Assembly: GCF_022012415.1 (NCBI RefSeq)
Contig: NZ_JAKLTR010000001.1
Coordinates: 372,001-436,000 of the forward strand
DNA from: Terrimonas ginsenosidimutans
GTDB lineage: Bacteria > Bacteroidota > Bacteroidia > Chitinophagales > Chitinophagaceae
Direction: 5' to 3'
DNA: 64,000 bases
This document shows, piece by piece, positions 1 through 64,000 of the stretch (the first letter of the stretch is position 1; every line of letters starts with the position of its first letter). Under the pieces are notes generated by a model. The model did no database searches. It saw only the letters and a list, made by a program, of their open reading frames with translations, and had not been told where the DNA came from. Both the position numbers and the translations under genes were made by a program.

Positions 1-1178
1 CCACATTGTTCGGCAATGAACTCAGCATGGATGATATCATCTGGACCGGTCCCCTGCCTTCATTGCAGGAGCAGGCTGCTGCGGTTGGGATCACTTCCAT
101 ACAGCCACTTTCACAGGTTGGCAGTGTTTTATCTAAAGCCCGGGATAAAAAACAAACGATCCATATTCTTGATCCGTATCGGGGAGACACCGCCATACAG
201 CTTTCAGAATGGCTGGGAGTAAATACTCCCGCTCTTGCATCCTTTGTATCAGAACCGCTGATCCGTGCAATAGTGCAGCAACGGGAGATCAAAGAAACCG
301 CAGAAGTAAGCGAGTTGCATGAAGCAAATTCGATCAGTGCAGATATGCATGTTGCCGGCATGGAACTGACGCGCGAAGGCCTTTACGAATACGAGATCGC
401 AGCACGCGTGGAAAGCATTGCCCTGTCGGGAAATGGACGCCTTGCCTACCCGATCATCCTTTCTGTAAATGGTCAGACCCTGCACAACCATTATCATGGC
501 AATAAGCTCGATTCCGGCAGAATGATCCTCTGCGACGCAGGAGCCGAAAACGGCAAGCATTACGCCGGCGACCTTACAAGAACATTCCCCGTGGCTAAAC
601 GTTTCTCCGTTCAGCAAAAGGAAGTATATGAGGTTGTGCTGGACTCAATGAATCATGCGATCAGCCTGCTGCGCCCGGGCATTACTTTCAGGGAAGTACA
701 CAAACAAGCTGCTATATGGATCGTTGCCGGGTTAAAAAATATCGGACTGATCAATGGTGATGTAAATGAAGCGGTAGAAGCAGGCGTTCACACATTGTTC
801 TTTCCGCATGGGCTGGGCCATATGATCGGACTCGATGTTCATGACATGGAGAACCTTGGCGAAAACTTTGTTGGCTATACAGACACAATGCATCGGAGCA
901 AAGAATTTGGCTGGAAATCCCTTCGCCTTGCCAAAGAACTGAAGCAGGGCTTTGTATTAACGATCGAACCTGGCATCTACTTCATCCCTGAGCTGATCGC
1001 CAAATGGAGCTCAGAGAAAAAGCTGGAAGAATTCATTAACTACAAATCGCTTGAAAGCTATCTTTCCTTTGGAGGTATCCGGATCGAGGACAATTTCCTG
1101 ATCACAGCAGACGGCAGCCAGAAGCTGGGCAAGCATCTTGCAAAAACCGTAAAAGAGCTGGAGGAGCTCAGGGGATAA
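1..1178 (+). CDS. Xaa-Pro aminopeptidase, M24 family (5' partial)
   Basis: A metallopeptidase that removes an N-terminal residue in front of proline. The frame is open to the window edge, so the N-terminus is missing; the TTG at position 6 is only the first possible start inside the window. The M24 pita-bread core is clear: the DAGAENGKHYAGD stretch supplies two Asp metal ligands, HGLGHMIG supplies His, TIEPGIY supplies Glu, and RIEDNFLI supplies the last Glu. The preceding part matches the creatinase-like N-terminal domain. There is no signal peptide in the visible part, so the location cannot be judged. The family assignment is strong; the exact substrate is inferred. Confidence 0.93.
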   Translation, partial: TLFGNELSMDDIIWTGPLPSLQEQAAAVGITSIQPLSQVGSVLSKARDKKQTIHILDPYRGDTAIQLSEWLGVNTPALASFVSEPLIRAIVQQREIKETAEVSELHEANSISADMHVAGMELTREGLYEYEIAARVESIALSGNGRLAYPIILSVNGQTLHNHYHGNKLDSGRMILCDAGAENGKHYAGDLTRTFPVAKRFSVQQKEVYEVVLDSMNHAISLLRPGITFREVHKQAAIWIVAGLKNIGLINGDVNEAVEAGVHTLFFPHGLGHMIGLDVHDMENLGENFVGYTDTMHRSKEFGWKSLRLAKELKQGFVLTIEPGIYFIPELIAKWSSEKKLEEFINYKSLESYLSFGGIRIEDNFLITADGSQKLGKHLAKTVKELEELRG

Positions 1179-1357
1179 TTTGCTATCACTGGTTACTTCC
1201 CGCCCGCCTGGAACGGAAGAAACCCGTTTTTATGTATAAAGCCTGGCAGGTAACGGGTGTTGCAGGTCCGGCCTGAATATGTTATTTTACTGACGGTTTC
1301 ATCAATATGATGAAGCCGTTTTTTGTAAACCATTCCTAATAAAATAACCACCCCCTC

Positions 1358-1972
1358 ATGATCATTTACGGAACAAGAGCTAAAGAACTGGCTGCGGAAA
1401 ACATCGTAGACAGATGTCCGAACTGCGGCTCTCAAAACACCCTATCGATCCACGTTTATCAGCAGTATGCTCATGTTTTCTGGATCCCATTTTTCCCGGT
1501 CAGGAAAGTTGGCGCTTCTGTTTGCAGCCATTGCAAAGGAGTAATGAAACACAAGGAGCTTCCTCCGAACCTCCAGGAATCTTATAAAACGATCAAAGCG
1601 CAAACAAAAACACCGGTTTGGATGTTTGCCGGCATCGCACTGTTTGCTGTACTTATTTCCGCTGTGGCCGTAAGTATCAGCCAGGATAACAAGCGCAATG
1701 CCGCTTATCTCGCCTCTCCACAGGATGGTGATGTATATGAATTGAAAACGGAGGGAAATCATTATGGTTTGATCCTTGTTGAACAGATCAAAGGAGACTC
1801 TGCCTATGTCCGTTTGAGTGACTATGAAGTAGACAAGAAAGTTACGATCAGCAAACTGCAGTCAATGAATAAAGGAAAGTTTTCAGAAGACCTGTTCGTG
1901 TTTTCAAAAGCCGAGTTAAAGAATATGTGGGATAAAGGAGAGATTGTGGATGCAAAAAGGGGAAGCGAATAG
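1358..1972 (+). CDS. Zinc-ribbon membrane protein of unknown function
   Basis: A 204-residue protein with an N-terminal zinc ribbon made of CPNC (Cys20, Cys23) and CSHC (Cys56, Cys59), followed by one transmembrane segment at about residues 88-107 and a hydrophilic C-terminal domain of about 95 residues. The aromatic stretch FWIPFFPV between the two Cys pairs is usual in this group of zinc-ribbon proteins and may sit at the membrane. A strong hairpin terminator follows the stop. I do not know its function. The ATG at 1358 is the only start that keeps the full ribbon. Confidence 0.8.
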   Translation: MIIYGTRAKELAAENIVDRCPNCGSQNTLSIHVYQQYAHVFWIPFFPVRKVGASVCSHCKGVMKHKELPPNLQESYKTIKAQTKTPVWMFAGIALFAVLISAVAVSISQDNKRNAAYLASPQDGDVYELKTEGNHYGLILVEQIKGDSAYVRLSDYEVDKKVTISKLQSMNKGKFSEDLFVFSKAELKNMWDKGEIVDAKRGSE

Positions 1973-1991
1973 AACAGCAGCATAAACGTTG

Positions 1992-2025
1992 AAGCGCATA
2001 GATCAAAACTCTATGCGCTTTTTTT
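1992..2025 (+). terminator. Rho-independent terminator after the zinc-ribbon gene
   Basis: A perfect 10-bp stem (1992-2001 with 2011-2020, AAGCGCATAG and its complement) with a 9-nt loop is followed by a T run. It lies about 20 nt after the stop codon at 1972. Confidence 0.85.
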
Positions 2026-2065
2026 GTGGCGTTTGATAGTGCGTATGAAGGAACCAACTGCTTAT

Positions 2066-2103
2066 CCGGTTCTTACCGGTACAAATAAACCGGTAAGAAC
2101 TGG
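2066..2103. repeat. Intergenic inverted repeat
   Basis: Two 15-nt arms (2066-2080 and 2089-2103) pair at 14 of 15 positions around an 8-nt loop and contain ACCGGT at their inner ends. No T run follows, so it is not a typical terminator. It sits between convergent genes and may act as a transcription block or protein site. Confidence 0.6.
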
Positions 2104-2182
2104 AAGGATGCTTTTGAGTAGCGGCGTCACCAGTGGGCATCCAACTCTTTATTGTTTTGGCACTGTTATCCGGTAGCTGCTA

Positions 2183-3151
2183 TTATTGCGCAGGCGGAGC
2201 AGTGTCAGCTCTATCCTCAACCGGAACGGGCGCCGGGGTCGGCACATAGGAAAGATCCTGCTCTCTATTCTTTCTTCGTCCGGTAATAAAGCGCCAGATC
2301 GCACCTCCGGCAAGAACAACACCTGCAATGATCAGTTTCAGATACTTGAGGATGATCGCAAAAAAACCAACTTTCGCAAGCATTTTACCTGCTACGAGAC
2401 CGCCGATTGTCCAGGCAGCAACGTTATCCGTACTCGAATCAAAATCGCTGTAACGGTTACCATCTGTAAAAGCCGCCATCGTGATCACGTCGTTTATATG
2501 GGCATTCACACTGTCGAGCTGTGTCATCGTAGCTACAGCGCGGAGATTCAGCACGCCTTTTCTTCCCAATACGCGAACATCATAGTTCAATGTATTCTCG
2601 TCCTCATCTTCAACCTGGAACTCTTTAGCCCAATGAAGAATTTTCTTATCCTTGTCGTAATACGGTTTTGCAGCCCAGCCAACAAGCGTCATTTTCGAAA
2701 GGTTTAACCTGGCACGTTCAGCATTCGATTCAAGATTATCTTTCTTCATGGTGCCAAGCAGTTCATCATAGTCAACTTTCGAGGCATCATCATCTTTTAC
2801 ATAACCAATGTCTTCAAAACTTACGACAAATGCATAAAAGTCTCCGATCACATTGCCATCAGCAGGTAACAGCAGGCCTAATGGTGCGTCTCCGGGAGGG
2901 TTTCCCCAAACGTCTTCGATCACATACTTTGCCTCTGCAGATTCCAGGAATTTGAAACCGGGAGGCACATTGAGAGAGATCGCTCCGCCAGAAAGTGCAA
3001 TTTTCCCGGTTTTGTAATGCAGCGAGCCTTCAACAGAATCGATCATTTTTTGCCAGGCTTCTTTTGCCAGTTGCAGCGAATCGGTTTTGTCATTTGCAGA
3101 AATAGCCGTAACCATAAAAAGGCCGGCCAGGAATAGAGAGATTTTTCTCAT
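2183..3151 (-). CDS. DUF2167 domain membrane protein
   Basis: A 322-residue exported membrane protein. The chosen start at 3151 gives a clean signal peptide (MRKISLFLAGLFMVTAISA); the reading frame extends further upstream but that part looks non-coding. The central region, with SGGAISLNVPPGFKFL, the stretch around VWGNPPG, and the GWAAKPYYD segment, matches the DUF2167 family. Near the C-terminus is a transmembrane segment (about residues 265-290) followed by RRKNREQ and a proline-rich tail. DUF2167 proteins are widespread in bacteria and have no firm function. The gene is divergent from the alpha/beta hydrolase. Confidence 0.85.
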   Translation of the reverse strand: MRKISLFLAGLFMVTAISANDKTDSLQLAKEAWQKMIDSVEGSLHYKTGKIALSGGAISLNVPPGFKFLESAEAKYVIEDVWGNPPGDAPLGLLLPADGNVIGDFYAFVVSFEDIGYVKDDDASKVDYDELLGTMKKDNLESNAERARLNLSKMTLVGWAAKPYYDKDKKILHWAKEFQVEDEDENTLNYDVRVLGRKGVLNLRAVATMTQLDSVNAHINDVITMAAFTDGNRYSDFDSSTDNVAAWTIGGLVAGKMLAKVGFFAIILKYLKLIIAGVVLAGGAIWRFITGRRKNREQDLSYVPTPAPVPVEDRADTAPPAQ

Positions 3152-3456
3152 AGTGAGGGGTGGTTTAGTGTAGAAAGATAGGGAACTGTTGGACTGTATA
3201 CAAGCTGATTTGCTTCTAATTGATACAGATTCCGGCATCCAAAAATTATGGGCGGTAACCATAACGTCCGGCTCCCGCAACGCCTTGATAATTAGTGTTT
3301 GCTTTTCCCCATATCCCTTGTTAGTGATTGCCGGCTCCTATTTCCACACCGGTAGCCGGCCTTTTCAGGATCAAGCACTATCTGCATCACAAACCTCACA
3401 TATTCAACGATCGCTCCCGGAGTTGCCTGATTATATTTGAAAGGCAAAACATCTGC
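3152..3456. other. Divergent intergenic region
   Basis: About 305 bp between the DUF2167 gene and the alpha/beta hydrolase gene. Apart from the -7-like element listed for the hydrolase, I see no repeat, RNA gene or convincing small gene here. Confidence 0.5.
3432..3439 (+). promoter_or_regulatory. Bacteroidota -7 element for the alpha/beta hydrolase gene
   Basis: TATATTTG matches the TAnnTTTG consensus and ends 17 nt before the ATG at 3457. No good TTG is seen at the usual distance upstream, so only the -7 part is supported. Confidence 0.4.
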
Positions 3457-4386
3457 ATGAGAAAACTTCTGGCACTTATCCTTTCCTTCATGGCCTTTTA
3501 CGCAACAGCACAAGAGGCCGACTCGATCGTTCTAAAAAATGCGGTCCTCTACTATTATTCTTACGGATCCGGTGAGGCGGTGATCATTCTCAGCGGGGGA
3601 CCCGGCGTCTCTGCGCACCAGGAAGACGATCTCGCTATCGTTCTTTCGAAAAAATATCGTGCAATACTCTTCGATCAGCGCGGCACGGGCAGATCCCGGG
3701 TTCAGCCATTTGACAGCACAACGATCAATCTTGGCACTGCATTAAGCGACCTCGATACACTTCGAAAACATTTAAAACAAAAGCAACTGACAATCTCAGG
3801 CCATTCATGGGGCGCGATCCTTGCGGCCGCATATGCTGAAAAATATCCGGCAAACGTCCGCTCTCTGATGCTGATCGGACCGGGCGAGCTCGACCTTCAG
3901 ATGACACCGGTCGTTAATGCCAGTATTCATGTCCGGGATCAGATCGCTGATGATTCCGCTTTTTATTACTGGTCAGATTCCGCCCGCGCAGCCGCGGAGC
4001 CAGCCCGGTCAGATTCCGTTTTGCGCAGGATCACCTGGTCAAACTTTACGTGCGACCGCAAAAAGCTCGATAGCGTGATGATACAGGTAAACCATGGCAG
4101 CTACTCCCGCAAAATGGGTTCCCTCATGTGGTACAGCCTTGTAAAGCAGAAGTTCAACATTGTGCAGTCCCTTCGCAAAAAATACAAAGGCGATGCGCTC
4201 ATCATTTTTGGCTGGCAGGACCCTGTTGGCTCCATTACCTATCCCATGTATGAAAAAGCTTTTCCAAAAGCCACGATCAAAGGCATAAACAAATGCGGAC
4301 ACATGCCTTCTGTTGAACAGCCCACCGTCTTTTACGAAGCCATTTTGAATTTCCTGGACAAGAGACCCCCTCTTAAAAACCGTTGA
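3457..4386 (+). CDS. Secreted alpha/beta hydrolase, proline iminopeptidase-like
   Basis: A 309-residue secreted hydrolase. The start at 3457 gives a signal peptide ending near FYATAQ; the open frame upstream is not needed. The fold marks are clear: GGPG at about residue 47 forms the oxyanion region, DQRGTGRS follows, and GHSWG carries the nucleophile Ser117. GWQDPVG holds the acidic residue and NKCGHMPSVEQP the catalytic His. The GGPG plus DQRG pair is typical of S33 prolyl aminopeptidase relatives, but the substrate cannot be told from sequence. It acts in the periplasm or outside. A serine hydrolase gene follows in the same direction. Confidence 0.87.
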   Translation: MRKLLALILSFMAFYATAQEADSIVLKNAVLYYYSYGSGEAVIILSGGPGVSAHQEDDLAIVLSKKYRAILFDQRGTGRSRVQPFDSTTINLGTALSDLDTLRKHLKQKQLTISGHSWGAILAAAYAEKYPANVRSLMLIGPGELDLQMTPVVNASIHVRDQIADDSAFYYWSDSARAAAEPARSDSVLRRITWSNFTCDRKKLDSVMIQVNHGSYSRKMGSLMWYSLVKQKFNIVQSLRKKYKGDALIIFGWQDPVGSITYPMYEKAFPKATIKGINKCGHMPSVEQPTVFYEAILNFLDKRPPLKNR

Positions 4387-4509
4387 ATCCGGAGACGGCA
4401 GATCGAACTGTTAATAATAACTCCTGACATGCCGTATAAATCAGCTGGAATGGCGTAACCTGCTCTCTCTTTGCGTTGTCTTATATACTTTATCACCAAC
4501 CTCGTTATA

Positions 4510-5844
4510 ATGAAGCATTTCTTGACAGGCATCGTATCGCTGATCGGTATTACCGCAGTTTCGCAGGACCTCTCTTCCAAAATGGACCAATTGGTAACCG
4601 CTTATTCCTCTGAAATGCGGTTCAATGGAAGCATACTCGTAGCCCATCAGGGCAAAATTGTTTTTAGCAAAGCATACGGATACCAGAAGATAAAAGACAG
4701 TGTACCGAATACCACCGAAACGGTTTATAAGATCGGTTCCATTTCAAAACAGTTTACTGCCGCACTGATCCTGAAACTGCAGGAAATGAAAAAACTTTCG
4801 GTAAATGACAGGATCAGCAAATACTTCCCGGCTTATCCCAAAGGAGACAGCATTACCATTGATCAGCTTATTCACCATACATCAGGGATCGCGAACTACA
4901 CAAGCAACCGAGAGTTCATGCGCAATGAAGTGACGAAATCCCATAGCCGCGATTCGATGATGGCACTGTTCAAAGACAAGCCGCTTGATTTTTCTCCCGG
5001 AACTCAGTGGCGCTATTCTAACTCTGCATATAATATGCTTGGTTATATCATAGAAGAAGTGACCGGCATGAGCTACTATGCCGCCATGCGGAAATATATC
5101 CTGGACCCGCTTTCTCTTAAAAATTCTGGCTTCAACTTTCTTTCAGTAGATAAAAAGAAAAAGTCAAATGGCTATTTCCGTTTTACGGAGCTGACGAATC
5201 AACAGGCTCCCGATGTTGACTCTTCGGTTTCATATTCCGCCGGAGCTATTTACTCTACAACCACCGACCTCTATCGCTGGAACAATGCTTTATGGCAGAA
5301 TGCCGTTTTTAATAAAGAATCCGCAAAAGCGGCAATCACGCCGGGAAAGAACAAGTATGGATATGGCATCTTTATCGATTCCATTTATGGAAAACAGAAA
5401 ATTGAACACAGCGGAAGTATTCACGGATTTAACAGCAATATGGTGACGATCCCTTCAGACGGCACTTGCGTGATACTGCTTGCTAATGTCGGAACACCGT
5501 TCCTCGATACCATTACCAAAAGCCTGCTGGCGATCATGTATGATAAGCCCTACACTCTACCTGTGCCATTCAAACCTATGGCAATCACCACCGCTGAACT
5601 GAAACAGTTTGAAGGCTCTTTTGTAAGTGAGGGTATGCCTGGATTCAGGATCTGGGTAGAAAATGAAAAGCTGCTTAGTCAGCCAGAAGGCCAGGATATT
5701 CTTGAGCTCAGACCAGAAAAGAAAGATCTGTTCTACGTTCGCGAAGAGGAAGCGCGCGTCAGGTTCAACAGAAATGAGCAACAGGTAATCGAAAGTATGA
5801 CCATTATTCAGGGGAAGGGTGAAATAGTGTTGAAGAAAAAATAG
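4510..5844 (+). CDS. Secreted serine hydrolase, class C beta-lactamase family
   Basis: A 444-residue protein of the beta-lactamase/DD-peptidase-like family. The start at 4510 gives a short signal peptide (MKHFLTGIVSLIGITAVSQ). The three family motifs are present: SxxK as S77-I-S-K80, YxN as Y169-S-N171, and HSG at residues 300-302 in place of KTG. A C-terminal domain of about 100 residues follows, of the lipocalin-like kind often seen in these proteins. Such proteins are commonly esterases or D-amino-acid peptidases and not true lactamases, so resistance should not be assumed. It may share a transcript with the upstream hydrolase, though 123 nt separate them. Confidence 0.88.
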   Translation: MKHFLTGIVSLIGITAVSQDLSSKMDQLVTAYSSEMRFNGSILVAHQGKIVFSKAYGYQKIKDSVPNTTETVYKIGSISKQFTAALILKLQEMKKLSVNDRISKYFPAYPKGDSITIDQLIHHTSGIANYTSNREFMRNEVTKSHSRDSMMALFKDKPLDFSPGTQWRYSNSAYNMLGYIIEEVTGMSYYAAMRKYILDPLSLKNSGFNFLSVDKKKKSNGYFRFTELTNQQAPDVDSSVSYSAGAIYSTTTDLYRWNNALWQNAVFNKESAKAAITPGKNKYGYGIFIDSIYGKQKIEHSGSIHGFNSNMVTIPSDGTCVILLANVGTPFLDTITKSLLAIMYDKPYTLPVPFKPMAITTAELKQFEGSFVSEGMPGFRIWVENEKLLSQPEGQDILELRPEKKDLFYVREEEARVRFNRNEQQVIESMTIIQGKGEIVLKKK

Positions 5845-5904
5845 GCATCCGCTCAAGCACCCCGTGACATGATCACCATTATCTCTGAACTAAGGTTGTA
5901 ACTG

Positions 5905-6022
5905 TCGTAGGAATATCGCAAAGTGCGCTAAGGAAGCGCAGGGAACGCAATGAAATTTCCTTTAACACGGGATCTCTTTGCGGTCTTTGCGATTCCTTAG
6001 CGCACTTTGCGATACTCCTACG
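5905..6022. repeat. Long imperfect palindrome with CGCAAAG-type arms
   Basis: Arms at 5905-5934 and 5993-6022 are reverse complements at 29 of 30 positions, separated by 58 nt that themselves contain partly complementary CGCAAAG/CTTTGCG motifs. It lies between the serine hydrolase gene and the PadR gene. The motif type recurs in intergenic repeats of many Bacteroidota; this copy looks like a fold-back element and not a simple terminator. Confidence 0.8.
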
Positions 6023-6113
6023 CCAATTAAGCTGAATAAAGATTTTTCGAATCCTCCACTGATTATTAACCCATTGTACAACCAATCCTCGAAAAATGTT
6101 AAGAAAACAGAAA

Positions 6114-6136
6114 AATACATAGAATTATGATGTATT
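6114..6136. promoter_or_regulatory. Candidate PadR operator
   Basis: AATACAT and ATGTATT form a perfect 7-bp inverted repeat with a 9-nt spacer (6114-6120 and 6130-6136). PadR-family regulators usually bind such spaced palindromes in their own promoter. The ATG at 6127 lies inside it, which favours the later ATG at 6163 as the real start. Confidence 0.5.
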
Positions 6137-6162
6137 CTGATCCGATGTATTATCTTAGCCTC

Positions 6163-6507
6163 ATGAATTCGACAGAACTGCTGAAAGGCACGCTTACTAC
6201 CATCATCATCAAACTCCTTGCGGAGAACAAGAAGATGTATGGTTACGAGATCGCGCAGCACGTAAAAACGCTGTCAGATAATAAGATCCTTTTGAAAGAA
6301 GGATCTTTGTACCCGGCGCTTCATAAGCTGGAACAGGAAGGACTCGTTGACGTGGAAAAGGTTTTTATCGGTAAACGTGTCCGCAAGTATTATTCCCTGA
6401 CTCAAAAGGGAACGGCACAGAAGAAAGCACAGTTCGACGAACTGCTGGACTTTCTTCAGACCATAGAAAAAATCGTTTTCTCCAAACCCAATGTTTCCCC
6501 GCAATGA
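6163..6507 (+). CDS. PadR family transcriptional regulator
   Basis: A 114-residue winged-helix repressor. The segments ELLKGTLTTIIIKLL, YGYEIAQHV, LLKEGSLYPALHKLEQEGLV and RKYYSLTQKG are the standard PadR recognition-helix and wing motifs. The start at 6163 was chosen over 6127 because a palindrome covers the earlier one and because PadR proteins usually begin a few residues before this motif. The stop overlaps the start of the next gene by 4 nt (ATGA), so the two are translationally coupled. It probably represses its own operon. Confidence 0.9.
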   Translation: MNSTELLKGTLTTIIIKLLAENKKMYGYEIAQHVKTLSDNKILLKEGSLYPALHKLEQEGLVDVEKVFIGKRVRKYYSLTQKGTAQKKAQFDELLDFLQTIEKIVFSKPNVSPQ

Positions 6508-7100
6508 CTTTATCTGAATGGCAGATCAGCCAGGTTGAAAACCGGATTGACGAGAGCAATATTGGCATTGAAGAGCTGCGGAATGATCTGATCGACCATC
6601 TCTGCTGCTGTATCGAAGCGGACATGAATGCCGGTCTGAGCTTTGACGAGGCTCTTCGGCGGGCATGGATCCAGGTGTGCCCGAATGGTGCAAAAGAGAT
6701 TGAAACGGAAACCCTTTTTCTTTTACATAAAACCATCTATCTCATGAAAAAGATCACTTATCTCAGCGGATTATTTGCTTCTGTTTTTATGATCATCGGG
6801 TCATTGATGAGATTTCTTCACTGGTCGAATTCCAACAGCGTATTTGCCATCGGTATTCTTTCGTTCGTTTTTGTTTTTCTTCCTTTATTTCTCTCCATCC
6901 GATTCCGTCATTCAGCCAGCCCCGCAGAAAAGGCCGGCAACCTTGCGGGAATTGCGGGAGCAGTCATCACCGGTGCGGGAGTGAGCTTTAAAATGCTGCA
7001 TTATCCCGGTGCAGATCTATTAATTACAACAGGTATCTGCCTGCTCACATTTGTGCTGTTGCCTTTCCTTTTTTACTCCGCGTATAAAAAAGCGATTTAG
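6504..7100 (+). CDS. Membrane protein paired with PadR
   Basis: A 198-residue protein with a soluble N-terminal part of about 80 residues containing IEELRNDLIDHLCCCIEA and FDEALRRAW. This resembles the helical HAAS-type domain often encoded beside PadR regulators. Four hydrophobic segments follow at about residues 83-105, 112-130, 143-165 and 170-192. It overlaps the PadR gene by 4 nt. In other genomes such partners are integral membrane proteins whose expression is controlled by PadR; the actual function here is not known. Confidence 0.75.
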   Translation: MTLSEWQISQVENRIDESNIGIEELRNDLIDHLCCCIEADMNAGLSFDEALRRAWIQVCPNGAKEIETETLFLLHKTIYLMKKITYLSGLFASVFMIIGSLMRFLHWSNSNSVFAIGILSFVFVFLPLFLSIRFRHSASPAEKAGNLAGIAGAVITGAGVSFKMLHYPGADLLITTGICLLTFVLLPFLFYSAYKKAI

Positions 7101-7135
7101 CGTATTCAGCCATGCTCAGGCATCTTACAGCAGGC

Positions 7136-7172
7136 ATAATGCGGTGATCTTATTAAATCATCACCGCATTAT
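7136..7172. terminator. Bidirectional terminator hairpin
   Basis: A perfect 13-bp stem (7136-7148 with 7160-7172) with an 11-nt loop lies between two convergent genes. It contains GCGGTGAT and its complement and is flanked by A/T-rich ends, fitting a shared terminator. Confidence 0.75.
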
Positions 7173-7198
7173 CTATTCGGATTTGCGGCGTTTGCTTC

Positions 7199-7729
7199 TC
7201 AGACTTTGTCGCCCTTCACAAATCTTCTAAGCATTTTCTCCGTTAGCTTCTTTGGGGTTCCATACCAGATGATCCTGTTCTTGTCGTCGATCAAAACGGT
7301 TCTTGGAAGTGGGGTTGTTCCTTTATACTGAATCCCCAAACCACGATGAATTGATCTTGTCTGATCACTTACAACAATAGTTTCGAATGAAACTTTCTCC
7401 AGCGTTGCCTTTACCTTCTCTGCAGATTCATAGCCCACGGAAACAAAAACAATATTCTCTCCCTTCATTTTCTCCTGAAGCTTATTCATGTGTGGTACCG
7501 CTTTCAAACATGGAAGACACCAGGTCGCCCAGAATTCAAGAACCTTGTATTTTCCGGTAAAATTCGTATCGGCGGGTATATTTTGAAGCCAGTCGGTGAT
7601 CGTTAGAGGAGGAGCTTCTGTTCCAAGTAGCTGCTCCTGGTATTTCATCACATCCATTGCCCCTGCATCCTCCTGCGCAAAAACATCAACGGCAATCAAT
7701 AACAGCATCATAAGAAAACTTCTCATCAT
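7199..7729 (-). CDS. TlpA-like thioredoxin-fold protein, exported
   Basis: A 176-residue periplasmic redox protein. An N-terminal signal peptide runs to about FAQ (residues 17-19). The thioredoxin active site is FWATWCLPC with Cys71 and Cys74, followed by the cis-proline region in TPLPRTVLID. The order of elements (ITDWL, FTGKYKVLEFWATWC, VSVGYES) fits the TlpA/ResA family, which reduces disulfides in exported proteins or heme-binding apocytochromes. No cytochrome maturation genes are adjacent, so the target is unknown. Confidence 0.88.
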   Translation of the reverse strand: MMRSFLMMLLLIAVDVFAQEDAGAMDVMKYQEQLLGTEAPPLTITDWLQNIPADTNFTGKYKVLEFWATWCLPCLKAVPHMNKLQEKMKGENIVFVSVGYESAEKVKATLEKVSFETIVVSDQTRSIHRGLGIQYKGTTPLPRTVLIDDKNRIIWYGTPKKLTEKMLRRFVKGDKV

Positions 7730-7899
7730 TTAAGCTTTGAAGTGAATGTATGAAATATCATGCTACATTCCGGACGCATACAGCAGAAGTGGCGATACCT
7801 CGTATTCCTTTGCAACAGAGTGGGGTTTTTCATTCAGCTCCAGGTTCTGCGGGTCACCTTTCTTCAATTGTCGTATAAATCTTTACAGAAAGCCGTATA

Positions 7900-8577
7900 A
7901 TGAAAAGACTATTCAGGTTTTTATTCCGTACCCTTATTACGATTGTTGGGATCGTTTTACTTTACCTGCTTTGTGCATGGTTGTTTTCCCGCATCACCGT
8001 CAAGGCAGAGCCGGGTCAATCGCCCGACATAATGGTTTACCTGAAAACAAATGGTGTACACGCAGACATTGTATTGCCTGTAAAGAACGAATTCAAAGAC
8101 TGGAGTGCAGATATTCCTTATGCGCATACGCGCAGCGGCGATACTGCCGTTTCCTATCTCGCATTTGGGTGGGGCGACAAAGCATTTTACCTCGAAACTC
8201 CGACATGGGCTGACCTGAAATTCAAAACAGCTTTTCGTGCCGCATTCGCCTTAAGCAGCACCGCGATGCACACAACATACTATCCCGCATTAAAAGAAGA
8301 TGAGTCCTGCATAAAACTCGCCATGGGCGCTGACCAGTATAAACGATTGATAAAATTCATTGAGAACGGTTTTGAAAAAGACAGCTCGGGCAAACCGATC
8401 GTCATTCCTACTGAAGCCCGCTACGGTCAGTATGATGCATTCTATGAAGCAACGGGCACATACAGTCTTTTTCAAACCTGCAATACCTGGACCAACAAGG
8501 CATTAAAAGCATCCGGACAGAAAGCCTGCTGGTGGACTCCTTTTGATAAAGGGATCTTTTATCAGTACAAAAAATAA
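7900..8577 (+). CDS. TIGR02117 / DUF2459 family protein
   Basis: A 225-residue protein with one N-terminal transmembrane helix (about residues 8-28) and an extracytoplasmic domain. The sequence TNGVHADIVLPV, followed by YLAFGWGDKAFYLETPTWADL, TTYYPAL and QTCNTWTNKALKASG, matches TIGR02117/DUF2459 proteins across its length. The conserved Cys of TCNTW and the His of NGVHAD suggest a cysteine-hydrolase-like site, but this is inference. No function is established for the family. Confidence 0.85.
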   Translation: MKRLFRFLFRTLITIVGIVLLYLLCAWLFSRITVKAEPGQSPDIMVYLKTNGVHADIVLPVKNEFKDWSADIPYAHTRSGDTAVSYLAFGWGDKAFYLETPTWADLKFKTAFRAAFALSSTAMHTTYYPALKEDESCIKLAMGADQYKRLIKFIENGFEKDSSGKPIVIPTEARYGQYDAFYEATGTYSLFQTCNTWTNKALKASGQKACWWTPFDKGIFYQYKK

Positions 8578-8580
8578 AGA

Positions 8581-10968
8581 TCACTCATTGCGCAGCGATT
8601 TGACCGGGCTCATTAACGCAGCCTTCAAAGATTGAACGCTGACGGTGATAAGTGTGATCAGCAGGATTGAAGCAACAGTGACCACAAATATACCCGCCGG
8701 TATCGACGTTCTGTATGCAAACCCATTCAGCCATCCAGTCATCGTCAGCCAAACCAATGGCAATGCAATAAGTGCTGCAATAAATATTAATTGCAAAAAT
8801 CCTTTTGACAACATAAAGACCACACCGGAGACCGAAGCTCCAACGACCTTCCTGATCCCTATTTCTTTCTGCCTTTTTTGTGCGGTAAAGGCTGCAAGGC
8901 CAAACAAACCAAGACAGGAGATCAGGATTGCCAGTCCCGCAAAATATTTAGATAATGCCGCTACGCGGTTTTCCGACTGATACATCGCCTGGTAGTCCTC
9001 ATCCATAAACCGATAGTCGAACGCCAGTCCTTTATTGAATTGTTCAAATATCGTCCTGATCCGGGCCAGGGATTGTTTTTCCGTGCCGGCTTTGATCTTT
9101 ACAATGATATTTGGCATTACAGGAAATGCCTGGAAAAAACACGGCTTGACCTTTTCGTACAGCGATTCAAAATGGAAGTCTTCCGTTACTCCAACGATCA
9201 CACGTTGCCGGTCCCAGAATTTTACCATTTTACCAATTGGGTCAGAAAGTCCCATCGCCTTAATAGCAGACTCATTGAATACGATCTCATTTGAAGGGCT
9301 GAAGAATTCGCCCGGCTTTATTCTCAAACTCCTTCCTTCTTTCATTTTAATACCAACCGTTTCAATAAAACCATCGCCAACTTCAAGGTTTACAAAATCG
9401 ATATTGGTGTTCGGATCTTTTCCAGGCCAGGAGAAGTCGCCGATATTTCCGTGACCGCCCGTCAGATTATGATAGTAGCTTGATACGTTGGTCACTCCGG
9501 GGATCTTTTTCAGCTCGTTTATAAAGCTTGATGCAGATGCAAGCTGATCGGAATCGAATCCGATCGGCAGGTCAAAATGGATTAAGTTATCTCTCTTATA
9601 ACCAAGATTCTTTGATTGAATGAATGCTGCCTGCCGGTAGATGATCAACACTGTTGCGATAGCAAAAATTGAAAGGGCAAACTGGAAGACAACCAGTCCT
9701 TTTCTCGTCCAGAGCTCGGCAATGGAGGTTTTTAGCTGCCCCTTTAAAACAGCCACCGGTCTGAATCCTGAAATATACAAAGCGGGATAGCTTCCCGCAA
9801 TCAATCCGGTAACAAATGTGATCGCCACCGTGGCAGTGATAATGGAAGGATTCAGGTCAAAAGAAAGTGATTTTCCGGTAATGCTGTTGAACGCCGGCAT
9901 TAATGCAGCGATCAGAACAACGGCGAGTAAAAGTGCAAAAAAACTTGTCAACACCGATTCGCTCAGGTACTGCAGGATCAAGCGGCTGCGCGATGCACCC
10001 ATCGCTTTTTGAATGCCAACCTCCTTCATCCGCCTTGCAGCCCTGGCCGTAGAAAGGTTCATAAAATTGATACAGGCGATCGCCAAAATAAACACAGCTG
10101 TTGCTCCAAACAGTTTTATATAAGCGATCCTTCCTCCCGTCGGTACGCCATCTGTATATTGACCATACAGATACTTATCAGAAAACCTTCTTGTAAAAAG
10201 GGTGCTGCCTGCTTTTCTGTCTTTTGTCTTCAGGTAATCTTTCAGTCGTGAATTGAACAGGCCTACATCCGCCCTCTTTTTCAGCAGTACATAAGTGCTG
10301 GGGTCACTATTGCCCCAGGCGAGGATCGTCGGACGCTTTTCTTCAAACAATGCATAGTTAAAAAGGATGTCGAACCTCTCCGATGCATTTACGGGGTTCT
10401 TTTTAAAAACAGCAATGATCCGGTAAGTTCCGTTAAAATCGTCCTGCGTCCACTCTATAGTTTTCCCGATGGGGTTTTCTTTCCTGAAGATCTTTTCTGA
10501 CAGTTCATCTGATATGGCTATCGATTGCCGGTCAGCAAACAAAGTCTCCTTATTACCCCCGATGATCGGGCAGTTGAATATATTGAAGTAGTCTGCGCTG
10601 ACAAACTGCCCGCCGGTTTTTAATTTCGTCTCCCCCGTTGAAATAATTCCTTTCGAACTAAACCACGATGCAGGTACAACGGTGGCGGCAAATTCAACCT
10701 CGGGCATTTCCTTTGCCAGCCCATTTGCAAGCAATCCCGGAGTGTGTTCGATCGTCTCTATTCCATTTTCGTGCGGAATGTTCTGCATTACCTGGTAAAG
10801 CTGCTCATCTTTGGAGTTGTATTTATCAACGTTGCGCTCGTCTACGATCCATAGATAGATCATCAGGGCGCATGCAAGGCCTGAAGCAAGCCCAACCAGG
10901 TTGAGAATGGTGAACTGACGGTCTTTGACAAGACTTCTCCAGGCCATTTTGAAGTGACTGATGAACAT
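8581..10968 (-). CDS. MacB/FtsX-type ABC transporter permease
   Basis: A 795-residue permease with two repeated FtsX-MacB units. Each has a large extracytoplasmic domain and transmembrane helices: one near residues 20-42, three around 285-420, one near 430, and three near the C-terminus. The characteristic ARAARRMKEVGIQKAMGAS and KRQKEIGIRKVVGAS loops follow the first helix of each FtsX domain. The start at 10968 (MFISHFKMAWRSL) fits the family; the upstream frame is not homologous. No ATPase gene is adjacent, which is common for these permeases in Bacteroidota. A possible sigma-54 promoter lies just upstream. Confidence 0.9.
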   Translation of the reverse strand: MFISHFKMAWRSLVKDRQFTILNLVGLASGLACALMIYLWIVDERNVDKYNSKDEQLYQVMQNIPHENGIETIEHTPGLLANGLAKEMPEVEFAATVVPASWFSSKGIISTGETKLKTGGQFVSADYFNIFNCPIIGGNKETLFADRQSIAISDELSEKIFRKENPIGKTIEWTQDDFNGTYRIIAVFKKNPVNASERFDILFNYALFEEKRPTILAWGNSDPSTYVLLKKRADVGLFNSRLKDYLKTKDRKAGSTLFTRRFSDKYLYGQYTDGVPTGGRIAYIKLFGATAVFILAIACINFMNLSTARAARRMKEVGIQKAMGASRSRLILQYLSESVLTSFFALLLAVVLIAALMPAFNSITGKSLSFDLNPSIITATVAITFVTGLIAGSYPALYISGFRPVAVLKGQLKTSIAELWTRKGLVVFQFALSIFAIATVLIIYRQAAFIQSKNLGYKRDNLIHFDLPIGFDSDQLASASSFINELKKIPGVTNVSSYYHNLTGGHGNIGDFSWPGKDPNTNIDFVNLEVGDGFIETVGIKMKEGRSLRIKPGEFFSPSNEIVFNESAIKAMGLSDPIGKMVKFWDRQRVIVGVTEDFHFESLYEKVKPCFFQAFPVMPNIIVKIKAGTEKQSLARIRTIFEQFNKGLAFDYRFMDEDYQAMYQSENRVAALSKYFAGLAILISCLGLFGLAAFTAQKRQKEIGIRKVVGASVSGVVFMLSKGFLQLIFIAALIALPLVWLTMTGWLNGFAYRTSIPAGIFVVTVASILLITLITVSVQSLKAALMSPVKSLRNE

Positions 10969-10996
10969 AAGGTTTAAGTTAAGGTTAAAGAGATTT

Positions 10997-11012
10997 TCCA
11001 ACAGCCATGCCA
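10997..11012 (-). promoter_or_regulatory. Candidate sigma-54 promoter
   Basis: On the minus strand the sequence TGGCATGGCTGTTGGA matches the -24/-12 consensus TGGCAC-N5-TTGCA at most positions, with correct spacing; the -12 GC is GG. It lies 29 nt before the permease ATG. A palindromic site lies about 50 nt further upstream. Confidence 0.4.
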
Positions 11013-11064
11013 GTAACATAAAATATTGAATGCTGCTGGATTGTATTTCCCGGGCGGCATTGAT

Positions 11065-11080
11065 TGTCCGTTTCCGGACA
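11065..11080. promoter_or_regulatory. Palindrome TGTCCG-N4-CGGACA, possible enhancer site
   Basis: A perfect 6-bp inverted repeat with a 4-nt spacer lies upstream of the permease gene. A further single half-site, CGGACA, is at 11122-11127. The position relative to the putative sigma-54 promoter would suit an activator binding site. Confidence 0.45.
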
Positions 11081-11144
11081 GTCAGTGTGCACTTACGGGC
11101 AATGATCTGTTGCAAAAAGACCGGACAACTTAAACCTTCTGTAA

Positions 11145-12092
11145 TTATTTCGACCTGATCAGTGAAAGTTCCTTCCGCAGGTTTTCAATTTCCTGCTTTT
11201 GCTCTATGAGGTGCAGCGTAAGCTCTTCCACTTTCTGAAGTAGTTTGATGCTCATCTCTGTTAACTCGATGCCGTTTGTCTCCATTTCCTTTGCCGAAGG
11301 GATTTCTGGAAGATGCTTATGTTCCTGTATAAATCTTTTTACTTCCTCAAGGTTTTTTAGACGATACCCGGGTTCGAAAACAAAGTCAGCTCCCGCATTG
11401 ACGGTAACTTTTACTTTCTGTGCATGAATGTTACCCGCTACGACAAGTTTTTCCTGGGGAGTCAGCGTTCCGATGCCAATATTTCCGGTGTGTGTAATTG
11501 TCATCCTGGTCGTAGCAGTATTCTGATTGCCATCCGTACTTTTTCCTGTACCTAATGCTAAAGAATACTCACTTAAACCGGTATTGTAGAACTGCCCAAT
11601 AAAAGCGTTGTGCTGCTGCTGGGCCGTTCCTGTCCATCTTGTAAACCGGATGGAAGGCACTTCTTCATCCACTACCAAACGGGTATTTATTTCGTGAAAG
11701 ATCGGGTGACTTAATTGGATCGATCCGTTTTGCACGTGCAGTTTGCTGGTCGGGCTAACCGTACCTATCCCAACATTTCCTGACGCTTTTAAGACAAGGA
11801 AGTCTGCATAAGGACTATTCTGATTATACAGGAAAATGTCTTCCCGGTCTGTGGACCCATTGAATATTCCCATTGCATTTGCACTAAACCCGCGGTTATA
11901 AAGATTACCGCCGAGTCCGATATACATCAGGTCATTTTGCTGGAATCCCCACTTAGTGGAAGGACCGTTTGACTTGAAGCCCTGCCAGTGGGTACCGCTT
12001 GCTCCGGCGACTACATTGTCGCTGATAAATTGCTGCCCGTGGGTGTTGATCGTGATGCATAAAAGCACCGCTGCTACAGAAGAATATTTCAT
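11145..12092 (-). CDS. Tail-fibre-like surface protein with C-terminal coiled coil
   Basis: A 315-residue exported protein; the start at 12092 yields a signal peptide (MKYSSVAAVLLCITINTHG). The body has repeated motifs of the form GNVGIGTxxPxxKLxVxG (at GNVGIGTVSPTSKLHVQ and GNIGIGTLTPQEKLVVAG), known from phage tail-fibre-like and S74-related proteins. The C-terminus (KNLEEVKRFIQEHKHLPEIP, then a leucine-rich coiled coil from about residue 265) is like the trimerising end of such fibres. A paralogue lies at 17525. It is probably on the cell surface; function unknown. Confidence 0.75.
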   Translation of the reverse strand: MKYSSVAAVLLCITINTHGQQFISDNVVAGASGTHWQGFKSNGPSTKWGFQQNDLMYIGLGGNLYNRGFSANAMGIFNGSTDREDIFLYNQNSPYADFLVLKASGNVGIGTVSPTSKLHVQNGSIQLSHPIFHEINTRLVVDEEVPSIRFTRWTGTAQQQHNAFIGQFYNTGLSEYSLALGTGKSTDGNQNTATTRMTITHTGNIGIGTLTPQEKLVVAGNIHAQKVKVTVNAGADFVFEPGYRLKNLEEVKRFIQEHKHLPEIPSAKEMETNGIELTEMSIKLLQKVEELTLHLIEQKQEIENLRKELSLIRSK

Positions 12093-12384
12093 AAGAAATT
12101 GAATTGGATTTTGAAAAGGTTTGGTTATAGAATGGTACAGATCCGGTTTAAAAATAAAACGGCTCAAATTTGAATCGTTTTTGTTACCACTCCAAAGCAC
12201 AGCAATCATTTCTTGTGTCAGAAAGATAAATGGCGCAGCTATTCCTTAGGGAAAATACGAAGATGGCGAACAGTTATAGTGCCGGGCCGGTTGCGCGCAC
12301 GACGCTAAGATCACTGATCCCAGTCACAAACCTCTCCTGTAAAAGTCGGCGGAAAGTCTGGTTACAGGTTTTATCTTTCCCTAA
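12093..12384. other. Divergent intergenic region before the AraC gene
   Basis: About 290 bp. A TATCTTTC sequence at 12372-12379 resembles the Bacteroidota -7 element but lies only 5 nt before the TTG used as the AraC start, so either that start or this promoter is wrong. No other signal was seen. Confidence 0.35.
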
Positions 12385-13191
12385 TTGATCGAGATCTTCC
12401 ACGATATACGCCGCCTCTATAAGTTCCGGCAACCATGCCCGGAACTGGAAAGCCTTGTCGAGTTTTATTCAGAAACCTCCGATGAACATTCGCGGCATTG
12501 CATCGGTGATCAGCCATTCACAGTAAAACTCTTCCCCAGTTATACTCCTACGATCTGGATCAATCTCGGCGCTCCCTATCACCTCAGGAACGGAAGCGAC
12601 CTGCATTTTATTTCCGCTGACCAGGACATTCTGCTTTTAAGGGATCGAATAGTAGAACGGCAAAACCTTCCTTCCGATAATATCTTCACGGTAAAATTCA
12701 ATCCCGGCGCATTGGAGATCATCATGGGAGTTGAACAACGTAAACTGGTTAATGATGTATTCGATGCAAATGGGATCATTCCCGCTGAGCTATTAACGCG
12801 CATGAAGAAACAGGACTCTTTTGAGCAACGCTATCAGCTGCTCGAATCTTTTTTGCTGGACAGGTTTGTTCGCAATAAGACAGAAACCTCGCTACTTTCC
12901 CCCGTAACGCAGGCTGTTACCAGCTTTATCAATTCAGGCATGAAGCTGCAAACAGAAGAACTCGCCCAGCAATTATTTGTTTCTTCAAGAACATTCAACA
13001 GATATTTTCACGCTGTTACCGGTACGAATCCCAAAAGCTTTCTGGCAAGTATCAGGGCCAGAACAGCATTAACTGCTTATAAGCAAAACCGAACGTCATT
13101 CTCCGTATATGATTTCGGTTATTTTGATCCGGGTCATTTTTACAAAGATGCATTCCGCTTCACCGGAATGAAACTCTCCGCGATCCACTGA
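12385..13191 (+). CDS. AraC family transcriptional regulator
   Basis: A 268-residue regulator. The C-terminal half carries a double helix-turn-helix of AraC type: LQTEELAQQLFVSSRTFNRY, then the TGTNPKSFLASIRAR linker and SVYDFGYFDPGHFYKDAF with the family signature GYFDPGHFYK. The N-terminal 160 residues resemble the ligand or cupin-like region in Bacteroidota AraC proteins (FRQPCPELESLVEFY). The start is uncertain: a stop codon lies directly upstream of the TTG at 12385 and no in-frame ATG is available before the conserved region. The stop lies 63 nt before the chosen start of the following hydrolase gene, so they may form an operon. Confidence 0.83.
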   Translation: MIEIFHDIRRLYKFRQPCPELESLVEFYSETSDEHSRHCIGDQPFTVKLFPSYTPTIWINLGAPYHLRNGSDLHFISADQDILLLRDRIVERQNLPSDNIFTVKFNPGALEIIMGVEQRKLVNDVFDANGIIPAELLTRMKKQDSFEQRYQLLESFLLDRFVRNKTETSLLSPVTQAVTSFINSGMKLQTEELAQQLFVSSRTFNRYFHAVTGTNPKSFLASIRARTALTAYKQNRTSFSVYDFGYFDPGHFYKDAFRFTGMKLSAIH

Positions 13192-13254
13192 TTGTCCGTT
13201 TTTTACTTTTTTGCGCAAGCTGCAGGTCTTTCCTTTGCTGTGTCAATCGTTGTT

Positions 13255-14694
13255 ATGAAAAAGTATGGCCCTTTCTTATTAAGCATTTTATTCTCAACCC
13301 CTGTCTTATCCCAGGAAAACAGATCTGTCATAGAAGTCACGGGTTGCCCGGTGAAGATCGGACCAGGGGTGGTCAGCGTATGCGGATATCTTGTCGCCCC
13401 GGAAAACCGGAAAAAGCCCGCAGGGAATAAAGTGAAAGTGCCCTTTATTTTTGTGAGAAAGGCGCAAAGTTCTGCTACAAAGAATATCACGCTGTTCACA
13501 ACGGGTGGACCGGGATACAGTACCGTCAGTAACATAGACAGTATTGGAGAAGGTTCGGGGTGGCTTGCCTATGGAGGCTTTATCGCCTTTGACCAGCGGG
13601 GCTCTAAAAGGTCAATCCCGAATCTTGAATGTACAGGCGTTTCTGCCGCCATTCAACGAAGCTACCGGGAGGGACTGGACCGTGATAGCCTGTCGCTTAT
13701 CGCGATCAGGCAATGCCGGAAAGAGTTCACCTCCCGTGGTATTGATCTGTCTTCCTATACGACAATTGAAAGCGCAGCCGACATCAACGACCTCAGGATT
13801 GGACTTGGCATCGACTCGTTGAATTTGGTTGGCATTTCTTACAGTGGCGGATTAATGCTGACTGTTGCAAGAAACCATCCCGAAGCCGTGCGCACATTGG
13901 TGTTAGGGTCGCCCTTACCCGGCTTTGTAAACTATGAAGAACAGGCATTGTTCAATATAAATGAAGCGCTGGAAAACTTCTTTGATTACTGCAACTCCGA
14001 TACAGCAGTGATCAGACAATACGGCGATCTCCGGAGCAGGTTCAGGACTTACTTCACCAGTATCACAAACAAAGCGTTCCATTTGAAATACAGCGACAAA
14101 CAAAAGAATGACTCGTTTTCTGTAAAATATGGCAAGGAGGAGCTGATGGAAGTGATCCTTAATGGGCTTTCAACAAACGGTTTCAGCCATCTTCCCAAAG
14201 TCATGTCTGACATTATAAATGGAAATCATGCCGCACATGTCACAAACATACTGGATGGCATTTTCTCATCTGACCAATCCCTGTCTCACGGTATGCGATA
14301 CTCCTTGTATTGTACAGAACAGATCGCTTATGCGGATCCAGCTTTGATCAAAAAGCAATCAGGCATATTACCCTGGCTCGCCGGGTTTTCCTTCAATAAT
14401 GTTGACCATGAAATCTGTAAGTGCTGGAATGTAAGATCAGAATCGCCGGTGGCCAAGACCCCTGTCTATTCAGCCGTGCCGGCATTGATCGCTGCTGGAG
14501 ATATAGACCCGTGGTGCAGTCCGTTTTATAACAGGCTCATCAAACGTACAATGCCCAATGCGCAACTCCTGTTCTTTAAAAAACGAGGACATGTTCCGGG
14601 ATACGGAGCTGATGGCGTTGATTACCTTGGCGCCTTCTTTGCAAATCCCCTTCAACCGCTAACCGTTAAATCAGTCAAAGTCTGGAAAGAATAA
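13255..14694 (+). CDS. Secreted S33-type alpha/beta hydrolase (tripeptidyl aminopeptidase-like)
   Basis: A 479-residue secreted peptidase-like enzyme. The start at 13255 gives a signal peptide (MKKYGPFLLSILFSTPVLSQ). TTGGPGYS and FDQRGSKRS are the oxyanion and core motifs, GISYSGG has the nucleophile Ser, AAGDIDPWCSP holds the acid, and KRGHVPG the His. The C-terminal part with the acid and His is TAP-like. Such enzymes release short peptides from N-termini, but the true substrate is unknown. It follows the AraC gene closely and may be its regulated target. Confidence 0.85.
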   Translation: MKKYGPFLLSILFSTPVLSQENRSVIEVTGCPVKIGPGVVSVCGYLVAPENRKKPAGNKVKVPFIFVRKAQSSATKNITLFTTGGPGYSTVSNIDSIGEGSGWLAYGGFIAFDQRGSKRSIPNLECTGVSAAIQRSYREGLDRDSLSLIAIRQCRKEFTSRGIDLSSYTTIESAADINDLRIGLGIDSLNLVGISYSGGLMLTVARNHPEAVRTLVLGSPLPGFVNYEEQALFNINEALENFFDYCNSDTAVIRQYGDLRSRFRTYFTSITNKAFHLKYSDKQKNDSFSVKYGKEELMEVILNGLSTNGFSHLPKVMSDIINGNHAAHVTNILDGIFSSDQSLSHGMRYSLYCTEQIAYADPALIKKQSGILPWLAGFSFNNVDHEICKCWNVRSESPVAKTPVYSAVPALIAAGDIDPWCSPFYNRLIKRTMPNAQLLFFKKRGHVPGYGADGVDYLGAFFANPLQPLTVKSVKVWKE

Positions 14695-14833
14695 CATTCT
14701 ATGCCAACGTGTTAAAGCAGGAAAGACATTCACAGATTGCCTGTATTCTTATCGCCGGCGTACCTTTCACCGGCAGATGCGGCAAGAAAGCATTTAGAGC
14801 ATTGTTTCTTCTAATGCCAGGCCGGATTGTTGG

Positions 14834-15475
14834 TTATTTACTCGACCAGGCTTTATCTCCTTTTTTGTACTCCATGGCGCCGTCATATCTTCCCGGTACT
14901 GCCACATGCCGTAACGCCTGAGTAGCACCTGTTTTGGAGGTAAAGAATCCGATCATCACCAGTTGCTTCATCATGGTAAAATAATGTGGTTGCATTCTCT
15001 CCTTTTTAAATTGAAGATCGCCTTTCTCCTGTGCCTGTGTATATAGTTTGCCCTGCTCATTGTCGAACAGTGTTTTCTTTTTGCTGTAGTCTTTTGCTTC
15101 CTTGTCCAGCGCTATCAGGAATTGCTCTCGTTGTTGTGCCGTTGCCTCCAGGAATGTTTTACCCTGCATTTTTTTACAGGCCAGATCCAATTCTTTTATC
15201 CCTTTTTGGAAGGTTTGCTGATCATCCGTTTCGTAACAGTCCCGGATCATCACGTTGATGAACTTACCCACTTCAGCAGCTTTTGCACCGGGACTAGCCG
15301 TTGCCGGCAAAATAGTTTCACCTACCTCATCGAGAAAAGCGATCTCCTCTGCGGTAAGGGATGCAAAGGCTGTGTTGCTGTCTGTAGTATTACAACCGGA
15401 TAAGAGCAATTCACTTCCGATCAGTACGCTTCCGGTAGCCATCGTTACGAGTCGTAATAATTCTCTTCGATTCAT
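14834..15475 (-). CDS. Gluconate 2-dehydrogenase subunit 3 family lipoprotein
   Basis: A 213-residue small subunit of a GMC-type membrane dehydrogenase. The N-terminus has a twin-arginine start (MNRRELLRLVT) and a lipobox ending LLLSGC with Cys28, so it is probably a Tat-exported lipoprotein. The region AEEIAFLDEVGETILPAT, then FTSKTGATQALRHVAVPGRYDG, matches the subunit 3 family. In related enzymes this subunit is needed for export and maturation of the flavoprotein. The GMC gene ends 3 nt upstream, so the two are in one operon. Confidence 0.9.
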   Translation of the reverse strand: MNRRELLRLVTMATGSVLIGSELLLSGCNTTDSNTAFASLTAEEIAFLDEVGETILPATASPGAKAAEVGKFINVMIRDCYETDDQQTFQKGIKELDLACKKMQGKTFLEATAQQREQFLIALDKEAKDYSKKKTLFDNEQGKLYTQAQEKGDLQFKKERMQPHYFTMMKQLVMIGFFTSKTGATQALRHVAVPGRYDGAMEYKKGDKAWSSK

Positions 15476-15478
15476 ATT

Positions 15479-17170
15479 TTAGAGATTACCTTTTTTTAAT
15501 TCACCAACGGCATAGTCTGCTGCTCTTGCTGTTAATGCCATGTAAGTAAGTGATGGATTTACGCAAGAAGCGGAAGTCATGGCGGCACCATCTGTCACGA
15601 ACACATTAATGGCATCCCATACCTGGTTGTGTGCATTGAGAACGGATGTTTTAGGATCGCGTCCCATCCGGGCGGTGCCCATTTCATGGATCCCCATGCC
15701 GGGTTGATACTTTTCGTCCAGTTCCGGTTTGATCTTTTTCACGCCGGCCGCTTCAAGCATTTCAATCGCATCATTCATCATATCCTTCCGCATGCGGCGT
15801 TCGTTTTCTTTGATCTCTACATCCATGTCAAGAACTGGAAGACCCCATTTATCGGTCTTATTCTTATTAAGGGTCACTTTGTTTTCATGATAAGGCAGCA
15901 TTTCTCCAAAGCCGCTCAGGCCCATTTTCCAGGAACCCGCTTCGCAGGTTGCATCTTTGAATGCGCCTCCGATGGTAAGCTCTGCCACATCGTGTTTCCA
16001 TCCTTCGCGGCTGGCACTGCCCTGGTATCCAAAACCGCGAACATAGTCCCGCTTATCATCGTATATGTTACGATAGCGGGGGACATATATACCGGTTGGT
16101 CTTCTCCCGAAAATGTATTTGTCTTCATAACCTTCCACAAACCCTGAGGCTCCTGCATTCAGGTGATGATCCATCACATTGTGTCCGAGCTCGCCGCTGC
16201 TGCTTCCCAAACCATCGGGCCAGATCCCGGTAGCAGAGTTCATCAGCACCCAGGTTGAGTTCAATGCCGATGCATTCAAAAAAATGATCTTCGCTTTGTA
16301 CTCATATGTTTTATTTGTTTCCGCATCCAGTATTTCAACACCTGTCGCCTTCTTTGTATTCTTGTCATACAGCACCTGCTTTACGATAGCAAAAGGGCGA
16401 AGTGTAAGGTTACCGGTTGCCATCGCCGCAGGAAGTGTTGCCGATTGCGTACTGAAGTATGCCCCATAAGGACACCCTCTCCAGCATCTGTCGCGATACT
16501 GGCAGTTGATCCGCTTCTGTTCCGGCTTTGGTTGTGTGATGTTGGCAGAGCGACCGATAAAGAAATGCCGCTTGCCTTCGAACTTTTCTTTGATCCGCTT
16601 CGCTACGTCTTTTTCTACAATATTCATGTCCATTGCCGGAAGGAATTCACCATCCGGCAATACATCAAGGCCTTCTTTACTTCCCTGTATACCTGCAAAT
16701 TTTTCTACATAGCTATACCATGGAGCAAGATCATTGTAGCGGATTGGCCAGTCGACACCGATGCCTTCTTTTCCATTCGCTTCAAAATCCCATTTATTGA
16801 ATCGATAGCTTTGCCGGCCCCATGTCAGGGAACGCCCGCCTACCTGATAGCCGCGGAACCAGGCGAACGGTTTTGTTTCAGTGTATGGCGACTCGCTGTC
16901 TTTCGCCCAGAAATCAAGGTTCGCTTCGTTCAATACATAATCGCGACGCAATACAGGATAGTCTTTCAACATCTGCACTGTGGGGCGGTTTGTTCTGTGC
17001 TCAAATTCCCATACTTCTTTATTGGCGTTCACATAATCCTTTACGTGTTCTACATTGCGGCCTCTCTCGAGAAGCAATACTTTGAGGCCCTTTTCTGTGA
17101 GCTCTTTCGCAGCCCATCCTCCGCTGATACCCGAGCCAACAACAATTGCATCGTAAACATTATCTGCCAT
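15479..17170 (-). CDS. GMC family FAD-dependent dehydrogenase
   Basis: A 563-residue flavoprotein of the glucose-methanol-choline family. An N-terminal Rossmann motif (VVGSGISGGWAAKEL, residues 11-25) binds FAD, and the C-terminal HEMGTARMG and CVNPSLT hold the catalytic His and Asn. A Cys cluster at residues 223-233 (C-x5-C-x3-C, in INCQYRDRCWRGCPYGA) lies where FAD-glucose dehydrogenases carry three Cys for a [3Fe-4S] cluster. The partner gene downstream is subunit 3. It probably oxidises a sugar or sugar acid at the membrane; no cytochrome subunit is encoded here. Substrate unknown. Confidence 0.9.
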   Translation of the reverse strand: MADNVYDAIVVGSGISGGWAAKELTEKGLKVLLLERGRNVEHVKDYVNANKEVWEFEHRTNRPTVQMLKDYPVLRRDYVLNEANLDFWAKDSESPYTETKPFAWFRGYQVGGRSLTWGRQSYRFNKWDFEANGKEGIGVDWPIRYNDLAPWYSYVEKFAGIQGSKEGLDVLPDGEFLPAMDMNIVEKDVAKRIKEKFEGKRHFFIGRSANITQPKPEQKRINCQYRDRCWRGCPYGAYFSTQSATLPAAMATGNLTLRPFAIVKQVLYDKNTKKATGVEILDAETNKTYEYKAKIIFLNASALNSTWVLMNSATGIWPDGLGSSSGELGHNVMDHHLNAGASGFVEGYEDKYIFGRRPTGIYVPRYRNIYDDKRDYVRGFGYQGSASREGWKHDVAELTIGGAFKDATCEAGSWKMGLSGFGEMLPYHENKVTLNKNKTDKWGLPVLDMDVEIKENERRMRKDMMNDAIEMLEAAGVKKIKPELDEKYQPGMGIHEMGTARMGRDPKTSVLNAHNQVWDAINVFVTDGAAMTSASCVNPSLTYMALTARAADYAVGELKKGNL

Positions 17171-17524
17171 AATCGGTGATTTATTTAGCGCAAACCAATA
17201 TACGCTGATGTGGATCTTTTTTACGTTAACAGAACGACAAATTACATAATTATTTCTATTTCCGGGTACGTTACCGGGAAATGGATTTTCGATCCGATTG
17301 TTCTTCCGGTCTGGTTACCCACCTCGCATCTTTTATCAGGAAAGGTGCAAACCCGTATGGGCACTTAAGAGTAAGCTCCTATATTTCTGATGCTTTAAAA
17401 TAATGTTTATCAACACTCTTTGAAATGTATGCCGATTGTTTTTATTTGGGATCTCTGTATAAAAAAGTCGGGTTCAACCAACACACTTCCGCTCAATTTT
17501 TATCAATCATAAATACACCTTACC
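17171..17524. other. Intergenic region upstream of the GMC gene
   Basis: About 350 bp between divergent genes. I see no hairpin with a T run, repeat or small gene in it. A TATATTGG sequence on the minus strand near 17195-17205 is a weak -7-like element for the GMC operon. Confidence 0.4.
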
Positions 17525-18526
17525 ATGCAAGCCACTATTTTCCGACAACTCTTTTTCATACTGTTCATTCCATTTACAGCAAAAGCTCAATGGGGTAATT
17601 CCGGTACAACGGTAAATAACAATGGAAATGTTGGCGTTAACGCTCCTACGCCATTGTATCCCCTTCATGTAAAAGCGTATAACAACTTTGGGTCGGCAGG
17701 AACGTATTTGTGGGGTCAGGGTTACGGAACGGCAGTGGGTGTGGCAAACCTATCATCGTCTTCCTACGCCTTTGCAGTATATGGAAATTTTAATGAGGAC
17801 GGTAATCCGTTGGCAGGACATAAAAGCCTGATGTATGTGCGGGGTGATGGCAACGTTGGTCTTGGAACAGCCACGCCTTCAGAAAAGCTTACTGTTGACG
17901 GTAATATTCAGCTTGCCGGATACGGTAAAATTCAGATACTCGACAGGGCCGCATTACAGGTAGTTCTTTCACAACAAAATAACTTCACGCGTTCCATCCT
18001 TGCACAAAACCTCACCTGGGATTTCTCAAAGAATAAATGGGTGATCTCCGATGCGGCATATCCGGATTTCTCAATGATGAGATTCGAAAACGGTGGAGAC
18101 ATTAGTTTTTATGCCGGACAACCAACTGGCCAAACGGAATTAACCAACCTGGAAATTTCTCCTTACTCCCGGATGACAATAGGAGTAAATGGTAATATCG
18201 GTATTGGTACTGCCCCACTGACCGATCATAAACTTGCCGTTAATGGCACGGCTCTCTTCACAAAAGTAAAAGTGAAAGCATTCAGTAACTGGCCCGACTA
18301 TGTTTTTAGCCCGGACTATAAATTAATGCCTCTGAAAGACGTGGAAAACTACATCACACAGCACCGTCACTTACCAGGCGTAGTTCCCGCAGAAGATGTT
18401 GAGAAAAATGGTCTTGATCTGGGAGAAAATCAAGCCATCCTTTTACAGAAGATCGAAGAGCTCACCCTGTATATTATCCAGCAACAAAAAAAGATAGAAG
18501 AGCTGGAAAAGCGCATGAACAAATAG
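17525..18526 (+). CDS. Tail-fibre-like surface protein, paralogue of the 11145 gene
   Basis: A 333-residue exported protein with a signal peptide (FIPFTAKAQ) and repeated short motifs: NGNVGVNAPTPLYPLHV, GNVGLGTATPSEKLTV and GNIGIGTAPLTDHKLAV. The C-terminus has DYVFSPDYKLMPLKDVENYI, HRHLPGVVPA and a terminal coiled coil (LQKIEELTLYIIQQQKKIEELE). The order and spacing match the protein at 11145, so they are paralogues. The fibre-like stalk with a coiled-coil foot suggests a trimeric cell-surface structure; the function is not known. Confidence 0.75.
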   Translation: MQATIFRQLFFILFIPFTAKAQWGNSGTTVNNNGNVGVNAPTPLYPLHVKAYNNFGSAGTYLWGQGYGTAVGVANLSSSSYAFAVYGNFNEDGNPLAGHKSLMYVRGDGNVGLGTATPSEKLTVDGNIQLAGYGKIQILDRAALQVVLSQQNNFTRSILAQNLTWDFSKNKWVISDAAYPDFSMMRFENGGDISFYAGQPTGQTELTNLEISPYSRMTIGVNGNIGIGTAPLTDHKLAVNGTALFTKVKVKAFSNWPDYVFSPDYKLMPLKDVENYITQHRHLPGVVPAEDVEKNGLDLGENQAILLQKIEELTLYIIQQQKKIEELEKRMNK

Positions 18527-18658
18527 CATTTCTTCTTCTTGCTGTTCTTACCCATTTTTCTTTCTCTTAAGGAAATGGGCGGAGCAGCAAGAAAAAGGGC
18601 ACACAATTGTATGCTCTTCATTTTTGTTTATATCTTTCTGTCTCATCTTTGTTTCAAT

Positions 18659-19042
18659 ATGAAGTACTTTTCCCTTCTGTTACCGCTGCTGATCTGTTTG
18701 CAGCTTCAGCAAACTACCGGCAAAGGTTTTTATTACTGTATCGATCATAAAGAAAAGAAAGTGTATCATAGCACTGGTGACGTCACGATAAAGAAAGGGC
18801 TTCAGAAAGACGAGTACTATCAGTACGGCTTCATGAAGCAGAAGGGGTGGATCAATCGCAGCTGGGAAGGACTTGAGTATAAGTTGCTTCTTTATCCGAA
18901 AACCAGTTTCGAAAAAAGAAGCAAACAATCTGCCGACAGCCTGTTCAGCATTTTAAGAGCAAAAGGCTATCTTAATGAGAAAGTGCCAATGCCTTACCCG
19001 ATGAAACCATACAACAACTACAAAAAAGATGGCACGAATTAA
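18659..19042 (+). CDS. Small secreted hypothetical protein
   Basis: A 127-residue protein with a signal peptide (MKYFSLLLPLLICLQLQQTTG) and a lysine- and tyrosine-rich mature part, with YYCIDHKEKKVYHSTGDV near the start of the mature chain and PYPMKPYNNYKKDG at the end. I do not recognise a family. The start at 18659 gives the signal peptide; the longer upstream frame adds an improbable segment. It follows the surface protein gene in the same direction, 132 nt away. Confidence 0.6.
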   Translation: MKYFSLLLPLLICLQLQQTTGKGFYYCIDHKEKKVYHSTGDVTIKKGLQKDEYYQYGFMKQKGWINRSWEGLEYKLLLYPKTSFEKRSKQSADSLFSILRAKGYLNEKVPMPYPMKPYNNYKKDGTN

Positions 19043-19184
19043 CACCCGGGCATAGATCCATTAACGGTCCTTAAGCCAACCAATATTGACCCTCCAGGTA
19101 AACCCGGCCTGCAACACCCTGGGCTGGAGCAGCAAATAGAAAGCGTTTTTTCTTCGGTACCTTCTCATTGCTTTCTCGGTCTTC

Positions 19185-19217
19185 CTACGGTCTCGCTACG
19201 TTCTTTCTACGCTCTAT
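19185..19217. repeat. Three tandem 11-bp units
   Basis: The units ctacggtctcg, ctacgttcttt and ctacgctctat follow each other directly with exact 11-bp spacing, sharing CTACG and a following TCT. Confidence 0.6.
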
Positions 19218-19350
19218 AAGCGTTCTGAGCTCCGGACCCGTCCGGGACTGGATTAAATTTCAACGTTCGTTTTGACGTTGTGTAATCGCCACAACAGTTG
19301 ACTGAAGACCGCACCCCGGATTCTGCTTACGGTTCGTCTCGCGGAAACCG

Positions 19351-19358
19351 TACATTTG
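19351..19358 (+). promoter_or_regulatory. Bacteroidota -7 element for gcvT
   Basis: TACATTTG fits TAnnTTTG exactly and ends 21 nt before the gcvT ATG at 19380. The upstream -33 element is not clear. Confidence 0.5.
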
Positions 19359-19379
19359 CGCATCTATAAACAATCACAT

Positions 19380-20465
19380 ATGAAAAAGACCCCGTTTACG
19401 GAAAAACACATAGCGTTTGGCGCCAAGATGGCGGAGTTCGCCGGGTACAATATGCCTATTTCTTATTCAGGTATCAATGACGAACATGCAGCCGTCCGCA
19501 AGAATGCCGGAGTGTTTGATGTAAGCCACATGGGCGAATTCATCCTTAAAGGAGAGAATGCGCTTGACCTGATCCAACGTGTAACCACTAACGATGCTTC
19601 CAAACTGAAAGCCGGACAGGCCCAGTACAGTTCCCTGCCAAACAATAATGGCGGGCTGGTTGATGACCTGCTGGTTTACTGCATCGAAGAAAACAAAGTG
19701 TATATGCTGGTGGTTAACGCATCAAATATCGAAAAAGACTGGAATTGGATCAGCCAGCACAATTCGAAGAATGTTGAAATGCATAACGTTTCTGAAAAAA
19801 CCGGCCTGCTGGCCATTCAGGGACCAAACGCAACCAGTATCCTGCAGCCACTGACAGAGATCGACATCATGAATATGAAGTATTACACCTTCGCAAAAGG
19901 CAGATTTGCGGGTGTTGACAACGTTTTGATCAGCGCTACCGGATATACAGGAGCAGGCGGCGTAGAGATCTATTTTGAAGACAAGGACGATTGTGCGGAA
20001 AAGATCTGGAATGCCATTTTTGAAGTTGGCGCCGCACAGGGGATCAAACCGGTAGGCCTTGGCGCGAGGGACACACTCCGCCTCGAAATGGGCTACTGCC
20101 TTTATGGGAACGATATCGATGACGGCACTTCTCCGATCGAAGCTGGCCTCAGCTGGATCACCAAGTTTACAAAAGACTTCCCGTCCAAAGAACTGTTTGC
20201 TGAACAAAAAGCCAAAGGCGTTGAAAAGAAACTGGTGGGTTTTGAAATGATCGATAAAGGAATTCCTCGCCATGGCTATGAGATAAAGGACCACCAGGGC
20301 GCCACGATCGGTGTGGTTACCTCCGGAACACAATCTCCAAGCCTCGGCAAGGCGATCGGTCTTGGCTACGTAAGCACAGCCTTTGCAGCGATCGATTCAG
20401 ACATTTATATCAAAGTGAGAGACAAATTATTGCAGGCAAAGGTTTCCAAAATACCTTTTGTATAA
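19380..20465 (+). CDS. gcvT: Aminomethyltransferase, glycine cleavage T protein
   Basis: The 361-residue T protein of the glycine cleavage system. It takes the aminomethyl group from lipoyl-H protein and gives methylene-tetrahydrofolate and ammonia. Diagnostic segments are [20 protein letters not shown] at the N-terminus, FDVSHMGEF, the VDDLLVYC stretch with the catalytic Asp, [12 protein letters not shown], and [19 protein letters not shown]. The C-terminal [12 protein letters not shown] completes the barrel domain. Length matches the family. No gcvH or gcvP is adjacent, which is common in Bacteroidota. The start at 19380 is supported by the -7 element upstream. Confidence 0.97.
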
Positions 20466-20489
20466 AAAGACTCTGGTGGGATTTTTGAT

Positions 20490-20548
20490 GTAATAGCCTT
20501 CGCTGAATGAATTTGCCCTATCGGCAAATACGTGGCGAAGGCTATTAC
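20490..20548. terminator. Double hairpin after gcvT
   Basis: An outer perfect 14-bp stem (20490-20503 with 20535-20548) encloses a second stem ATTTGCC/GGCAAAT (20511-20517 with 20523-20529). It sits 25 nt after the gcvT stop and may end its transcription, though no strong T run follows. Confidence 0.6.
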
Positions 20549-20655
20549 ACTTCCTCTTTGTTCAGGTCAGCGGACAGACCGCCCAACCTTCGCAAAGCAG
20601 AATGGGTAAGCCGAAAATTCCATCCTAATGCAAAACCAAACTCTGTAAAGCGACT

Positions 20656-21132
20656 ATGCCTACCATCCATCTGACTACTTTCGTTGCCGCCCCGGTAGAA
20701 AGAGTATTCGATCTCGCCCGCAGCATCGACCTGCACAAACAATCCATGACCAAACATAAGGAAGAAGCCGTTGCCGGTGTTCGCTTTGGATTGATCGAAA
20801 AAGACGAAACTGTTACCTGGAAAGCAAGGCATCTCTTTAAAGACCGTATTCTCAAAACCCGTATCACAGAAATGAAAAAGCCGGAAATGTTCACCGACGA
20901 ACAGGCTGAAGGCGATTTCAAACTATTGAAGCATGAGCACCATTTCAAACCCTGTGATAACGGAACGATCATGATCGATATCCTCAATTTTGAGTCACCT
21001 TACGGAGCCGTCGGCAAAGGCTTTAATAAAGTCTATCTGACCAGGTACATGAAAAAACTGATCGAAGAACGGAATCTGGTGATCAAGAAATTTGCAGAAG
21101 GGTCCGACTGGAAAAAACTCCTGGAACGCTAA
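20656..21132 (+). CDS. SRPBCC superfamily protein
   Basis: A 158-residue protein of the START/Bet v 1-like helix-grip fold. The N-terminus IHLTTFVAAPVERVFDLARSI is the typical first strand and helix of polyketide-cyclase or ligand-binding family members, and WKARHLFKDRILKTRITEM and HEHHFKPCDNGTIMID form later strands. Such proteins bind hydrophobic ligands; this subgroup is a conserved cytoplasmic protein in Bacteroidota with no assigned ligand. No signal peptide. It is downstream of gcvT but separated by a hairpin. Confidence 0.8.
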   Translation: MPTIHLTTFVAAPVERVFDLARSIDLHKQSMTKHKEEAVAGVRFGLIEKDETVTWKARHLFKDRILKTRITEMKKPEMFTDEQAEGDFKLLKHEHHFKPCDNGTIMIDILNFESPYGAVGKGFNKVYLTRYMKKLIEERNLVIKKFAEGSDWKKLLER

Positions 21133-21307
21133 TGATCCGGAAGGGCCGCGAATTGACACGAATGCAGCAATAGGGGCAGGGTTTCCTTGCAGGTCATTCC
21201 TCAAAACACTTAGAAAATGCGCGTGAACCCTCTTCTGATGAGGAACAAGAACACGTCAAAGCCCCTGCAAACCTCGTGTTCAGCCTCCCCAACACACTTT
21301 AAATCAA

Positions 21308-22042
21308 TCACTTCACAGTTTCCACGACTAGCCGGCCCTCGCGATAGACCGGTAATACGTTCGCTCCATCTTCTGTAAGGCAGAATTTGATATCGTCTAT
21401 CAACCCGAACCTTTCCACCAGGCGGTGGTAGTGAGTAAGCTTTGTTGCAAAGCCCATCAGGTTATTCTTGTGTTTATTATACATTGCCTCTGCCATCAGT
21501 GAACTATCGCAGTGGATCTCAAAGTGTTTTTTGATACGGGTGATAACAGCTCCGGCAAACAAAGTGTCTTCAAGGTTGAAGCGGTCTTTCCAACCCGCGC
21601 ATCCCAGTACAACATTCTTATTCTGCGCGAGCAGGAATTCGCAAACTGCGGAAAGGTTTGGAAAAGAGCCAGACACGATGGTATCCGCGCCTCTTTCAAG
21701 GGCCATATGAAGCAGCCTTGTACCATTCGTAGTAGTAAGCACCAGGGTACGGCCACCTATAAATTCGCGATTATATTCTAATGGGGAGTTTCCATGAGCA
21801 AGACCTTCGGCAATCTGCCCGTCACGTTCACCTGCGGCGATGCCATCGATATTCCGGCTGATCTCGATCGCCTTGGGCACCGAATCAACAGGAATTACGC
21901 ATTTGGCGCCATTATAAAGGGCTGAAGATATGGTCGATGTGGCACGAAACACATCAATGATCACCACCACGCTATTACTCAGATCATACAAATGCAAAAG
22001 GGCTGGCGACAGTGACGTGTGCAAAGTTGGCTTACTGCTCAT
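21308..22042 (-). CDS. comB: 2-phosphosulfolactate phosphatase family protein
   Basis: A 244-residue protein matching ComB, a magnesium-dependent phosphatase that turns 2-phosphosulfolactate into sulfolactate. The family marks are VVIIDVFRATST (Asp30), AAGERDG at about residue 70, HGNSPLEY, LTTTNGT, and CAGWKDRFNLEDTLFAGA. Full length is present. ComB was defined in coenzyme M synthesis, but comB is widespread in bacteria that do not make coenzyme M, and no comA or comC is seen here; the true substrate may therefore differ. The single gene has its own promoter. Confidence 0.9.
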   Translation of the reverse strand: MSSKPTLHTSLSPALLHLYDLSNSVVVIIDVFRATSTISSALYNGAKCVIPVDSVPKAIEISRNIDGIAAGERDGQIAEGLAHGNSPLEYNREFIGGRTLVLTTTNGTRLLHMALERGADTIVSGSFPNLSAVCEFLLAQNKNVVLGCAGWKDRFNLEDTLFAGAVITRIKKHFEIHCDSSLMAEAMYNKHKNNLMGFATKLTHYHRLVERFGLIDDIKFCLTEDGANVLPVYREGRLVVETVK

Positions 22043-22058
22043 AAATTTTTTCAGGCCG

Positions 22059-22066
22059 CAAAGGTA
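22059..22066 (-). promoter_or_regulatory. Bacteroidota -7 element for comB
   Basis: On the minus strand TACCTTTG fits TAnnTTTG and lies 16 nt before the comB ATG. A -33 TTG at normal spacing is not seen. Confidence 0.45.
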
Positions 22067-22113
22067 CGGATTTCAGAGATGGGAATGGCCCCTGTTTGTT
22101 CGATGGCCGATGA

Positions 22114-22228
22114 GCGAATGGCCGATGGCCAGATTTCCTGACTTGTTAAATTAAACCAATCCGTCGATAGCGTTTGTTCGAAAAATAATATCCAGCTCCG
22201 GCTATCAAGGTCGGCCATCGGCCATCGC
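22114..22228. repeat. Inverted repeat with GGCCGATGGCC arms
   Basis: Arms at 22114-22130 and 22213-22228 match as reverse complements apart from one extra base, with about 82 nt between. A further partial copy of TGGCCGATG lies just before the left arm at 22103-22112. Confidence 0.5.
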
Positions 22229-22426
22229 TTCCCTCGGGGCAAATCTTCTAAGGTACCTCTTTTCCCCCTCCAAAAATTATTTATTATTTATGCGTTTTTG
22301 CAAGGAAATCCGGCTCACATTCCTTTAGATTTGCCGATTGCCCTCGCATGAGAAATATAGGGCAATAGCCTCACAGTCTAAGCCTCCGGCGCTGTGCCCG
22401 GCTTATTGTTAACCGGAAATTGAACT

Positions 22427-25400
22427 ATGGCTTTACCTCATTTGCTCAAGTACGTTTACACTCATGGTACGGATGAAGTGATCCGCCGCGGTAAAAAAAT
22501 TCACGCGATCGGATTTGTGGAATTGATAGAGTATGATGATCTCTTCGGCTCTGCCGTATTTCGTGTAAAAGACGATAGCTACTCCACCTTTTACAAGGTT
22601 TATATTCAGAAATTCAAAGACCCCAAAGGTCTTTCACTGCGTTGCAGCTGCCCGTATAATATCGGTGATATCTGCCGCCATGAAACAGCCTCCCTCTTTC
22701 AGTTGCAGGAAATGATCGATAAAGGACATCTGCAAGCGGAAGAAGTAGAATATGATCAGCGACATACGGTCGCGAAGATGAAGTCCATCGAACTTAAAAC
22801 ACTTCGACTTCTCTCATCTCCCACCGTTTTCTCAGACGCTGAAACCTATTTGCGTACGCAAAAGGCAACGATCGAGCTGGCCGAAAACGAAACCGTAAAA
22901 GCCGCCGTTCCTTTAGATGGTCAGATCTACAAAGTGCTGATCCGGAAAAATGAGGAGCGGAACTTTGATACAAGCTGCGACTACCAGGATACCGAGCATC
23001 CGCTCTGCCTTCCTAAAGTGATCGTATTCCTTCAGCTGCTGAACGCTTTCGGCGCGAATTATTTTGATAGTATCCGTAACTGGGATAAAGAAAAGAATAA
23101 GCTGCTGGAAGCCTATGGCTATTCCCTCGCAGATGATCTGAAAGGAAAATTCGAGTTCGTATATAAAGAAGGAAAACCGTTTCTCCGCGTGCTGGACACG
23201 GGTATCAAACGTGTCGCAACAGTCGCGGCACCGGTTAAACCTGTTCTGATCCCACAGAAAGAAAAAGAGATTGAGATTCCGGAAGAAGAGGAACCGGAAA
23301 AACCAAGACCGTCGCAGCGTCTCGGTGTGATATTCAACCTGAATAAAAAGAACTATCCCTATTTCACCGTCGATGCAGTGATTGGAGAATCCAACGCGGC
23401 TGCCGATGGCTTTGCCGGCAAAGTGGAAAAACCTGATATCAGCAGATATATTGATACAGATAAATTATCCGAAGAAGACAAGCAGGTGCTTACGCTTCTT
23501 CGCAAATTGCAGGAAGCTGAGATCAATAAATATATCAGCCGAAATTCTCCTTTCTCCGGCATCTGGGAAAATATCATTCATCAGGAAGATGATGATATCC
23601 CTGCTGAAACAAAAGAGCTGATGGCGGAATACCTTTTTCCCCGCCTGAAAAAACTCTGTACCGAACAGGCAGAGAATACCCTCTTTTTTGTACTGGATGA
23701 GGGCAAGCTGTTCAAATCGGCCAATCTTACGCCGCTTCAGGTATCCGCGGAAGAAGCAAAGCCGCATTTTATCATCAAAAAGAATGGTAATTACTCTATC
23801 CAGTGCCGTGTTCAGGCGGGTAGCATGGAATACGATCTTGGCGAGAACGAAACACAAAGTCCGCTTTTCTTTCTTTATAACTACCAGTTGTTTCTCTGGA
23901 AAAGCAATGAAGTTGTCCATCTCGCAGAAAAGTTTCTCCCTTCCGGTAAAATAGATATCGAGGAGGATGACTGGGAGAAAACAATGCAGGAAATGATCCT
24001 TCCTCTTGCAAAGGAACATAAAGTTGATTTCGATAAAAGTCTGATCAAAGAAGTAAAAGACGGGGAACCTGAGGTAAAACTGTTCCTGCTTGAAAAAGGC
24101 GACTATCTTATATTCCAGCCTTCTTTCTCTTATAAAGGTTACGAGACAAAAGCCAAGGATCGTGATGAGATCGTAGTACCACAGGGAGATAAGCTGCTGA
24201 TCGTACACCGGAACCGCGAGGCTGAAGGTGTGTTCATTGCGAAACTCCAGAACCTTCACTCAAACTTTATCACGAATGAAGAGAACGGTTCGCTGGCATT
24301 GAAAGGTTCGGACGTTTTGAAAAACAACTGGTTCTTCCTTTTTGTGGATGCGATGAGAGACATGAAGACACCGGTCTTTGGATTCGAAGCACTCAAGAAC
24401 TTCCGTTTCAATACAGCCAAGCCTCAGACCAAGATCTTTATCAGCAGCAATACCGACTGGTTTGATGCAAAAGTGGATATCGTCTTTGGTGATCAGAAAG
24501 TAACGGTGGCAGAAGTTAAACGTGCGCTGGCAAATAAGCAGCAATTCGTTCAGCTGAATGATGGCACCCTGGGGATCCTGCCGGAAGAATGGCTAAAAAA
24601 GTATTCCCTGCTCTTCCGGGTGGGTGAAGGCAACTCCAACAACCTGAAACTTTCCCGCTATCACCTGAGTGTGGTGGATGAGCTATATGAAAACCGTGAT
24701 GAAGAAGAGCTGGTTGTTCAACTGGAAGAGAAATATGAGAACCTCCGCCAGTTCAACCAGATAAAAGAAATTGAGCCGCCAGAGCATTTAAGACCGATCC
24801 TTCGCCCTTATCAGGCAGCGGGATTTCAATGGTTGAATTATCTCCGCGAGATCAAATGGGGTGGTATCCTTGCTGATGACATGGGTCTGGGTAAAACCGT
24901 TCAGGCTCTATCTTTCCTTGAGCACCGCCGGGCAGAAGAAGGTGGGATCAAGGCGCTGGTTGTTTGTCCCACTACGCTGATCTATAACTGGGAAAGTGAG
25001 ATCCGCAAATTCACCCCAAAGCTTACGTACCGCATTCACCACGGAGCCACGCGCACGCGTACCCGTGAAGAGATCATGGATCATGACGTAACGATCACTA
25101 CTTATGGCACACTGCGGAGTGATATCAAGCTGCTGATGAGCGTAACCCTGGATTATGTCGTACTTGATGAAAGCCAGGCGATCAAGAACCCGTCAAGCAA
25201 GGTAACCAAAGCGGCCTGCCTGCTAAATGCGAAACATCGCATTTGTATGAGTGGTACTCCGCTGCAGAATAATACGTTTGACATCTTTGCGCAAATGCAC
25301 TTCCTGAACCCGGGAATGCTTGGCACAATGGAATTCTTCCGCCAGGAATTTGCGATCCCGATCGATAAGTTTGGGGAACAGGACCGGAAAGAGCACCTTA

Positions 25401-26188
25401 AAAAGATCCTCTACCCGTTCATCCTCAGAAGAACAAAAGAACAGGTAGCAAAAGACCTTCCTGAAAAACAGGAAATGATCCTTTGGTGTGAAATGGAAGA
25501 TGAACAAAGAAAGATCTATGATGCTTACCGCAATGACTTCCGCGACAGGATCCTCGGCACCATCCAGGAACAGGGTATTCAGCGCTCGCAACTGACCATC
25601 CTTCAGGGCTTGATGAAGCTCCGCCAGATCTGCGATTCGCCGGCAATCCTGAATGAAGAAGAGAAGTTTGATAATCATTCCATTAAACTTGAAGAGCTGG
25701 GCCGTGAGATCACAGAAAACATCAGCAATCACAAGGCACTGGTATTCTCGCAATTCCTCGGCATGCTCGCCCTGATCAAAGGCAAACTGGATGAACTTGG
25801 TGTTAAGTATGAATACTTTGACGGTAGTACTTCTGCACCTGACAGAGAAAAAGCTATTCAAAGCTTCCAGAATGATGACACGGTTCGCGTATTCCTGATC
25901 TCATTAAAAGCCGGTGGTGTGGGTCTTAACCTTACCGCAGCCGACTATGTATACATCGTTGACCCCTGGTGGAACCCGGCTGTTGAGCAACAAGCCATCG
26001 ACCGGACTCACCGTATTGGACAAACAAAGAACATTTTTGCATACAGGATGATCTGCCGCGACACGATCGAGGATAAGATCCTTCAGCTGCAGGACAAGAA
26101 ACGCGCTCTGGCAAAAGACCTTATCGCAGACGACTCGTCATTTGTTAAGAGCCTGACGAGGGAGGATGTGGAGTACCTGTTCAGCTAA
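22427..26188 (+). CDS. SNF2 family DNA-dependent ATPase with SWIM zinc finger
   Basis: A 1253-residue helicase-like ATPase. A SWIM finger sits at residues 73-85 (C73-x-C75, C83-x-H85). A long middle region of about 650 residues has no recognised domain. The SNF2 core begins near residue 785: motif I DDMGLGKT at about 817, DESQ as the DEAD-box form at about 914, MSGTPLQNN, and the C-terminal lobe ending VGLNLTAADYVYIVDPWWNP and IDRTHRIGQ with the arginine finger. It probably remodels or translocates DNA-protein complexes. It is a single gene with its own terminator. The target is unknown. Confidence 0.93.
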   Translation: MALPHLLKYVYTHGTDEVIRRGKKIHAIGFVELIEYDDLFGSAVFRVKDDSYSTFYKVYIQKFKDPKGLSLRCSCPYNIGDICRHETASLFQLQEMIDKGHLQAEEVEYDQRHTVAKMKSIELKTLRLLSSPTVFSDAETYLRTQKATIELAENETVKAAVPLDGQIYKVLIRKNEERNFDTSCDYQDTEHPLCLPKVIVFLQLLNAFGANYFDSIRNWDKEKNKLLEAYGYSLADDLKGKFEFVYKEGKPFLRVLDTGIKRVATVAAPVKPVLIPQKEKEIEIPEEEEPEKPRPSQRLGVIFNLNKKNYPYFTVDAVIGESNAAADGFAGKVEKPDISRYIDTDKLSEEDKQVLTLLRKLQEAEINKYISRNSPFSGIWENIIHQEDDDIPAETKELMAEYLFPRLKKLCTEQAENTLFFVLDEGKLFKSANLTPLQVSAEEAKPHFIIKKNGNYSIQCRVQAGSMEYDLGENETQSPLFFLYNYQLFLWKSNEVVHLAEKFLPSGKIDIEEDDWEKTMQEMILPLAKEHKVDFDKSLIKEVKDGEPEVKLFLLEKGDYLIFQPSFSYKGYETKAKDRDEIVVPQGDKLLIVHRNREAEGVFIAKLQNLHSNFITNEENGSLALKGSDVLKNNWFFLFVDAMRDMKTPVFGFEALKNFRFNTAKPQTKIFISSNTDWFDAKVDIVFGDQKVTVAEVKRALANKQQFVQLNDGTLGILPEEWLKKYSLLFRVGEGNSNNLKLSRYHLSVVDELYENRDEEELVVQLEEKYENLRQFNQIKEIEPPEHLRPILRPYQAAGFQWLNYLREIKWGGILADDMGLGKTVQALSFLEHRRAEEGGIKALVVCPTTLIYNWESEIRKFTPKLTYRIHHGATRTRTREEIMDHDVTITTYGTLRSDIKLLMSVTLDYVVLDESQAIKNPSSKVTKAACLLNAKHRICMSGTPLQNNTFDIFAQMHFLNPGMLGTMEFFRQEFAIPIDKFGEQDRKEHLKKILYPFILRRTKEQVAKDLPEKQEMILWCEMEDEQRKIYDAYRNDFRDRILGTIQEQGIQRSQLTILQGLMKLRQICDSPAILNEEEKFDNHSIKLEELGREITENISNHKALVFSQFLGMLALIKGKLDELGVKYEYFDGSTSAPDREKAIQSFQNDDTVRVFLISLKAGGVGLNLTAADYVYIVDPWWNPAVEQQAIDRTHRIGQTKNIFAYRMICRDTIEDKILQLQDKKRALAKDLIADDSSFVKSLTREDVEYLFS

Positions 26189-26223
26189 GTAAGAAAGCAA
26201 AATCCAAAAGTAAAAACTACAGT

Positions 26224-26266
26224 CCCCTGCCAGCAAATACCAACGCTGCAGGGGCTTTTTCTTTTT
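26224..26266 (+). terminator. Terminator after the SNF2 gene
   Basis: CCCCTGC-C-AGC pairs with GCTGCAGGGG (26224-26234 with 26245-26254) with one bulged base, followed by two T runs. Confidence 0.7.
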
Positions 26267-26358
26267 ACTTTGACCATCCGCCGGTACATTTCACCCATTC
26301 ATCCGGTTTTGAGCTTTTCCCGGTATTGATTACGCAGGTTACGTCACACTCTTACGTC

Positions 26359-26366
26359 TAACTTCG
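26359..26366 (+). promoter_or_regulatory. -7-like element for the first OMP gene
   Basis: TAACTTCG differs from TAnnTTTG at one position and ends 19 nt before the ATG at 26386. The paralogue at 31216 has a similar TACTTTCG at 31183. Confidence 0.35.
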
Positions 26367-26385
26367 TACAAGCTTATAACCGATT

Positions 26386-29313
26386 ATGAGAAAAATTCTA
26401 GCACTACTTTTTGTATGCCTTTTTGGCTATTTCGCGCAAGCCCAGAAAGCTGATGGCAGCATTTCCGGCAAATTGATGGACACCACCAATAAGAAGCCCA
26501 TCGCAGACGCGACCATTTCCCTTTTACACGAAAAAGATTCGTCTCTCGTAACCTTTACTCTCTCAAACAAGCAGGGGCTATTTGAGATCAAGGGTCTCGC
26601 TGCGGGAAACTATCGATTGATCATTACCCACCAGGAGTATACCGAGATCAAAAAAAGCGTATCACTGACCGAAGATCAGAAGCAATTGAACGTAGGGGAG
26701 ATCGCCTCTACCAACAACTTCAAGGAAATGACAGGAGTTGTCGTCACCAATGAAGCACCGATCGTTGTAAAGAATGATACGGTTCAGTTCAACGCCAGCG
26801 GATTCAAAACACTGCCGAATGCTACGGCAGAAGACTTCCTGAAAAAACTTCCCGGAATGGAAGTGGACAAAGAAGGTAATGTAAAGTCACAGGGCGAAAC
26901 CGTTCAGAAAGTATATGTAGATGGTAAAGAGTTCTTTGGAAACGATCCAAAACTTGCTACAAAGAATATTACGGCCGATATGATCGAAAGTGTCCAGGTA
27001 TTTGATGATATGAGCGACCAGGCAAAATTCACCAAGATCGATGACGGAAGCCGTGCGAAAACATTGAACATCAAACTGAAGAAAGACCGTAATAAAGGCT
27101 ATTTCGGAAGAGCGACCGCTGCTTATGGCAGCAATGACCGCTACGAAGGAAATGTCAGCGTGAATAAGTTCAATGGCAACCAGCGTATTTCGCTTTTATT
27201 CAATGCCAACAACATCAATAAACAGGGCTTTTCCTTTTCCGATATCATCAGCTCCATGGGCGGATTCAGTGGATTCGGCGGCGGCGGCGGTATGGGAGGA
27301 GGAATGATGGGCGGCGGCGGATTCGGCGGCGGTGGCGGAGGCATGACCATCCGCGCGGGCGGAGGCGGCGGCGGAGGCTTTAGCTCGGGAGGAAGCACCG
27401 GCCTGATCAAATCACTCTCTGCAGGCATCAACTACACCGACCAATGGAGCAATAAGATGAAAGTTACCGGGAGCTATTTCTTCTCCAACTCCGATAACCG
27501 ACAGGAACAAAGCACGCTTCGCAGAACCACTTATGGCGACTCTGTGGTGACCCGCGACCGGGAAACCTGGTCTACCAGCAAAAATCAAAATCACCGGTTC
27601 AATCTGCGGTTCGAATATGAGATCGATTCGATGAACTCTATTCTGTACACCCCTTCCATTACACAACAACACTCTGAAAGCTATTCATTCGACACCTCCT
27701 CTTCGACCACACAGCAACTGGGAAAACAATTCCTGGGTGTTGTTGGCAAAACAAACAACGAGAATGTACGTGATGGTTTCACCTGGAATAACAACCTTCT
27801 GTTCCGTCATAAATTCGGCAAAACAGGCAGAACGATCACACTGGGATGGAATAATACATTCGGGAACAGTGATGCCAATGGTTTGACAATTTCCAACAAT
27901 ACATTTTACCAGGAAAGCGGTCTCGTAGACCGGGCCGTTAACCAGAACCAGCGGACATTTCAGAAAACAAATACCAACAATAATGCATTCAGCACTTCTT
28001 ATACGGAGCCGTTCGGGCTTAACAAATTACTGGAACTGAATTACCGGTATACACGAAATGTCGGAACATCAGACCGCGAAGCCTATAACTATGATGCAGC
28101 TTCCGGAAAGTATGAAACGCCAAATCTGTTGCTGACAAATGAGTTCAAAAATATCTTCGAAGGCCATCGCGTGGGAGCTAACTTCAGAGTGCAAAAACCG
28201 AAGTACAATTACCAGTTTGGTCTGGGCGTTGAAAGGTCATCTCTCGAAAGTCAGAGCTATCAGGCAAGTACACAGAAAGATTCGGTGAACAAAGCAAGCT
28301 ATACTAATTTGTTCCCAACAGCCAATTTCAACTTCACTCCTACCAAAAGCAAGAATCTGAGATTTGCGTACAATGGCAGGACCAATCAGCCAACTTTGTC
28401 GCAGTTGCAGAACGTACGTGATGTAACAGATACGCTGAACATCATCATTGGTAATCCGTTCCTGAAGCAGGAGTTCAACCACAACCTCACGATCGGTTAC
28501 AATAGTTTCAATATTATGACCTTCCGCCTGATCGCGGCAAACCTGAGCTTTTCCACAACGCAAAACAAGATCGTTAACAGCATCAGTGTCAACAATGGTG
28601 TGCAGACCACTGAATACCTGAACCTTGATGGATACTACCGCGGAAGTGCGTTCATCACACTGGGGTTACCATTTAAAAACCCAAAATGGAAAGGATCAAG
28701 CCTGAACTTCAGCAATAACACGTCTTACACACAGGATGTAAGCATGATCCAGGTGGACAATAAACTGGTTAAGAACCTTGCCCGTACATTCATGGTTTCG
28801 CAGGGAGCCGGAATAAACCTTAACAAATCGAAGTACGATCTCGGCCTGCGTTTAAACCTGGCATATAATGATGTGAAGAATACAAAGGCTAAAAGCGTGG
28901 ATGAGGATTACCTTACACAGACCTACTCTGTGGATGCCTCTTATAACCTGCCCTTCAGTTTTATCCTTGCAACAGACTTCAATTATCTGATCAATACGGG
29001 ACGCGCGGAAGGTTATAACCAGAGCATCCCGTTGTGGAATGCCAGCCTGAGAAAACAGATCTTCAAGAAGAAGAATGGAGAGCTTCGCTTCTCAGTGAAT
29101 GATATCCTTAATCAGAACCAGAGCATTCTGCGGACGATAACAACGAACTACGTTGAGGATACGCGCAGCATGGTATTGCGTCGTTACTTTATGGTCAGCT
29201 TCCTGTTCAATCTTACAAAGATGGGCGGCCAGTCAATGCCTCAGGGCCCTCCGGGGATGCCGGGTATGAGGATGATGAACAGGAATATGGATAATATCCG
29301 AATTTCTCAATAA
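26386..29313 (+). CDS. Outer membrane beta-barrel protein with CarboxypepD_reg-like domain (first paralogue)
   Basis: A 975-residue outer-membrane protein. The order is: signal peptide (to FAQAQ), a carboxypeptidase-regulatory-like domain at residues 22-105, a plug-like region containing [20 protein letters not shown], then a beta-barrel from about residue 340 to the end with many alternating aromatic strands. This matches the OMP beta-barrel-3 group, related to TonB-dependent receptors. Residues about 292-339 are a glycine-rich insertion with long Gly runs, absent from the second paralogue. The end has a Met/Pro/Gly-rich tail ([11 protein letters not shown]). Possible cargo or export role unknown. 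Confidence 0.88.
27259..27402 (+). repeat. Glycine-codon-rich insertion tract
   Basis: A stretch rich in GGC and GGA codons coding mainly for Gly, with Phe, Met and Ser, lies inside the first OMP gene at about residues 292-339. The paralogue lacks it. On the other strand it yields an artefactual proline-rich frame. Confidence 0.85.
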
Positions 29314-29347
29314 CAGGTATAGATTTCCGCAGATGATGCGAAACAGC

Positions 29348-29386
29348 AAATGCGCAGATAAGATAATTATCTGCGCATTTGTTTTA
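29348..29386 (+). terminator. Terminator after the first OMP gene
   Basis: A 13-bp stem (29348-29360 with 29368-29380) with AAATGCGCAGATA as the left arm, a 7-nt loop and a following GTTTT. Confidence 0.8.
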
Positions 29387-29450
29387 TGACTAATGTCCGG
29401 CCGGGTCCAATGCAGTCTGCCGGGATCAGGGGTAAGCGGTGGGGAGGGAA

Positions 29451-29576
29451 AGGCTGAAAGGTTGAAGGTTTAAGAGTTTAAAAGTTTCACAGGTTCCCTA
29501 GGTTTCTCAGGTCCATAGGTTAATAGGTTGATATCTTGCTACAGGTTTGGAAAGTCTGGTAGGTTTCAGAGGTACT
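29451..29576. repeat. Degenerate AGGTT repeat tract
   Basis: Short units that start with AGGTT or AGGT recur, most regularly from 29491 at 29491, 29500, 29509, 29517 and 29525, i.e. 8-9 bp apart. The units are related but not identical. No coding role is likely. Confidence 0.65.
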
Positions 29577-29699
29577 ATATTGATACTGGCAAAGGTGTAA
29601 GTACCGGAGGCTTATGCGTTCTAGGGGGGGCGGTTGAGATTCCGTTGCGCGATACGATCCATTTACCGTCGCGCACGCAGAGTCATTCACTGCCGCGCG

Positions 29700-30005
29700 C
29701 GCAGGCCAGAAATGGGCATACGACAGCAACCGCATTGCTGCGTTTGACTGTCGTCGCCCACTTTTCAATTGTATCATTCCATATTTCCTATCTCATTCTT
29801 CCTTTTTTTGATCATAGATGAAATAAAAAAACGCACCGCCCTTTTCAGGACTGCCCTCCTCCACCAGTCCTGAAAATGACGGTGACTAAGAAATTTCTCT
29901 GTTGTAAAGATCACTTTATGCAAAAGGGAATCCATGGGAAAAACACAAGATCTGCCGGGAAAATAACGGGAGTATGACTGTGAATAAACGACCGGAAACA
30001 TAGTC
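29700..30005 (-). repeat. Interspersed repeat family copy on the minus strand
   Basis: Read on the minus strand, this region shares with the copy at 61655 the core GTTATTTTCCCGG, TTGTGTTTT, a TTTACAA...GAAATTT part, a hairpin with T-rich tail, and a tail with CAGTCAAAC followed by GCAGCAATG-CGGTT. It lacks the middle part found in the two plus-strand copies. The reading frame over it at 29774-30016 crosses the hairpin and is unlikely to be translated. Confidence 0.7.
29826..29884 (-). terminator. Hairpin and T run inside the minus-strand repeat copy
   Basis: The outer stem CACCG/CGGTG (29834-29838 with 29880-29884) encloses an 11-bp stem (29842-29852 with 29866-29876). On the minus strand an eight-T run follows. 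It has the shape of an intrinsic terminator but also corresponds to the hairpin of the other repeat copies. Confidence 0.65.
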
Positions 30006-30080
30006 GGAGAACTCATTCACCCAAATCTTGCGACTCATCCCTGACCTGGTCACGATCCAGTGCTATGCTTTGCGGAGGGA

Positions 30081-30111
30081 ATAAAAAAAGGCTTCGTTCA
30101 TAACGAGGCCT
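30081..30111 (-). terminator. Minus-strand terminator after the 52-residue gene
   Basis: AAGGCCTCGTT and AACGAAGCCTT (minus strand, 10 of 11 paired plus one wobble) around a 3-nt loop are followed by seven T. It lies about 37 nt after the stop at 30148. Confidence 0.75.
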
Positions 30112-30147
30112 TGCTATTCAGTAAGGGTTAGTAAGGGAAAAGTTTAC

Positions 30148-30306
30148 TTATCTTCTTCTCGCTACAGCACTCGCCGCTGGTGATGAACCAGAGATGAATA
30201 CACATAAAATAGACTTGAGAAAGTGAAGCGGGTTAAGAGATGGCTTATAGTAACGTTGGTAAATCCTTGCCTCTTCGTGAGAGTGGATAATGCTCCTGTT
30301 TTTCAT
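30148..30306 (-). CDS. 52-residue small protein, unknown
   Basis: An ATG at 30306 opens a frame of 52 residues ending in three Arg and TAA. It begins MKNRSIIHSHEEARIYQRYY, has a hydrophobic part LHFLKSILCVFIS near residues 28-40, then an Ala/Ser-rich part, then the C-terminal ARRR. A terminator follows, and the gene is divergent from the secreted protein at 30418, with 111 nt between the starts. The charged N-terminus, hydrophobic stretch and terminator suggest a real small protein, perhaps membrane-associated, but I recognise no family. It was found by reading the strand. Confidence 0.5.
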   Translation of the reverse strand: MKNRSIIHSHEEARIYQRYYKPSLNPLHFLKSILCVFISGSSPAASAVARRR

Positions 30307-30417
30307 ACTGGACTTGTTTAATAATTGGTTTAACGAAAAAACTTTGCTGAAATTATATAATCGTTCTGATATTTTATAATCTTTGCACCACTTATTAACT
30401 CTTATAATCCATTACTT

Positions 30418-31005
30418 GTGAAAAGAATCGTAAAAACCCTATTCTTTACAGGGCTATCTATTGCCCTATCAATTCCATCCATCTCTCAGGTTCGTATTCC
30501 AGGCGCCAATCCATTAAGCACAGACATGAAGAAAGTGATAAGGGAATACCCTCATCATTTCGCAGGTTTACAGGGAACTGTCATTGAAGAAAATCCACAG
30601 TCGGTAAACTATGCATGCAACTTCAAAGTTAGTGGTGCAGAGTCAGCAACTATTACGCGCTATTCTTCAAAAGCCAATGATGTGTTCAGCTGGCAGGCAA
30701 CGATGTTGACCACTGAGGACTTTAATGAGGCAAAGAAAAAATTTCATTCACTCTTCAGTTCATTGAACAATCTTGCTGTTAAGATGGACTATGGCGAAAC
30801 CTTCTACCTGAATGGCCGCTATGAAACCCCGACAGAAGAAATGAAATTTACCAGCGTCGTCATGGCTTTTCAAAATGCCGATCGTATCACTCAGAAAATG
30901 AAACTGGAGATCTCCATGCAGTATGAGATGCTGGAATGGAAGGTTCGCGTGCTTATTTACGAGAAGGAGCGGGATGATGACGAGCAGGGCGAGACCATCG
31001 AGTAA
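30418..31005 (+). CDS. Secreted hypothetical protein between the OMP paralogues
   Basis: A 195-residue protein with a signal peptide (residues 1-23, ending near SIPSIS) and no recognised domain. It starts with GTG at 30418, which directly precedes the signal peptide; no other start keeps it. The mature part has alternating beta-rich and charged segments (NYACNFKVSGAESATITRYSS; YGETFYLNGRYETPTEEMKFTSVVMAF) and ends in an acidic tail. The position between two barrel paralogues suggests that it belongs to the same envelope cluster, but each gene seems to have its own terminator. Confidence 0.75.
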   Translation: MKRIVKTLFFTGLSIALSIPSISQVRIPGANPLSTDMKKVIREYPHHFAGLQGTVIEENPQSVNYACNFKVSGAESATITRYSSKANDVFSWQATMLTTEDFNEAKKKFHSLFSSLNNLAVKMDYGETFYLNGRYETPTEEMKFTSVVMAFQNADRITQKMKLEISMQYEMLEWKVRVLIYEKERDDDEQGETIE

Positions 31006-31086
31006 GAAAGGCTAACGGACCACGGAAGATGCATGCGCTCTGTCGCGTCCTCTTAATGTTCCCGTTTAGAAAGCAACTTCAAGTAC

Positions 31087-31126
31087 AATGAATGGACTGC
31101 AGTCTGTTGACTGCGGTCCATTCATT
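31087..31126 (+). terminator. Hairpin after the secreted hypothetical gene
   Basis: A 17-bp stem (31087-31103 with 31110-31126) pairs at all positions if one G-T wobble is allowed, with a 6-nt loop. No T run follows, so efficiency is uncertain. Confidence 0.6.
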
Positions 31127-31182
31127 AACGTCCATTAACATTAATCCAAGACTCATTAACTGCCTTTCCCTTCTACTAAGAA

Positions 31183-31190
31183 TACTTTCG
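31183..31190 (+). promoter_or_regulatory. -7-like element for the second OMP gene
   Basis: TACTTTCG is one change from TAnnTTTG and ends 25 nt before the ATG at 31216. Confidence 0.35.
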
Positions 31191-31215
31191 TAGCCCAAAA
31201 TCAAAACCACCGGCT

Positions 31216-34020
31216 ATGCGAAAGCTTTACTTTCTGCTGCTTATCCTTGCAGTAAACAATTCAGTTCAGGCACAAAAAGGTAGTGTTAAAGGTGTCGCAT
31301 TTGACACGCTATCAAAAAACCCGGTCGCAGATGCGACCATTACCATTCTTCAGAAAAAAGATTCATCGCTGATCTCCTTTGGAATGACGGATGCATCGGG
31401 AAGATTTACGATCGATGCGCTTCCTGTCGGAGAGTATCGCCTGCTTATCACTCACGTAGCCTATCACAATGCTAATCGAATGTTCTCTATAACGGAAACA
31501 GAAAAGAGTCCGGACCTGGGGAATGTTACAATGAACGACAGGACAAAAGTGCTCGATGAAGTGATCGTAAGAAGCGAAGCTCCCCCAGTTACCCTGATCG
31601 GGGATACAGTTCAATACAACGCCGGGTCTTTCAGAACACAACCCAATGCAAACGTGGAACAGCTGCTAAAGAAACTCCCCGGCATCTCTGTTGATAAAAA
31701 CGGAGCCATCACGGCACAGGGGCAGAAGGTGAACCGCGTGTTGGTGGACGGGAAAGAGTTCTTTGGCAATGATCCCAAAATGGCGACCAAGAACCTTCCT
31801 GCTGACGCGATCGACAAGATCCAGTCATACGACAAAAAAAGCGATCAGTCGCTGCTCACTGGCTTTGACGATGGCAACAGCGAGAAGGTCATCAATCTTA
31901 AACTAAAAGAGGATAAAAGAAAAGGTGTGTTCGGAAAGGTCATGGGCGGCGGGGGAACAGATGATCGCCTCGAAGGCCGATTCAATGTAAACTCTTTCAA
32001 AGGCGCCCGTCAGATGTCTGTGCTGGGAATGGGTAATAACACCAATACCGAGGGCTTCTCTTTTATGGACATGATGAATTTTTCCGGCGAACTCAGCCGT
32101 ATGATGCGCGGCGGCGGTCCCATCAGAATGAGTGGCGATGACCCTATGGCGTCCATACTGGGCAACTCGAATCGCGGGATCCGGACGATCTGGGGAGGCG
32201 GGGCAAATTATAACAACATCATCGGAAAGAAGGCGGAACTCACCAGCAACTACTTTTATAATCATTTTAACCCCAAAACCCTGTCTGACATAGAGCGTCA
32301 GTACATTCTGCCCGACTCCTCTTATTTCTACAGACAAAACAGTCTCTCAGACAATATAAACAACAGCCACCGGTTAAACCTGACCCTGGATTACGTGATC
32401 GACTCCTTCCATTCGATCAAAGTATCTCCCTCCATCGGCTATCAAAAAACAGATAACCATTCCATCCGTGACTATTCCCAGTTTGGAAGTGATGGTCAGA
32501 TCAGCAACCTGGGGAATTCATCCTCTTTCACTAAAAGCTCGGCAACCAACCTGAGAAATGATCTATTGTTCCGCAAAAAATTCAGACGCCGGGGCCGTAC
32601 ATTATCCTTCAGCCTGCAAAATACTTTCAATGATTCCGAAGGCAACGGAAGCCTGGAGTCTTTGAACGAATTCTATGACAGGACTGGCCAAAAATATCGT
32701 ACAGACTCCATTAATCAGCGCATCCAAAATACCAGTGACCTGGTAGGTTATACAGCGCGCGCCGTATATACCGAACCGCTTTTTAAACGCTCTTTACTTG
32801 AGTTCAGCCTTGGTAAGAGCTTTACAAAAAGCAACTCCGACAAGATCACTTACGATTATGACAAAGGCTCGGGTAAATACGACGAACTCAATGATTCGCT
32901 GACAAACAACTTCCGCAATACATACAGTACTGCCAATGCAGGCTTCCGTATCAGAACACAAAGGAAGAAATATAACTATGCGCTTGGGCTGACAGTTCAG
33001 GAAGCAGAACTGGAAGGCAAGATCGTAAGTGGAATAAAGGATTCGGTGATCAACAAGAAATTCACCAACCTGTTGCCGAACGCAAGAGCCCAGTATTACT
33101 TCACGCGGTTCAAGAGCCTTACACTGACGTACAGCACCTCTACCAACCAACCAACCGTATCGCAACTTCAGCCGGTTCCTGACATCTCTGACCGCCTGAA
33201 TATCCGGAACGGTAATCCTAACCTGAAACAAGAGTATACGCACAACCTTCAGATCAACTACAATGGACTTAACCCATATAAAAACAAATCGCTGTTTGCC
33301 TTCTTTAATCTCAGCCGTACGGAGAACAAGATCGTAAACTTTGATTCGCTGTTCTCAAACGGTGTGAAATCAACGCGCCCGGTAAACGTAGATGGTGTAT
33401 ATAATATGACCGGCGACGTGAGTGTCGGGTTTCCTGTCAGACCGATCAAGGGCAATTTCCGCATTGGAAGCAATTTGTTCTACAACAGCGGTGCTCAATT
33501 TATCAATGGTCTCCGGAACAACATCAGCACTTTTATTGCAGGTCCGCGTGTTAACCTCGACATGGACCTTTCTGATAAGATCACCTGGTCACTCGGAAGT
33601 ACATTCAACTTCAATCGCAGCACTTATTCCCTGCAAAAAGCCTTCAACACAAGTTATTTTTCGCAGGAATATGAAACGCAGCTTGACCTTGTATTGCCAA
33701 AGGGTTTCAACTTCAGCACGGAATTCACCTATACGATCAACAACCAGCTCAGCAATGCCTTCAATACTAAAGTGCCGCTATGGGGAGCGTCTCTCAGCAA
33801 GCAAATGCTGCGTCATAACCGGGGTGAGTTGAAGCTAAGAGTGAATGATATTCTCAATAGAAATGTTGGTGTGAGCAGAAACAGTAATCAGAACTATATC
33901 GAAGATTCAAGAGTGAACACCCTTCGCCGTTATGCGATCCTTTCGTTTACTTACAGTTTAAGTAAGACCGGATTGAATAGCACAGGCAGTGGTGGTGGAA
34001 TGATCATGAGGTCCAGATAA
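31216..34020 (+). CDS. Outer membrane beta-barrel protein with CarboxypepD_reg-like domain (second paralogue)
   Basis: A 934-residue paralogue of the protein at 26386, with the same order: signal peptide (to VQAQ), a carboxypeptidase-regulatory-like domain at about 22-105, a plug-like region with [20 protein letters not shown], and a long C-terminal barrel. Matching landmarks such as DALPVGEYRLLITH, FDDGNSEKVINLKLKED, TSTNQPTVSQLQPV and GNPNLKQEYTHNL occur at equivalent places in both. It lacks the glycine-rich insertion and ends in GGGMIMRSR. The pair probably arose by duplication. Substrate unknown. Confidence 0.88.
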   Translation: MRKLYFLLLILAVNNSVQAQKGSVKGVAFDTLSKNPVADATITILQKKDSSLISFGMTDASGRFTIDALPVGEYRLLITHVAYHNANRMFSITETEKSPDLGNVTMNDRTKVLDEVIVRSEAPPVTLIGDTVQYNAGSFRTQPNANVEQLLKKLPGISVDKNGAITAQGQKVNRVLVDGKEFFGNDPKMATKNLPADAIDKIQSYDKKSDQSLLTGFDDGNSEKVINLKLKEDKRKGVFGKVMGGGGTDDRLEGRFNVNSFKGARQMSVLGMGNNTNTEGFSFMDMMNFSGELSRMMRGGGPIRMSGDDPMASILGNSNRGIRTIWGGGANYNNIIGKKAELTSNYFYNHFNPKTLSDIERQYILPDSSYFYRQNSLSDNINNSHRLNLTLDYVIDSFHSIKVSPSIGYQKTDNHSIRDYSQFGSDGQISNLGNSSSFTKSSATNLRNDLLFRKKFRRRGRTLSFSLQNTFNDSEGNGSLESLNEFYDRTGQKYRTDSINQRIQNTSDLVGYTARAVYTEPLFKRSLLEFSLGKSFTKSNSDKITYDYDKGSGKYDELNDSLTNNFRNTYSTANAGFRIRTQRKKYNYALGLTVQEAELEGKIVSGIKDSVINKKFTNLLPNARAQYYFTRFKSLTLTYSTSTNQPTVSQLQPVPDISDRLNIRNGNPNLKQEYTHNLQINYNGLNPYKNKSLFAFFNLSRTENKIVNFDSLFSNGVKSTRPVNVDGVYNMTGDVSVGFPVRPIKGNFRIGSNLFYNSGAQFINGLRNNISTFIAGPRVNLDMDLSDKITWSLGSTFNFNRSTYSLQKAFNTSYFSQEYETQLDLVLPKGFNFSTEFTYTINNQLSNAFNTKVPLWGASLSKQMLRHNRGELKLRVNDILNRNVGVSRNSNQNYIEDSRVNTLRRYAILSFTYSLSKTGLNSTGSGGGMIMRSR

Positions 34021-34042
34021 GCCGTCAGGACATTAGCATATT

Positions 34043-34080
34043 ATCCCGCTGCAGACATGGTTCTGCAGCGGGATTTTTTA
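34043..34080 (+). terminator. Terminator after the second OMP gene
   Basis: A perfect 13-bp stem (34043-34055 with 34062-34074), 6-nt loop, then a T run. ATGTCCGGC follows closely, as it does after the first OMP terminator. Confidence 0.88.
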
Positions 34081-34195
34081 TGAGACCAATGTCCGGCACC
34101 GAATAAGAATTGGCTGTTGGGCCACTATCTTTTGAACCCCTCCGGCGTTTGCATTTGTTGGTTGTGGCCAAACGTTTGCTTCATTACCGGCTTTC

Positions 34196-34223
34196 TACCC
34201 TGGTCTTACAGCAGCCCAGGGTA
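34196..34223. repeat. Small intergenic hairpin
   Basis: TACCCTGG and CCAGGGTA form an 8-bp stem (34196-34203 with 34216-34223) followed by TTTTATT. Its position without a nearby gene end is unexplained. Confidence 0.5.
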
Positions 34224-34404
34224 TTTTATTGCTAGAGAACAGTAAGGAACGTTTGATCTTTCGCCAAACTAGCCGTGAGCAGGTCTGGGTTCATTATACA
34301 GGTGCCGTCCCCTCCAGCTCTGTCTGACCTCGAATCTTCACCACAGATCATTCAATATTGCTTCCGTTTTTAATCTATCCGAAGTTCGTTTCACTTTCAT
34401 AGCT

Positions 34405-34905
34405 TGATGCGATTACACTTTTCTGTCTGTGCTGCCGTCGTTTTTCTCCCGGAATTTTACCGTTATTTTCTCCTGAGGTTTTGTGTTTTAACCTTGTCTT
34501 CGGCTTCGCGTTAGGCGATATTTACAAAAGGAAATTTCTGTATTTGCCGTCCGTCTTCAGGCGGGCCAGGGCGTCGGGAGGTCCGCCGGGATGGGCGGCA
34601 ATTTTTATATTGGCCGAAATGGCCGGAAACATGAAAAAGAAAGAAATGAAAAGATAAAGGGAAAGAAAATATAAAATGAAGGTTCTATTGGAAATGGAAG
34701 CAGTAGCAGGGAACAAGGTTATGCCCGGCTATACATTTTCTTTGGAAAGACCTTTAGGTACAGGTTATACAGCTCTTAGGTTTTGGAAAAGAAGGTAGAG
34801 AGAGAGACTGTCTTTCCCGGCCCGGGGTTTAGGGAAGGTGGGTTCCGAAATATGAGTGCGTCGTCGAATTAGCGCTGGCCTGGTGCCGGTTAGCCTGGTA
34901 TGTGG
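34405..34905 (+). repeat. Interspersed repeat family copy (A)
   Basis: Shared with the copy at 61655: TTCTGTCYGTG, a pyrimidine-rich head, CGTTATTTTC, TTTTGTGTTTT, GGCGATATTTACAAA, a hairpin of TTGCCGTCC with GGGCGGCAA (34544-34552 and 34593-34601), then TTTTTATATTGG, a purine-rich AAAGAAAG part, and the tail CCCGG...GGGAAGG...TGAGTGCG...CCGGTTAG. A frame shift breaks the possible reading frame, so it is unlikely to be protein-coding. Confidence 0.75.
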
Positions 34906-35033
34906 CCAACCCAGAGCTATGCATACTTGCGTCAGCAAGGCCCTCTTCTTCTGTAAAGGGCAACCCTCACTTCTGATAATAGCGCGCAGAGTAAATCGGC
35001 GTCCTGCCCTTTTTCCCAGTCATATATAAAAGC

Positions 35034-35070
35034 AGATACCGTAACGAGCATTACTGCCGTTACGGTATCT
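35034..35070 (-). terminator. Terminator of the GLPGLI gene
   Basis: A perfect 13-bp stem (35034-35046 with 35058-35070) with AGATACCGTAACG as one arm. On the minus strand it is followed by GCTTTTATA and lies 20 nt after the stop at 35091. Confidence 0.75.
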
Positions 35071-35090
35071 ATATTCATGGCTATACTTGT

Positions 35091-35891
35091 TTATCCTGCT
35101 CTGAACCTCATTCCTCCGTTCTTCTGCATTTCATCCATCAGCTTTTTTGTTTCTTCTGCATATTCCACTCTGGTTACTTTTTTACCTTTTGTAGGTTCTT
35201 TGATGGCGGAAAGGCTCGGTTTCTGAGAAATTTCCAGCGCCTTATAAATGGTTCTGCCGCGATTCATTTCCAATTCAAGGACCAAACCGGGTAATTGGCC
35301 ATACGTTTCAGGTCCAATAGCAACCGGGATGTCTGTGGTGAACCAGGCAATGACGCTGATCGTGTCGTCCACTTCTTTCCGGATCATTTGGCCGTTTTCC
35401 ATGGTCATCATATTACGCTTGCCCATACGTTCAGAAACTGCTTTCCGGCAAAGGTGGTTGAGGATGGTTTTCGTTTCTTCGGTCAGTTTCCAGGTTCCGG
35501 TTTTTTTAATGCTATCGATAATAAGAAACTGTTTGTCGATATAGGAGCGTTGCTCAACAAGTCGGGACTGCGAGAAGTCGCAGAAAGTAACATCATCCGC
35601 GCCTGGCCCGATACTGCGGACGATCATATTACCGCCTCCGCCAGTGATCCCCGACAGGCCGTCGTCTCCCATTTCATCTTCCAGTTGATGCCAGGAACTT
35701 TTGCCATTAGCAAAATTCAATTCAAACCGGTTGGTTCTGGTAATATTCTGGGTAGTTGGTGCAGCGCCATTCATGGCCAGTGTCATCTGTGCCTGAGTCG
35801 TACGCTCGTACGTCACCTTTCCTTCTTTCTGTTGCGCAAGCAGTCCTCCGGCAAGGATAAGGGAGACGCCGGAAAATAAAATTCTTCTCAT
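35091..35891 (-). CDS. GLPGLI family protein
   Basis: A 266-residue secreted protein with a signal peptide (to about GGLLAQ). The family-defining stretch is GPETYGQLPGLVLELEMNRG at about residues 195-214, where QLPGLV corresponds to GLPGLI. The segments KVTYERTTQ and GTWKLTEETKTILNHLCRKA also fit. GLPGLI proteins are restricted to Bacteroidota and are often near outer-membrane barrel or receptor genes, as here, but their function is not known. It is divergent from the histidine kinase gene. Confidence 0.9.
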   Translation of the reverse strand: MRRILFSGVSLILAGGLLAQQKEGKVTYERTTQAQMTLAMNGAAPTTQNITRTNRFELNFANGKSSWHQLEDEMGDDGLSGITGGGGNMIVRSIGPGADDVTFCDFSQSRLVEQRSYIDKQFLIIDSIKKTGTWKLTEETKTILNHLCRKAVSERMGKRNMMTMENGQMIRKEVDDTISVIAWFTTDIPVAIGPETYGQLPGLVLELEMNRGRTIYKALEISQKPSLSAIKEPTKGKKVTRVEYAEETKKLMDEMQKNGGMRFRAG

Positions 35892-36009
35892 TTAAGTAGT
35901 TTTTTTATAGGTTTCAAAACTACTGATAGGTGTTTCGGAAGGAAGTTAAGGCACCTTGCATTAAGGTTAATAAAGGTTAATAGCCATAGCAGGCGCCGGA
36001 AGTATTGGC

Positions 36010-36017
36010 TAAATTTG
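36010..36017 (+). promoter_or_regulatory. Bacteroidota -7 element for the kinase-regulator operon
   Basis: TAAATTTG fits TAnnTTTG exactly and ends 17 nt before the ATG at 36035. It lies after the TTG at 36005, which argues against that earlier start. Confidence 0.5.
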
Positions 36018-36034
36018 ATCTCGAATCGAAAAAA

Positions 36035-37852
36035 ATGAAACTATTTTCAACCAGTCACCAGAGAGGAAAAGGAGCCCGGCAGGCCTGGCTTCTGTTGTGT
36101 TTTATGTTGCTGACCATACTGGTCATTGCGGGCTTCCAGGGCTACTGGTTGCGCGACAACTATAACCGTGAGAAGCAAACCCTCGACATCAAAACGAACG
36201 CAGCTTTCCGGCAAACGATCCTGCGTTTGCAGGCTTCAAAGTTTCAGATCGAGGGCATGACTGTAAATTACGATTCGGCCAACACACGCCAGCATGGAAT
36301 GGTTCCGCAGCCAGAAAGACCGCGGCCGCCGGCAACCATGCGCATCAGGACCAGAAAACCAGATCCTGATGTGACGATAACTTATTCCCGCAATGAACCC
36401 ACGATCACCGTTGCAAACCTGATACAGGAGCGTCTCAAGGACATAGACATTCCCGATAGCATTTCTCACGCATTCGGGCGCGTTGTACTCTCCGGAGTGA
36501 AAGATACTTTGCGCAGAGTGACAGATTCCCTGCAAAAATACCTCAGGCTTCCTCTGAATGGTTTTATAGGTGACCTGGACCTCGACGAAGAAGACTCCAT
36601 CGCCCTGAACAGGATCAAACACGTAAAAGTTAAACGGGCCGGAGTAAACAAAACCGCCAAAAACTCCGTGACCATCCACTATTCGGAAGACGATAAAGAT
36701 GAGCGCGAAGAAATGCCGAGAGGATTGGCTGTTACACGGGCCACCCCGTCCGTTACCGCCTCACAAAGCTCTTCTGTTCGCGTAATGGCCCCGATGCATT
36801 TGAGGGACTCGGGAAAAAACAATGTGTTCCGTTTCCTGTATGATATGGACTCCTTATCACAAAAAGATTCTGTAACGATCAAGGAGATCGATAGCGCCTT
36901 TGCAAAGAGACTGGAAGCCGAAAAGCTTAAGGTCGACTTTGCTGTAAGCCGGGTAAATCGTGCAAAGCCTGACTCATCCGCAATAAATGAAGTAACAGTT
37001 GGATTCGCCAGCCCAATGACCTACCGCCTCTCAATCGATAATGAAATGGGGTTTTTGTTCGGAAAGCTGAAGCTTCCCATCCTGTTTTCCTTATTGCTTG
37101 TTACGGTCACCATTGCCTCGTTCGTGGCGCTATACCGAAGCCTCATGAAGCAGCATCGCCTTGCTCAAATGAAAAACGACCTGATCAGCAATATTACTCA
37201 TGAACTCAAAACGCCGATCGCAACGGTTGGTGTTGCTATTGAAGCGTTGAAAAACTTCAACGCGCTCCAGGATCCTCAGCGTACCAGGGAGTATCTTGAT
37301 ATTTCCCAGAACGAACTGCAGCGGCTCGGATTGCTGGTAGATAAGGTCCTGAAACTTTCGATGTTTGAAAAAAAGGATATCGAACTCAAATCGGAATATT
37401 TCGACCTCAGGGATGTTTTAAACGAAGTTGTTGCGTCATTAAGATTGCAGCTGGAAAAATATCATGCAAAAATTGATATCCAGACAGAGGGTGACACCGC
37501 ACTGAAAGGCGATCGTCTCCACATGTTGAGCGTAGTGTTTAATTTGCTTGATAACGCATTGAAATATAGCAAAGAAAACCCTTTCCTTGAAGTGAGCCTA
37601 AAACAGGTCAATGACGATGTCGAACTTATCGTGAAAGATAATGGCATTGGCATCCCTTCCCAGTATAAAGAAAAAGTATTTGAAAAGTTCTTCCGGGTGC
37701 CGACCGGCGATACACACAACGCCAAAGGACACGGGTTAGGACTTAGTTACGTCGCCCAGGTGATCCGTCAGCACAACGGAACAATTAAAGTGGATAGTCG
37801 TGATGGATTCGGTAGTACCTTTACCATCGTACTGCCAAAATCTATTACATGA
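36035..37852 (+). CDS. Sensor histidine kinase
   Basis: A 605-residue membrane kinase. One transmembrane helix at about residues 20-40 and another near 350-372 bracket a periplasmic region of roughly 310 residues without a recognised sensor domain. The cytoplasmic part has the HisKA box NITHELKTP with the phosphorylated His389, an N box NLLDNALKYS, G1 DNGIGIP, and GHGLGLSYV. The stop overlaps the start of the response regulator by 4 nt. The periplasmic domain and the adjacent GLPGLI and OMP genes suggest it senses the envelope state; the signal is unknown. Confidence 0.94.
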   Translation: MKLFSTSHQRGKGARQAWLLLCFMLLTILVIAGFQGYWLRDNYNREKQTLDIKTNAAFRQTILRLQASKFQIEGMTVNYDSANTRQHGMVPQPERPRPPATMRIRTRKPDPDVTITYSRNEPTITVANLIQERLKDIDIPDSISHAFGRVVLSGVKDTLRRVTDSLQKYLRLPLNGFIGDLDLDEEDSIALNRIKHVKVKRAGVNKTAKNSVTIHYSEDDKDEREEMPRGLAVTRATPSVTASQSSSVRVMAPMHLRDSGKNNVFRFLYDMDSLSQKDSVTIKEIDSAFAKRLEAEKLKVDFAVSRVNRAKPDSSAINEVTVGFASPMTYRLSIDNEMGFLFGKLKLPILFSLLLVTVTIASFVALYRSLMKQHRLAQMKNDLISNITHELKTPIATVGVAIEALKNFNALQDPQRTREYLDISQNELQRLGLLVDKVLKLSMFEKKDIELKSEYFDLRDVLNEVVASLRLQLEKYHAKIDIQTEGDTALKGDRLHMLSVVFNLLDNALKYSKENPFLEVSLKQVNDDVELIVKDNGIGIPSQYKEKVFEKFFRVPTGDTHNAKGHGLGLSYVAQVIRQHNGTIKVDSRDGFGSTFTIVLPKSIT

Positions 37853-38538
37853 GTGCTACAAAAATTTTTTACGTAGAAGATGAATTGTTTCTCGGAAAGA
37901 TCGTTAAAGAAAGCCTCGAAAGCCGCGGGTTTGAGGTAATAATGGAAAGTGACGGGGCAAAAGCCACCGCCGCTTTTCAAAAGTCAAATGCCGATATCTG
38001 CGTGCTTGATGTGATGTTGCCCAATAAAGACGGATTCACCATCGCCGATGAGATCCGCGATATAAATGAAGATATTCCTATCATTTTCCTGACCGCAAAA
38101 ACCCAAACTGAAGACGTGGTAAAAGGGTTTGCCCTCGGTGGAAATGATTATATCCGCAAGCCGTTCAGCATGGAAGAACTGATCGTAAGGATCCAGAATG
38201 CGCTTCGCAATAAAAACGCAGCACCGGAGAAGATCACCGGAGATCAGATCACACTTGGCAAATACACCTTCCACCTGAACCGGCAGCTGCTGCAAAGCGG
38301 AAACGAAGAAAAAAAGCTTTCGTACCGGGAAGCTGAGTTACTGAAACTTCTGTACCAGAACAGGGATAAGATCATCGATCGCAGGGAAATACTTAATCTT
38401 CTGTGGGGAAATGACTCGTTCTTTAACAGCCGCAACCTGGATGTATATATTACCAAGCTCCGGGGTTATCTGAAAGAAGATACAGCCCTCGAAATTCTTA
38501 CAATAAAGGGAATCGGCTACCGGTTTGTAACAGGGTGA
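37849..38538 (+). CDS. Response regulator, OmpR family
   Basis: A 229-residue two-domain regulator. The receiver has the acidic pair ED at residues 10-11, the phosphoacceptor Asp54 in VLDVMLPNKDG, the Thr of FLTAKT, and the Lys of IRKPF. The C-terminal winged helix has SYREAELLKLLYQNRDKIIDR, RNLDVYITKLRGYL, and IKGIGYRF, standard for the OmpR/PhoB DNA-binding domain. It is translated with the kinase (ATGA overlap) and is followed by a terminator. Targets are unknown; the neighbouring GLPGLI and OMP genes are candidates. Confidence 0.95.
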   Translation: MSATKIFYVEDELFLGKIVKESLESRGFEVIMESDGAKATAAFQKSNADICVLDVMLPNKDGFTIADEIRDINEDIPIIFLTAKTQTEDVVKGFALGGNDYIRKPFSMEELIVRIQNALRNKNAAPEKITGDQITLGKYTFHLNRQLLQSGNEEKKLSYREAELLKLLYQNRDKIIDRREILNLLWGNDSFFNSRNLDVYITKLRGYLKEDTALEILTIKGIGYRFVTG

Positions 38539-38566
38539 CCTAACTCCCTCCAGGGAATTGCACGCA

Positions 38567-38616
38567 AAAAACCGCAATAAATAACAGAGAACACCCTGTC
38601 ATTTATTGCGGTTTTT
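38567..38616 (+). terminator. Terminator after the response regulator
   Basis: A perfect 16-bp stem (38567-38582 with 38601-38616) ends in a T run; the left arm begins AAAAACCGCAATAAAT. Confidence 0.85.
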
Positions 38617-38710
38617 AATATATTGAACCATACCTCCTTTTATAAATCCGCAGATAATGATTTAGCCGCCTCAATACCGTGAAGCTCTCTATCTTTATAA
38701 AAAACTCCCC

Positions 38711-38983
38711 ATGAAGTTCCGCACGCTCGTTTTCTTATTCATCGCTCTCATTTTATTGATCGGCGCTTTCACTAAGCCGGGTCTGGATCAGTTCAAAGCG
38801 TTTTATGCAAAAGAATACGGCATTCAATCTCCTCCCATGATTGAACACACGGATGGTATCTCCTATTCTCTTTTTTCGATCACCGCATTCTCGATCACAA
38901 AAGATGCGAATAACAAACAGGTGGCAGTGGCAGCCCCTAAAATAAAATACCTCGGCTTATTTGGGCGCTTCTGGAAACTTTGA
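38711..38983 (+). CDS. Small exported protein, possibly DUF4359-like
   Basis: A 90-residue protein with an N-terminal hydrophobic helix (residues 5-21) and a short extracytoplasmic domain. The ends GAFTKPGLDQFKAFY and KIKYLGLFGRFWKL recall small DUF4359-type proteins, but the match is loose. It lies 25 nt before nagA, so the two may share a transcript. A TATCTTTA element (38690-38697) upstream could be the -7 region. Function unknown. Confidence 0.65.
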   Translation: MKFRTLVFLFIALILLIGAFTKPGLDQFKAFYAKEYGIQSPPMIEHTDGISYSLFSITAFSITKDANNKQVAVAAPKIKYLGLFGRFWKL

Positions 38984-39008
38984 TCAGGTCCATACCAAAA
39001 AATATTTT

Positions 39009-40115
39009 ATGTCAGCAAAAAAAGCATACATCGCTGAATCAATTTTCACTGGCGAAGAATGGCTTGCCGGCTACGGCGTGATCACAGACAACGGGAAGAT
39101 CGAAAGCATCATACCTGCGGCCGAAATACCTGCATCTATTCCCGTTGAACATTATGAAGAAGGCATGCTTGTGCCTGCCTTTATCGACCTGCAGATCTAT
39201 GGCGCACACGGGAAGCTTTTCTCCGTTTTTCCGGAGCCAGCCTCTTTATATGAATTAGATCAATATTGCCGCAATGGCGGTGCCGCCTGGTGCATGCCAA
39301 CCGTTGCAACAAACAGCTACGAAGTATTCCGGCAGTGCATAGACGCGGTTCGTCAATACTGGAATGAAGGGGGAAAAGGTATTCTTGGTCTGCATATGGA
39401 AGGTCCGTGGCTCAACCCTGTAAAACGCGGGGCACATATTGAAGCCTTTATTCATCAGCCAACAGCAGAGCAGGTGAGGGAAATTCTTGACTATGGTAAA
39501 GATGTGGTAAAAATCATCACACTTGCACCCGAAGTTTGCGGCCCTTCTTTAATGAGTTATATAGCCGGACAGGGGATCATAATTTCCGCAGGACACAGCA
39601 ATGCAACCTATACAGAAGCTAAACAGGGCTTCCAAAATGGCGCGACAACCGTTACCCATTTGTATAATGCGATGTCGCCCCTGCAACATCGATCACCGGG
39701 CCTGGTTGGTGCGTCGATGGATGATGATAACGTAATGGCGAGTATCATTCCGGATGGTCATCATGTTGACTATGCTGCGATCCGCATTGCGAAACAGGTG
39801 ATGAAGGATCGTCTTTTTGTAATTACTGATGCCGTGACTGAAACGAACAGCGGTCCCTATCCACACGTTTTCGCTGGGGATAAATACGAAGCCGGTGGGA
39901 TTCTCAGTGGGTCTGCTCTCACAATGAATAAATCAATTCAGCGACTTACTTCTTTTTGCGATATCGAACTGGAAGAAGCATTGCGGATGTGTTCACTGTA
40001 TCCTGCTAAAGTGATGGGAATGCAAAAGCAGCTCGGAATGATCGCCAGCGGGTTTGATGCAAAGATGACGGTGATGAATAAAGAACTGGAAGTTTTAAAA
40101 GTGATAGATAACTAA
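39009..40115 (+). CDS. nagA: N-acetylglucosamine-6-phosphate deacetylase
   Basis: A 368-residue amidohydrolase that removes acetate from GlcNAc-6-phosphate in amino-sugar use and cell-wall recycling. The motifs are PAFIDLQIYGAHG, where Gln-x-Tyr stands in the usual HxH place as in mononuclear NagA enzymes of the E. coli type, GLHMEGPWLNP with the metal-binding Glu, SAGHSNATY, TTVTHLYNAMSPL, and ITDAVTET with the catalytic Asp. Length matches the family. No nagB or transporter is adjacent. The start at 39009 is the ATG before the conserved beta-sandwich. Confidence 0.92.
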   Translation: MSAKKAYIAESIFTGEEWLAGYGVITDNGKIESIIPAAEIPASIPVEHYEEGMLVPAFIDLQIYGAHGKLFSVFPEPASLYELDQYCRNGGAAWCMPTVATNSYEVFRQCIDAVRQYWNEGGKGILGLHMEGPWLNPVKRGAHIEAFIHQPTAEQVREILDYGKDVVKIITLAPEVCGPSLMSYIAGQGIIISAGHSNATYTEAKQGFQNGATTVTHLYNAMSPLQHRSPGLVGASMDDDNVMASIIPDGHHVDYAAIRIAKQVMKDRLFVITDAVTETNSGPYPHVFAGDKYEAGGILSGSALTMNKSIQRLTSFCDIELEEALRMCSLYPAKVMGMQKQLGMIASGFDAKMTVMNKELEVLKVIDN

Positions 40116-40160
40116 CCGCGTAGCGGTCGATTTTTTTTAATGCAGTAATAGTGTTTCTAT

Positions 40161-40688
40161 ATGTCAAGAAAAGTGTTTCTTTTTATTGCAATGAGCCTGG
40201 ACGGATATATTGCCGGCAACAATGACAATATTGATTTTCTATCTACAGTAGAAGTGCCTGGTGAAGACTATGGATATGCCGCATTTCAACAGGAAGTGGA
40301 TACGGTGATCTGGGGAAGAAAAACGTATGACAAAGTTCTGACGATCGACCCGCAATTCAGCCATAAGGATAAACGATGCATCGTTCTGTCAAGAACCAGG
40401 CAGGGACGCGATAATCATGTCGAATTCTTTAATGGACCTGTTACAGAACTGATCGGTTCATTAAAGCAACAGGAGGGAAAGAATATCTATTGTGATGGTG
40501 GCGGGGAAGTAATTTACGAGTTGCTGCAACATGGTTTGATCGACAGGATGATCGTGTCAGTTATACCTCATCTGGTTGGTGACGGCGTTCACCTTTTCAA
40601 AGGCGGACGCCCGGAGCAGGCATTAAAGTTGACACGCAGTTTGACATTCCCTTCTGGTCTTGTACAGCTATGGTATGAAAAAAAATGA
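40161..40688 (+). CDS. Dihydrofolate reductase-like (RibD C-terminal) protein
   Basis: A 175-residue cytoplasmic protein of the DHFR fold. The N-terminal SLDGYIAG and later IWGRKTYDKVL, CIVLSRTRQG, IYCDGGGEVIYELLQHGLIDR and PHLVGDGVHLF fit the RibD_C-like family, which includes small NADPH-binding reductases of unknown substrate. It is not the main folate DHFR. Its end overlaps the next gene by 14 nt. Confidence 0.88.
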   Translation: MSRKVFLFIAMSLDGYIAGNNDNIDFLSTVEVPGEDYGYAAFQQEVDTVIWGRKTYDKVLTIDPQFSHKDKRCIVLSRTRQGRDNHVEFFNGPVTELIGSLKQQEGKNIYCDGGGEVIYELLQHGLIDRMIVSVIPHLVGDGVHLFKGGRPEQALKLTRSLTFPSGLVQLWYEKK

Positions 40689-41211
40689 TACCGATAATAT
40701 ACCGGAGCGCTTCAAATGGGTTTTGAATATTATTCAGGCACGCCCATCGGATAAGATCCTGGAGATTGGCTGCGGTCCGGGGATATTAACCTCACTGATC
40801 GCCGGGCAATTAAAAACCGGGCAGATCTCTGCGATCGACAGATCTGCTTCAATGATCCGTCATGCAACAAACCGGAACAGGGAATTTATAGATGACGGGA
40901 AAGTCGCCATTATTCATTCTTCCCTTGAAAAATGGACGCCCGTGGCCACCTTCAATAAGATCATCGCTTTTAATGTAAATATCTTCTGGCAGAACCCCGA
41001 ACGCTTTTTACCAGATGTCAAAAATATGCTTAGACCCAAAGGCCGGTTCTTCGTATGTTATCAGCCGCCATCAGGCAAAAACAAAGATGCAATTAAAACC
41101 ATCAAAAATATATTTCAGGCAAACGGATTGTTTATAGAAGATATACTAACAAAAAAATTTCACCCGGCACCGGCTTGTTGTTTCATCACAACATTTATAA
41201 AAATCCCCTAA
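40675..41211 (+). CDS. Class I SAM-dependent methyltransferase
   Basis: A 178-residue methyltransferase. The SAM-binding motif I is ILEIGCGPGILTSLI, followed by the acidic residue in SAIDRSASMIRHA and motif IV-like IIAFNVNIFW. The start at 40675 overlaps the reductase gene end by 14 nt, indicating translational coupling. Substrate cannot be told. Alternatives such as a small-molecule or rRNA methyltransferase are possible. Confidence 0.85.
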   Translation: MKKNDTDNIPERFKWVLNIIQARPSDKILEIGCGPGILTSLIAGQLKTGQISAIDRSASMIRHATNRNREFIDDGKVAIIHSSLEKWTPVATFNKIIAFNVNIFWQNPERFLPDVKNMLRPKGRFFVCYQPPSGKNKDAIKTIKNIFQANGLFIEDILTKKFHPAPACCFITTFIKIP

Positions 41212-41254
41212 CCTAAATCACAACAAATTGTATATTGGGTCCTAAACCTTCCCT

Positions 41255-41659
41255 ATGTTTCGGCTCAACAAGATTTATCTTACTCTTGCTATTATTCTAT
41301 TCTTTGTAGAAGTTTACATCGCCCTGTACGTTAATGATGCTATTGTCAGACCTTATGTTGGCGACCTATTGGTTGTGATTCTTCTTTATTGCTGCGTCAG
41401 GGCATTCCTGAATACTCCGCCTTTGAAAACGGCATTGGGCGTACTGGTCTTCGCTTACATTATTGAATTCCTCCAATACCTTAAGCTCGTAAAGTTATTA
41501 GGGCTTGAGCGATCAAGACTTGCAAACGTAGTTATCGGTAATTCTTTTGAATGGATCGATATGATCGCATATACACTTGGTGCAATAGTGGTGATAGTTG
41601 CTGAGCGCTGTGCGGCAAAGATCAGAATCCAAAAAGTCATCCGGAATATTGAGCTGTAG
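41255..41659 (+). CDS. DUF2809 family membrane protein
   Basis: A 134-residue membrane protein with four hydrophobic segments (about 8-26, 36-50, 60-76 and 100-120). The motif RPYVGDLLVVILLYCCVRAF and the later GNSFEWIDMIAYTLGAI match the DUF2809 family. The conserved charged residues Asp37 and Glu99 lie in or near membrane helices. No function is established. It lies 43 nt after the methyltransferase gene. Confidence 0.85.
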   Translation: MFRLNKIYLTLAIILFFVEVYIALYVNDAIVRPYVGDLLVVILLYCCVRAFLNTPPLKTALGVLVFAYIIEFLQYLKLVKLLGLERSRLANVVIGNSFEWIDMIAYTLGAIVVIVAERCAAKIRIQKVIRNIEL

Positions 41660-41814
41660 CTGCGCCCTTTGACAATGTAATTCTGATCAATATTCGCTCA
41701 CCTGTTTTCCGTTGGTTTTTTGGACTGACCGTCTATCCATTTGCCCACTGCTTAAAGCGGAAGGCTTCTTAATTTGCTGAACCCACACGCTCGTATCAGT
41801 CTAATTATTTATTT

Positions 41815-42273
41815 ATGGAAGCGACTACTGTTTTCGGAACCAACTGGTTTTCCGAAGAAAAAACTATTGATACGCGGGTCTGTGGTAAGGTTACTTTCCG
41901 CGATATTGAACTATGGGAAGAGTCCCTGCATCTCGCCCTTCAGCAGATTGAGTCAGGAGGTGTGTTCAGGATCATGGTAGACCTGTTTGGCTTTAGCCCC
42001 AATAATATTGAAACGCATAAACGTTTTCGGTCAATAATTCCTGTTACTCTTTCCCAATACGGATGGAAAGTTGGTTATGTAGATCTGTTTAATGAGGAAG
42101 CGGAAAAGCTACAATACGTCAACACCCGTGATATAAAATGTATTGCCGCAGCGCATGCTCACCAGGATGAAACCAAGATTGGTTTGTATCAACGCAGTTA
42201 CAGCCGATATAATGAACACTTTTTCACCGATCCTTTACTGGCGCGCAAATGGCTTAAAGAACTGTCAGTCTAA
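41815..42273 (+). CDS. Hypothetical protein, SpoIIAA/STAS-like in outline
   Basis: A 152-residue soluble protein with alternating strands and helices (MEATTVFGTNWFS; VFRIMVDLFGFSPNNIETH; GWKVGYVDLFNEEAEKLQYVN). The outline resembles STAS-like or SpoIIAA-like domains, as in the stretch FRIMVDLFGF, but no certain motif is visible. No signal peptide. Near the next gene (48 nt), so they may be cotranscribed. Function unknown. Confidence 0.6.
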   Translation: MEATTVFGTNWFSEEKTIDTRVCGKVTFRDIELWEESLHLALQQIESGGVFRIMVDLFGFSPNNIETHKRFRSIIPVTLSQYGWKVGYVDLFNEEAEKLQYVNTRDIKCIAAAHAHQDETKIGLYQRSYSRYNEHFFTDPLLARKWLKELSV

Positions 42274-42321
42274 CTACGTTTATCATTGTCTTCTATTTTC
42301 TTAACCCGTTTAATAACTTTT

Positions 42322-43044
42322 ATGATCAGGGGAACTATTGCGTTGCTGATGCTGATGTTTTATCTGCCTTCAATAGCCGCAGATACGACCTGGATAAAAA
42401 ATGCACAGCGAAAAATTCAGCCTTTTGAACGACGCTATCTTCAGTATACAGAGCAGAAGGATGGAAAGGTCCGGCTATCATGCATTCTTACAAGAAAAGC
42501 ACAAAAGATCTCTTATGAAGGATCCGGTGCTATGTTGTTTACGCAGAAATATCAGCTTGAAAAAGGAACCGATACAGACTCAAGCATTGTGAATAGCGAA
42601 ACTCTTCTGCCTCTTGGATATTTTACTGAAATTCAATCGGAGGGTCATCGGGAGAAAGTATTGTTTTCTCCTGAACGTGTTCATAACACTGTCATTTATA
42701 AAGACAGTACTTCTATTTTCGAGAAGGCCGGTCATCAATGGTTCAATGGTGTGATCACGGATGATATTATCGGCAGCTTGCCAATGAAGAAAGGTGCTGT
42801 ATTTTCCTTTCAGGCGATCAATCCGGGAAAAAGATATTATGAATATGTTGTTGTCATAACAATAGAAGGAAAGGAGGATCTGTCAATTCCCGGAGTAGGA
42901 AATCTGCCTTGCTGGCGTGTGCGAATCGGGGATGAGAAAGATGGCGTCACTGAGTGGTATACAATAAAAGAACAGTTACAGGTTAAGAAAATAGCACGGC
43001 TAAGGAACGGTAATGTATTTCATCGTGTTTTAATCGCTGGTTAA
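42322..43044 (+). CDS. Secreted protein resembling DUF3108
   Basis: A 240-residue secreted beta-rich protein with a signal peptide (to about SIAA). Conserved-looking blocks are ERRYLQYTEQKDGKVRLSC, SYEGSGAMLFTQKYQLEKG, ITDDIIGSLPMKKGAVFSF and ITIEGKEDLSIPGVGNLPCWRV, an arrangement seen in DUF3108-like periplasmic proteins. The start at 42322 gives the signal peptide; an upstream TTG extends the frame without benefit. Function unknown. Confidence 0.7.
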   Translation: MIRGTIALLMLMFYLPSIAADTTWIKNAQRKIQPFERRYLQYTEQKDGKVRLSCILTRKAQKISYEGSGAMLFTQKYQLEKGTDTDSSIVNSETLLPLGYFTEIQSEGHREKVLFSPERVHNTVIYKDSTSIFEKAGHQWFNGVITDDIIGSLPMKKGAVFSFQAINPGKRYYEYVVVITIEGKEDLSIPGVGNLPCWRVRIGDEKDGVTEWYTIKEQLQVKKIARLRNGNVFHRVLIAG

Positions 43045-43186
43045 TATAAAGAATCGGTCAGTTAATGATATTTACCGGCGCTCTCACACGCCAGTAAATA
43101 TTTTAAGCCCTTTTACCATGCAGGCAGATGTTCTGCCTCCTTCCTCATCTTTTTAATAATCAACGTTTTCAATATTCTTTTATAAA

Positions 43187-43205
43187 AATCTGTTGAAAAC
43201 AGATT
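43187..43205. promoter_or_regulatory. Palindrome over the -33 region of imuA
   Basis: AATCTGTT and AACAGATT form a perfect 8-bp inverted repeat with a 3-nt spacer. A TTG inside it (43193-43195) lies 22 nt before the -7-like TACTTTAG, so a bound repressor would block the promoter. Confidence 0.55.
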
Positions 43206-43208
43206 GGT

Positions 43209-43229
43209 ATTGCTAAATACTTTAGTAAT
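43209..43229. promoter_or_regulatory. Palindrome over the -7 region of imuA
   Basis: ATTGCTAAA and TTTAGTAAT pair at 8 of 9 positions with a 3-nt spacer. TACTTTAG at 43218-43225 within it is one change from TAnnTTTG and ends 50 nt before the imuA ATG. Confidence 0.5.
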
Positions 43230-43275
43230 TTCATGCGCAAACCCATTAGTAAAATGCTGATTTTCAACCTCAATT

Positions 43276-44007
43276 ATGTTGGCGTGCCCAAACGATATTA
43301 TTTCCCGCCTTCAAAAGGAAATCCTGTGTTTGCAGGGTTATAAAACTATTCAGTCAACCCATTTATTTGCTACAGGGCTGGGCCCAATCAGGGACGCTTT
43401 TCCCAATAAACATATCCCGGTTTCCACTATTCATGAATTCATTTGCTCTAATACAGAGTCAACATCATCAACAAACGGATTTGTCTCTGCACTCACCGCG
43501 TCATTAATGAAGAATGGGGGTGCCTGTATATGGATCAGCTCTTCGATGAAAGCATTTCCTTCAGCAATGCCGCTTTTCGGTATGGAGCCTCACAGGGTAA
43601 TTTTTGTTCATGCAACAAAAGAAAAAGATATCCTTTGGGCCGCAGAAGAAGCACTAAAAAGTAATGGGCTTGCAGCAGTTATTGCAGAAACAAAAGAGTT
43701 AAGCTTTACGGCCAGCCGCCGTCTTCAACTCGCCGTTGAAAAAAGTCAGGTTACAGGATTTCTGATCCGCCAGCAACCCCGGATCCTTACTCCAAATGTC
43801 TGCTCGGCAAGATGGGCGATCAGTCCTGTTGCAAGCGAATTACCGGCAGATATGCCCGGCGTCGGATTTCCCCGATGGAAGGTCGCGTTATTAAAAGTTC
43901 GTAATGGGAAAACAGGCGAGTGGATCATAGAATGGGATGGAACCAGCTTCAAAACGATCACTCCTGTTTTCCGGGAATCAAAATTTCTACATCGTAAAAC
44001 CGGGTAG
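43276..44007 (+). CDS. imuA: ImuA, mutasome RecA-like accessory protein
   Basis: A 243-residue protein of the ImuA family, which resembles RecA in fold but lacks its ATPase motifs. Segments IHEFICS, GGACIWISSS, HRVIFVHATKEKDILWAAEEALKS and ASRRLQLAVEKSQVTGFLIR follow the RecA-like core seen in ImuA. It forms, with ImuB and DnaE2, a mutagenic translesion system induced by DNA damage in many bacteria. The ImuB gene starts at its last nucleotide (TAGTG). Two palindromes in the promoter suggest damage-controlled repression. Confidence 0.88.
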   Translation: MLACPNDIISRLQKEILCLQGYKTIQSTHLFATGLGPIRDAFPNKHIPVSTIHEFICSNTESTSSTNGFVSALTASLMKNGGACIWISSSMKAFPSAMPLFGMEPHRVIFVHATKEKDILWAAEEALKSNGLAAVIAETKELSFTASRRLQLAVEKSQVTGFLIRQQPRILTPNVCSARWAISPVASELPADMPGVGFPRWKVALLKVRNGKTGEWIIEWDGTSFKTITPVFRESKFLHRKTG

Positions 44008-45509
44008 TGAATAAAAGATACATTTCTATATGGTTCCGGTTTCTTAAAACCGATTGGTTTGCCAAGCAAAGAAACAGCCCGGCCGATTCTCCGTTTGTAT
44101 TGGTGACACAGGATCATGGCAGGAAGATCATTTGTGCCTGCAATAATGTCGCATTGCAACAAGGTATTGATATTGGAATGGTTCTCGCCGATGCACGTGC
44201 AATATATCCGTCTTTGTTTGTAGAAGATGATATCCCGGATCTTTCATCGCGACTTTTAAATAAGCTCGCAGAATGGAGCATTCGCTTTTCTCCTTGTGTG
44301 TCTGCAGACCTTCCTGATGGACTTATTATAGACGCAAGTGGTTGTGCGCATCTCTGGGGAACAGAACAATTGTATCTCAACGATATTATTTCCGGGTTAA
44401 ATAAACTTGGTTACCAGACCCGCGCGGCTATGGCAGATACAGTCGGGGCTGCATGGGCAGTTACCCGGTTTGGGACCAATGGTTCAGTGATAGACAATGG
44501 TGCTCAGCTCTCCGCCTTATTATCCCTTCCGCCGCAGGCATTGCGTTTGGAAAAAGAGCAGGCTGATTTACTTCATAAATTAGGGCTGCGTCGTATTGCT
44601 CAATTCATCAATATTCCGCGCCCGGCATTAAGACGAAGGTTTGGGAAAACGCTGCTGCAACGGATCGACCAGGCTACCGGTTCAGAAGAAGAATTTATAG
44701 TGTCGATCATTCCAATTGAAGCATACCAGGAGAGACTTCCTTGTCTTGAACCAATATCAACGGCCACAGGCATTGAGATCGCTTTAGAAAAGCTGCTGGA
44801 TGTTCTTTGTTCTCGCTTGCAAAAAGAGCAAAAGGGCTTGCGTGAAGCTAGTTTCAAAGGTTATAGAATTGATGGCAAGACCGTTTCGATCTCAATCGGA
44901 ACTCACCGTGCATCGTCTAATCCAAAACATTTGTTCAAACTATTTGCACTGAACATCGATTCAATAGAGCCGGACCTTGGTATTGAAGTCTTTCTTATCG
45001 AAGCAAAAAAAATCGAAGATGCGCCAGCTTACCAGGAACAGATCTGGACTACGTCCTGCGGACTTGAGAATATTCAATTGGCCGAACTGATCGATCGCAT
45101 TGCAGGACGTATTGGAGAAAACAGGATCTATCGTTTTCTGCCAGACGAGCATTACTGGCCTGAGCGATCAATAAAGAAGGCGCTATCTATTAACGAAAAA
45201 CCGTCAACACAGTGGCGAACTGACAGGCCCCGGCCAACAATTCTATTGTCAAACCCTGAATTGATAGACGTTACCGCGCCAATCCCGGATTATCCACCGA
45301 TGTTGTTTCGCTATAAAGGTGTTCTGCATAAAATAAAACGAGCCGATGGGCCAGAGCGCATCGAGCAGGAATGGTGGTTGCAGCAAGGACAGCACCGTGA
45401 CTATTACTATGTTGAAGATGAAGAAGGCCGGCGTTACTGGATCTTTCGCCTGGGTCATTATGATGCAGACAAGACCTATCAATGGTTTATTCACGGGTTT
45501 TTTGCATAA
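44007..45509 (+). CDS. imuB: ImuB, Y-family polymerase-like scaffold
   Basis: A 500-residue protein of the Y-family fold. Unlike active polymerases it lacks the usual acidic catalytic residues: the place of the DxD motif has YISIWFRF and the second site has IDASGCAHLWG. This is typical for ImuB, which binds the beta clamp, ImuA and DnaE2 and has no polymerase activity. The middle has helix-hairpin-helix-like LHKLGLRRIAQF and the little-finger region around residues 230-330. The start is GTG at 44007, overlapping the imuA stop by 1 nt. Confidence 0.92.
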   Translation: MNKRYISIWFRFLKTDWFAKQRNSPADSPFVLVTQDHGRKIICACNNVALQQGIDIGMVLADARAIYPSLFVEDDIPDLSSRLLNKLAEWSIRFSPCVSADLPDGLIIDASGCAHLWGTEQLYLNDIISGLNKLGYQTRAAMADTVGAAWAVTRFGTNGSVIDNGAQLSALLSLPPQALRLEKEQADLLHKLGLRRIAQFINIPRPALRRRFGKTLLQRIDQATGSEEEFIVSIIPIEAYQERLPCLEPISTATGIEIALEKLLDVLCSRLQKEQKGLREASFKGYRIDGKTVSISIGTHRASSNPKHLFKLFALNIDSIEPDLGIEVFLIEAKKIEDAPAYQEQIWTTSCGLENIQLAELIDRIAGRIGENRIYRFLPDEHYWPERSIKKALSINEKPSTQWRTDRPRPTILLSNPELIDVTAPIPDYPPMLFRYKGVLHKIKRADGPERIEQEWWLQQGQHRDYYYVEDEEGRRYWIFRLGHYDADKTYQWFIHGFFA

Positions 45510-45523
45510 AAAGAATAGTGTGT

Positions 45524-48500
45524 ATGAGTTATTCAGAATTACAGGTTACAAGCAATTTCAGCTTTCTCCGTGGTGCCTCTCATCCGGAAGAACTGATCGA
45601 TCAGGCAATTGCATTAGGTTATAAAGAAATTGCGATCACGGACCGGAATACACTGGCCGGCATTGTACGTGCATATAAAGCCGCTAAGGGTAAAGAGATC
45701 CGGCTGATCCCCGCTTGCCGGCTCGACCTGTTAGATGGTCCTTCCCTTCTCGCCTATCCAACTGATAAAACCGCTTATGCCCTGCTTTCATCCTTATTAA
45801 GCAAAGGAAATCTTCGTGCAGAGAAAGGCGAATGTCATTTATATAAAAAAGATATTTATGATCATGCCGAAGGCATGAAATTTATCGCCGTTCCACCGGA
45901 AAAACTGGATGAACACTTTGATCTTGATCCCTCTTTTCAAAAGCAATTAAAAGAATATAAGGATAAATTAGGCGACCATCTTTACCTGGCTTGTTTTCGT
46001 TTATATAACGGTAATGATTCAAAACTGCAATTCCGCCTCGCAGAGCTATCAGAAAGATTGTCTATTCCGCTTGTTGCAACAAATGATGTTCACTATCATC
46101 ATCCTCTTCGCAGGGAACTGCAGGATGTAATGACCTGTATCCGGGAAAAATGCACGATCCACAATGCAGGTTTTCGTTTACACGCGAATGCAGAAAGATA
46201 CCTGAAACCGCAGGAAGAGATGAATCGCCTTTTCAGACAGTATCCCGATGCGATCCGGCGGACAAAAGAGATTGCAGATGCCTGTACTTTTTGCCTGAGC
46301 GAATTAAAATATGAATACCCTGAAGAAATAACCACTGAAGGACGAACACCTCAGCAGGAACTAACGCATCTTGCCTGGATCGGCGCGAATGAAAAGTTCA
46401 ATGGACATATACCACAAAAGACAAAAGAGGCTATCAATTATGAATTAGGCTTCATTGAACAGATGAATTATGCAGCCTACTTTTTAACCGTATATGATAT
46501 CGTTCGCTTCGCCCGTGAAAAAGAAATCCTTTGCCAGGGAAGAGGGTCTGCCGCCAACTCAACAGTATGTTATTGCCTCGGTATCACGTCTGTCAATCCG
46601 GAAAAGTTCGATCTTCTCTTTGAACGATTTATTTCTTCGGCAAGAAATGAACCGCCGGATATTGATGTCGACTTTGAACATGAACGTCGGGAAGAAGTAA
46701 TACAATATATCTATGAAAAGTATGGCCGTGACAGAGCCGCGATCATCGCAACCGTTACACAACAGCACCAGAAAGGAGCCATCCGTGATGTAGGAAAAGC
46801 AATGGGATTATCTGTGGATACGATCACCCGTCTATCTGGTTCCATATGGGAGTTTACAGATGAATGGTTTGAAGGAAACCGCATCACAGAACAAGGTCTT
46901 AACCCAAATGATCAACATCTTCGAAAAGTATTACAGCTTACACGTGAATTTATGGGCTTTCCGCGTCAGCTTGGACAACATACAGGAGGATTTGTGATCA
47001 CGCAGGGAAAACTATTTAACCTCTGTCCCATTCTTAATGCGCGGATGGAAAATCGCACCTGTATCGAATGGAATAAAGACGATATTGATGTTTTAGGCTT
47101 TATGAAGATCGACGTGCTTGCTCTTGGAATGCTTACCTGTATCCGTAAAGCATTTGATAAAGCAAAACAGCATTATGGATTACATCTCACGCTGGCGAAT
47201 ATAGAGCAGGATGTAAAAGATGTGTATGACATGATCTCGCAGGGCGATACGATCGGTGTTTTTCAGATAGAAAGCCGCGCACAACAATCCATGCTGCCAC
47301 GGTTAAGACCAGAGAACTTCTATGATCTTGTAATAGAAGTTGCGATTGTAAGGCCGGGTCCTATTCAGGGCGACATGGTGCATCCATACCTGCGCCGCAG
47401 GAATAATGAAGAGCCGGTAGAGTATCCATCAAAAGACCTGGAAGATATTCTGAAAAAAACGCTTGGCGTTCCTCTTTTCCAGGAGCAGGCGATGAAGATC
47501 GCGATCGTTGCGGCCGGCTTTTCTCCTACAGAAGCTGATGAGCTCAGACGCAGCATGGCCACATTCAAAGCACATGGACAGGTAGTTAAGTTTGGAGAAA
47601 AGCTGATCAATGGAATGATCAGTCGCGGTTATGAACAGGAATATGCAGAACGTGTATTTCGTCAATTGGAAGGCTTTGGCAGTTATGGTTTCCCAGAAAG
47701 CCATGCGGCCAGTTTTGCATTACTGGTTTATGTTTCTTCCTGGATCAAATGCTTTTACCCGGATGTGTTTGCTTGCGCATTATTGAACAGTATGCCAATG
47801 GGATTTTATCAGCCGGCGCAAATCGTGATCGACGCACAAAAGCATGATGTGATAGTAAGGCCTGTCGACATCAATCATTCTGATTGGGATAATACGCTTG
47901 AAGAAAGAGATGGAGAGTATTGTGCGTTGCGATTGGGATTCAGACAGGTCAAAGGCTTACGGCAGGAGGAAATGGAGATGTTGATTGCGGCAAGAAAACG
48001 ATCCTTCACACATATTGATCAATTACGAGATGCTGGCATTTCAGATGCCACAATGGAAAAACTTGCCGGTGCAGATGCATTCAGATCCATCGATCTTGAC
48101 CGGCGACAGGCGCTTTGGGATGCGTCTACCAAAGATCGTCCGGAAGCATTATTTCAGGGTCAGTATTTAAAGGAAGAGACGGAGCAGATTGCATTACCGG
48201 ATATGAGTTTATCAGAACATGTTGTGCAAGATTATGCCAGCGTCTCTTTATCTCTTAAAGCTCACCCGGTAAGTTTCGTCCGCGAGAAATTAAACCTGTT
48301 GCGTATCCTGCCGACAAATGATCTTCAACATCAACAACCCGGGAAAGTAGTAAAAGTAGCAGGACTTGTATTAGTCAGGCAAAGACCGGGCACAGCTGGA
48401 GGTGTTTGCTTTATGACGATCGAAGATGAAACCGGAGTGGCAAACCTTGTGATCTTCGAAAGTTTGTTTGAGAAATTCAGGAAAGAAATTCTTCAATCAA

Positions 48501-48742
48501 AATTGATCATGGTAGAAGGACAATTACAAATAGAAAAGAGTGTGATCCATGTGGTGGTTCGAAGCTGTCATAACTTTTCGAAGATGCTTCGCTCGCTTAC
48601 TCCGGAAGAAAACGAAGAGCCACCCGTTCTTACTTTATCTAAAGCAGATGAAAAATCCATCCCGCCAGGATTAAACAAACGTGCTCAGGTTCGAAAGACC
48701 TCCGAAGAAGATGCATTTCATGGAGGTAGAAATTTCAGGTAA
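45524..48742 (+). CDS. dnaE2: DnaE2, error-prone DNA polymerase III alpha subunit
   Basis: A 1072-residue C-family polymerase. The N-terminal PHP domain begins SNFSFLRGASHPEELI and has AITDRNTLAGI. The palm contains the active-site stretch PPDIDVDFEHERREEVIQY (near residue 380), with two Asp as metal ligands, and a C-terminal OB-like domain around residues 930-1010. The start at 45524 is 14 nt after the imuB stop. DnaE2 makes lesion bypass and mutations with ImuA and ImuB. It is distinct from the replicative DnaE, which is not in this window. Confidence 0.95.
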   Translation: MSYSELQVTSNFSFLRGASHPEELIDQAIALGYKEIAITDRNTLAGIVRAYKAAKGKEIRLIPACRLDLLDGPSLLAYPTDKTAYALLSSLLSKGNLRAEKGECHLYKKDIYDHAEGMKFIAVPPEKLDEHFDLDPSFQKQLKEYKDKLGDHLYLACFRLYNGNDSKLQFRLAELSERLSIPLVATNDVHYHHPLRRELQDVMTCIREKCTIHNAGFRLHANAERYLKPQEEMNRLFRQYPDAIRRTKEIADACTFCLSELKYEYPEEITTEGRTPQQELTHLAWIGANEKFNGHIPQKTKEAINYELGFIEQMNYAAYFLTVYDIVRFAREKEILCQGRGSAANSTVCYCLGITSVNPEKFDLLFERFISSARNEPPDIDVDFEHERREEVIQYIYEKYGRDRAAIIATVTQQHQKGAIRDVGKAMGLSVDTITRLSGSIWEFTDEWFEGNRITEQGLNPNDQHLRKVLQLTREFMGFPRQLGQHTGGFVITQGKLFNLCPILNARMENRTCIEWNKDDIDVLGFMKIDVLALGMLTCIRKAFDKAKQHYGLHLTLANIEQDVKDVYDMISQGDTIGVFQIESRAQQSMLPRLRPENFYDLVIEVAIVRPGPIQGDMVHPYLRRRNNEEPVEYPSKDLEDILKKTLGVPLFQEQAMKIAIVAAGFSPTEADELRRSMATFKAHGQVVKFGEKLINGMISRGYEQEYAERVFRQLEGFGSYGFPESHAASFALLVYVSSWIKCFYPDVFACALLNSMPMGFYQPAQIVIDAQKHDVIVRPVDINHSDWDNTLEERDGEYCALRLGFRQVKGLRQEEMEMLIAARKRSFTHIDQLRDAGISDATMEKLAGADAFRSIDLDRRQALWDASTKDRPEALFQGQYLKEETEQIALPDMSLSEHVVQDYASVSLSLKAHPVSFVREKLNLLRILPTNDLQHQQPGKVVKVAGLVLVRQRPGTAGGVCFMTIEDETGVANLVIFESLFEKFRKEILQSKLIMVEGQLQIEKSVIHVVVRSCHNFSKMLRSLTPEENEEPPVLTLSKADEKSIPPGLNKRAQVRKTSEEDAFHGGRNFR

Positions 48743-48766
48743 ATAGTCCTATTAAACAGATCATTT

Positions 48767-49381
48767 ATGTTAACTCTTTTTGAAGACACGCAACTATTTA
48801 ATTCCGGAGAACTCCGCATAAAAGCATTCGATATACCGGATGCAGAATTAACTCTTTGGGAGCATTTTATAAAGCGGGACGAAGCCGACACTTTCTATAA
48901 TACGCTCCTTGCAGAGACCCCGTGGAAACAGGAGGAGATCACGGTTTATGACAAAACTCATTTGACTCCACGGATGTGCGTCTGGTACGGGAAAAACCGA
49001 GATCCATTAAAACCCGTTCGCGCTCTTACTCCAACACTTGAAACGATTAAACAAAAAGTTGAGAACGCCTGCGGCGTGCAGTTTACAAGTGTATTGGTAA
49101 ATCTTTACAGAGATGGAAAGGACGGCGTTGGATGGCATCGTGATCATGACAGAGAGCTTGGTCCAAGACCTGTAGTGGCCTCTGTCAGCTTTGGAGAAAC
49201 CAGACCTTTTGAGATAAGGCACAAGTTCAAAAAGGAGATAGAAAAGATCCGGATCCTTTTGAATCATGGCAGTTTTCTATTGATGGCTGGCGAAATGCAG
49301 CATTTCTGGGAGCATCAGGTGCCAAAAACAGCGAAGGAGATCAAGCCGAGAATAAATCTGACATTCCGGATAGTATATTAG
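48767..49381 (+). CDS. alkB: AlkB-like alpha-ketoglutarate-dependent dioxygenase
   Basis: A 204-residue Fe(II)/2-oxoglutarate dioxygenase that removes alkyl groups from DNA bases. The iron triad is His124 and Asp126 in GWHRDHDRE and His183 in FWEHQVPK; the 2-oxoglutarate binding Arg is in RINLTFR (residues 195-201). NLYRDGKDGVGWH is the family signature. It starts 24 nt after dnaE2 with the same orientation, so it is probably part of the damage operon: one gene reverses alkylation while the others bypass lesions. Confidence 0.93.
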   Translation: MLTLFEDTQLFNSGELRIKAFDIPDAELTLWEHFIKRDEADTFYNTLLAETPWKQEEITVYDKTHLTPRMCVWYGKNRDPLKPVRALTPTLETIKQKVENACGVQFTSVLVNLYRDGKDGVGWHRDHDRELGPRPVVASVSFGETRPFEIRHKFKKEIEKIRILLNHGSFLLMAGEMQHFWEHQVPKTAKEIKPRINLTFRIVY

Positions 49382-49440
49382 AGGCGTATTGAAGAGTGGT
49401 TTAGATTGCCATTCGGTCTGATATTTCAAAAAGTCTTTGA

Positions 49441-49725
49441 ATGCAAACAGTCTATTTGTTCCGGATACTGAAAGTAATCTGCCATCATAACAGAGGTGTT
49501 TTTATCTTCACTCAACTACTCGATGAGGATACAACGATACTGGTAAAAGAGGGATCTCTGCTGAAAGGAATGAGCGTATATCATTATGAAAGCTTGTATC
49601 CATATAAGGATGATAATGGATCTCCCTTGTTAGACGTCTTTGTTTTCCGGCCAACAGACTGGAAGATGCTGACATGTACGCTGTTTACAGAAGGAGAAAT
49701 AGTTGAACTGGTATTAGTCTTTTGA
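49441..49725 (+). CDS. Small hypothetical protein after alkB
   Basis: A 94-residue protein with no signal peptide. The sequence is beta-rich: GVFIFTQLLDEDTTILVKEGSLLKGMSVYHYESL and KMLTCTLFTEGEIVELVLVF, like an OB-type or small barrel domain. It follows alkB by 59 nt in the same direction and could be its last operon member. I recognise no family. The codon pattern and ATG start support translation, but a chance frame cannot be excluded. Confidence 0.5.
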   Translation: MQTVYLFRILKVICHHNRGVFIFTQLLDEDTTILVKEGSLLKGMSVYHYESLYPYKDDNGSPLLDVFVFRPTDWKMLTCTLFTEGEIVELVLVF

Positions 49726-49989
49726 TCTTTTGCAGAGAACAGCTAATGCTGTTGTTAATAATAGCCTTTCTTATTGCATTCACAACAAATTCGTTTCGGC
49801 AGCGATAAATGGAACATGGATCATATCAAGCGATGAATAACAGGATCTGTCAGGATAACTCATTGATCAAACCCGAATAGGGTAAGATATAATGGCCTTA
49901 TGCCGTGAGAGCCTTCTTTCTAAGGGTTGTTACTTTGCGCTTTGATGGTTGCGGCATCATTCCTATCAACTGTTGTTACCGAGAGGGAC

Positions 49990-50180
49990 GAGAGTGGTAA
50001 TAAACAGCATTCGCCTGTTATTTTCCCGTTTTTATTCGTTTTTTTCTCGAGGTTTTCCTTCTCCTGTGATCGATATTTGGATTGTTAGAGATCTTGATCC
50101 TATTGGGAGAAGGTTTCTGCTTATTTATTGCAATAGATAACGTTGAGTTTTTAAGCCAGATGGCTGTCAAAGTTGGAGGG
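49990..50180 (+). repeat. Possible diverged copy of the interspersed repeat (C)
   Basis: The part around 50015-50080 shares GTTATTTTCCCG, TTTTCTCGAGGTTTTCC (like copy A) and CGATATTT with the other copies, and GCTGTCAAAGTTGGAGGGAGTTAG resembles the tail. No clear hairpin is seen, and the similarity is weak. Confidence 0.35.
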
Positions 50181-50279
50181 AGTTAGAACTGTTTGGATTG
50201 GTGTATGTCTTAAATGTCATTTGCCAGGCCGGGTGTTGTTATTACACCCCCTCTCAGACCAACTTTCGGTGGTGGTGGC

Positions 50280-50301
50280 GGGGGAGGGAGGGCCCAAAGG
50301 G
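50280..50301 (+). other. G-quadruplex motif
   Basis: Runs of G at 50280-50284, 50286-50288, 50290-50292 and 50299-50301 with short loops (1, 1 and 6 nt) fit a canonical quadruplex pattern on the plus strand. Confidence 0.6.
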
Positions 50302-50459
50302 CGGAAAGGGTGAAGGCAAGAGGCGTGGTCCCCATTAGGAAGCCCTCACGGCCCTCCAGGAAATTTAACCTCCCTCAAATAACCTCTCCCTCTGCCAGCC
50401 AAGACACCCACCGCCCTGCCTATGACTTCCTATTCCCCATTTCCTCCTCCCCCAAGAAC

Positions 50460-51191
50460 TCACTTTACCCTCCCAACTCTCATATGTACCGGAAATACTA
50501 CCCTCCTCTTTTCACTCCAATATGGCCGGATCTTTATGATCAACGCTTCCACCGGATCAAATCCGTTCGACTTTACAAAATTCTGATACGCCGACCAGGT
50601 TTGTAAATACCCTTCCAGGTTTTCAAGCGACCAGTCATATGTAATAACAAAATCAGGACTTGCTATCTCATCAAAAGGAAAAGGTATGCTCTCGTATCGT
50701 TCGTCAACAAATCGTCTCTCTTCATCCCAATGATCTTTCAGGATATTAAAATGGTAATCCCTTATATACTCGTCGATCTCCGGTGAAATTGTCAACAGTG
50801 AATATGCCCAGGCAGCAAAGACTCCGCCTGTTTTTGTAACACGATAAACCTCTTTATAAAAAGCATCAAACTGGAACCAATGCAACGCTTGTGATACCGT
50901 GACCAGGTTAAATTTATCATCTTCGAATGCCGTATGCTCGGCAGCCTGCAAGCTGTAGGTAATGTTGGGCCCAAACTGAGCGTTATTTAATTGCTGCTGG
51001 CTAATATCAGTCGCATAAACCTGTTCAAAGTATTTAGCAAGCGCTACGGCTGTTTGACCATTTCCCGTTGCACAATCCCAGACCGCCTCACGCTGGTTTA
51101 CATGCTCCATCAGAAACTCGAATAATTCCGGAGGGTATGTGGGCCGGTATATTGCATACTGCCGGGCCTGATCGGAAAAGTTATTTTTCAT
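50460..51191 (-). CDS. Class I SAM-dependent methyltransferase
   Basis: A 243-residue methyltransferase. Motif I is WDCATGNGQTAVALAKYF, then YATDISQQQLNNA with the acidic residue, and LVTVSQALHWF. This resembles the UbiE/Coq5-like small-molecule group with the HWF signature (residues 100-103). No signal peptide. Monocistronic by position. Substrate unknown. Confidence 0.87.
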   Translation of the reverse strand: MKNNFSDQARQYAIYRPTYPPELFEFLMEHVNQREAVWDCATGNGQTAVALAKYFEQVYATDISQQQLNNAQFGPNITYSLQAAEHTAFEDDKFNLVTVSQALHWFQFDAFYKEVYRVTKTGGVFAAWAYSLLTISPEIDEYIRDYHFNILKDHWDEERRFVDERYESIPFPFDEIASPDFVITYDWSLENLEGYLQTWSAYQNFVKSNGFDPVEALIIKIRPYWSEKRRVVFPVHMRVGRVK

Positions 51192-51640
51192 GCTGTACGG
51201 TTTGGTTTTATCATGCCATTGCTCCGGAACAGATCAATTTTCATTCCCTATTTCCGTGAACCATCTCTAACTCATTGATAATGGGGCCGCACGAAAGCGT
51301 TTTTTGTTTTCTTTAAATGTTTGGTCTATCGCCCGGTGATAAAATCTGTATAGGCTTTGTCAGCCGGCAGAACACCAGTGCACAGAAGTCGACTGAGATT
51401 TTTAACCCCTGACCGGTGGTAAGGATCAAATGATAAACGTTAGGCCTGCCAGAGCCGGGACCAGCGTCGTTAAGTTCGCTCAGAAGATTGATCAACATTA
51501 GATTTCTCTCGCCTGCTTCAAAATAGAAAAGCCCCGTGAACGGGGCCTTTGTACGTCGCCTGGGCGACTTTCAACTTCAACCAAGTTTGGATAATCTGAC
51601 GCAACCGCCTGGTTTCGGTTACAGTTTAGGGTAATATTTT
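51192..51640. other. Intergenic region between the methyltransferase and PspC genes
   Basis: About 450 bp containing the PspC terminator at 51528-51550 and a small GTCGCC/GGCGAC hairpin at 51555-51568. A frame at 51313-51498 (minus) is not supported by any motif. Confidence 0.5.
51528..51550 (-). terminator. Terminator of the padR-pspC operon
   Basis: A GC stem (GCCCCG/CGGGGC, 51531-51536 with 51541-51546) extended by A-T pairs, with a 4-nt loop. On the minus strand it is followed by CTTTTCTATTTT. Confidence 0.7.
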
Positions 51641-53866
51641 TTACAGCCATCTTACAATAGAGAATACTCCTGAAGGAGATCCTATCGCATCGTCCTGGTT
51701 GTTATCGAGCTTTTCCATTTCAACAGCACTGGTAGATTGTGATTTCTTTTGTTGCTCTTGCAACTCGCGGATAACACGTTCACTTTCGTCTTTTTTACGC
51801 TTCTCTTCTTCGATCTTCCTTTCCAGGTCGATTGAATCCGCAGCCTTTCTTTCGTATCTGTAATCACTGCTGCGGGACCTGCCGTCCGATGAAGACTCTG
51901 TCTCCTCAGGATCGCTGGCTGTGTTGATCCGACTCAGGCTTTTCAATCCCTCGGCGGTCATTACGTAATCTGTATTCGTAGAATAATTGAACCCGTAATC
52001 ATTGTCGATGTTAACACCACTGAAGCGGCGTCTGCTTCTTTTTACGGTGAATTTCGAAGGGTTCAACTTTTCTCTGACCGACCGATCGAACCGGATCTTT
52101 TTACCAACAGGAACATGTATTTCGACTTCCACCTGCTGCAAACGGAACTTGACATCCTTGCCTACATTATAACCATTTCCAATATCCAGAATGCTATCCG
52201 CAGCGGAGATCGAATAATTCATTGATTGTGCTCTTTTCAATGCATCGTTCCTATCACGTCCGTAACTGTGCTTCTTTTCAAAAACATGGAAACTGCTATC
52301 AGCGCTTGGAATAACATTGATCCTGATCGTAGACATTCTCATCGTGTCATCAGAAATATCCCATCCTTCGATATCATCATTCAGCCATCCAAAGTTTCCT
52401 CTGTAATCTAAACCCTGCTCCTTTACCATTACGATCATCTTGCCATTGGAAGGTTGTTTTGACAAAGCGATTTCATTGCTGACCTGTTGATAATCCTTGA
52501 AATCGCGTGTAATACTCGATACTAACAGGATCAGACAAACCCAACCGATCGTCCAGAGAAATCCGAATGTCCATCCGAGGTAACTGTTTCTGGAACGGAC
52601 CCCGATCAGGCGGCGGATGACCCAGGTAATTAACCCGACCAGGGGAACTACCAGGAAGAATAACAATGTTCCCAATGCCAGGATCTTTTGCGTATTGCTC
52701 GTCCAAAGGAAATTTGTTACAGGCCACCATGCCATGCCACCGAAAAGTAATGCGAGCAGTACAACAAACAGTGCAAGCACGATTGAGCCAAAGACGAACA
52801 GGAAGAAAGCTTTGAAGATCACGCCGATCATATGTCCGATGCCCTGCCCGCTGCGCCGCGCGGTGTCGTTTACTTCCGATGTGAATGCTTTTCCTTTCGT
52901 ATTTGCAAACTCCTTTGCTCGATTCCCAAAATTCTGGGCAGACTCTTTCACCTCTTCGCTCCAGTTTTTCACACGATCCCTTACGCCGCCCATTTCCTGG
53001 CGAACATTATCACGTATCCGGTTCACGTCAACCTTTTCACCACGCATTTCCATCTTTTCATAGTTCGTTTTCGCTTCAGGTAATACCATCCACAATACGA
53101 TATAGATCAAAAACAACGTACCATTCAGCGACCCGAATACTATATTAGGAAACACATCGAAATGATAACTCCAGGTAAGTCCACCAATGATACCAAACAG
53201 GATATTCAATGCGAGAGGACCGACAAAGATCAACCTGATCAACCAGGATTCTTTATTAAAATATGCAGCAAGACCGCCGGCAACACCGCCGATCACTTTA
53301 TCGTCCGAATTACGGTATAGTCTTTTCCCGGTATATCCTTCAAGGTCTTTGGTAGGCAATACCATCCAGAGAATGATATAGATCAAAAAGCCTACACCGA
53401 AACCTCCAAATGTGATGATCGCAAACAGGATCCGGACAATGGAAGGATCCACATTCATATAAGCCGCCAGACCACTACATACACCGCCGATAAGCTTGTC
53501 GCTCGTGTCACGGAATAAACGTGTCCGGGGCCTTGTATTTGAAGAGTCATAATACTGTTGCTGCGATTGACCAGCCTGAGTGTTACTCTCTGCGTCCGCA
53601 GCATCGTCATCAAAATCTTCCGGTCTTCCCATAGAAGCAATGATCTCGTCGACATCAGCATCCGTTACACAGCTTGCGCCTTTACGGATCTTATCATTCA
53701 TCAATTCCGCGATACGGCTTTCGATATCATTAATGATCTCGTCACGACCTTCTTCATTGGCAAAGTGACGGCGCAGGCTTTCGATATAACCCTGCAGCTT
53801 TTCATAAGCCGAATCTTCGATAGGTATTACCCTGCCGCTAAGGTTTATGTTAATGATCTTTTTCAT
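51641..53866 (-). CDS. PspC domain membrane protein
   Basis: A 741-residue membrane protein. The N-terminus (residues 1-90) has the helical PspC-associated or HAAS-type domain with GRDEIINDIESRIAELMND. Two PspC domains follow, with LIGGVCSGLAAYMNVDPSIVRILFA (about 120) and VIGGVAGGLAAYFNKESWLIRLIF (about 190), each ending in a WMVLP motif. More transmembrane helices occur at about 355-460, and a C-terminal beta-rich region starting near 510 is DUF4097-like in outline. It is cotranscribed with PadR (29 nt). PspC proteins act in envelope stress responses; this form is typical for Bacteroidota. Confidence 0.88.
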   Translation of the reverse strand: MKKIININLSGRVIPIEDSAYEKLQGYIESLRRHFANEEGRDEIINDIESRIAELMNDKIRKGASCVTDADVDEIIASMGRPEDFDDDAADAESNTQAGQSQQQYYDSSNTRPRTRLFRDTSDKLIGGVCSGLAAYMNVDPSIVRILFAIITFGGFGVGFLIYIILWMVLPTKDLEGYTGKRLYRNSDDKVIGGVAGGLAAYFNKESWLIRLIFVGPLALNILFGIIGGLTWSYHFDVFPNIVFGSLNGTLFLIYIVLWMVLPEAKTNYEKMEMRGEKVDVNRIRDNVRQEMGGVRDRVKNWSEEVKESAQNFGNRAKEFANTKGKAFTSEVNDTARRSGQGIGHMIGVIFKAFFLFVFGSIVLALFVVLLALLFGGMAWWPVTNFLWTSNTQKILALGTLLFFLVVPLVGLITWVIRRLIGVRSRNSYLGWTFGFLWTIGWVCLILLVSSITRDFKDYQQVSNEIALSKQPSNGKMIVMVKEQGLDYRGNFGWLNDDIEGWDISDDTMRMSTIRINVIPSADSSFHVFEKKHSYGRDRNDALKRAQSMNYSISAADSILDIGNGYNVGKDVKFRLQQVEVEIHVPVGKKIRFDRSVREKLNPSKFTVKRSRRRFSGVNIDNDYGFNYSTNTDYVMTAEGLKSLSRINTASDPEETESSSDGRSRSSDYRYERKAADSIDLERKIEEEKRKKDESERVIRELQEQQKKSQSTSAVEMEKLDNNQDDAIGSPSGVFSIVRWL

Positions 53867-53895
53867 GTCAAATATTTTGGGTTGAAGCGATGTGG

Positions 53896-54246
53896 TTATG
53901 GTTGGTTAAACGTCTTATCGTTCTTGTTTGCCAGAGCATTTACTCCGTTTGATAATTCGTTCCAGGTTTGTTCAAGTTCTTTGTAAAAAGTTTCGCCTTT
54001 TTCCGTCAGCGAAAAGTATTTGCGTGGCGGCCCTGAATTGCTTTCTACCCATCGGTAAGTGAGCATGTCGGCATTTTTCAGGCGGGTCAAAAGTGGATAG
54101 AGCGTACCCTCAAGGATCTGGAGATTTGCGGCCCGCATCTCCTCCACAATATCGCTGGGGTAGGCCTCACCCCGGCGAATAATGGAGAGAATACAAAACT
54201 CCAAAATACCTTTCCGCATCTGGCTCTGTGTGTTCTCTATATTCAT
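53896..54246 (-). CDS. PadR family transcriptional regulator
   Basis: A 116-residue winged-helix repressor with GILEFCILSIIRRGEAYPSDIVEEM, LQILEGTLYPLLTRLKNADMLTYRW, and PPRKYFSLTEKGETF as the recognition-helix and wing. It starts at 54246 and is directly followed by the pspC gene. Its promoter has a spaced palindrome overlapping the -33 element, so autorepression is likely. Confidence 0.92.
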   Translation of the reverse strand: MNIENTQSQMRKGILEFCILSIIRRGEAYPSDIVEEMRAANLQILEGTLYPLLTRLKNADMLTYRWVESNSGPPRKYFSLTEKGETFYKELEQTWNELSNGVNALANKNDKTFNQP

Positions 54247-54307
54247 AAACTCGATTTTGTGGAGAGGGCAAGGATAAGGTTCAGCGCCCTTTTCTCCGTT
54301 TGTAAAA

Positions 54308-54338
54308 CAAAGATAGGGTGATATTTGGTACTATGCAA
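54308..54338 (-). promoter_or_regulatory. padR-pspC promoter
   Basis: On the minus strand TATCTTTG (54308-54315) fits TAnnTTTG, and a TTG (54336-54338) lies exactly 20 nt upstream. This is one of the best promoter matches in the window. The distance to the ATG is 61 nt. Confidence 0.65.
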
Positions 54339-54350
54339 CACAAAGTACCA
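54326..54350. promoter_or_regulatory. Candidate PadR operator
   Basis: TGGTACT and AGTACCA (54326-54332 and 54344-54350) form a perfect 7-bp inverted repeat with an 11-nt spacer; further inner matches extend it. The TACT-N11-AGTA arrangement is close to known PadR sites, and it covers the -33 TTG. Confidence 0.6.
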
Positions 54351-54520
54351 GCTTTTTTAAAGTAATGTTTTATGACCAGTGCCTTACCGATCTCGCAACT
54401 ATTTGAAAATCACGTCGCTCGGGGTTTTCTGACAAAAGGCGATGTCATTTGAGATTGTACGGAAGGAGCTTTTCACCGGACGAACGGCAGATTTTGTCGG
54501 TAAATATTCCGGTATTTCAT

Positions 54521-54580
54521 AAAAAACACAACGCAGTGACTGGCCATTTTCTGCCCGTCGCTGCGTTGTGTTTTTTATTT
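54521..54580. terminator. Bidirectional terminator between padR and exbD regions
   Basis: A perfect 16-bp stem (54521-54536 with 54561-54576) flanked by A and T runs, GC-rich in the middle, with a loop of 24 nt that has further pairing. Confidence 0.8.
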
Positions 54581-54596
54581 AACAAGGCGAAATCCG

Positions 54597-55148
54597 TCAT
54601 TTCCGGGCGAGAAGAGCTGATTCTTCCTCGCCAGGAGAAACGATGACATACCTCTTAACTCCGTTGATCTGCGTTTCGTCCATCGCGTCAATTACCTGTT
54701 GATAATTAGCCTCTTTTCCTGGCTTTATCAGAAAAACCAGTCCGTCACGACCCTCCCCGGAGATTTTCTCTTTACCTAACCATGCCTGCCGCTCACGGAT
54801 AACTTTACCAATTCCGTCTTTTACAGAAAAGCTTGTTTCATAAACCTCACCGGCATCTTGCGCTTGTTCCCAATCACCGACATAATAATAAAGCTTCTCT
54901 CCTCCGATCAAAAGAGTCAGCGCAGTGGAATTGCAAATCTTGTTGACATGACCATCTGTTGTTTCCTTTGGCATGACCAGCTTTGTAACCGCCGGCTTAC
55001 TCATCTCGGTTGTCATCACAAAAAATGCGATCAACAAAAAACCAAGATCTACCATTGGAGTCATGTCTGTTCTTGCGGAATGCCTTTTCACGCGAGCTGC
55101 GCTGCGCGAACGGGAATTGTTAGTTGCTTGTTCGGTTATGTTTGCCAT
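54597..55148 (-). CDS. ExbD/TolR family biopolymer transport protein, orphan
   Basis: A 183-residue protein of the ExbD/TolR family. The N-terminal part has TDMTPMVDLGFLLIAFFVMTTEM with the conserved Asp in the single transmembrane helix, preceded by a basic cytoplasmic tail of about 25 residues. The periplasmic part contains LVFLIKPGKEANYQQVIDAMDE. ExbD, with ExbB, uses the proton gradient to power TonB. No exbB or tonB is nearby, so the partner is unknown. A bidirectional terminator is downstream. Confidence 0.88.
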   Translation of the reverse strand: MANITEQATNNSRSRSAARVKRHSARTDMTPMVDLGFLLIAFFVMTTEMSKPAVTKLVMPKETTDGHVNKICNSTALTLLIGGEKLYYYVGDWEQAQDAGEVYETSFSVKDGIGKVIRERQAWLGKEKISGEGRDGLVFLIKPGKEANYQQVIDAMDETQINGVKRYVIVSPGEEESALLARK

Positions 55149-55245
55149 AATGCAGGGTTTTCAGCATGAGACGCTTAGCATACCTAAATCCATAAACACT
55201 ATCGCCCGGCATTCTTCTTGCTTGCTAATTATAAACAGCTTATAC

Positions 55246-56067
55246 ATGAAAACAATCATCGTCCCCACCGATTTCTCACCCGTTGCGATCAATGCGACAA
55301 ACTATGCCATCGATATGGCTCTTGCGATCAACGCAAGCCTCATGCTTTTACATATATACCAGATCCCTGTAGCCATTACAGATACGCCACTGATCCTTGT
55401 CTCTGTTGAGGATCTAAAAGCCGATGCGGAAAAAAGACTTGATATTGCCCGTCAGGAACTGGAACGTGTTACGGGAGGGAAAATAAAGATCTATACAGAA
55501 GCCCGGCTGGGAAATGTAACGGACGAGTTAGAAGATCTTGGTTCAAAAACGCAGCCATATGCGATCATCATGGGTACCACAGGAAGCTCCGCTGTCGAAC
55601 GCGTAATTTTCGGAAGTAATACTTTAAATGTTATCAAACATGTTACCTGGCCGGTCATCTGCGTACCAACCGGCAAAGGTTATGGCAATGGCATCAAAAA
55701 AATTGGTCTTGCCTGTGATCTTCGTGAAGTTGCAGAAACAATTCCTGCGGAAGGCCTCAAAAAATTCGCGGCACAATTTGACGCCGAATTTCATATCCTG
55801 AACATTCATTTCGAAGAAACGCCGGAAGCGTCCTCCGAGCAATCATCTTTGCTTCAGGCGGCCCTTAGCGAATTGAACCCTCAATTTCATTTTATCAAAC
55901 ATAAAGACATAGAAGACGGTGTTCATGAGTTTGCAGAAAAAAATAATCTCGATCTCATCATCACCATTCCTAAAAAACATAAACTCCTGGAAGGTCTCTT
56001 TAAAAAAAGTTCCACGAAACAACTCATCTATCACTCTCATATTCCCGTAGTGACACTTCACAATTAG
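55246..56067 (+). CDS. Universal stress protein, two-domain
   Basis: A 273-residue cytoplasmic protein with two USP domains. The first begins MKTIIVPTDFSPVAINAT and has the nucleotide-binding GTTGSSAVERVIFGSN (G-x2-G-x9-G-S/N). The second, from about residue 148 (IKKIGLACDLREVAE), lacks a clear nucleotide motif and ends with SSTKQLIYHSHIPVVTL. Tandem forms are common in Bacteroidota and respond to stress. The start at 55246 was chosen because the longer frame overlaps exbD on the other strand. Confidence 0.9.
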   Translation: MKTIIVPTDFSPVAINATNYAIDMALAINASLMLLHIYQIPVAITDTPLILVSVEDLKADAEKRLDIARQELERVTGGKIKIYTEARLGNVTDELEDLGSKTQPYAIIMGTTGSSAVERVIFGSNTLNVIKHVTWPVICVPTGKGYGNGIKKIGLACDLREVAETIPAEGLKKFAAQFDAEFHILNIHFEETPEASSEQSSLLQAALSELNPQFHFIKHKDIEDGVHEFAEKNNLDLIITIPKKHKLLEGLFKKSSTKQLIYHSHIPVVTLHN

Positions 56068-56083
56068 TCTGCTGTCACACAAT

Positions 56084-56117
56084 AAAAAAAGGAGAATGTT
56101 TTTCATTCTCCTTTTTT
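56084..56117. terminator. Bidirectional terminator between USP and asnS
   Basis: GGAGAATG and CATTCTCC with flanking A and T runs (56084-56098 and 56104-56117) form a stem with a T5 loop between two convergent genes. Confidence 0.85.
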
Positions 56118-56134
56118 ACTTATTTCCCTTTAGC

Positions 56135-57595
56135 CTAGAATTCAGCAGAACCAGGAGTACGGGGAAACGCAATCACGTCTCTGATATTTGTCATACCTGT
56201 CACGAACAATACCATTCTCTCGAATCCAAGTCCAAACCCTGCATGCGGTACAGTTCCGAACCGCCTGGTATCAAGATACCACCAAAGTTCTTCCGCCGGA
56301 ATATGCATTTCACTCATTCTTTCGAGGAGGCGATCATATCGTTCTTCTCTTTGTGATCCACCAACGATCTCACCAATGCCGGGAGCAAGAATATCCATTG
56401 CCGCCACAGTAGGACCGCGGCCCAATTCCGGATTTGCATCATCATTCGAACGCATGTAAAACGCCTTGATGGCTGCCGGATAGTTCGTAACGATCACAGG
56501 CTTCTTAAAATGCTTCTCTACAAGATATCTTTCATGTTCACTCTGCATATCGATCCCCCACTTTACTTCGTATGCAAACTTCTTCTTTTTGTACGCTGGA
56601 GATTGTAAAAGAATATCGATCGCTTCTGTATAAGTAACACGCTCAAAGTCGTTGTTCATAACAAACTCCAGCTTTTCTATCAATCCCATTTCACTTCTCT
56701 TATCCTGCGGAAGTTGCTTTTCTTCTTCTGCAAGGCGCTGCGCAAGGAAATCAAGATCGTCCCTGTTATTTTCCATCGCATAACGGATCAGATACTTGAT
56801 AAATTCTTCAGCCAGGTTTGCGTTATCTTCAAGATCATTGAACGCCACCTCTGGTTCAATCATCCAGAACTCAGCAAGGTGACGGGCCGTATTCGAGTTC
56901 TCTGCACGGAATGTTGGCCCGAAAGTATAGATCTCACCAAATGCAGTAGCACCAAGTTCTCCTTCAAGCTGACCGCTTACGGTGAGATTGGTCGTTTTAC
57001 CAAAGAAGTCTTCTCTGAAGTTGATGGAGCCGTCATCATTTTTTGGCGGATTGTCTAATGGCAACGTTGATACCCGGAACATTTCACCAGCACCTTCTGC
57101 ATCACTTGCGGTAATGATGGGCGTATGCAGGTACACAAATCCTTTATCGTTAAAAAATTTATGAATAGCGAATGCGAGCGCGTGGCGAACGCGGAATACT
57201 GCTCCAAATGTATTTGTACGGAAGCGCAGATGCGCGATCTCTCTGAGATATTCCAGTGTTGGTTTATTCTTTAACTGCAACGGGTATTTCATCGGATCAC
57301 TATCTCCGAGTATTTCCAGGGTATCCGCAACAAGATCCATCTTCTGTCCTTTGCCCAATGAAGCGATCGCTTTACCGGTAACTTTCACAGAAGCGGATGA
57401 GGTGATTCTTTTGAGCGTTTCGTCATCCAACTTTCCGAGCTCAAGAACAACCTGCACATTATTATTTGTCGAACCGTCATTCACTGCCATAAACTGATTA
57501 TTCCGGAATGATCTTACCCATCCCATCACGGTTACTTCCTGGCCTGTTGGTTCCTGAACCAATAGGTCTTTGATCTTTGTGCGTTTGTTGAACAT
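56135..57595 (-). CDS. asnS: Asparaginyl-tRNA synthetase
   Basis: A 486-residue class IIb synthetase that charges tRNA-Asn. The N-terminal OB-fold anticodon domain has [20 protein letters not shown]. The catalytic domain has motif 2 in [21 protein letters not shown], the hallmark of AsnRS, and motif 3 in [19 protein letters not shown]. The start at 57595 ([12 protein letters not shown]) is supported by a -7 element 18 nt upstream. Length is normal for the bacterial enzyme. Confidence 0.97.
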
Positions 57596-57613
57596 AGTTT
57601 GATTTTCGGAGAG

Positions 57614-57621
57614 CAAAGATA
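57614..57621 (-). promoter_or_regulatory. Bacteroidota -7 element for asnS
   Basis: On the minus strand TATCTTTG fits TAnnTTTG and lies 18 nt before the asnS ATG. The TTG further upstream is more distant than normal. Confidence 0.5.
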
Positions 57622-57835
57622 AGGGCTTAATGCCCAGGGCATTTACACCCAAAGTCAAATTTTGGAATTTACGAAAAAGGCCGTATACTTGCAGCGGAAA
57701 GAAACGACTGGTTAGTTCATTACTCCCTTAGTTAGCTCATCACGTTTTGATCATTTCCATTCAACAAAAATTCAACCTTTTTTCATTTTTCAGATTCGTG
57801 ATCACGGTATACTGTGTTAACCTTCAACATTTTGT

Positions 57836-59461
57836 ATGTACGACATCCTGCAATTGAACGACATGCTCGTTCCTGAGTTGCTTGACATTGCTGAGCAACT
57901 GCGTATCCCCAACGCAAAAAAACTAGACAAACAAGAACTCGTTTACAAGATCCTCGATAGTCAAGCTATAGCCGGTTCTAAAGGCGGCACTCCTACTGAT
58001 GACAAAGGCAAACGTAAGCGTATTATTAAAACTTCCACTGGAATTACTACTGAAGAAGCGGTGGTTGAAGACAGCGGTGAAGACAAAAAATCCAACAATA
58101 AAAAACCCGCCCCTATGCCTAAAAAGGAAGAAAAGGCTCCCGCGAAAAGAGGCCGTAAAAAGCCAGAGGACAAAGAGGTTTCTGAACAACAGGAGCTGAT
58201 TTCCGAAGCCCAGCCAGAGTCGATCCAGGAAGAAGAGCAACAACCATCCATTCAGCCGGCAGAAGATCACCAGGTTGCAGAGTCTGCTCCCCAGCAGCCC
58301 GCTAAGGTTTATCCGCAAAGACGCGAACAGCATTTCAATATAGAGTTTGATGGAATCATTCTTTCAGAGGGTGTACTCGAAATGATGCCTGACGGATACG
58401 GATTCCTTCGCTCTTCTGACTACAACTATCTCTCCTCTCCAGATGACGTATATGTTTCTCCCTCGCAGATAAAATTATTCGGCCTTAAAACCGGAGATAC
58501 TGTTGCGGGAGCTGTCCGTCCTCCTAAAGAAGGTGAAAAATATTTTGCGCTGCTGAAGGTTGACGCTATCAACAATAAGAGCCCTGAAGAAGTAAGAGAC
58601 CGCGTTCCGTTTGATTATCTCACTCCGCTGTTCCCTTTCGAAAAGCTCAACCTGTTCACAGCTCCCAGCGATTATTCAACACGCATCATGGACCTCTTTA
58701 CCCCTATCGGTAAAGGTCAGCGTGGCCTGATCGTTGCACAGCCTAAAACCGGTAAAACGATGCTGCTCAAAGCCGTCGCAAACGCGATCGCTGCGAACCA
58801 CCCGGAATGCTACCTGATGGTCGTTCTGGTGGATGAGCGCCCTGAGGAAGTTACCGATATGGAAAGAAGTGTCAGAGCTGAAGTTATCGCATCTACATTC
58901 GATGAGCCTGCTGAAAAACACGTTAAGGTTTCAACGATAGCCCTGCAAAAAGCAAAACGCCTTGTAGAGTGCGGACATGACGTCGTGATCCTCCTTGATT
59001 CTATCACCCGCCTTGCTCGTGCACACAATACCGTTGCTCCGGCTTCTGGTAAAGTTCTTTCAGGTGGTGTGGAAGCAAATGCAATGCAAAAGCCAAAGCA
59101 GTTCTTTGGCGCAGCCCGTAAAATTGAAAACGGAGGCTCGCTTACCATCATCGCAACGGCCCTCGTAGATACAGGTAGCAAAATGGACGAGGTGATCTTC
59201 GAGGAATTCAAAGGTACCGGCAACATGGAGCTTCAGCTCGATCGCCGCCTGGCAAATAAACGCATCTATCCCGCAATTGACCTCACAGCGTCTTCTACCC
59301 GCCGTGATGACCTGTTGCTTGAAAAAGATGTACTACAACGAATGAACCTCCTTCGCGTTTTCCTTTCAGATATGAATACCGAAGAAGCTATGCGTGAGTT
59401 GCAAAACAGAATGAAAGGGACCAAAAACAATGAAGAGTTCCTTGCAAGCATGAACAGATAA
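57836..59461 (+). CDS. rho: Transcription termination factor Rho with large insertion
   Basis: A 541-residue ATP-dependent RNA helicase that ends transcription. The N-terminal domain ([21 protein letters not shown]) is followed by a charged, low-complexity insertion at about residues 48-165 that is rich in Lys, Glu, Gln and Pro. The RNA-binding cold-shock-like fold begins near [16 protein letters not shown], and the ATPase has P-loop AQPKTGKT at about 302, [10 protein letters not shown], and the later [12 protein letters not shown]. Insertions at this place are known in Bacteroidota Rho. A terminator follows. Essential gene in most bacteria. Confidence 0.95.
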
Positions 59462-59483
59462 TCTATTCAAAATACCAGTACAG

Positions 59484-59513
59484 GCCCCGGATCCACAATC
59501 CGGGGCTTTTTTA
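59484..59513 (+). terminator. Terminator after rho
   Basis: GCCCCGGAT and ATCCGGGGC form a perfect 9-bp stem (59484-59492 with 59498-59506), 5-nt loop, then a T run. Confidence 0.9.
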
Positions 59514-59607
59514 TTGGCATTATTAATGCCGCTTCCAAACACGACCTTTCACAAGAAATGATCGTTTTCTACGTTGTAGACCTGCAAATCTTATATCTAT
59601 TGACAGT

Positions 59608-60699
59608 ATGAAAACTCTTCGGTATTTACTCTTATTTCTTTTGCTTCCTGCAGCCTCTCAGGCGCAACAGAGCCTTACAGGTCTGTGGACCGGAACATTG
59701 AGCAACGATAGCTCAACTGTAAGGAAAGACCAATCCTTTGAACTGGCATTAACCGAATACAGAGGGAAAGTGTATGGATACACCCGCACGGCCTTCGTCG
59801 TTCGGGACACTCTTTTTTATACCATAAAGCGGGTTAAAGGAATAGTAGCGGATGGTGTTTGTGAAGTAAAAGACGACGAAGTGATCTCCACCAATTTTCC
59901 GGGACGGCAGGATAAAGGCGTGAAGGTTTCCTACATATTCAGGCAACGCCTGGAAGATACCACCTGGCATCTTGACGGAAACTGGAAGACAAATAAGACC
60001 AAGACGTTTTATTCCATCTCGGGAGGCGTTGCCCTTCGTTCAGAAAAAAATCTTGACAACTCTAAGATCTTTCCGCATCTGCAGGAATTAGGAAAGTCTG
60101 ATGATGTCGCGTTTTACAGGGAAAGCAAAGAGACTAAGCCTTCCGTCGCAAAAAACAATCCTGAAAAAACGCCGTCACCCGCCAGGCTGGAAGAGAGTGT
60201 AAAGCCCCCTGTAAAAAAACAGGAGAAGGCCATAGCGAAAACAGAGAAAGCAGAAAACAAAATAAACAAGGATCTCTCCCGCACTGAATCAGCGCCGGCG
60301 AACGGGACAATACCACCGCCAACAGCACCAGCTCTTCCTGCTGCTTTTGTAAAAGAAAGAAAGAATAGCGTTCCCAAAGTTGTAACGTTCAAATCTGACA
60401 GCCTTGTTCTTGCCCTGTATGACAATGGCGAAGTGGACGGGGATACAGTCAGTCTGCTATTGAACGGTGAAGTTATCATCGCAAAACAAATGCTGAAAGC
60501 GTCGGCTCTTAAAAAAACGATCTATCTGCCTGCTGATCAGGAAGAAACAACGTTGTTGTTATATGCAGAAAATCTTGGTAAATTTCCTCCAAATACCGGT
60601 CTGCTTGTGATACACGACGGCGAAGAAACCTATCAACTCCATTTCAGCGCTGACCTTCAAACAAACGCATCGGTGATATTCCGGCGAAAGAAAAAGTAG
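59608..60699 (+). CDS. Secreted hypothetical protein with Lys/Pro-rich linker
   Basis: A 363-residue exported protein with a signal peptide (to about AASQAQ). The N-terminal 150 residues are beta-rich, with SLTGLWTGTLSNDSS and WHLDGNWKTNK. A low-complexity linker follows at about 170-250 (Lys, Glu, Pro and Ala), then a second beta domain with FKSDSLVLALYDNGEVDGDTVSLLLNGEVI, which resembles Bacteroidota extracellular beta-sandwich modules. Function unknown. Confidence 0.72.
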   Translation: MKTLRYLLLFLLLPAASQAQQSLTGLWTGTLSNDSSTVRKDQSFELALTEYRGKVYGYTRTAFVVRDTLFYTIKRVKGIVADGVCEVKDDEVISTNFPGRQDKGVKVSYIFRQRLEDTTWHLDGNWKTNKTKTFYSISGGVALRSEKNLDNSKIFPHLQELGKSDDVAFYRESKETKPSVAKNNPEKTPSPARLEESVKPPVKKQEKAIAKTEKAENKINKDLSRTESAPANGTIPPPTAPALPAAFVKERKNSVPKVVTFKSDSLVLALYDNGEVDGDTVSLLLNGEVIIAKQMLKASALKKTIYLPADQEETTLLLYAENLGKFPPNTGLLVIHDGEETYQLHFSADLQTNASVIFRRKKK

Positions 60700-60735
60700 A
60701 CCCCAATTTTTTAAAATATTCCATAACAATCCTGG

Positions 60736-60963
60736 TCAAAGCTTGTCGATTAATGCGGCAAGCTTTTTATCTTTTTCGGTAACCACATTGCCGGCATCAT
60801 GGGTGGATAACCAAACCTCAACGGTGTTGTAAACATTTTTCCACTCGGGATGATGATCCATTTTTTCCGCAGCCAGGGCCACCCTTGTCATAAATGAAAA
60901 AGCCTCTGAAAAGTCCTTAAACTGGAACTTTTGATAGAGCTTATTATTTTCTTCTTTCCACAT
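60736..60963 (-). CDS. phhB: 4a-hydroxytetrahydrobiopterin dehydratase (PCD/DCoH)
   Basis: A 75-residue pterin-4a-carbinolamine dehydratase. The signature [20 protein letters not shown] followed by [13 protein letters not shown] contains the catalytic His pair (HH at 37-38) and the second conserved His (in STHD). It lacks about 20 residues at the N-terminus compared with the longer bacterial forms, which is common in Bacteroidota. No phenylalanine hydroxylase gene is nearby; the enzyme may serve another pterin-dependent step. Confidence 0.9.
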
Positions 60964-61090
60964 AATACTTGTTTAGGGAAGAGCTGCAATTATTGGGCTA
61001 AAGAAGATCCGCGAACAATTTTCCACCATTTTCGCTGATTCCTGCGGAGGGCATTCTGTGTTTTCAGGTAATGATCATCAGGAAACACAA

Positions 61091-61540
61091 TTAAAAAACG
61101 AGGTGTTCTTTATTCTTTATTCTTTCGTTGGTAAGTTCAGCTACGAGTTGAACGCCGTTAAGAGATTTGACCTGTTGAATGAACTGCTGAAGATCGGGAT
61201 CCGAGACCCAGTCATCTTTCATTAACCACAGGAAATCGAGGTGTTTGAATTCCGGAAGAAGGTATTCCCCATCAAACTGATTTTTATAAACATAGTGAGC
61301 GAGAGAGCCCGTTGGCTCTTTGAATTCAAAAACAGAAAAGTAGTAATCGCGCTTTTTTTTATTCAGGCGGATCTCTATGTCGTTATTGATCCGGAAGTCC
61401 ATTCCCAGCATACTATTCAATTGCCAGCAAAACTGATAGTCTTTTACAGGCGCCATGATCCCAAGCAAACGCGTGTCTTCGAAAAACGCTTCCGCGAGGT
61501 CATGGTTATTGATCGCTAATTTCAGGCTTCTATCCGACAA
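61091..61540 (-). CDS. IPExxxVDY family protein
   Basis: A 149-residue cytoplasmic protein. The family name motif appears as LLPEFKHLDFLWLM (residues 93-106), and YQFCWQLNSMLGMDFRINNDIEI matches the conserved N-terminal region. The family is limited to Bacteroidota and has no assigned role. The start is uncertain: TTG at 61540 is the only start in frame near the N-terminus and there is no ATG close upstream. It is next to a repeat copy. Confidence 0.8.
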   Translation of the reverse strand: MSDRSLKLAINNHDLAEAFFEDTRLLGIMAPVKDYQFCWQLNSMLGMDFRINNDIEIRLNKKKRDYYFSVFEFKEPTGSLAHYVYKNQFDGEYLLPEFKHLDFLWLMKDDWVSDPDLQQFIQQVKSLNGVQLVAELTNERIKNKEHLVF

Positions 61541-61654
61541 TGTGATCTGTTTAAAGGATTGTACAATTGAATTTAACTAATAAATTTTGTACCAGGCTCA
61601 AAGATCATGAATAAAACCCAATCTTATTTTGCTGATCTTCTTTATTCTGCTGGA

Positions 61655-62145
61655 TTGTGATTTTATTATTTCTGTCCGTGAACCTCTTCGCTTTTTAATC
61701 GTATTCCTTACGTTATTTTCCCGGATTATTTTGTGTTTTCCCCTTGGCTTACCCTATCGCTATGAGCGATATTTACAAAGAGATATCTCAATTTAGTTGC
61801 CTCCGCTTACAGCGGATGGGAGGGTGGGTGCCCGTCGTAGGCGGAGGCATTATTTTATATTATTGGAAAATAAAAAACAGAGACGATGAGAAGATAAAAA
61901 GAAAGAAAAACAGGAAAATGAAGCTGCCTTAATAGCGGCAGGATGACATGCGAACATGAATGATCGTATTCAGTTAGCAAGTACTCTGTCAACGACGCCC
62001 GCTTCATCATCAGCACATGATCATGCGCTGATCTGAAAAGAAAGAAAACACTTTTTGACCCGGGCCGGGATTGGGAAGGTTGTGTTTAAATATTTGAGTG
62101 CGCAGTCAAACTGTGACCGGCAGCAATGACCGGTTAGGGGCGTTT
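61655..62145 (+). repeat. Interspersed repeat family copy (B)
   Basis: Like copy A at 34405: TTTCTGTCCGTG head, CGTTATTTTCCCGG, TTTTGTGTTTTCC, GAGCGATATTTACAAA, a hairpin TGCCTCCGC/GCGGAGGCA (61798-61806 with 61841-61849), then TTATTTTATATTATTGG, a purine-rich part with AAAAGAAAGAAAAAC, and a tail with CCCGGGCCGGGATTGGGAAGG, TTGAGTGCGCAGTCAAAC and ACCGGTTAGG. A 62-residue frame lies over it (61744-61932). Confidence 0.78.
61798..61849 (+). repeat. Conserved-position hairpin of repeat copy B
   Basis: TGCCTCCGC and GCGGAGGCA pair perfectly over 9 bp around a 34-nt loop. The hairpins of the other copies (34544-34601 and 29834-29884) have other sequences but similar places and pairing. Confidence 0.7.
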
Positions 62146-62554
62146 ATGGAAGCGCGAACTTTATAATTGTTCATCGCAGCGCACCCCGAGCCTGATTAGT
62201 ATTTCCGCATGCTAACGGCGCTCGAACTGCAACATCAGTTGCAAGATCAGTCCAACAAGCACTCACGGAATACAATGATCAAAAGCAGAAAATATTGTCA
62301 CTCTGCCTTTTGCCCTTCGTTCGTTACTTCCGGCAAGACCAGAAGAATGCAAAGAGATCTTCGCAGAGAAGACTGTTGATATTACATCAGGAATATCGCT
62401 CCAACGATATTTCACCCGCCATTTTACGGAAGATCCATCGCCTGATTCACAAAAATATTCTGCTGGTGCTTAACTCTGCCAGCGTGATTGCTGTCTGCAT
62501 AAAAACAAAAAGCCCGACAGTAAATACTATCGGGCTTTAAAACTTTTCTATCTA
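62146..62554. other. Non-coding stretch before the M28 gene
   Basis: About 410 bp between the repeat copy and the end of the minus-strand peptidase gene. Only the terminator at 62500-62540 was recognised; a frame at 62295-62540 runs across it and is not supported. Confidence 0.5.
62500..62540 (-). terminator. Terminator of the M28 peptidase gene
   Basis: A stem of 11 of 12 pairs (62509-62520 with 62527-62538; AAAGCCCGA on one side). On the minus strand it is followed by TTTTTGTTTTT and lies 15 nt after the stop. Confidence 0.85.
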
Positions 62555-64000
62555 TCAGAACACGACCTCTGACTCCATCACCTGGTTACCTCTTTTATAT
62601 TTAACCTTTGCCTTTTCTCCTTTATTAAATGAGTTAAGCGCCTGCATATATGTCTCCACCGAATTTACCTTATGTGAACCTAACTGGATGATCACATCTC
62701 CCGTTTTCAAACCCGCTTTCGCTGCAGGCCTTCCTTCTGTTACCCCATCTGCCCTGACCCCTTCTCCCGGGTACGTATAGTCAGGCATAATTCCCATGGT
62801 CACTTTGAATGAAGATGTTGACACCTGTGTTTCCCTGGTCTTTGTAAATGCCAGTTTCGTTTTCTGTTTGTTCAGCTTACTGATGATCGATTCTATATAA
62901 TTGATCACATACAATTCGCCGGTATAATTGATCCGGTCAGCATCATCTGTCGGACGATGATAATCCTTATGCTGGCCTGTAAAGAAAAATAATACAGGAA
63001 TGTCTTTGCGGTAGAATGATGTATGATCGCTCGGACCCGAACCGCTTGAGTCTATCTTAATTCCAAATTGCAACTTCTTATCCTGGGGGTTGATCACACC
63101 AGACCACTCAGGTGATGTGCCGTATCCGCCCACAGTTAACATTTTAGTACTGTCATTCAATCTGCCTACCATATCCATATTGATCATATAGTTTACAGAC
63201 TTAAGATCAATCGTTGGATTTTCCGTGTAGTATTTTGAGCCAAACAAACCCAGCTCTTCTCCGGAAAATGCAAGAAATAGATAGTTGCTGCTTTTATCCT
63301 TGCTTGACTTAAGTATCCGGGCCAGTTCAAGCATTGCTGCTGTTCCGCTTGCATTGTCATCTGCACCATTATGAATAAGCTTTTCGCCGGTGCGCAGCAT
63401 TGAGTTATTGTCTTCGCCATATCCGAGGTGATCGAAGTGCGCTCCGAGCACAACGGTCGATGCCGCACCATTATCCAGGTATGCTGCCACATTATGTCCT
63501 GTCCTGTTTTTTTCGCCAATATCTACTTTCAGCTTTATGTTCAAGGTTGCAGTAGCGTCATTAAAAAACTTTTTCGCGGCATCCCCTTTTACATATACAA
63601 CCGGCACCGGAGCCAGCGGCGATTTATCTTTTGCATTAAATGAAAGCTTATCATCGGTAGAAGATGTGTTATAAATGATCACCGCCGTAGCTCCTCTGTC
63701 AGCAGCTTTGCGGGAATTATTGCGGATGTACTCATTGAGATCAAAATGCGGGTTATTCTGATTTTCGATCAGGATCTCTTTCAGGTCTACAAACCATGGC
63801 TCGCCGGCCTCCTGAAGAGCGATCGCCGGAGCGCCTTCGATCGATTTCAATGCGCTGAATGAAAAGGGGAAAAAGTCTTTCTCTTTCGCCAGGGCTACGC
63901 CGTTGACCGAAAACATTGTTCCTTCTTTTATCTGCTTGCCCTCCTGGATCTCAAATGGCTGAAAAAAACCGTCCGATCCTTTGGGGCTTAACCCCAGATT
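62555..64000 (-). CDS. M28 family zinc aminopeptidase with C-terminal PDZ domain (5' partial)
   Basis: A metallopeptidase with at least 481 residues visible; the open frame runs to the window edge, so the N-terminus and signal peptide are missing. The PA-type insert (ADRGATAVIIYNTSS) precedes the M28 core: HFDHLG gives the first His, NGADDNASGTA the bridging Asp, SGEELGLFG the two Glu, NMDMVGR the Asp, and HRPTDDADRIN the last His. A PDZ-like domain follows (GRPAAKAGLKTGDVIIQLG). It is probably exported, cleaving N-terminal residues. The ATG at 63916 is not the true start. Confidence 0.92.
   Translation of the reverse strand, partial: NLGLSPKGSDGFFQPFEIQEGKQIKEGTMFSVNGVALAKEKDFFPFSFSALKSIEGAPAIALQEAGEPWFVDLKEILIENQNNPHFDLNEYIRNNSRKAADRGATAVIIYNTSSTDDKLSFNAKDKSPLAPVPVVYVKGDAAKKFFNDATATLNIKLKVDIGEKNRTGHNVAAYLDNGAASTVVLGAHFDHLGYGEDNNSMLRTGEKLIHNGADDNASGTAAMLELARILKSSKDKSSNYLFLAFSGEELGLFGSKYYTENPTIDLKSVNYMINMDMVGRLNDSTKMLTVGGYGTSPEWSGVINPQDKKLQFGIKIDSSGSGPSDHTSFYRKDIPVLFFFTGQHKDYHRPTDDADRINYTGELYVINYIESIISKLNKQKTKLAFTKTRETQVSTSSFKVTMGIMPDYTYPGEGVRADGVTEGRPAAKAGLKTGDVIIQLGSHKVNSVETYMQALNSFNKGEKAKVKYKRGNQVMESEVVF

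Follow-up and report, generated by a model that had tools for sequence, protein, structure and literature searches.

The window, a 64,000-nucleotide stretch of the Terrimonas ginsenosidimutans genome, carries four copies of one repeat family (Table 1). Copy B, the one under study, begins with a head that contains two direct repeats and a promoter-like box. Next come a predicted small RNA whose hairpin exposes a G-rich loop, a purine-rich stretch, and a tail. The predicted RNA folds at -34 kcal/mol (z -3.86), and 0 of 200 shuffled versions fold as well. The tail resembles, by eye only, a second hairpin of the major subfamily described below. Folding of the G-type copy is weaker, with a z of only -1.76. 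An earlier note on this DNA had described common blocks in copies A and B and had counted three or four copies; the blocks lie where it placed them in both copies, and the count is four.

Table 1. Copies of the repeat family in the window and the features of copy B
Feature	Position	Strand	Remarks
Copy B	61655-62145	+	Minor subfamily
Copy B, direct repeats GTTATTTTCCC and (T)GTGTTTTCCCC, 21 bp apart	61712..61743	+	Probable activator binding sites
Copy B, CCTTGG, at the place of the -33 element	61742..61747	+	Role suggested by the Bacteroidota promoter layout, from the portion of PMC7366714 available
Copy B, GATATTTA, -7-like box (consensus TAnnTTTG)	61768..61775	+	One base farther from box 2 than in most copies
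Copy B, predicted small RNA: leader, hairpin 1 (~61798-61850) with G-rich loop, T-rich end	61780..61864	+	Fold and subfamily covariation
Copy B, purine-rich stretch 3' of hairpin 1	61880..61945	+	Homologous place in other copies
Copy B, tail: CCGGGCCGGGATTGGGAAGG and GAGTGCGCAG..CCGGTTAG	62060..62139	+	Sequence
Copy A, minor subfamily; hairpin 1 at ~34544-34602	34405..34905	+	BLAST; fold z -4.05
Major-subfamily copy; hairpin 1 at 29834-29884, letter-perfect	29653..30019	-	BLAST, covariance model; fold z -5.49
G-type copy: shared head, ~200-nt body, GGTGGCGGGGGAGGG at 50274-50288	49999..50310 (right end approximate)	+	Covariance model weak, E 0.086

How many copies does the whole genome (G000; 7,144,125 bases in 64 contigs) hold? 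BLAST with copy B finds at least 41 places, itself included (best 40 of 66 candidates scored), copy A being among the matches at E = 3.9e-5, and BLAST with a major-type copy finds at least 40 (best 40 candidates scored). A covariance model of the head and hairpin 1 finds 43 places at E <= 1.2e-4 (best 150 of 2,190 candidates scored) and five further ones at E 0.04-0.53; it was built from 23 copies that are themselves among the 43, so that their scores are given by construction. A head pattern of fixed spacing, allowing three mismatches at most, occurs at 44 places, its reversed form at none, and an exact G-rich word occurs eight times here and in none of 58 other genomes searched. BLAST, the covariance model, the G-rich word, and one near match together yield a list of about 51 copies; a single place with the promoter only and two fragments cut by contig ends stand outside it. 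The repeat family is real, far beyond chance, and the genome-wide profile search that the earlier note had called for bears out its expectation of a high-copy family.

The listed copies fall into a major subfamily (34 copies), a minor one (6, including A and B), two intermediates, and nine G-type copies, a set found via the G-rich word. Copies A and B, described in the earlier note, belong to the small subfamily of six; the main one has a different hairpin. The copies are mostly intergenic. The stricter statement that all of them are holds for open reading frames longer than 135 aa, none of which lies over the core in 35 copies, but not for those of 60-135 aa, which overlap the core in 28 of the 35. 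These short frames run in several phases, none common to all 35 copies. A peptide-coding reading was rejected, since none of the frames stays open in every copy and an A run varies in length.

The head is promoter-like in its geometry. Its two boxes lie 21 bp apart, gap-free, in all 23 rows of alignment A1, and the distance from box 2 to the motif GATNTTTR is constant in 21 of these rows, being one base longer in copy B and one other copy (L020). Bacteroidota promoters, in the available part of a published account, have TTTG near -33 and TAnnTTTG at -7 (PMC7366714), and the layout of the head fits such a promoter with a degenerate -33 element (CCWTGG) and putative activator sites upstream. LytTR regulators, as described in the accessible portion of another account, mostly bind repeats of 9-11 nt with a spacer of 11-13 nt (PMC4847170). 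The 21-bp period of the boxes fits LytTR spacing, which would make a protein of this type a candidate activator; the genome has 56 LytTR matches, none of them tied to the boxes. At L211 and L213, in two further MAGs, box 2 and the -7 motif alone precede other genes, a hint that the activator may have a wider regulon. A weak head-like match in the own genome (L127, C64:82383, E 0.04) lies upstream of a gene start and is without the RNA part; it is possibly another target of the activator.

Just downstream of the head lies a block that is almost invariant among the major copies. Hairpin 1 has the stem CACCGTC..GGCGGTG and the loop GGTGGAGGAGGG, and is followed by a run of 7-8 T, a purine-rich stretch, and hairpin 2. 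Among the 34 major copies, counted without bias from their sequences, the hairpin is exact in 32, the leader in 32, and both in 30. The other measurements use a set of 30 major copies chosen by the exact first 15 leader bases, the constancy of those 15 being by construction. Mean pairwise difference in this set is 0.27 at -110 to -60, 0.13 in the head, and 0.000 (gaps ignored) at positions 0 to 66; farther on, the purine stretch again has 0.13, hairpin 2 has 0.042, and the tail reaches 0.35. At the rate of the head and on a star-like tree, about 130 substitutions would be expected in the block (30 lineages, 67 sites, half of 0.13). The 30 copies contain no substitution there and one deleted base. 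The -7-like box ends exactly 4 bases 5' of the block in 30/30 major copies (five minor copies, placed by the -7 motif itself, were excluded from this count), and a run of 7-8 T closes it in all 30. Because the block starts 4 bases past a -7-like box and ends at a T run, it is read here as a predicted transcript of ~77 nt between a putative promoter and a putative intrinsic terminator.

Might the elements be simply terminators or insulators between genes, with no product acting in trans? They do combine a hairpin with a T run and are placed between genes, and 7 of 26 clear settings are convergent as against 4 divergent, a weak lean. Repeats of this sort would have no need of a conserved upstream promoter or a constant loop, however, and the orientation of the copies is mixed and the G-type copies are without a clean T run; we regard this reading as quite unlikely. 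A leader acting in cis was also considered. Of the right-hand genes of 30 copies, 11 run away from the element, 17 run towards it, and 2 are unclear; the cis leader was rejected on these counts.

What does selection act on, the DNA or an RNA? In the minor subfamily the letters of hairpin 1 vary and the stem is kept, with G-rich loops of varied sequence. Alignment A2 joins five minor rows to one major row that is two columns out of register; 9 of its 18 pairs are changed on both sides and 85% of cells are paired. No shuffle out of 500 reaches any of five measures, and slid versions are at most 53% paired. In the five minor rows by themselves, both sides have changed in 7 of 18 pairs, though copy A alone accounts for five of these; 84 of the 90 cells are paired. 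Two more alignments (A3 and A4) were left uncounted, copy A being out of register in them. Folded as RNA, all ten distinct forms of hairpin 1 are more stable as the plus strand, which has 34 G-U pairs to the 2 of the minus. A palindrome kept as DNA is expected to be free of strand bias, so the G-U asymmetry speaks for RNA. Stem covariation and one-strand G-U tolerance therefore make RNA the level seen by selection, and we consider a function of the family at the RNA level highly probable. The suggestion of a structured RNA, one of two options in the earlier note, finds good support in the covariation, the one-strand G-U pairs, and the way a promoter-like box and a terminator-like T run bound the constant block. 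Rfam 15 has no match in the window at gathering score; for eight loci searched at E <= 1 it gives two tRNA matches outside the element, and two hits that fall far below gathering score.

Conservation does not end with the T run. Pairwise difference in hairpin 2, which lies 141-187 bases on, is just 4% in the set of 30 major copies, and the plus strand of this hairpin is the more stable in 15 of 16 distinct forms (G-U pairs, 13 versus 2). Because conservation thus passes the T run, with the same G-U asymmetry, a longer RNA through hairpin 2 may matter. Farther along, between roughly +190 and +440 counted from the start of the leader, major copies (L007, for example) carry variable numbers of ~25-bp GATC-bearing, GCGC-rich repeats; degenerate words resembling AACCTATGG and AAACTTTT come next, and the end is C-rich. 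The minor subfamily has the tail described in the earlier note. The T run is not clean in minor and G-type copies, compared with 7-8 T after the hairpin in each of the 30 major copies examined. The nine G-type copies have a similar head and a body of ~200 nt with a G-rich element around GGCGGGGGAGGG; RNAalifold gives no consensus fold for G-type bodies, and their folding z is modest (mean -1.10 plus, -0.75 minus, 24 bodies). In one minor copy (L028, at ~255.6-255.8 kb of own-genome contig C3), a stretch of ~180 bp with inverted ends of 11 bp, GCTGGTTATAG / CTATAACCAGC, interrupts the repeat and looks like a small mobile element in its own right.

The G-rich loops were scored for the quadruplex potential of their sequence. 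Four runs of two or more G are present on the plus strand of 34 of 35 own major and minor copies, versus 9.9% of background tiles, and of all 15 copies from three other genomes; on the minus strand the pattern is found in 0/35 and 0/15. The G-type set of ten (nine own copies plus a G336 locus counted in the other-genome set as well) has it in 10/10 on the plus strand, by construction, and in 2/10 on the minus. The three-quartet (three-G) pattern occurs in 0/35 own major and minor copies, 8/15 copies from other genomes, and 5/10 of the G-type. The major loop has a mean G4Hunter score of 0.92, short of the 95th percentile of the background (1.20), so a quadruplex there is only a possibility.

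The same G runs lead to a different interpretation, a recombination site coupled to transcription. A promoter-driven G-quadruplex or R-loop on the G-rich non-template strand would start gene conversion and so keep the hairpin identical, as at pilE of Neisseria gonorrhoeae, where, in the part of the account available, a promoter likewise drives a non-coding RNA at a G-rich site (PMC3547852). Besides this precedent and the strand-specific G runs, the module distances are in keeping with it: across 26 major copies they are uncorrelated (r -0.24 to 0.19, 1 of 10 comparisons at p < 0.05), as if pieces had been exchanged, or as if the tree were star-like. Such a lack of correlation would be expected from either a star-like burst or exchange between copies. 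It appears only when the four most divergent copies are dropped, however; in all 30 the distances correlate (r 0.31-0.56, 9 of 10 comparisons at p < 0.05). Conservation also comes in islands (head, hairpin 1, hairpin 2) with sharp promoter and terminator edges and no single smooth peak, the major loop permits two quartets only, the minor subfamily is not homogenised, and covariation and G-U asymmetry point to selection on RNA. pilE, moreover, is a single locus by a pilin gene with recombination in cis, as far as the available text goes (PMC3547852), whereas dozens of loci with RNA-strand covariation are found here. We hold recombination to be a rather unlikely explanation of the family.

Has the family spread as a small non-autonomous mobile element, MITE-like and served by a transposase in trans? 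This was the other option of the earlier note, and many copies do lie between unrelated genes, two are cut by contig ends, and most relatives have no detected copy at the sensitivity used. Flanks of 30 copies give no target-site duplication signal, however (longest flank-shared word 6.27 own versus 6.45 cross), although a short duplication could escape this comparison because the 3' ends are ragged. Heads and tails are not complementary either (scores of 17.0 own, 17.8 cross, and 17.0 shuffled); a long-range head-tail pairing that was convincing by eye in a few copies was rejected on these scores. Mapping of the ends, proposed earlier as a check, gave a fairly constant 5' edge that alignments rarely pass (~-142) and a ragged 3' edge. 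A promoter, a terminator, and constraint on the RNA strand would be unneeded in such an element. With neither a duplication signal nor a head-tail inverted repeat, we judge the mobile element unlikely.

Where else is the family found? Among 394 genomes of the taxonomic family, the head pattern occurs 44 times in the own genome, 14 times in a genome of another genus (G336), and once each in G001 and G264. The reversed pattern is absent from G000 and G336 but occurs once in each of seven other genomes, and single head matches are therefore at noise level. The G001 match has a G-rich element at the expected distance and the G264 match has none; a BLAST-found copy in G361 is also followed by a G-rich element, and a second head-like match in G001 is not. 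All 14 copies read in G336 have the G-rich element. In a species-genome collection, a first exact pattern, too tied to the major and minor subfamilies, had no match. A looser exact pattern found five stretches there, of which three belong to MAG VBAT01 (isolate BD_4), identical in sequence to G336, and two have the promoter motif and no G-rich element. BLAST in 38 relatives and the covariance model in 293 other genomes of the family (best nine candidates per genome) found no copies, both being weak searches that missed the real G001 copy. A major-type copy had no match in plasmids and phages, nor had an exact pattern in viral contigs. Judged by sequence, the family is at least two genera wide, and its bodies differ between them. 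A recurring word around CCTGAGCGAAGCGAAGGA, present at one place in G336 (L193) and some fifteen in G177, seems unrelated to the repeat family.

Positional orthology was assessed by comparing 13 G336, two G001, and one G361 neighbourhoods with 49 own regions (939,426 bases, ~13% of the genome). One G336 copy (C45) shares its gap with an own G-type copy, in opposite orientation, and another (C56) is offset by one additional gene from an own major copy. Five more G336 neighbourhoods and that of G361 have some nearby gene that matches an own region, at other gaps, and six G336 and both G001 neighbourhoods have no gene matching the fetched own regions. An empty-site search in the first 400 kb of one G001 contig (~7%) gave a sole flank match, a 40-base piece of the L048 left flank. 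Copy positions are mostly not common to the own genome and G336, and positional shared ancestry is not established. A bolder idea, which we think improbable, is that of an RNA gene that spreads itself: the promoter, the G-loop RNA, and the repeat tail would copy themselves through the genomes of the bacterial family, and the RNA, letter-perfect at ~30 loci, would be needed for copying or concerted evolution, possibly via a transcription-dependent G-quadruplex. If true, this would be a new kind of bacterial repeat.

On balance we favor a paralogous, multi-copy family of trans-acting sRNAs, which seems to us probable, though with less assurance than an RNA-level function as such. In the proposed mechanism, (i) a regulator would bind the two boxes and help RNA polymerase start just past GATNTTTR. 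(ii) The major transcript would consist of a short leader, a hairpin of ~20 pairs, and the exposed G-rich loop, and the run of 7-8 U would terminate its transcription. (iii) Some 34 loci would yield identical RNA and so amount to one dosage-amplified regulator acting in trans. (iv) The G-rich loop, or the leader, would pair with target RNAs, or an RNA-binding protein would hold it. A crude test for complements of the loop or leader at start codons found no enrichment (10 of 524 versus 9 and 6 in controls; 32 versus 24 and 21). If the copies are transcribed, they would allow direct tests of why sRNA genes multiply (for dosage, for speed, or by selfish spread) and of what keeps such a number of copies identical, and the near-fixed promoter geometry offers a handle for finding the regulator.

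Several known systems invite comparison. The CsrB/RsmZ family has GGA-bearing hairpin loops, a likeness to the hairpins of the repeat. Titration of CsrA by such RNAs was rejected here: PF02599 has 0 matches in the own genome and matches in 3 of 14 control genomes. The Qrr sRNAs of Vibrio and the Cia-dependent sRNAs of pneumococcus are named in the consulted portion of the FopS account (PMC11697453). Their likeness to the present family is that several near-identical sRNAs depend on a single regulator. The promoters of the Cia-dependent csRNAs also carry direct repeats; Qrr and csRNAs come in 4-5 copies, belong to other phyla, and are not known to have a G-rich hairpin loop.

The known kind to which the proposed family belongs is that of paralogous sRNA families such as FopS of Bacteroides thetaiotaomicron, as far as the available part of its description allows (PMC11697453). 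Searches of an open-licence literature library listed no title on the repeat family itself. FopS comes from the same phylum and has many paralogous loci, mostly intergenic, with a conserved promoter, and its RNA of ~65-70 nt is short like the one predicted here. It pairs a 5' seed (R1') against susC mRNAs and has a canonical promoter and 14 members, whereas here the copies number ~51, a long hairpin exposes a G-rich loop, two additional boxes lie upstream, and a second hairpin is conserved, the two families being compared by description only. Copy number, G-loop hairpin, double-box promoter, and second hairpin are all absent from the FopS account in the portion consulted (PMC11697453). If the copies are transcribed, one genome devotes some fifty loci to a single RNA family, more than three times the 14 members of FopS.
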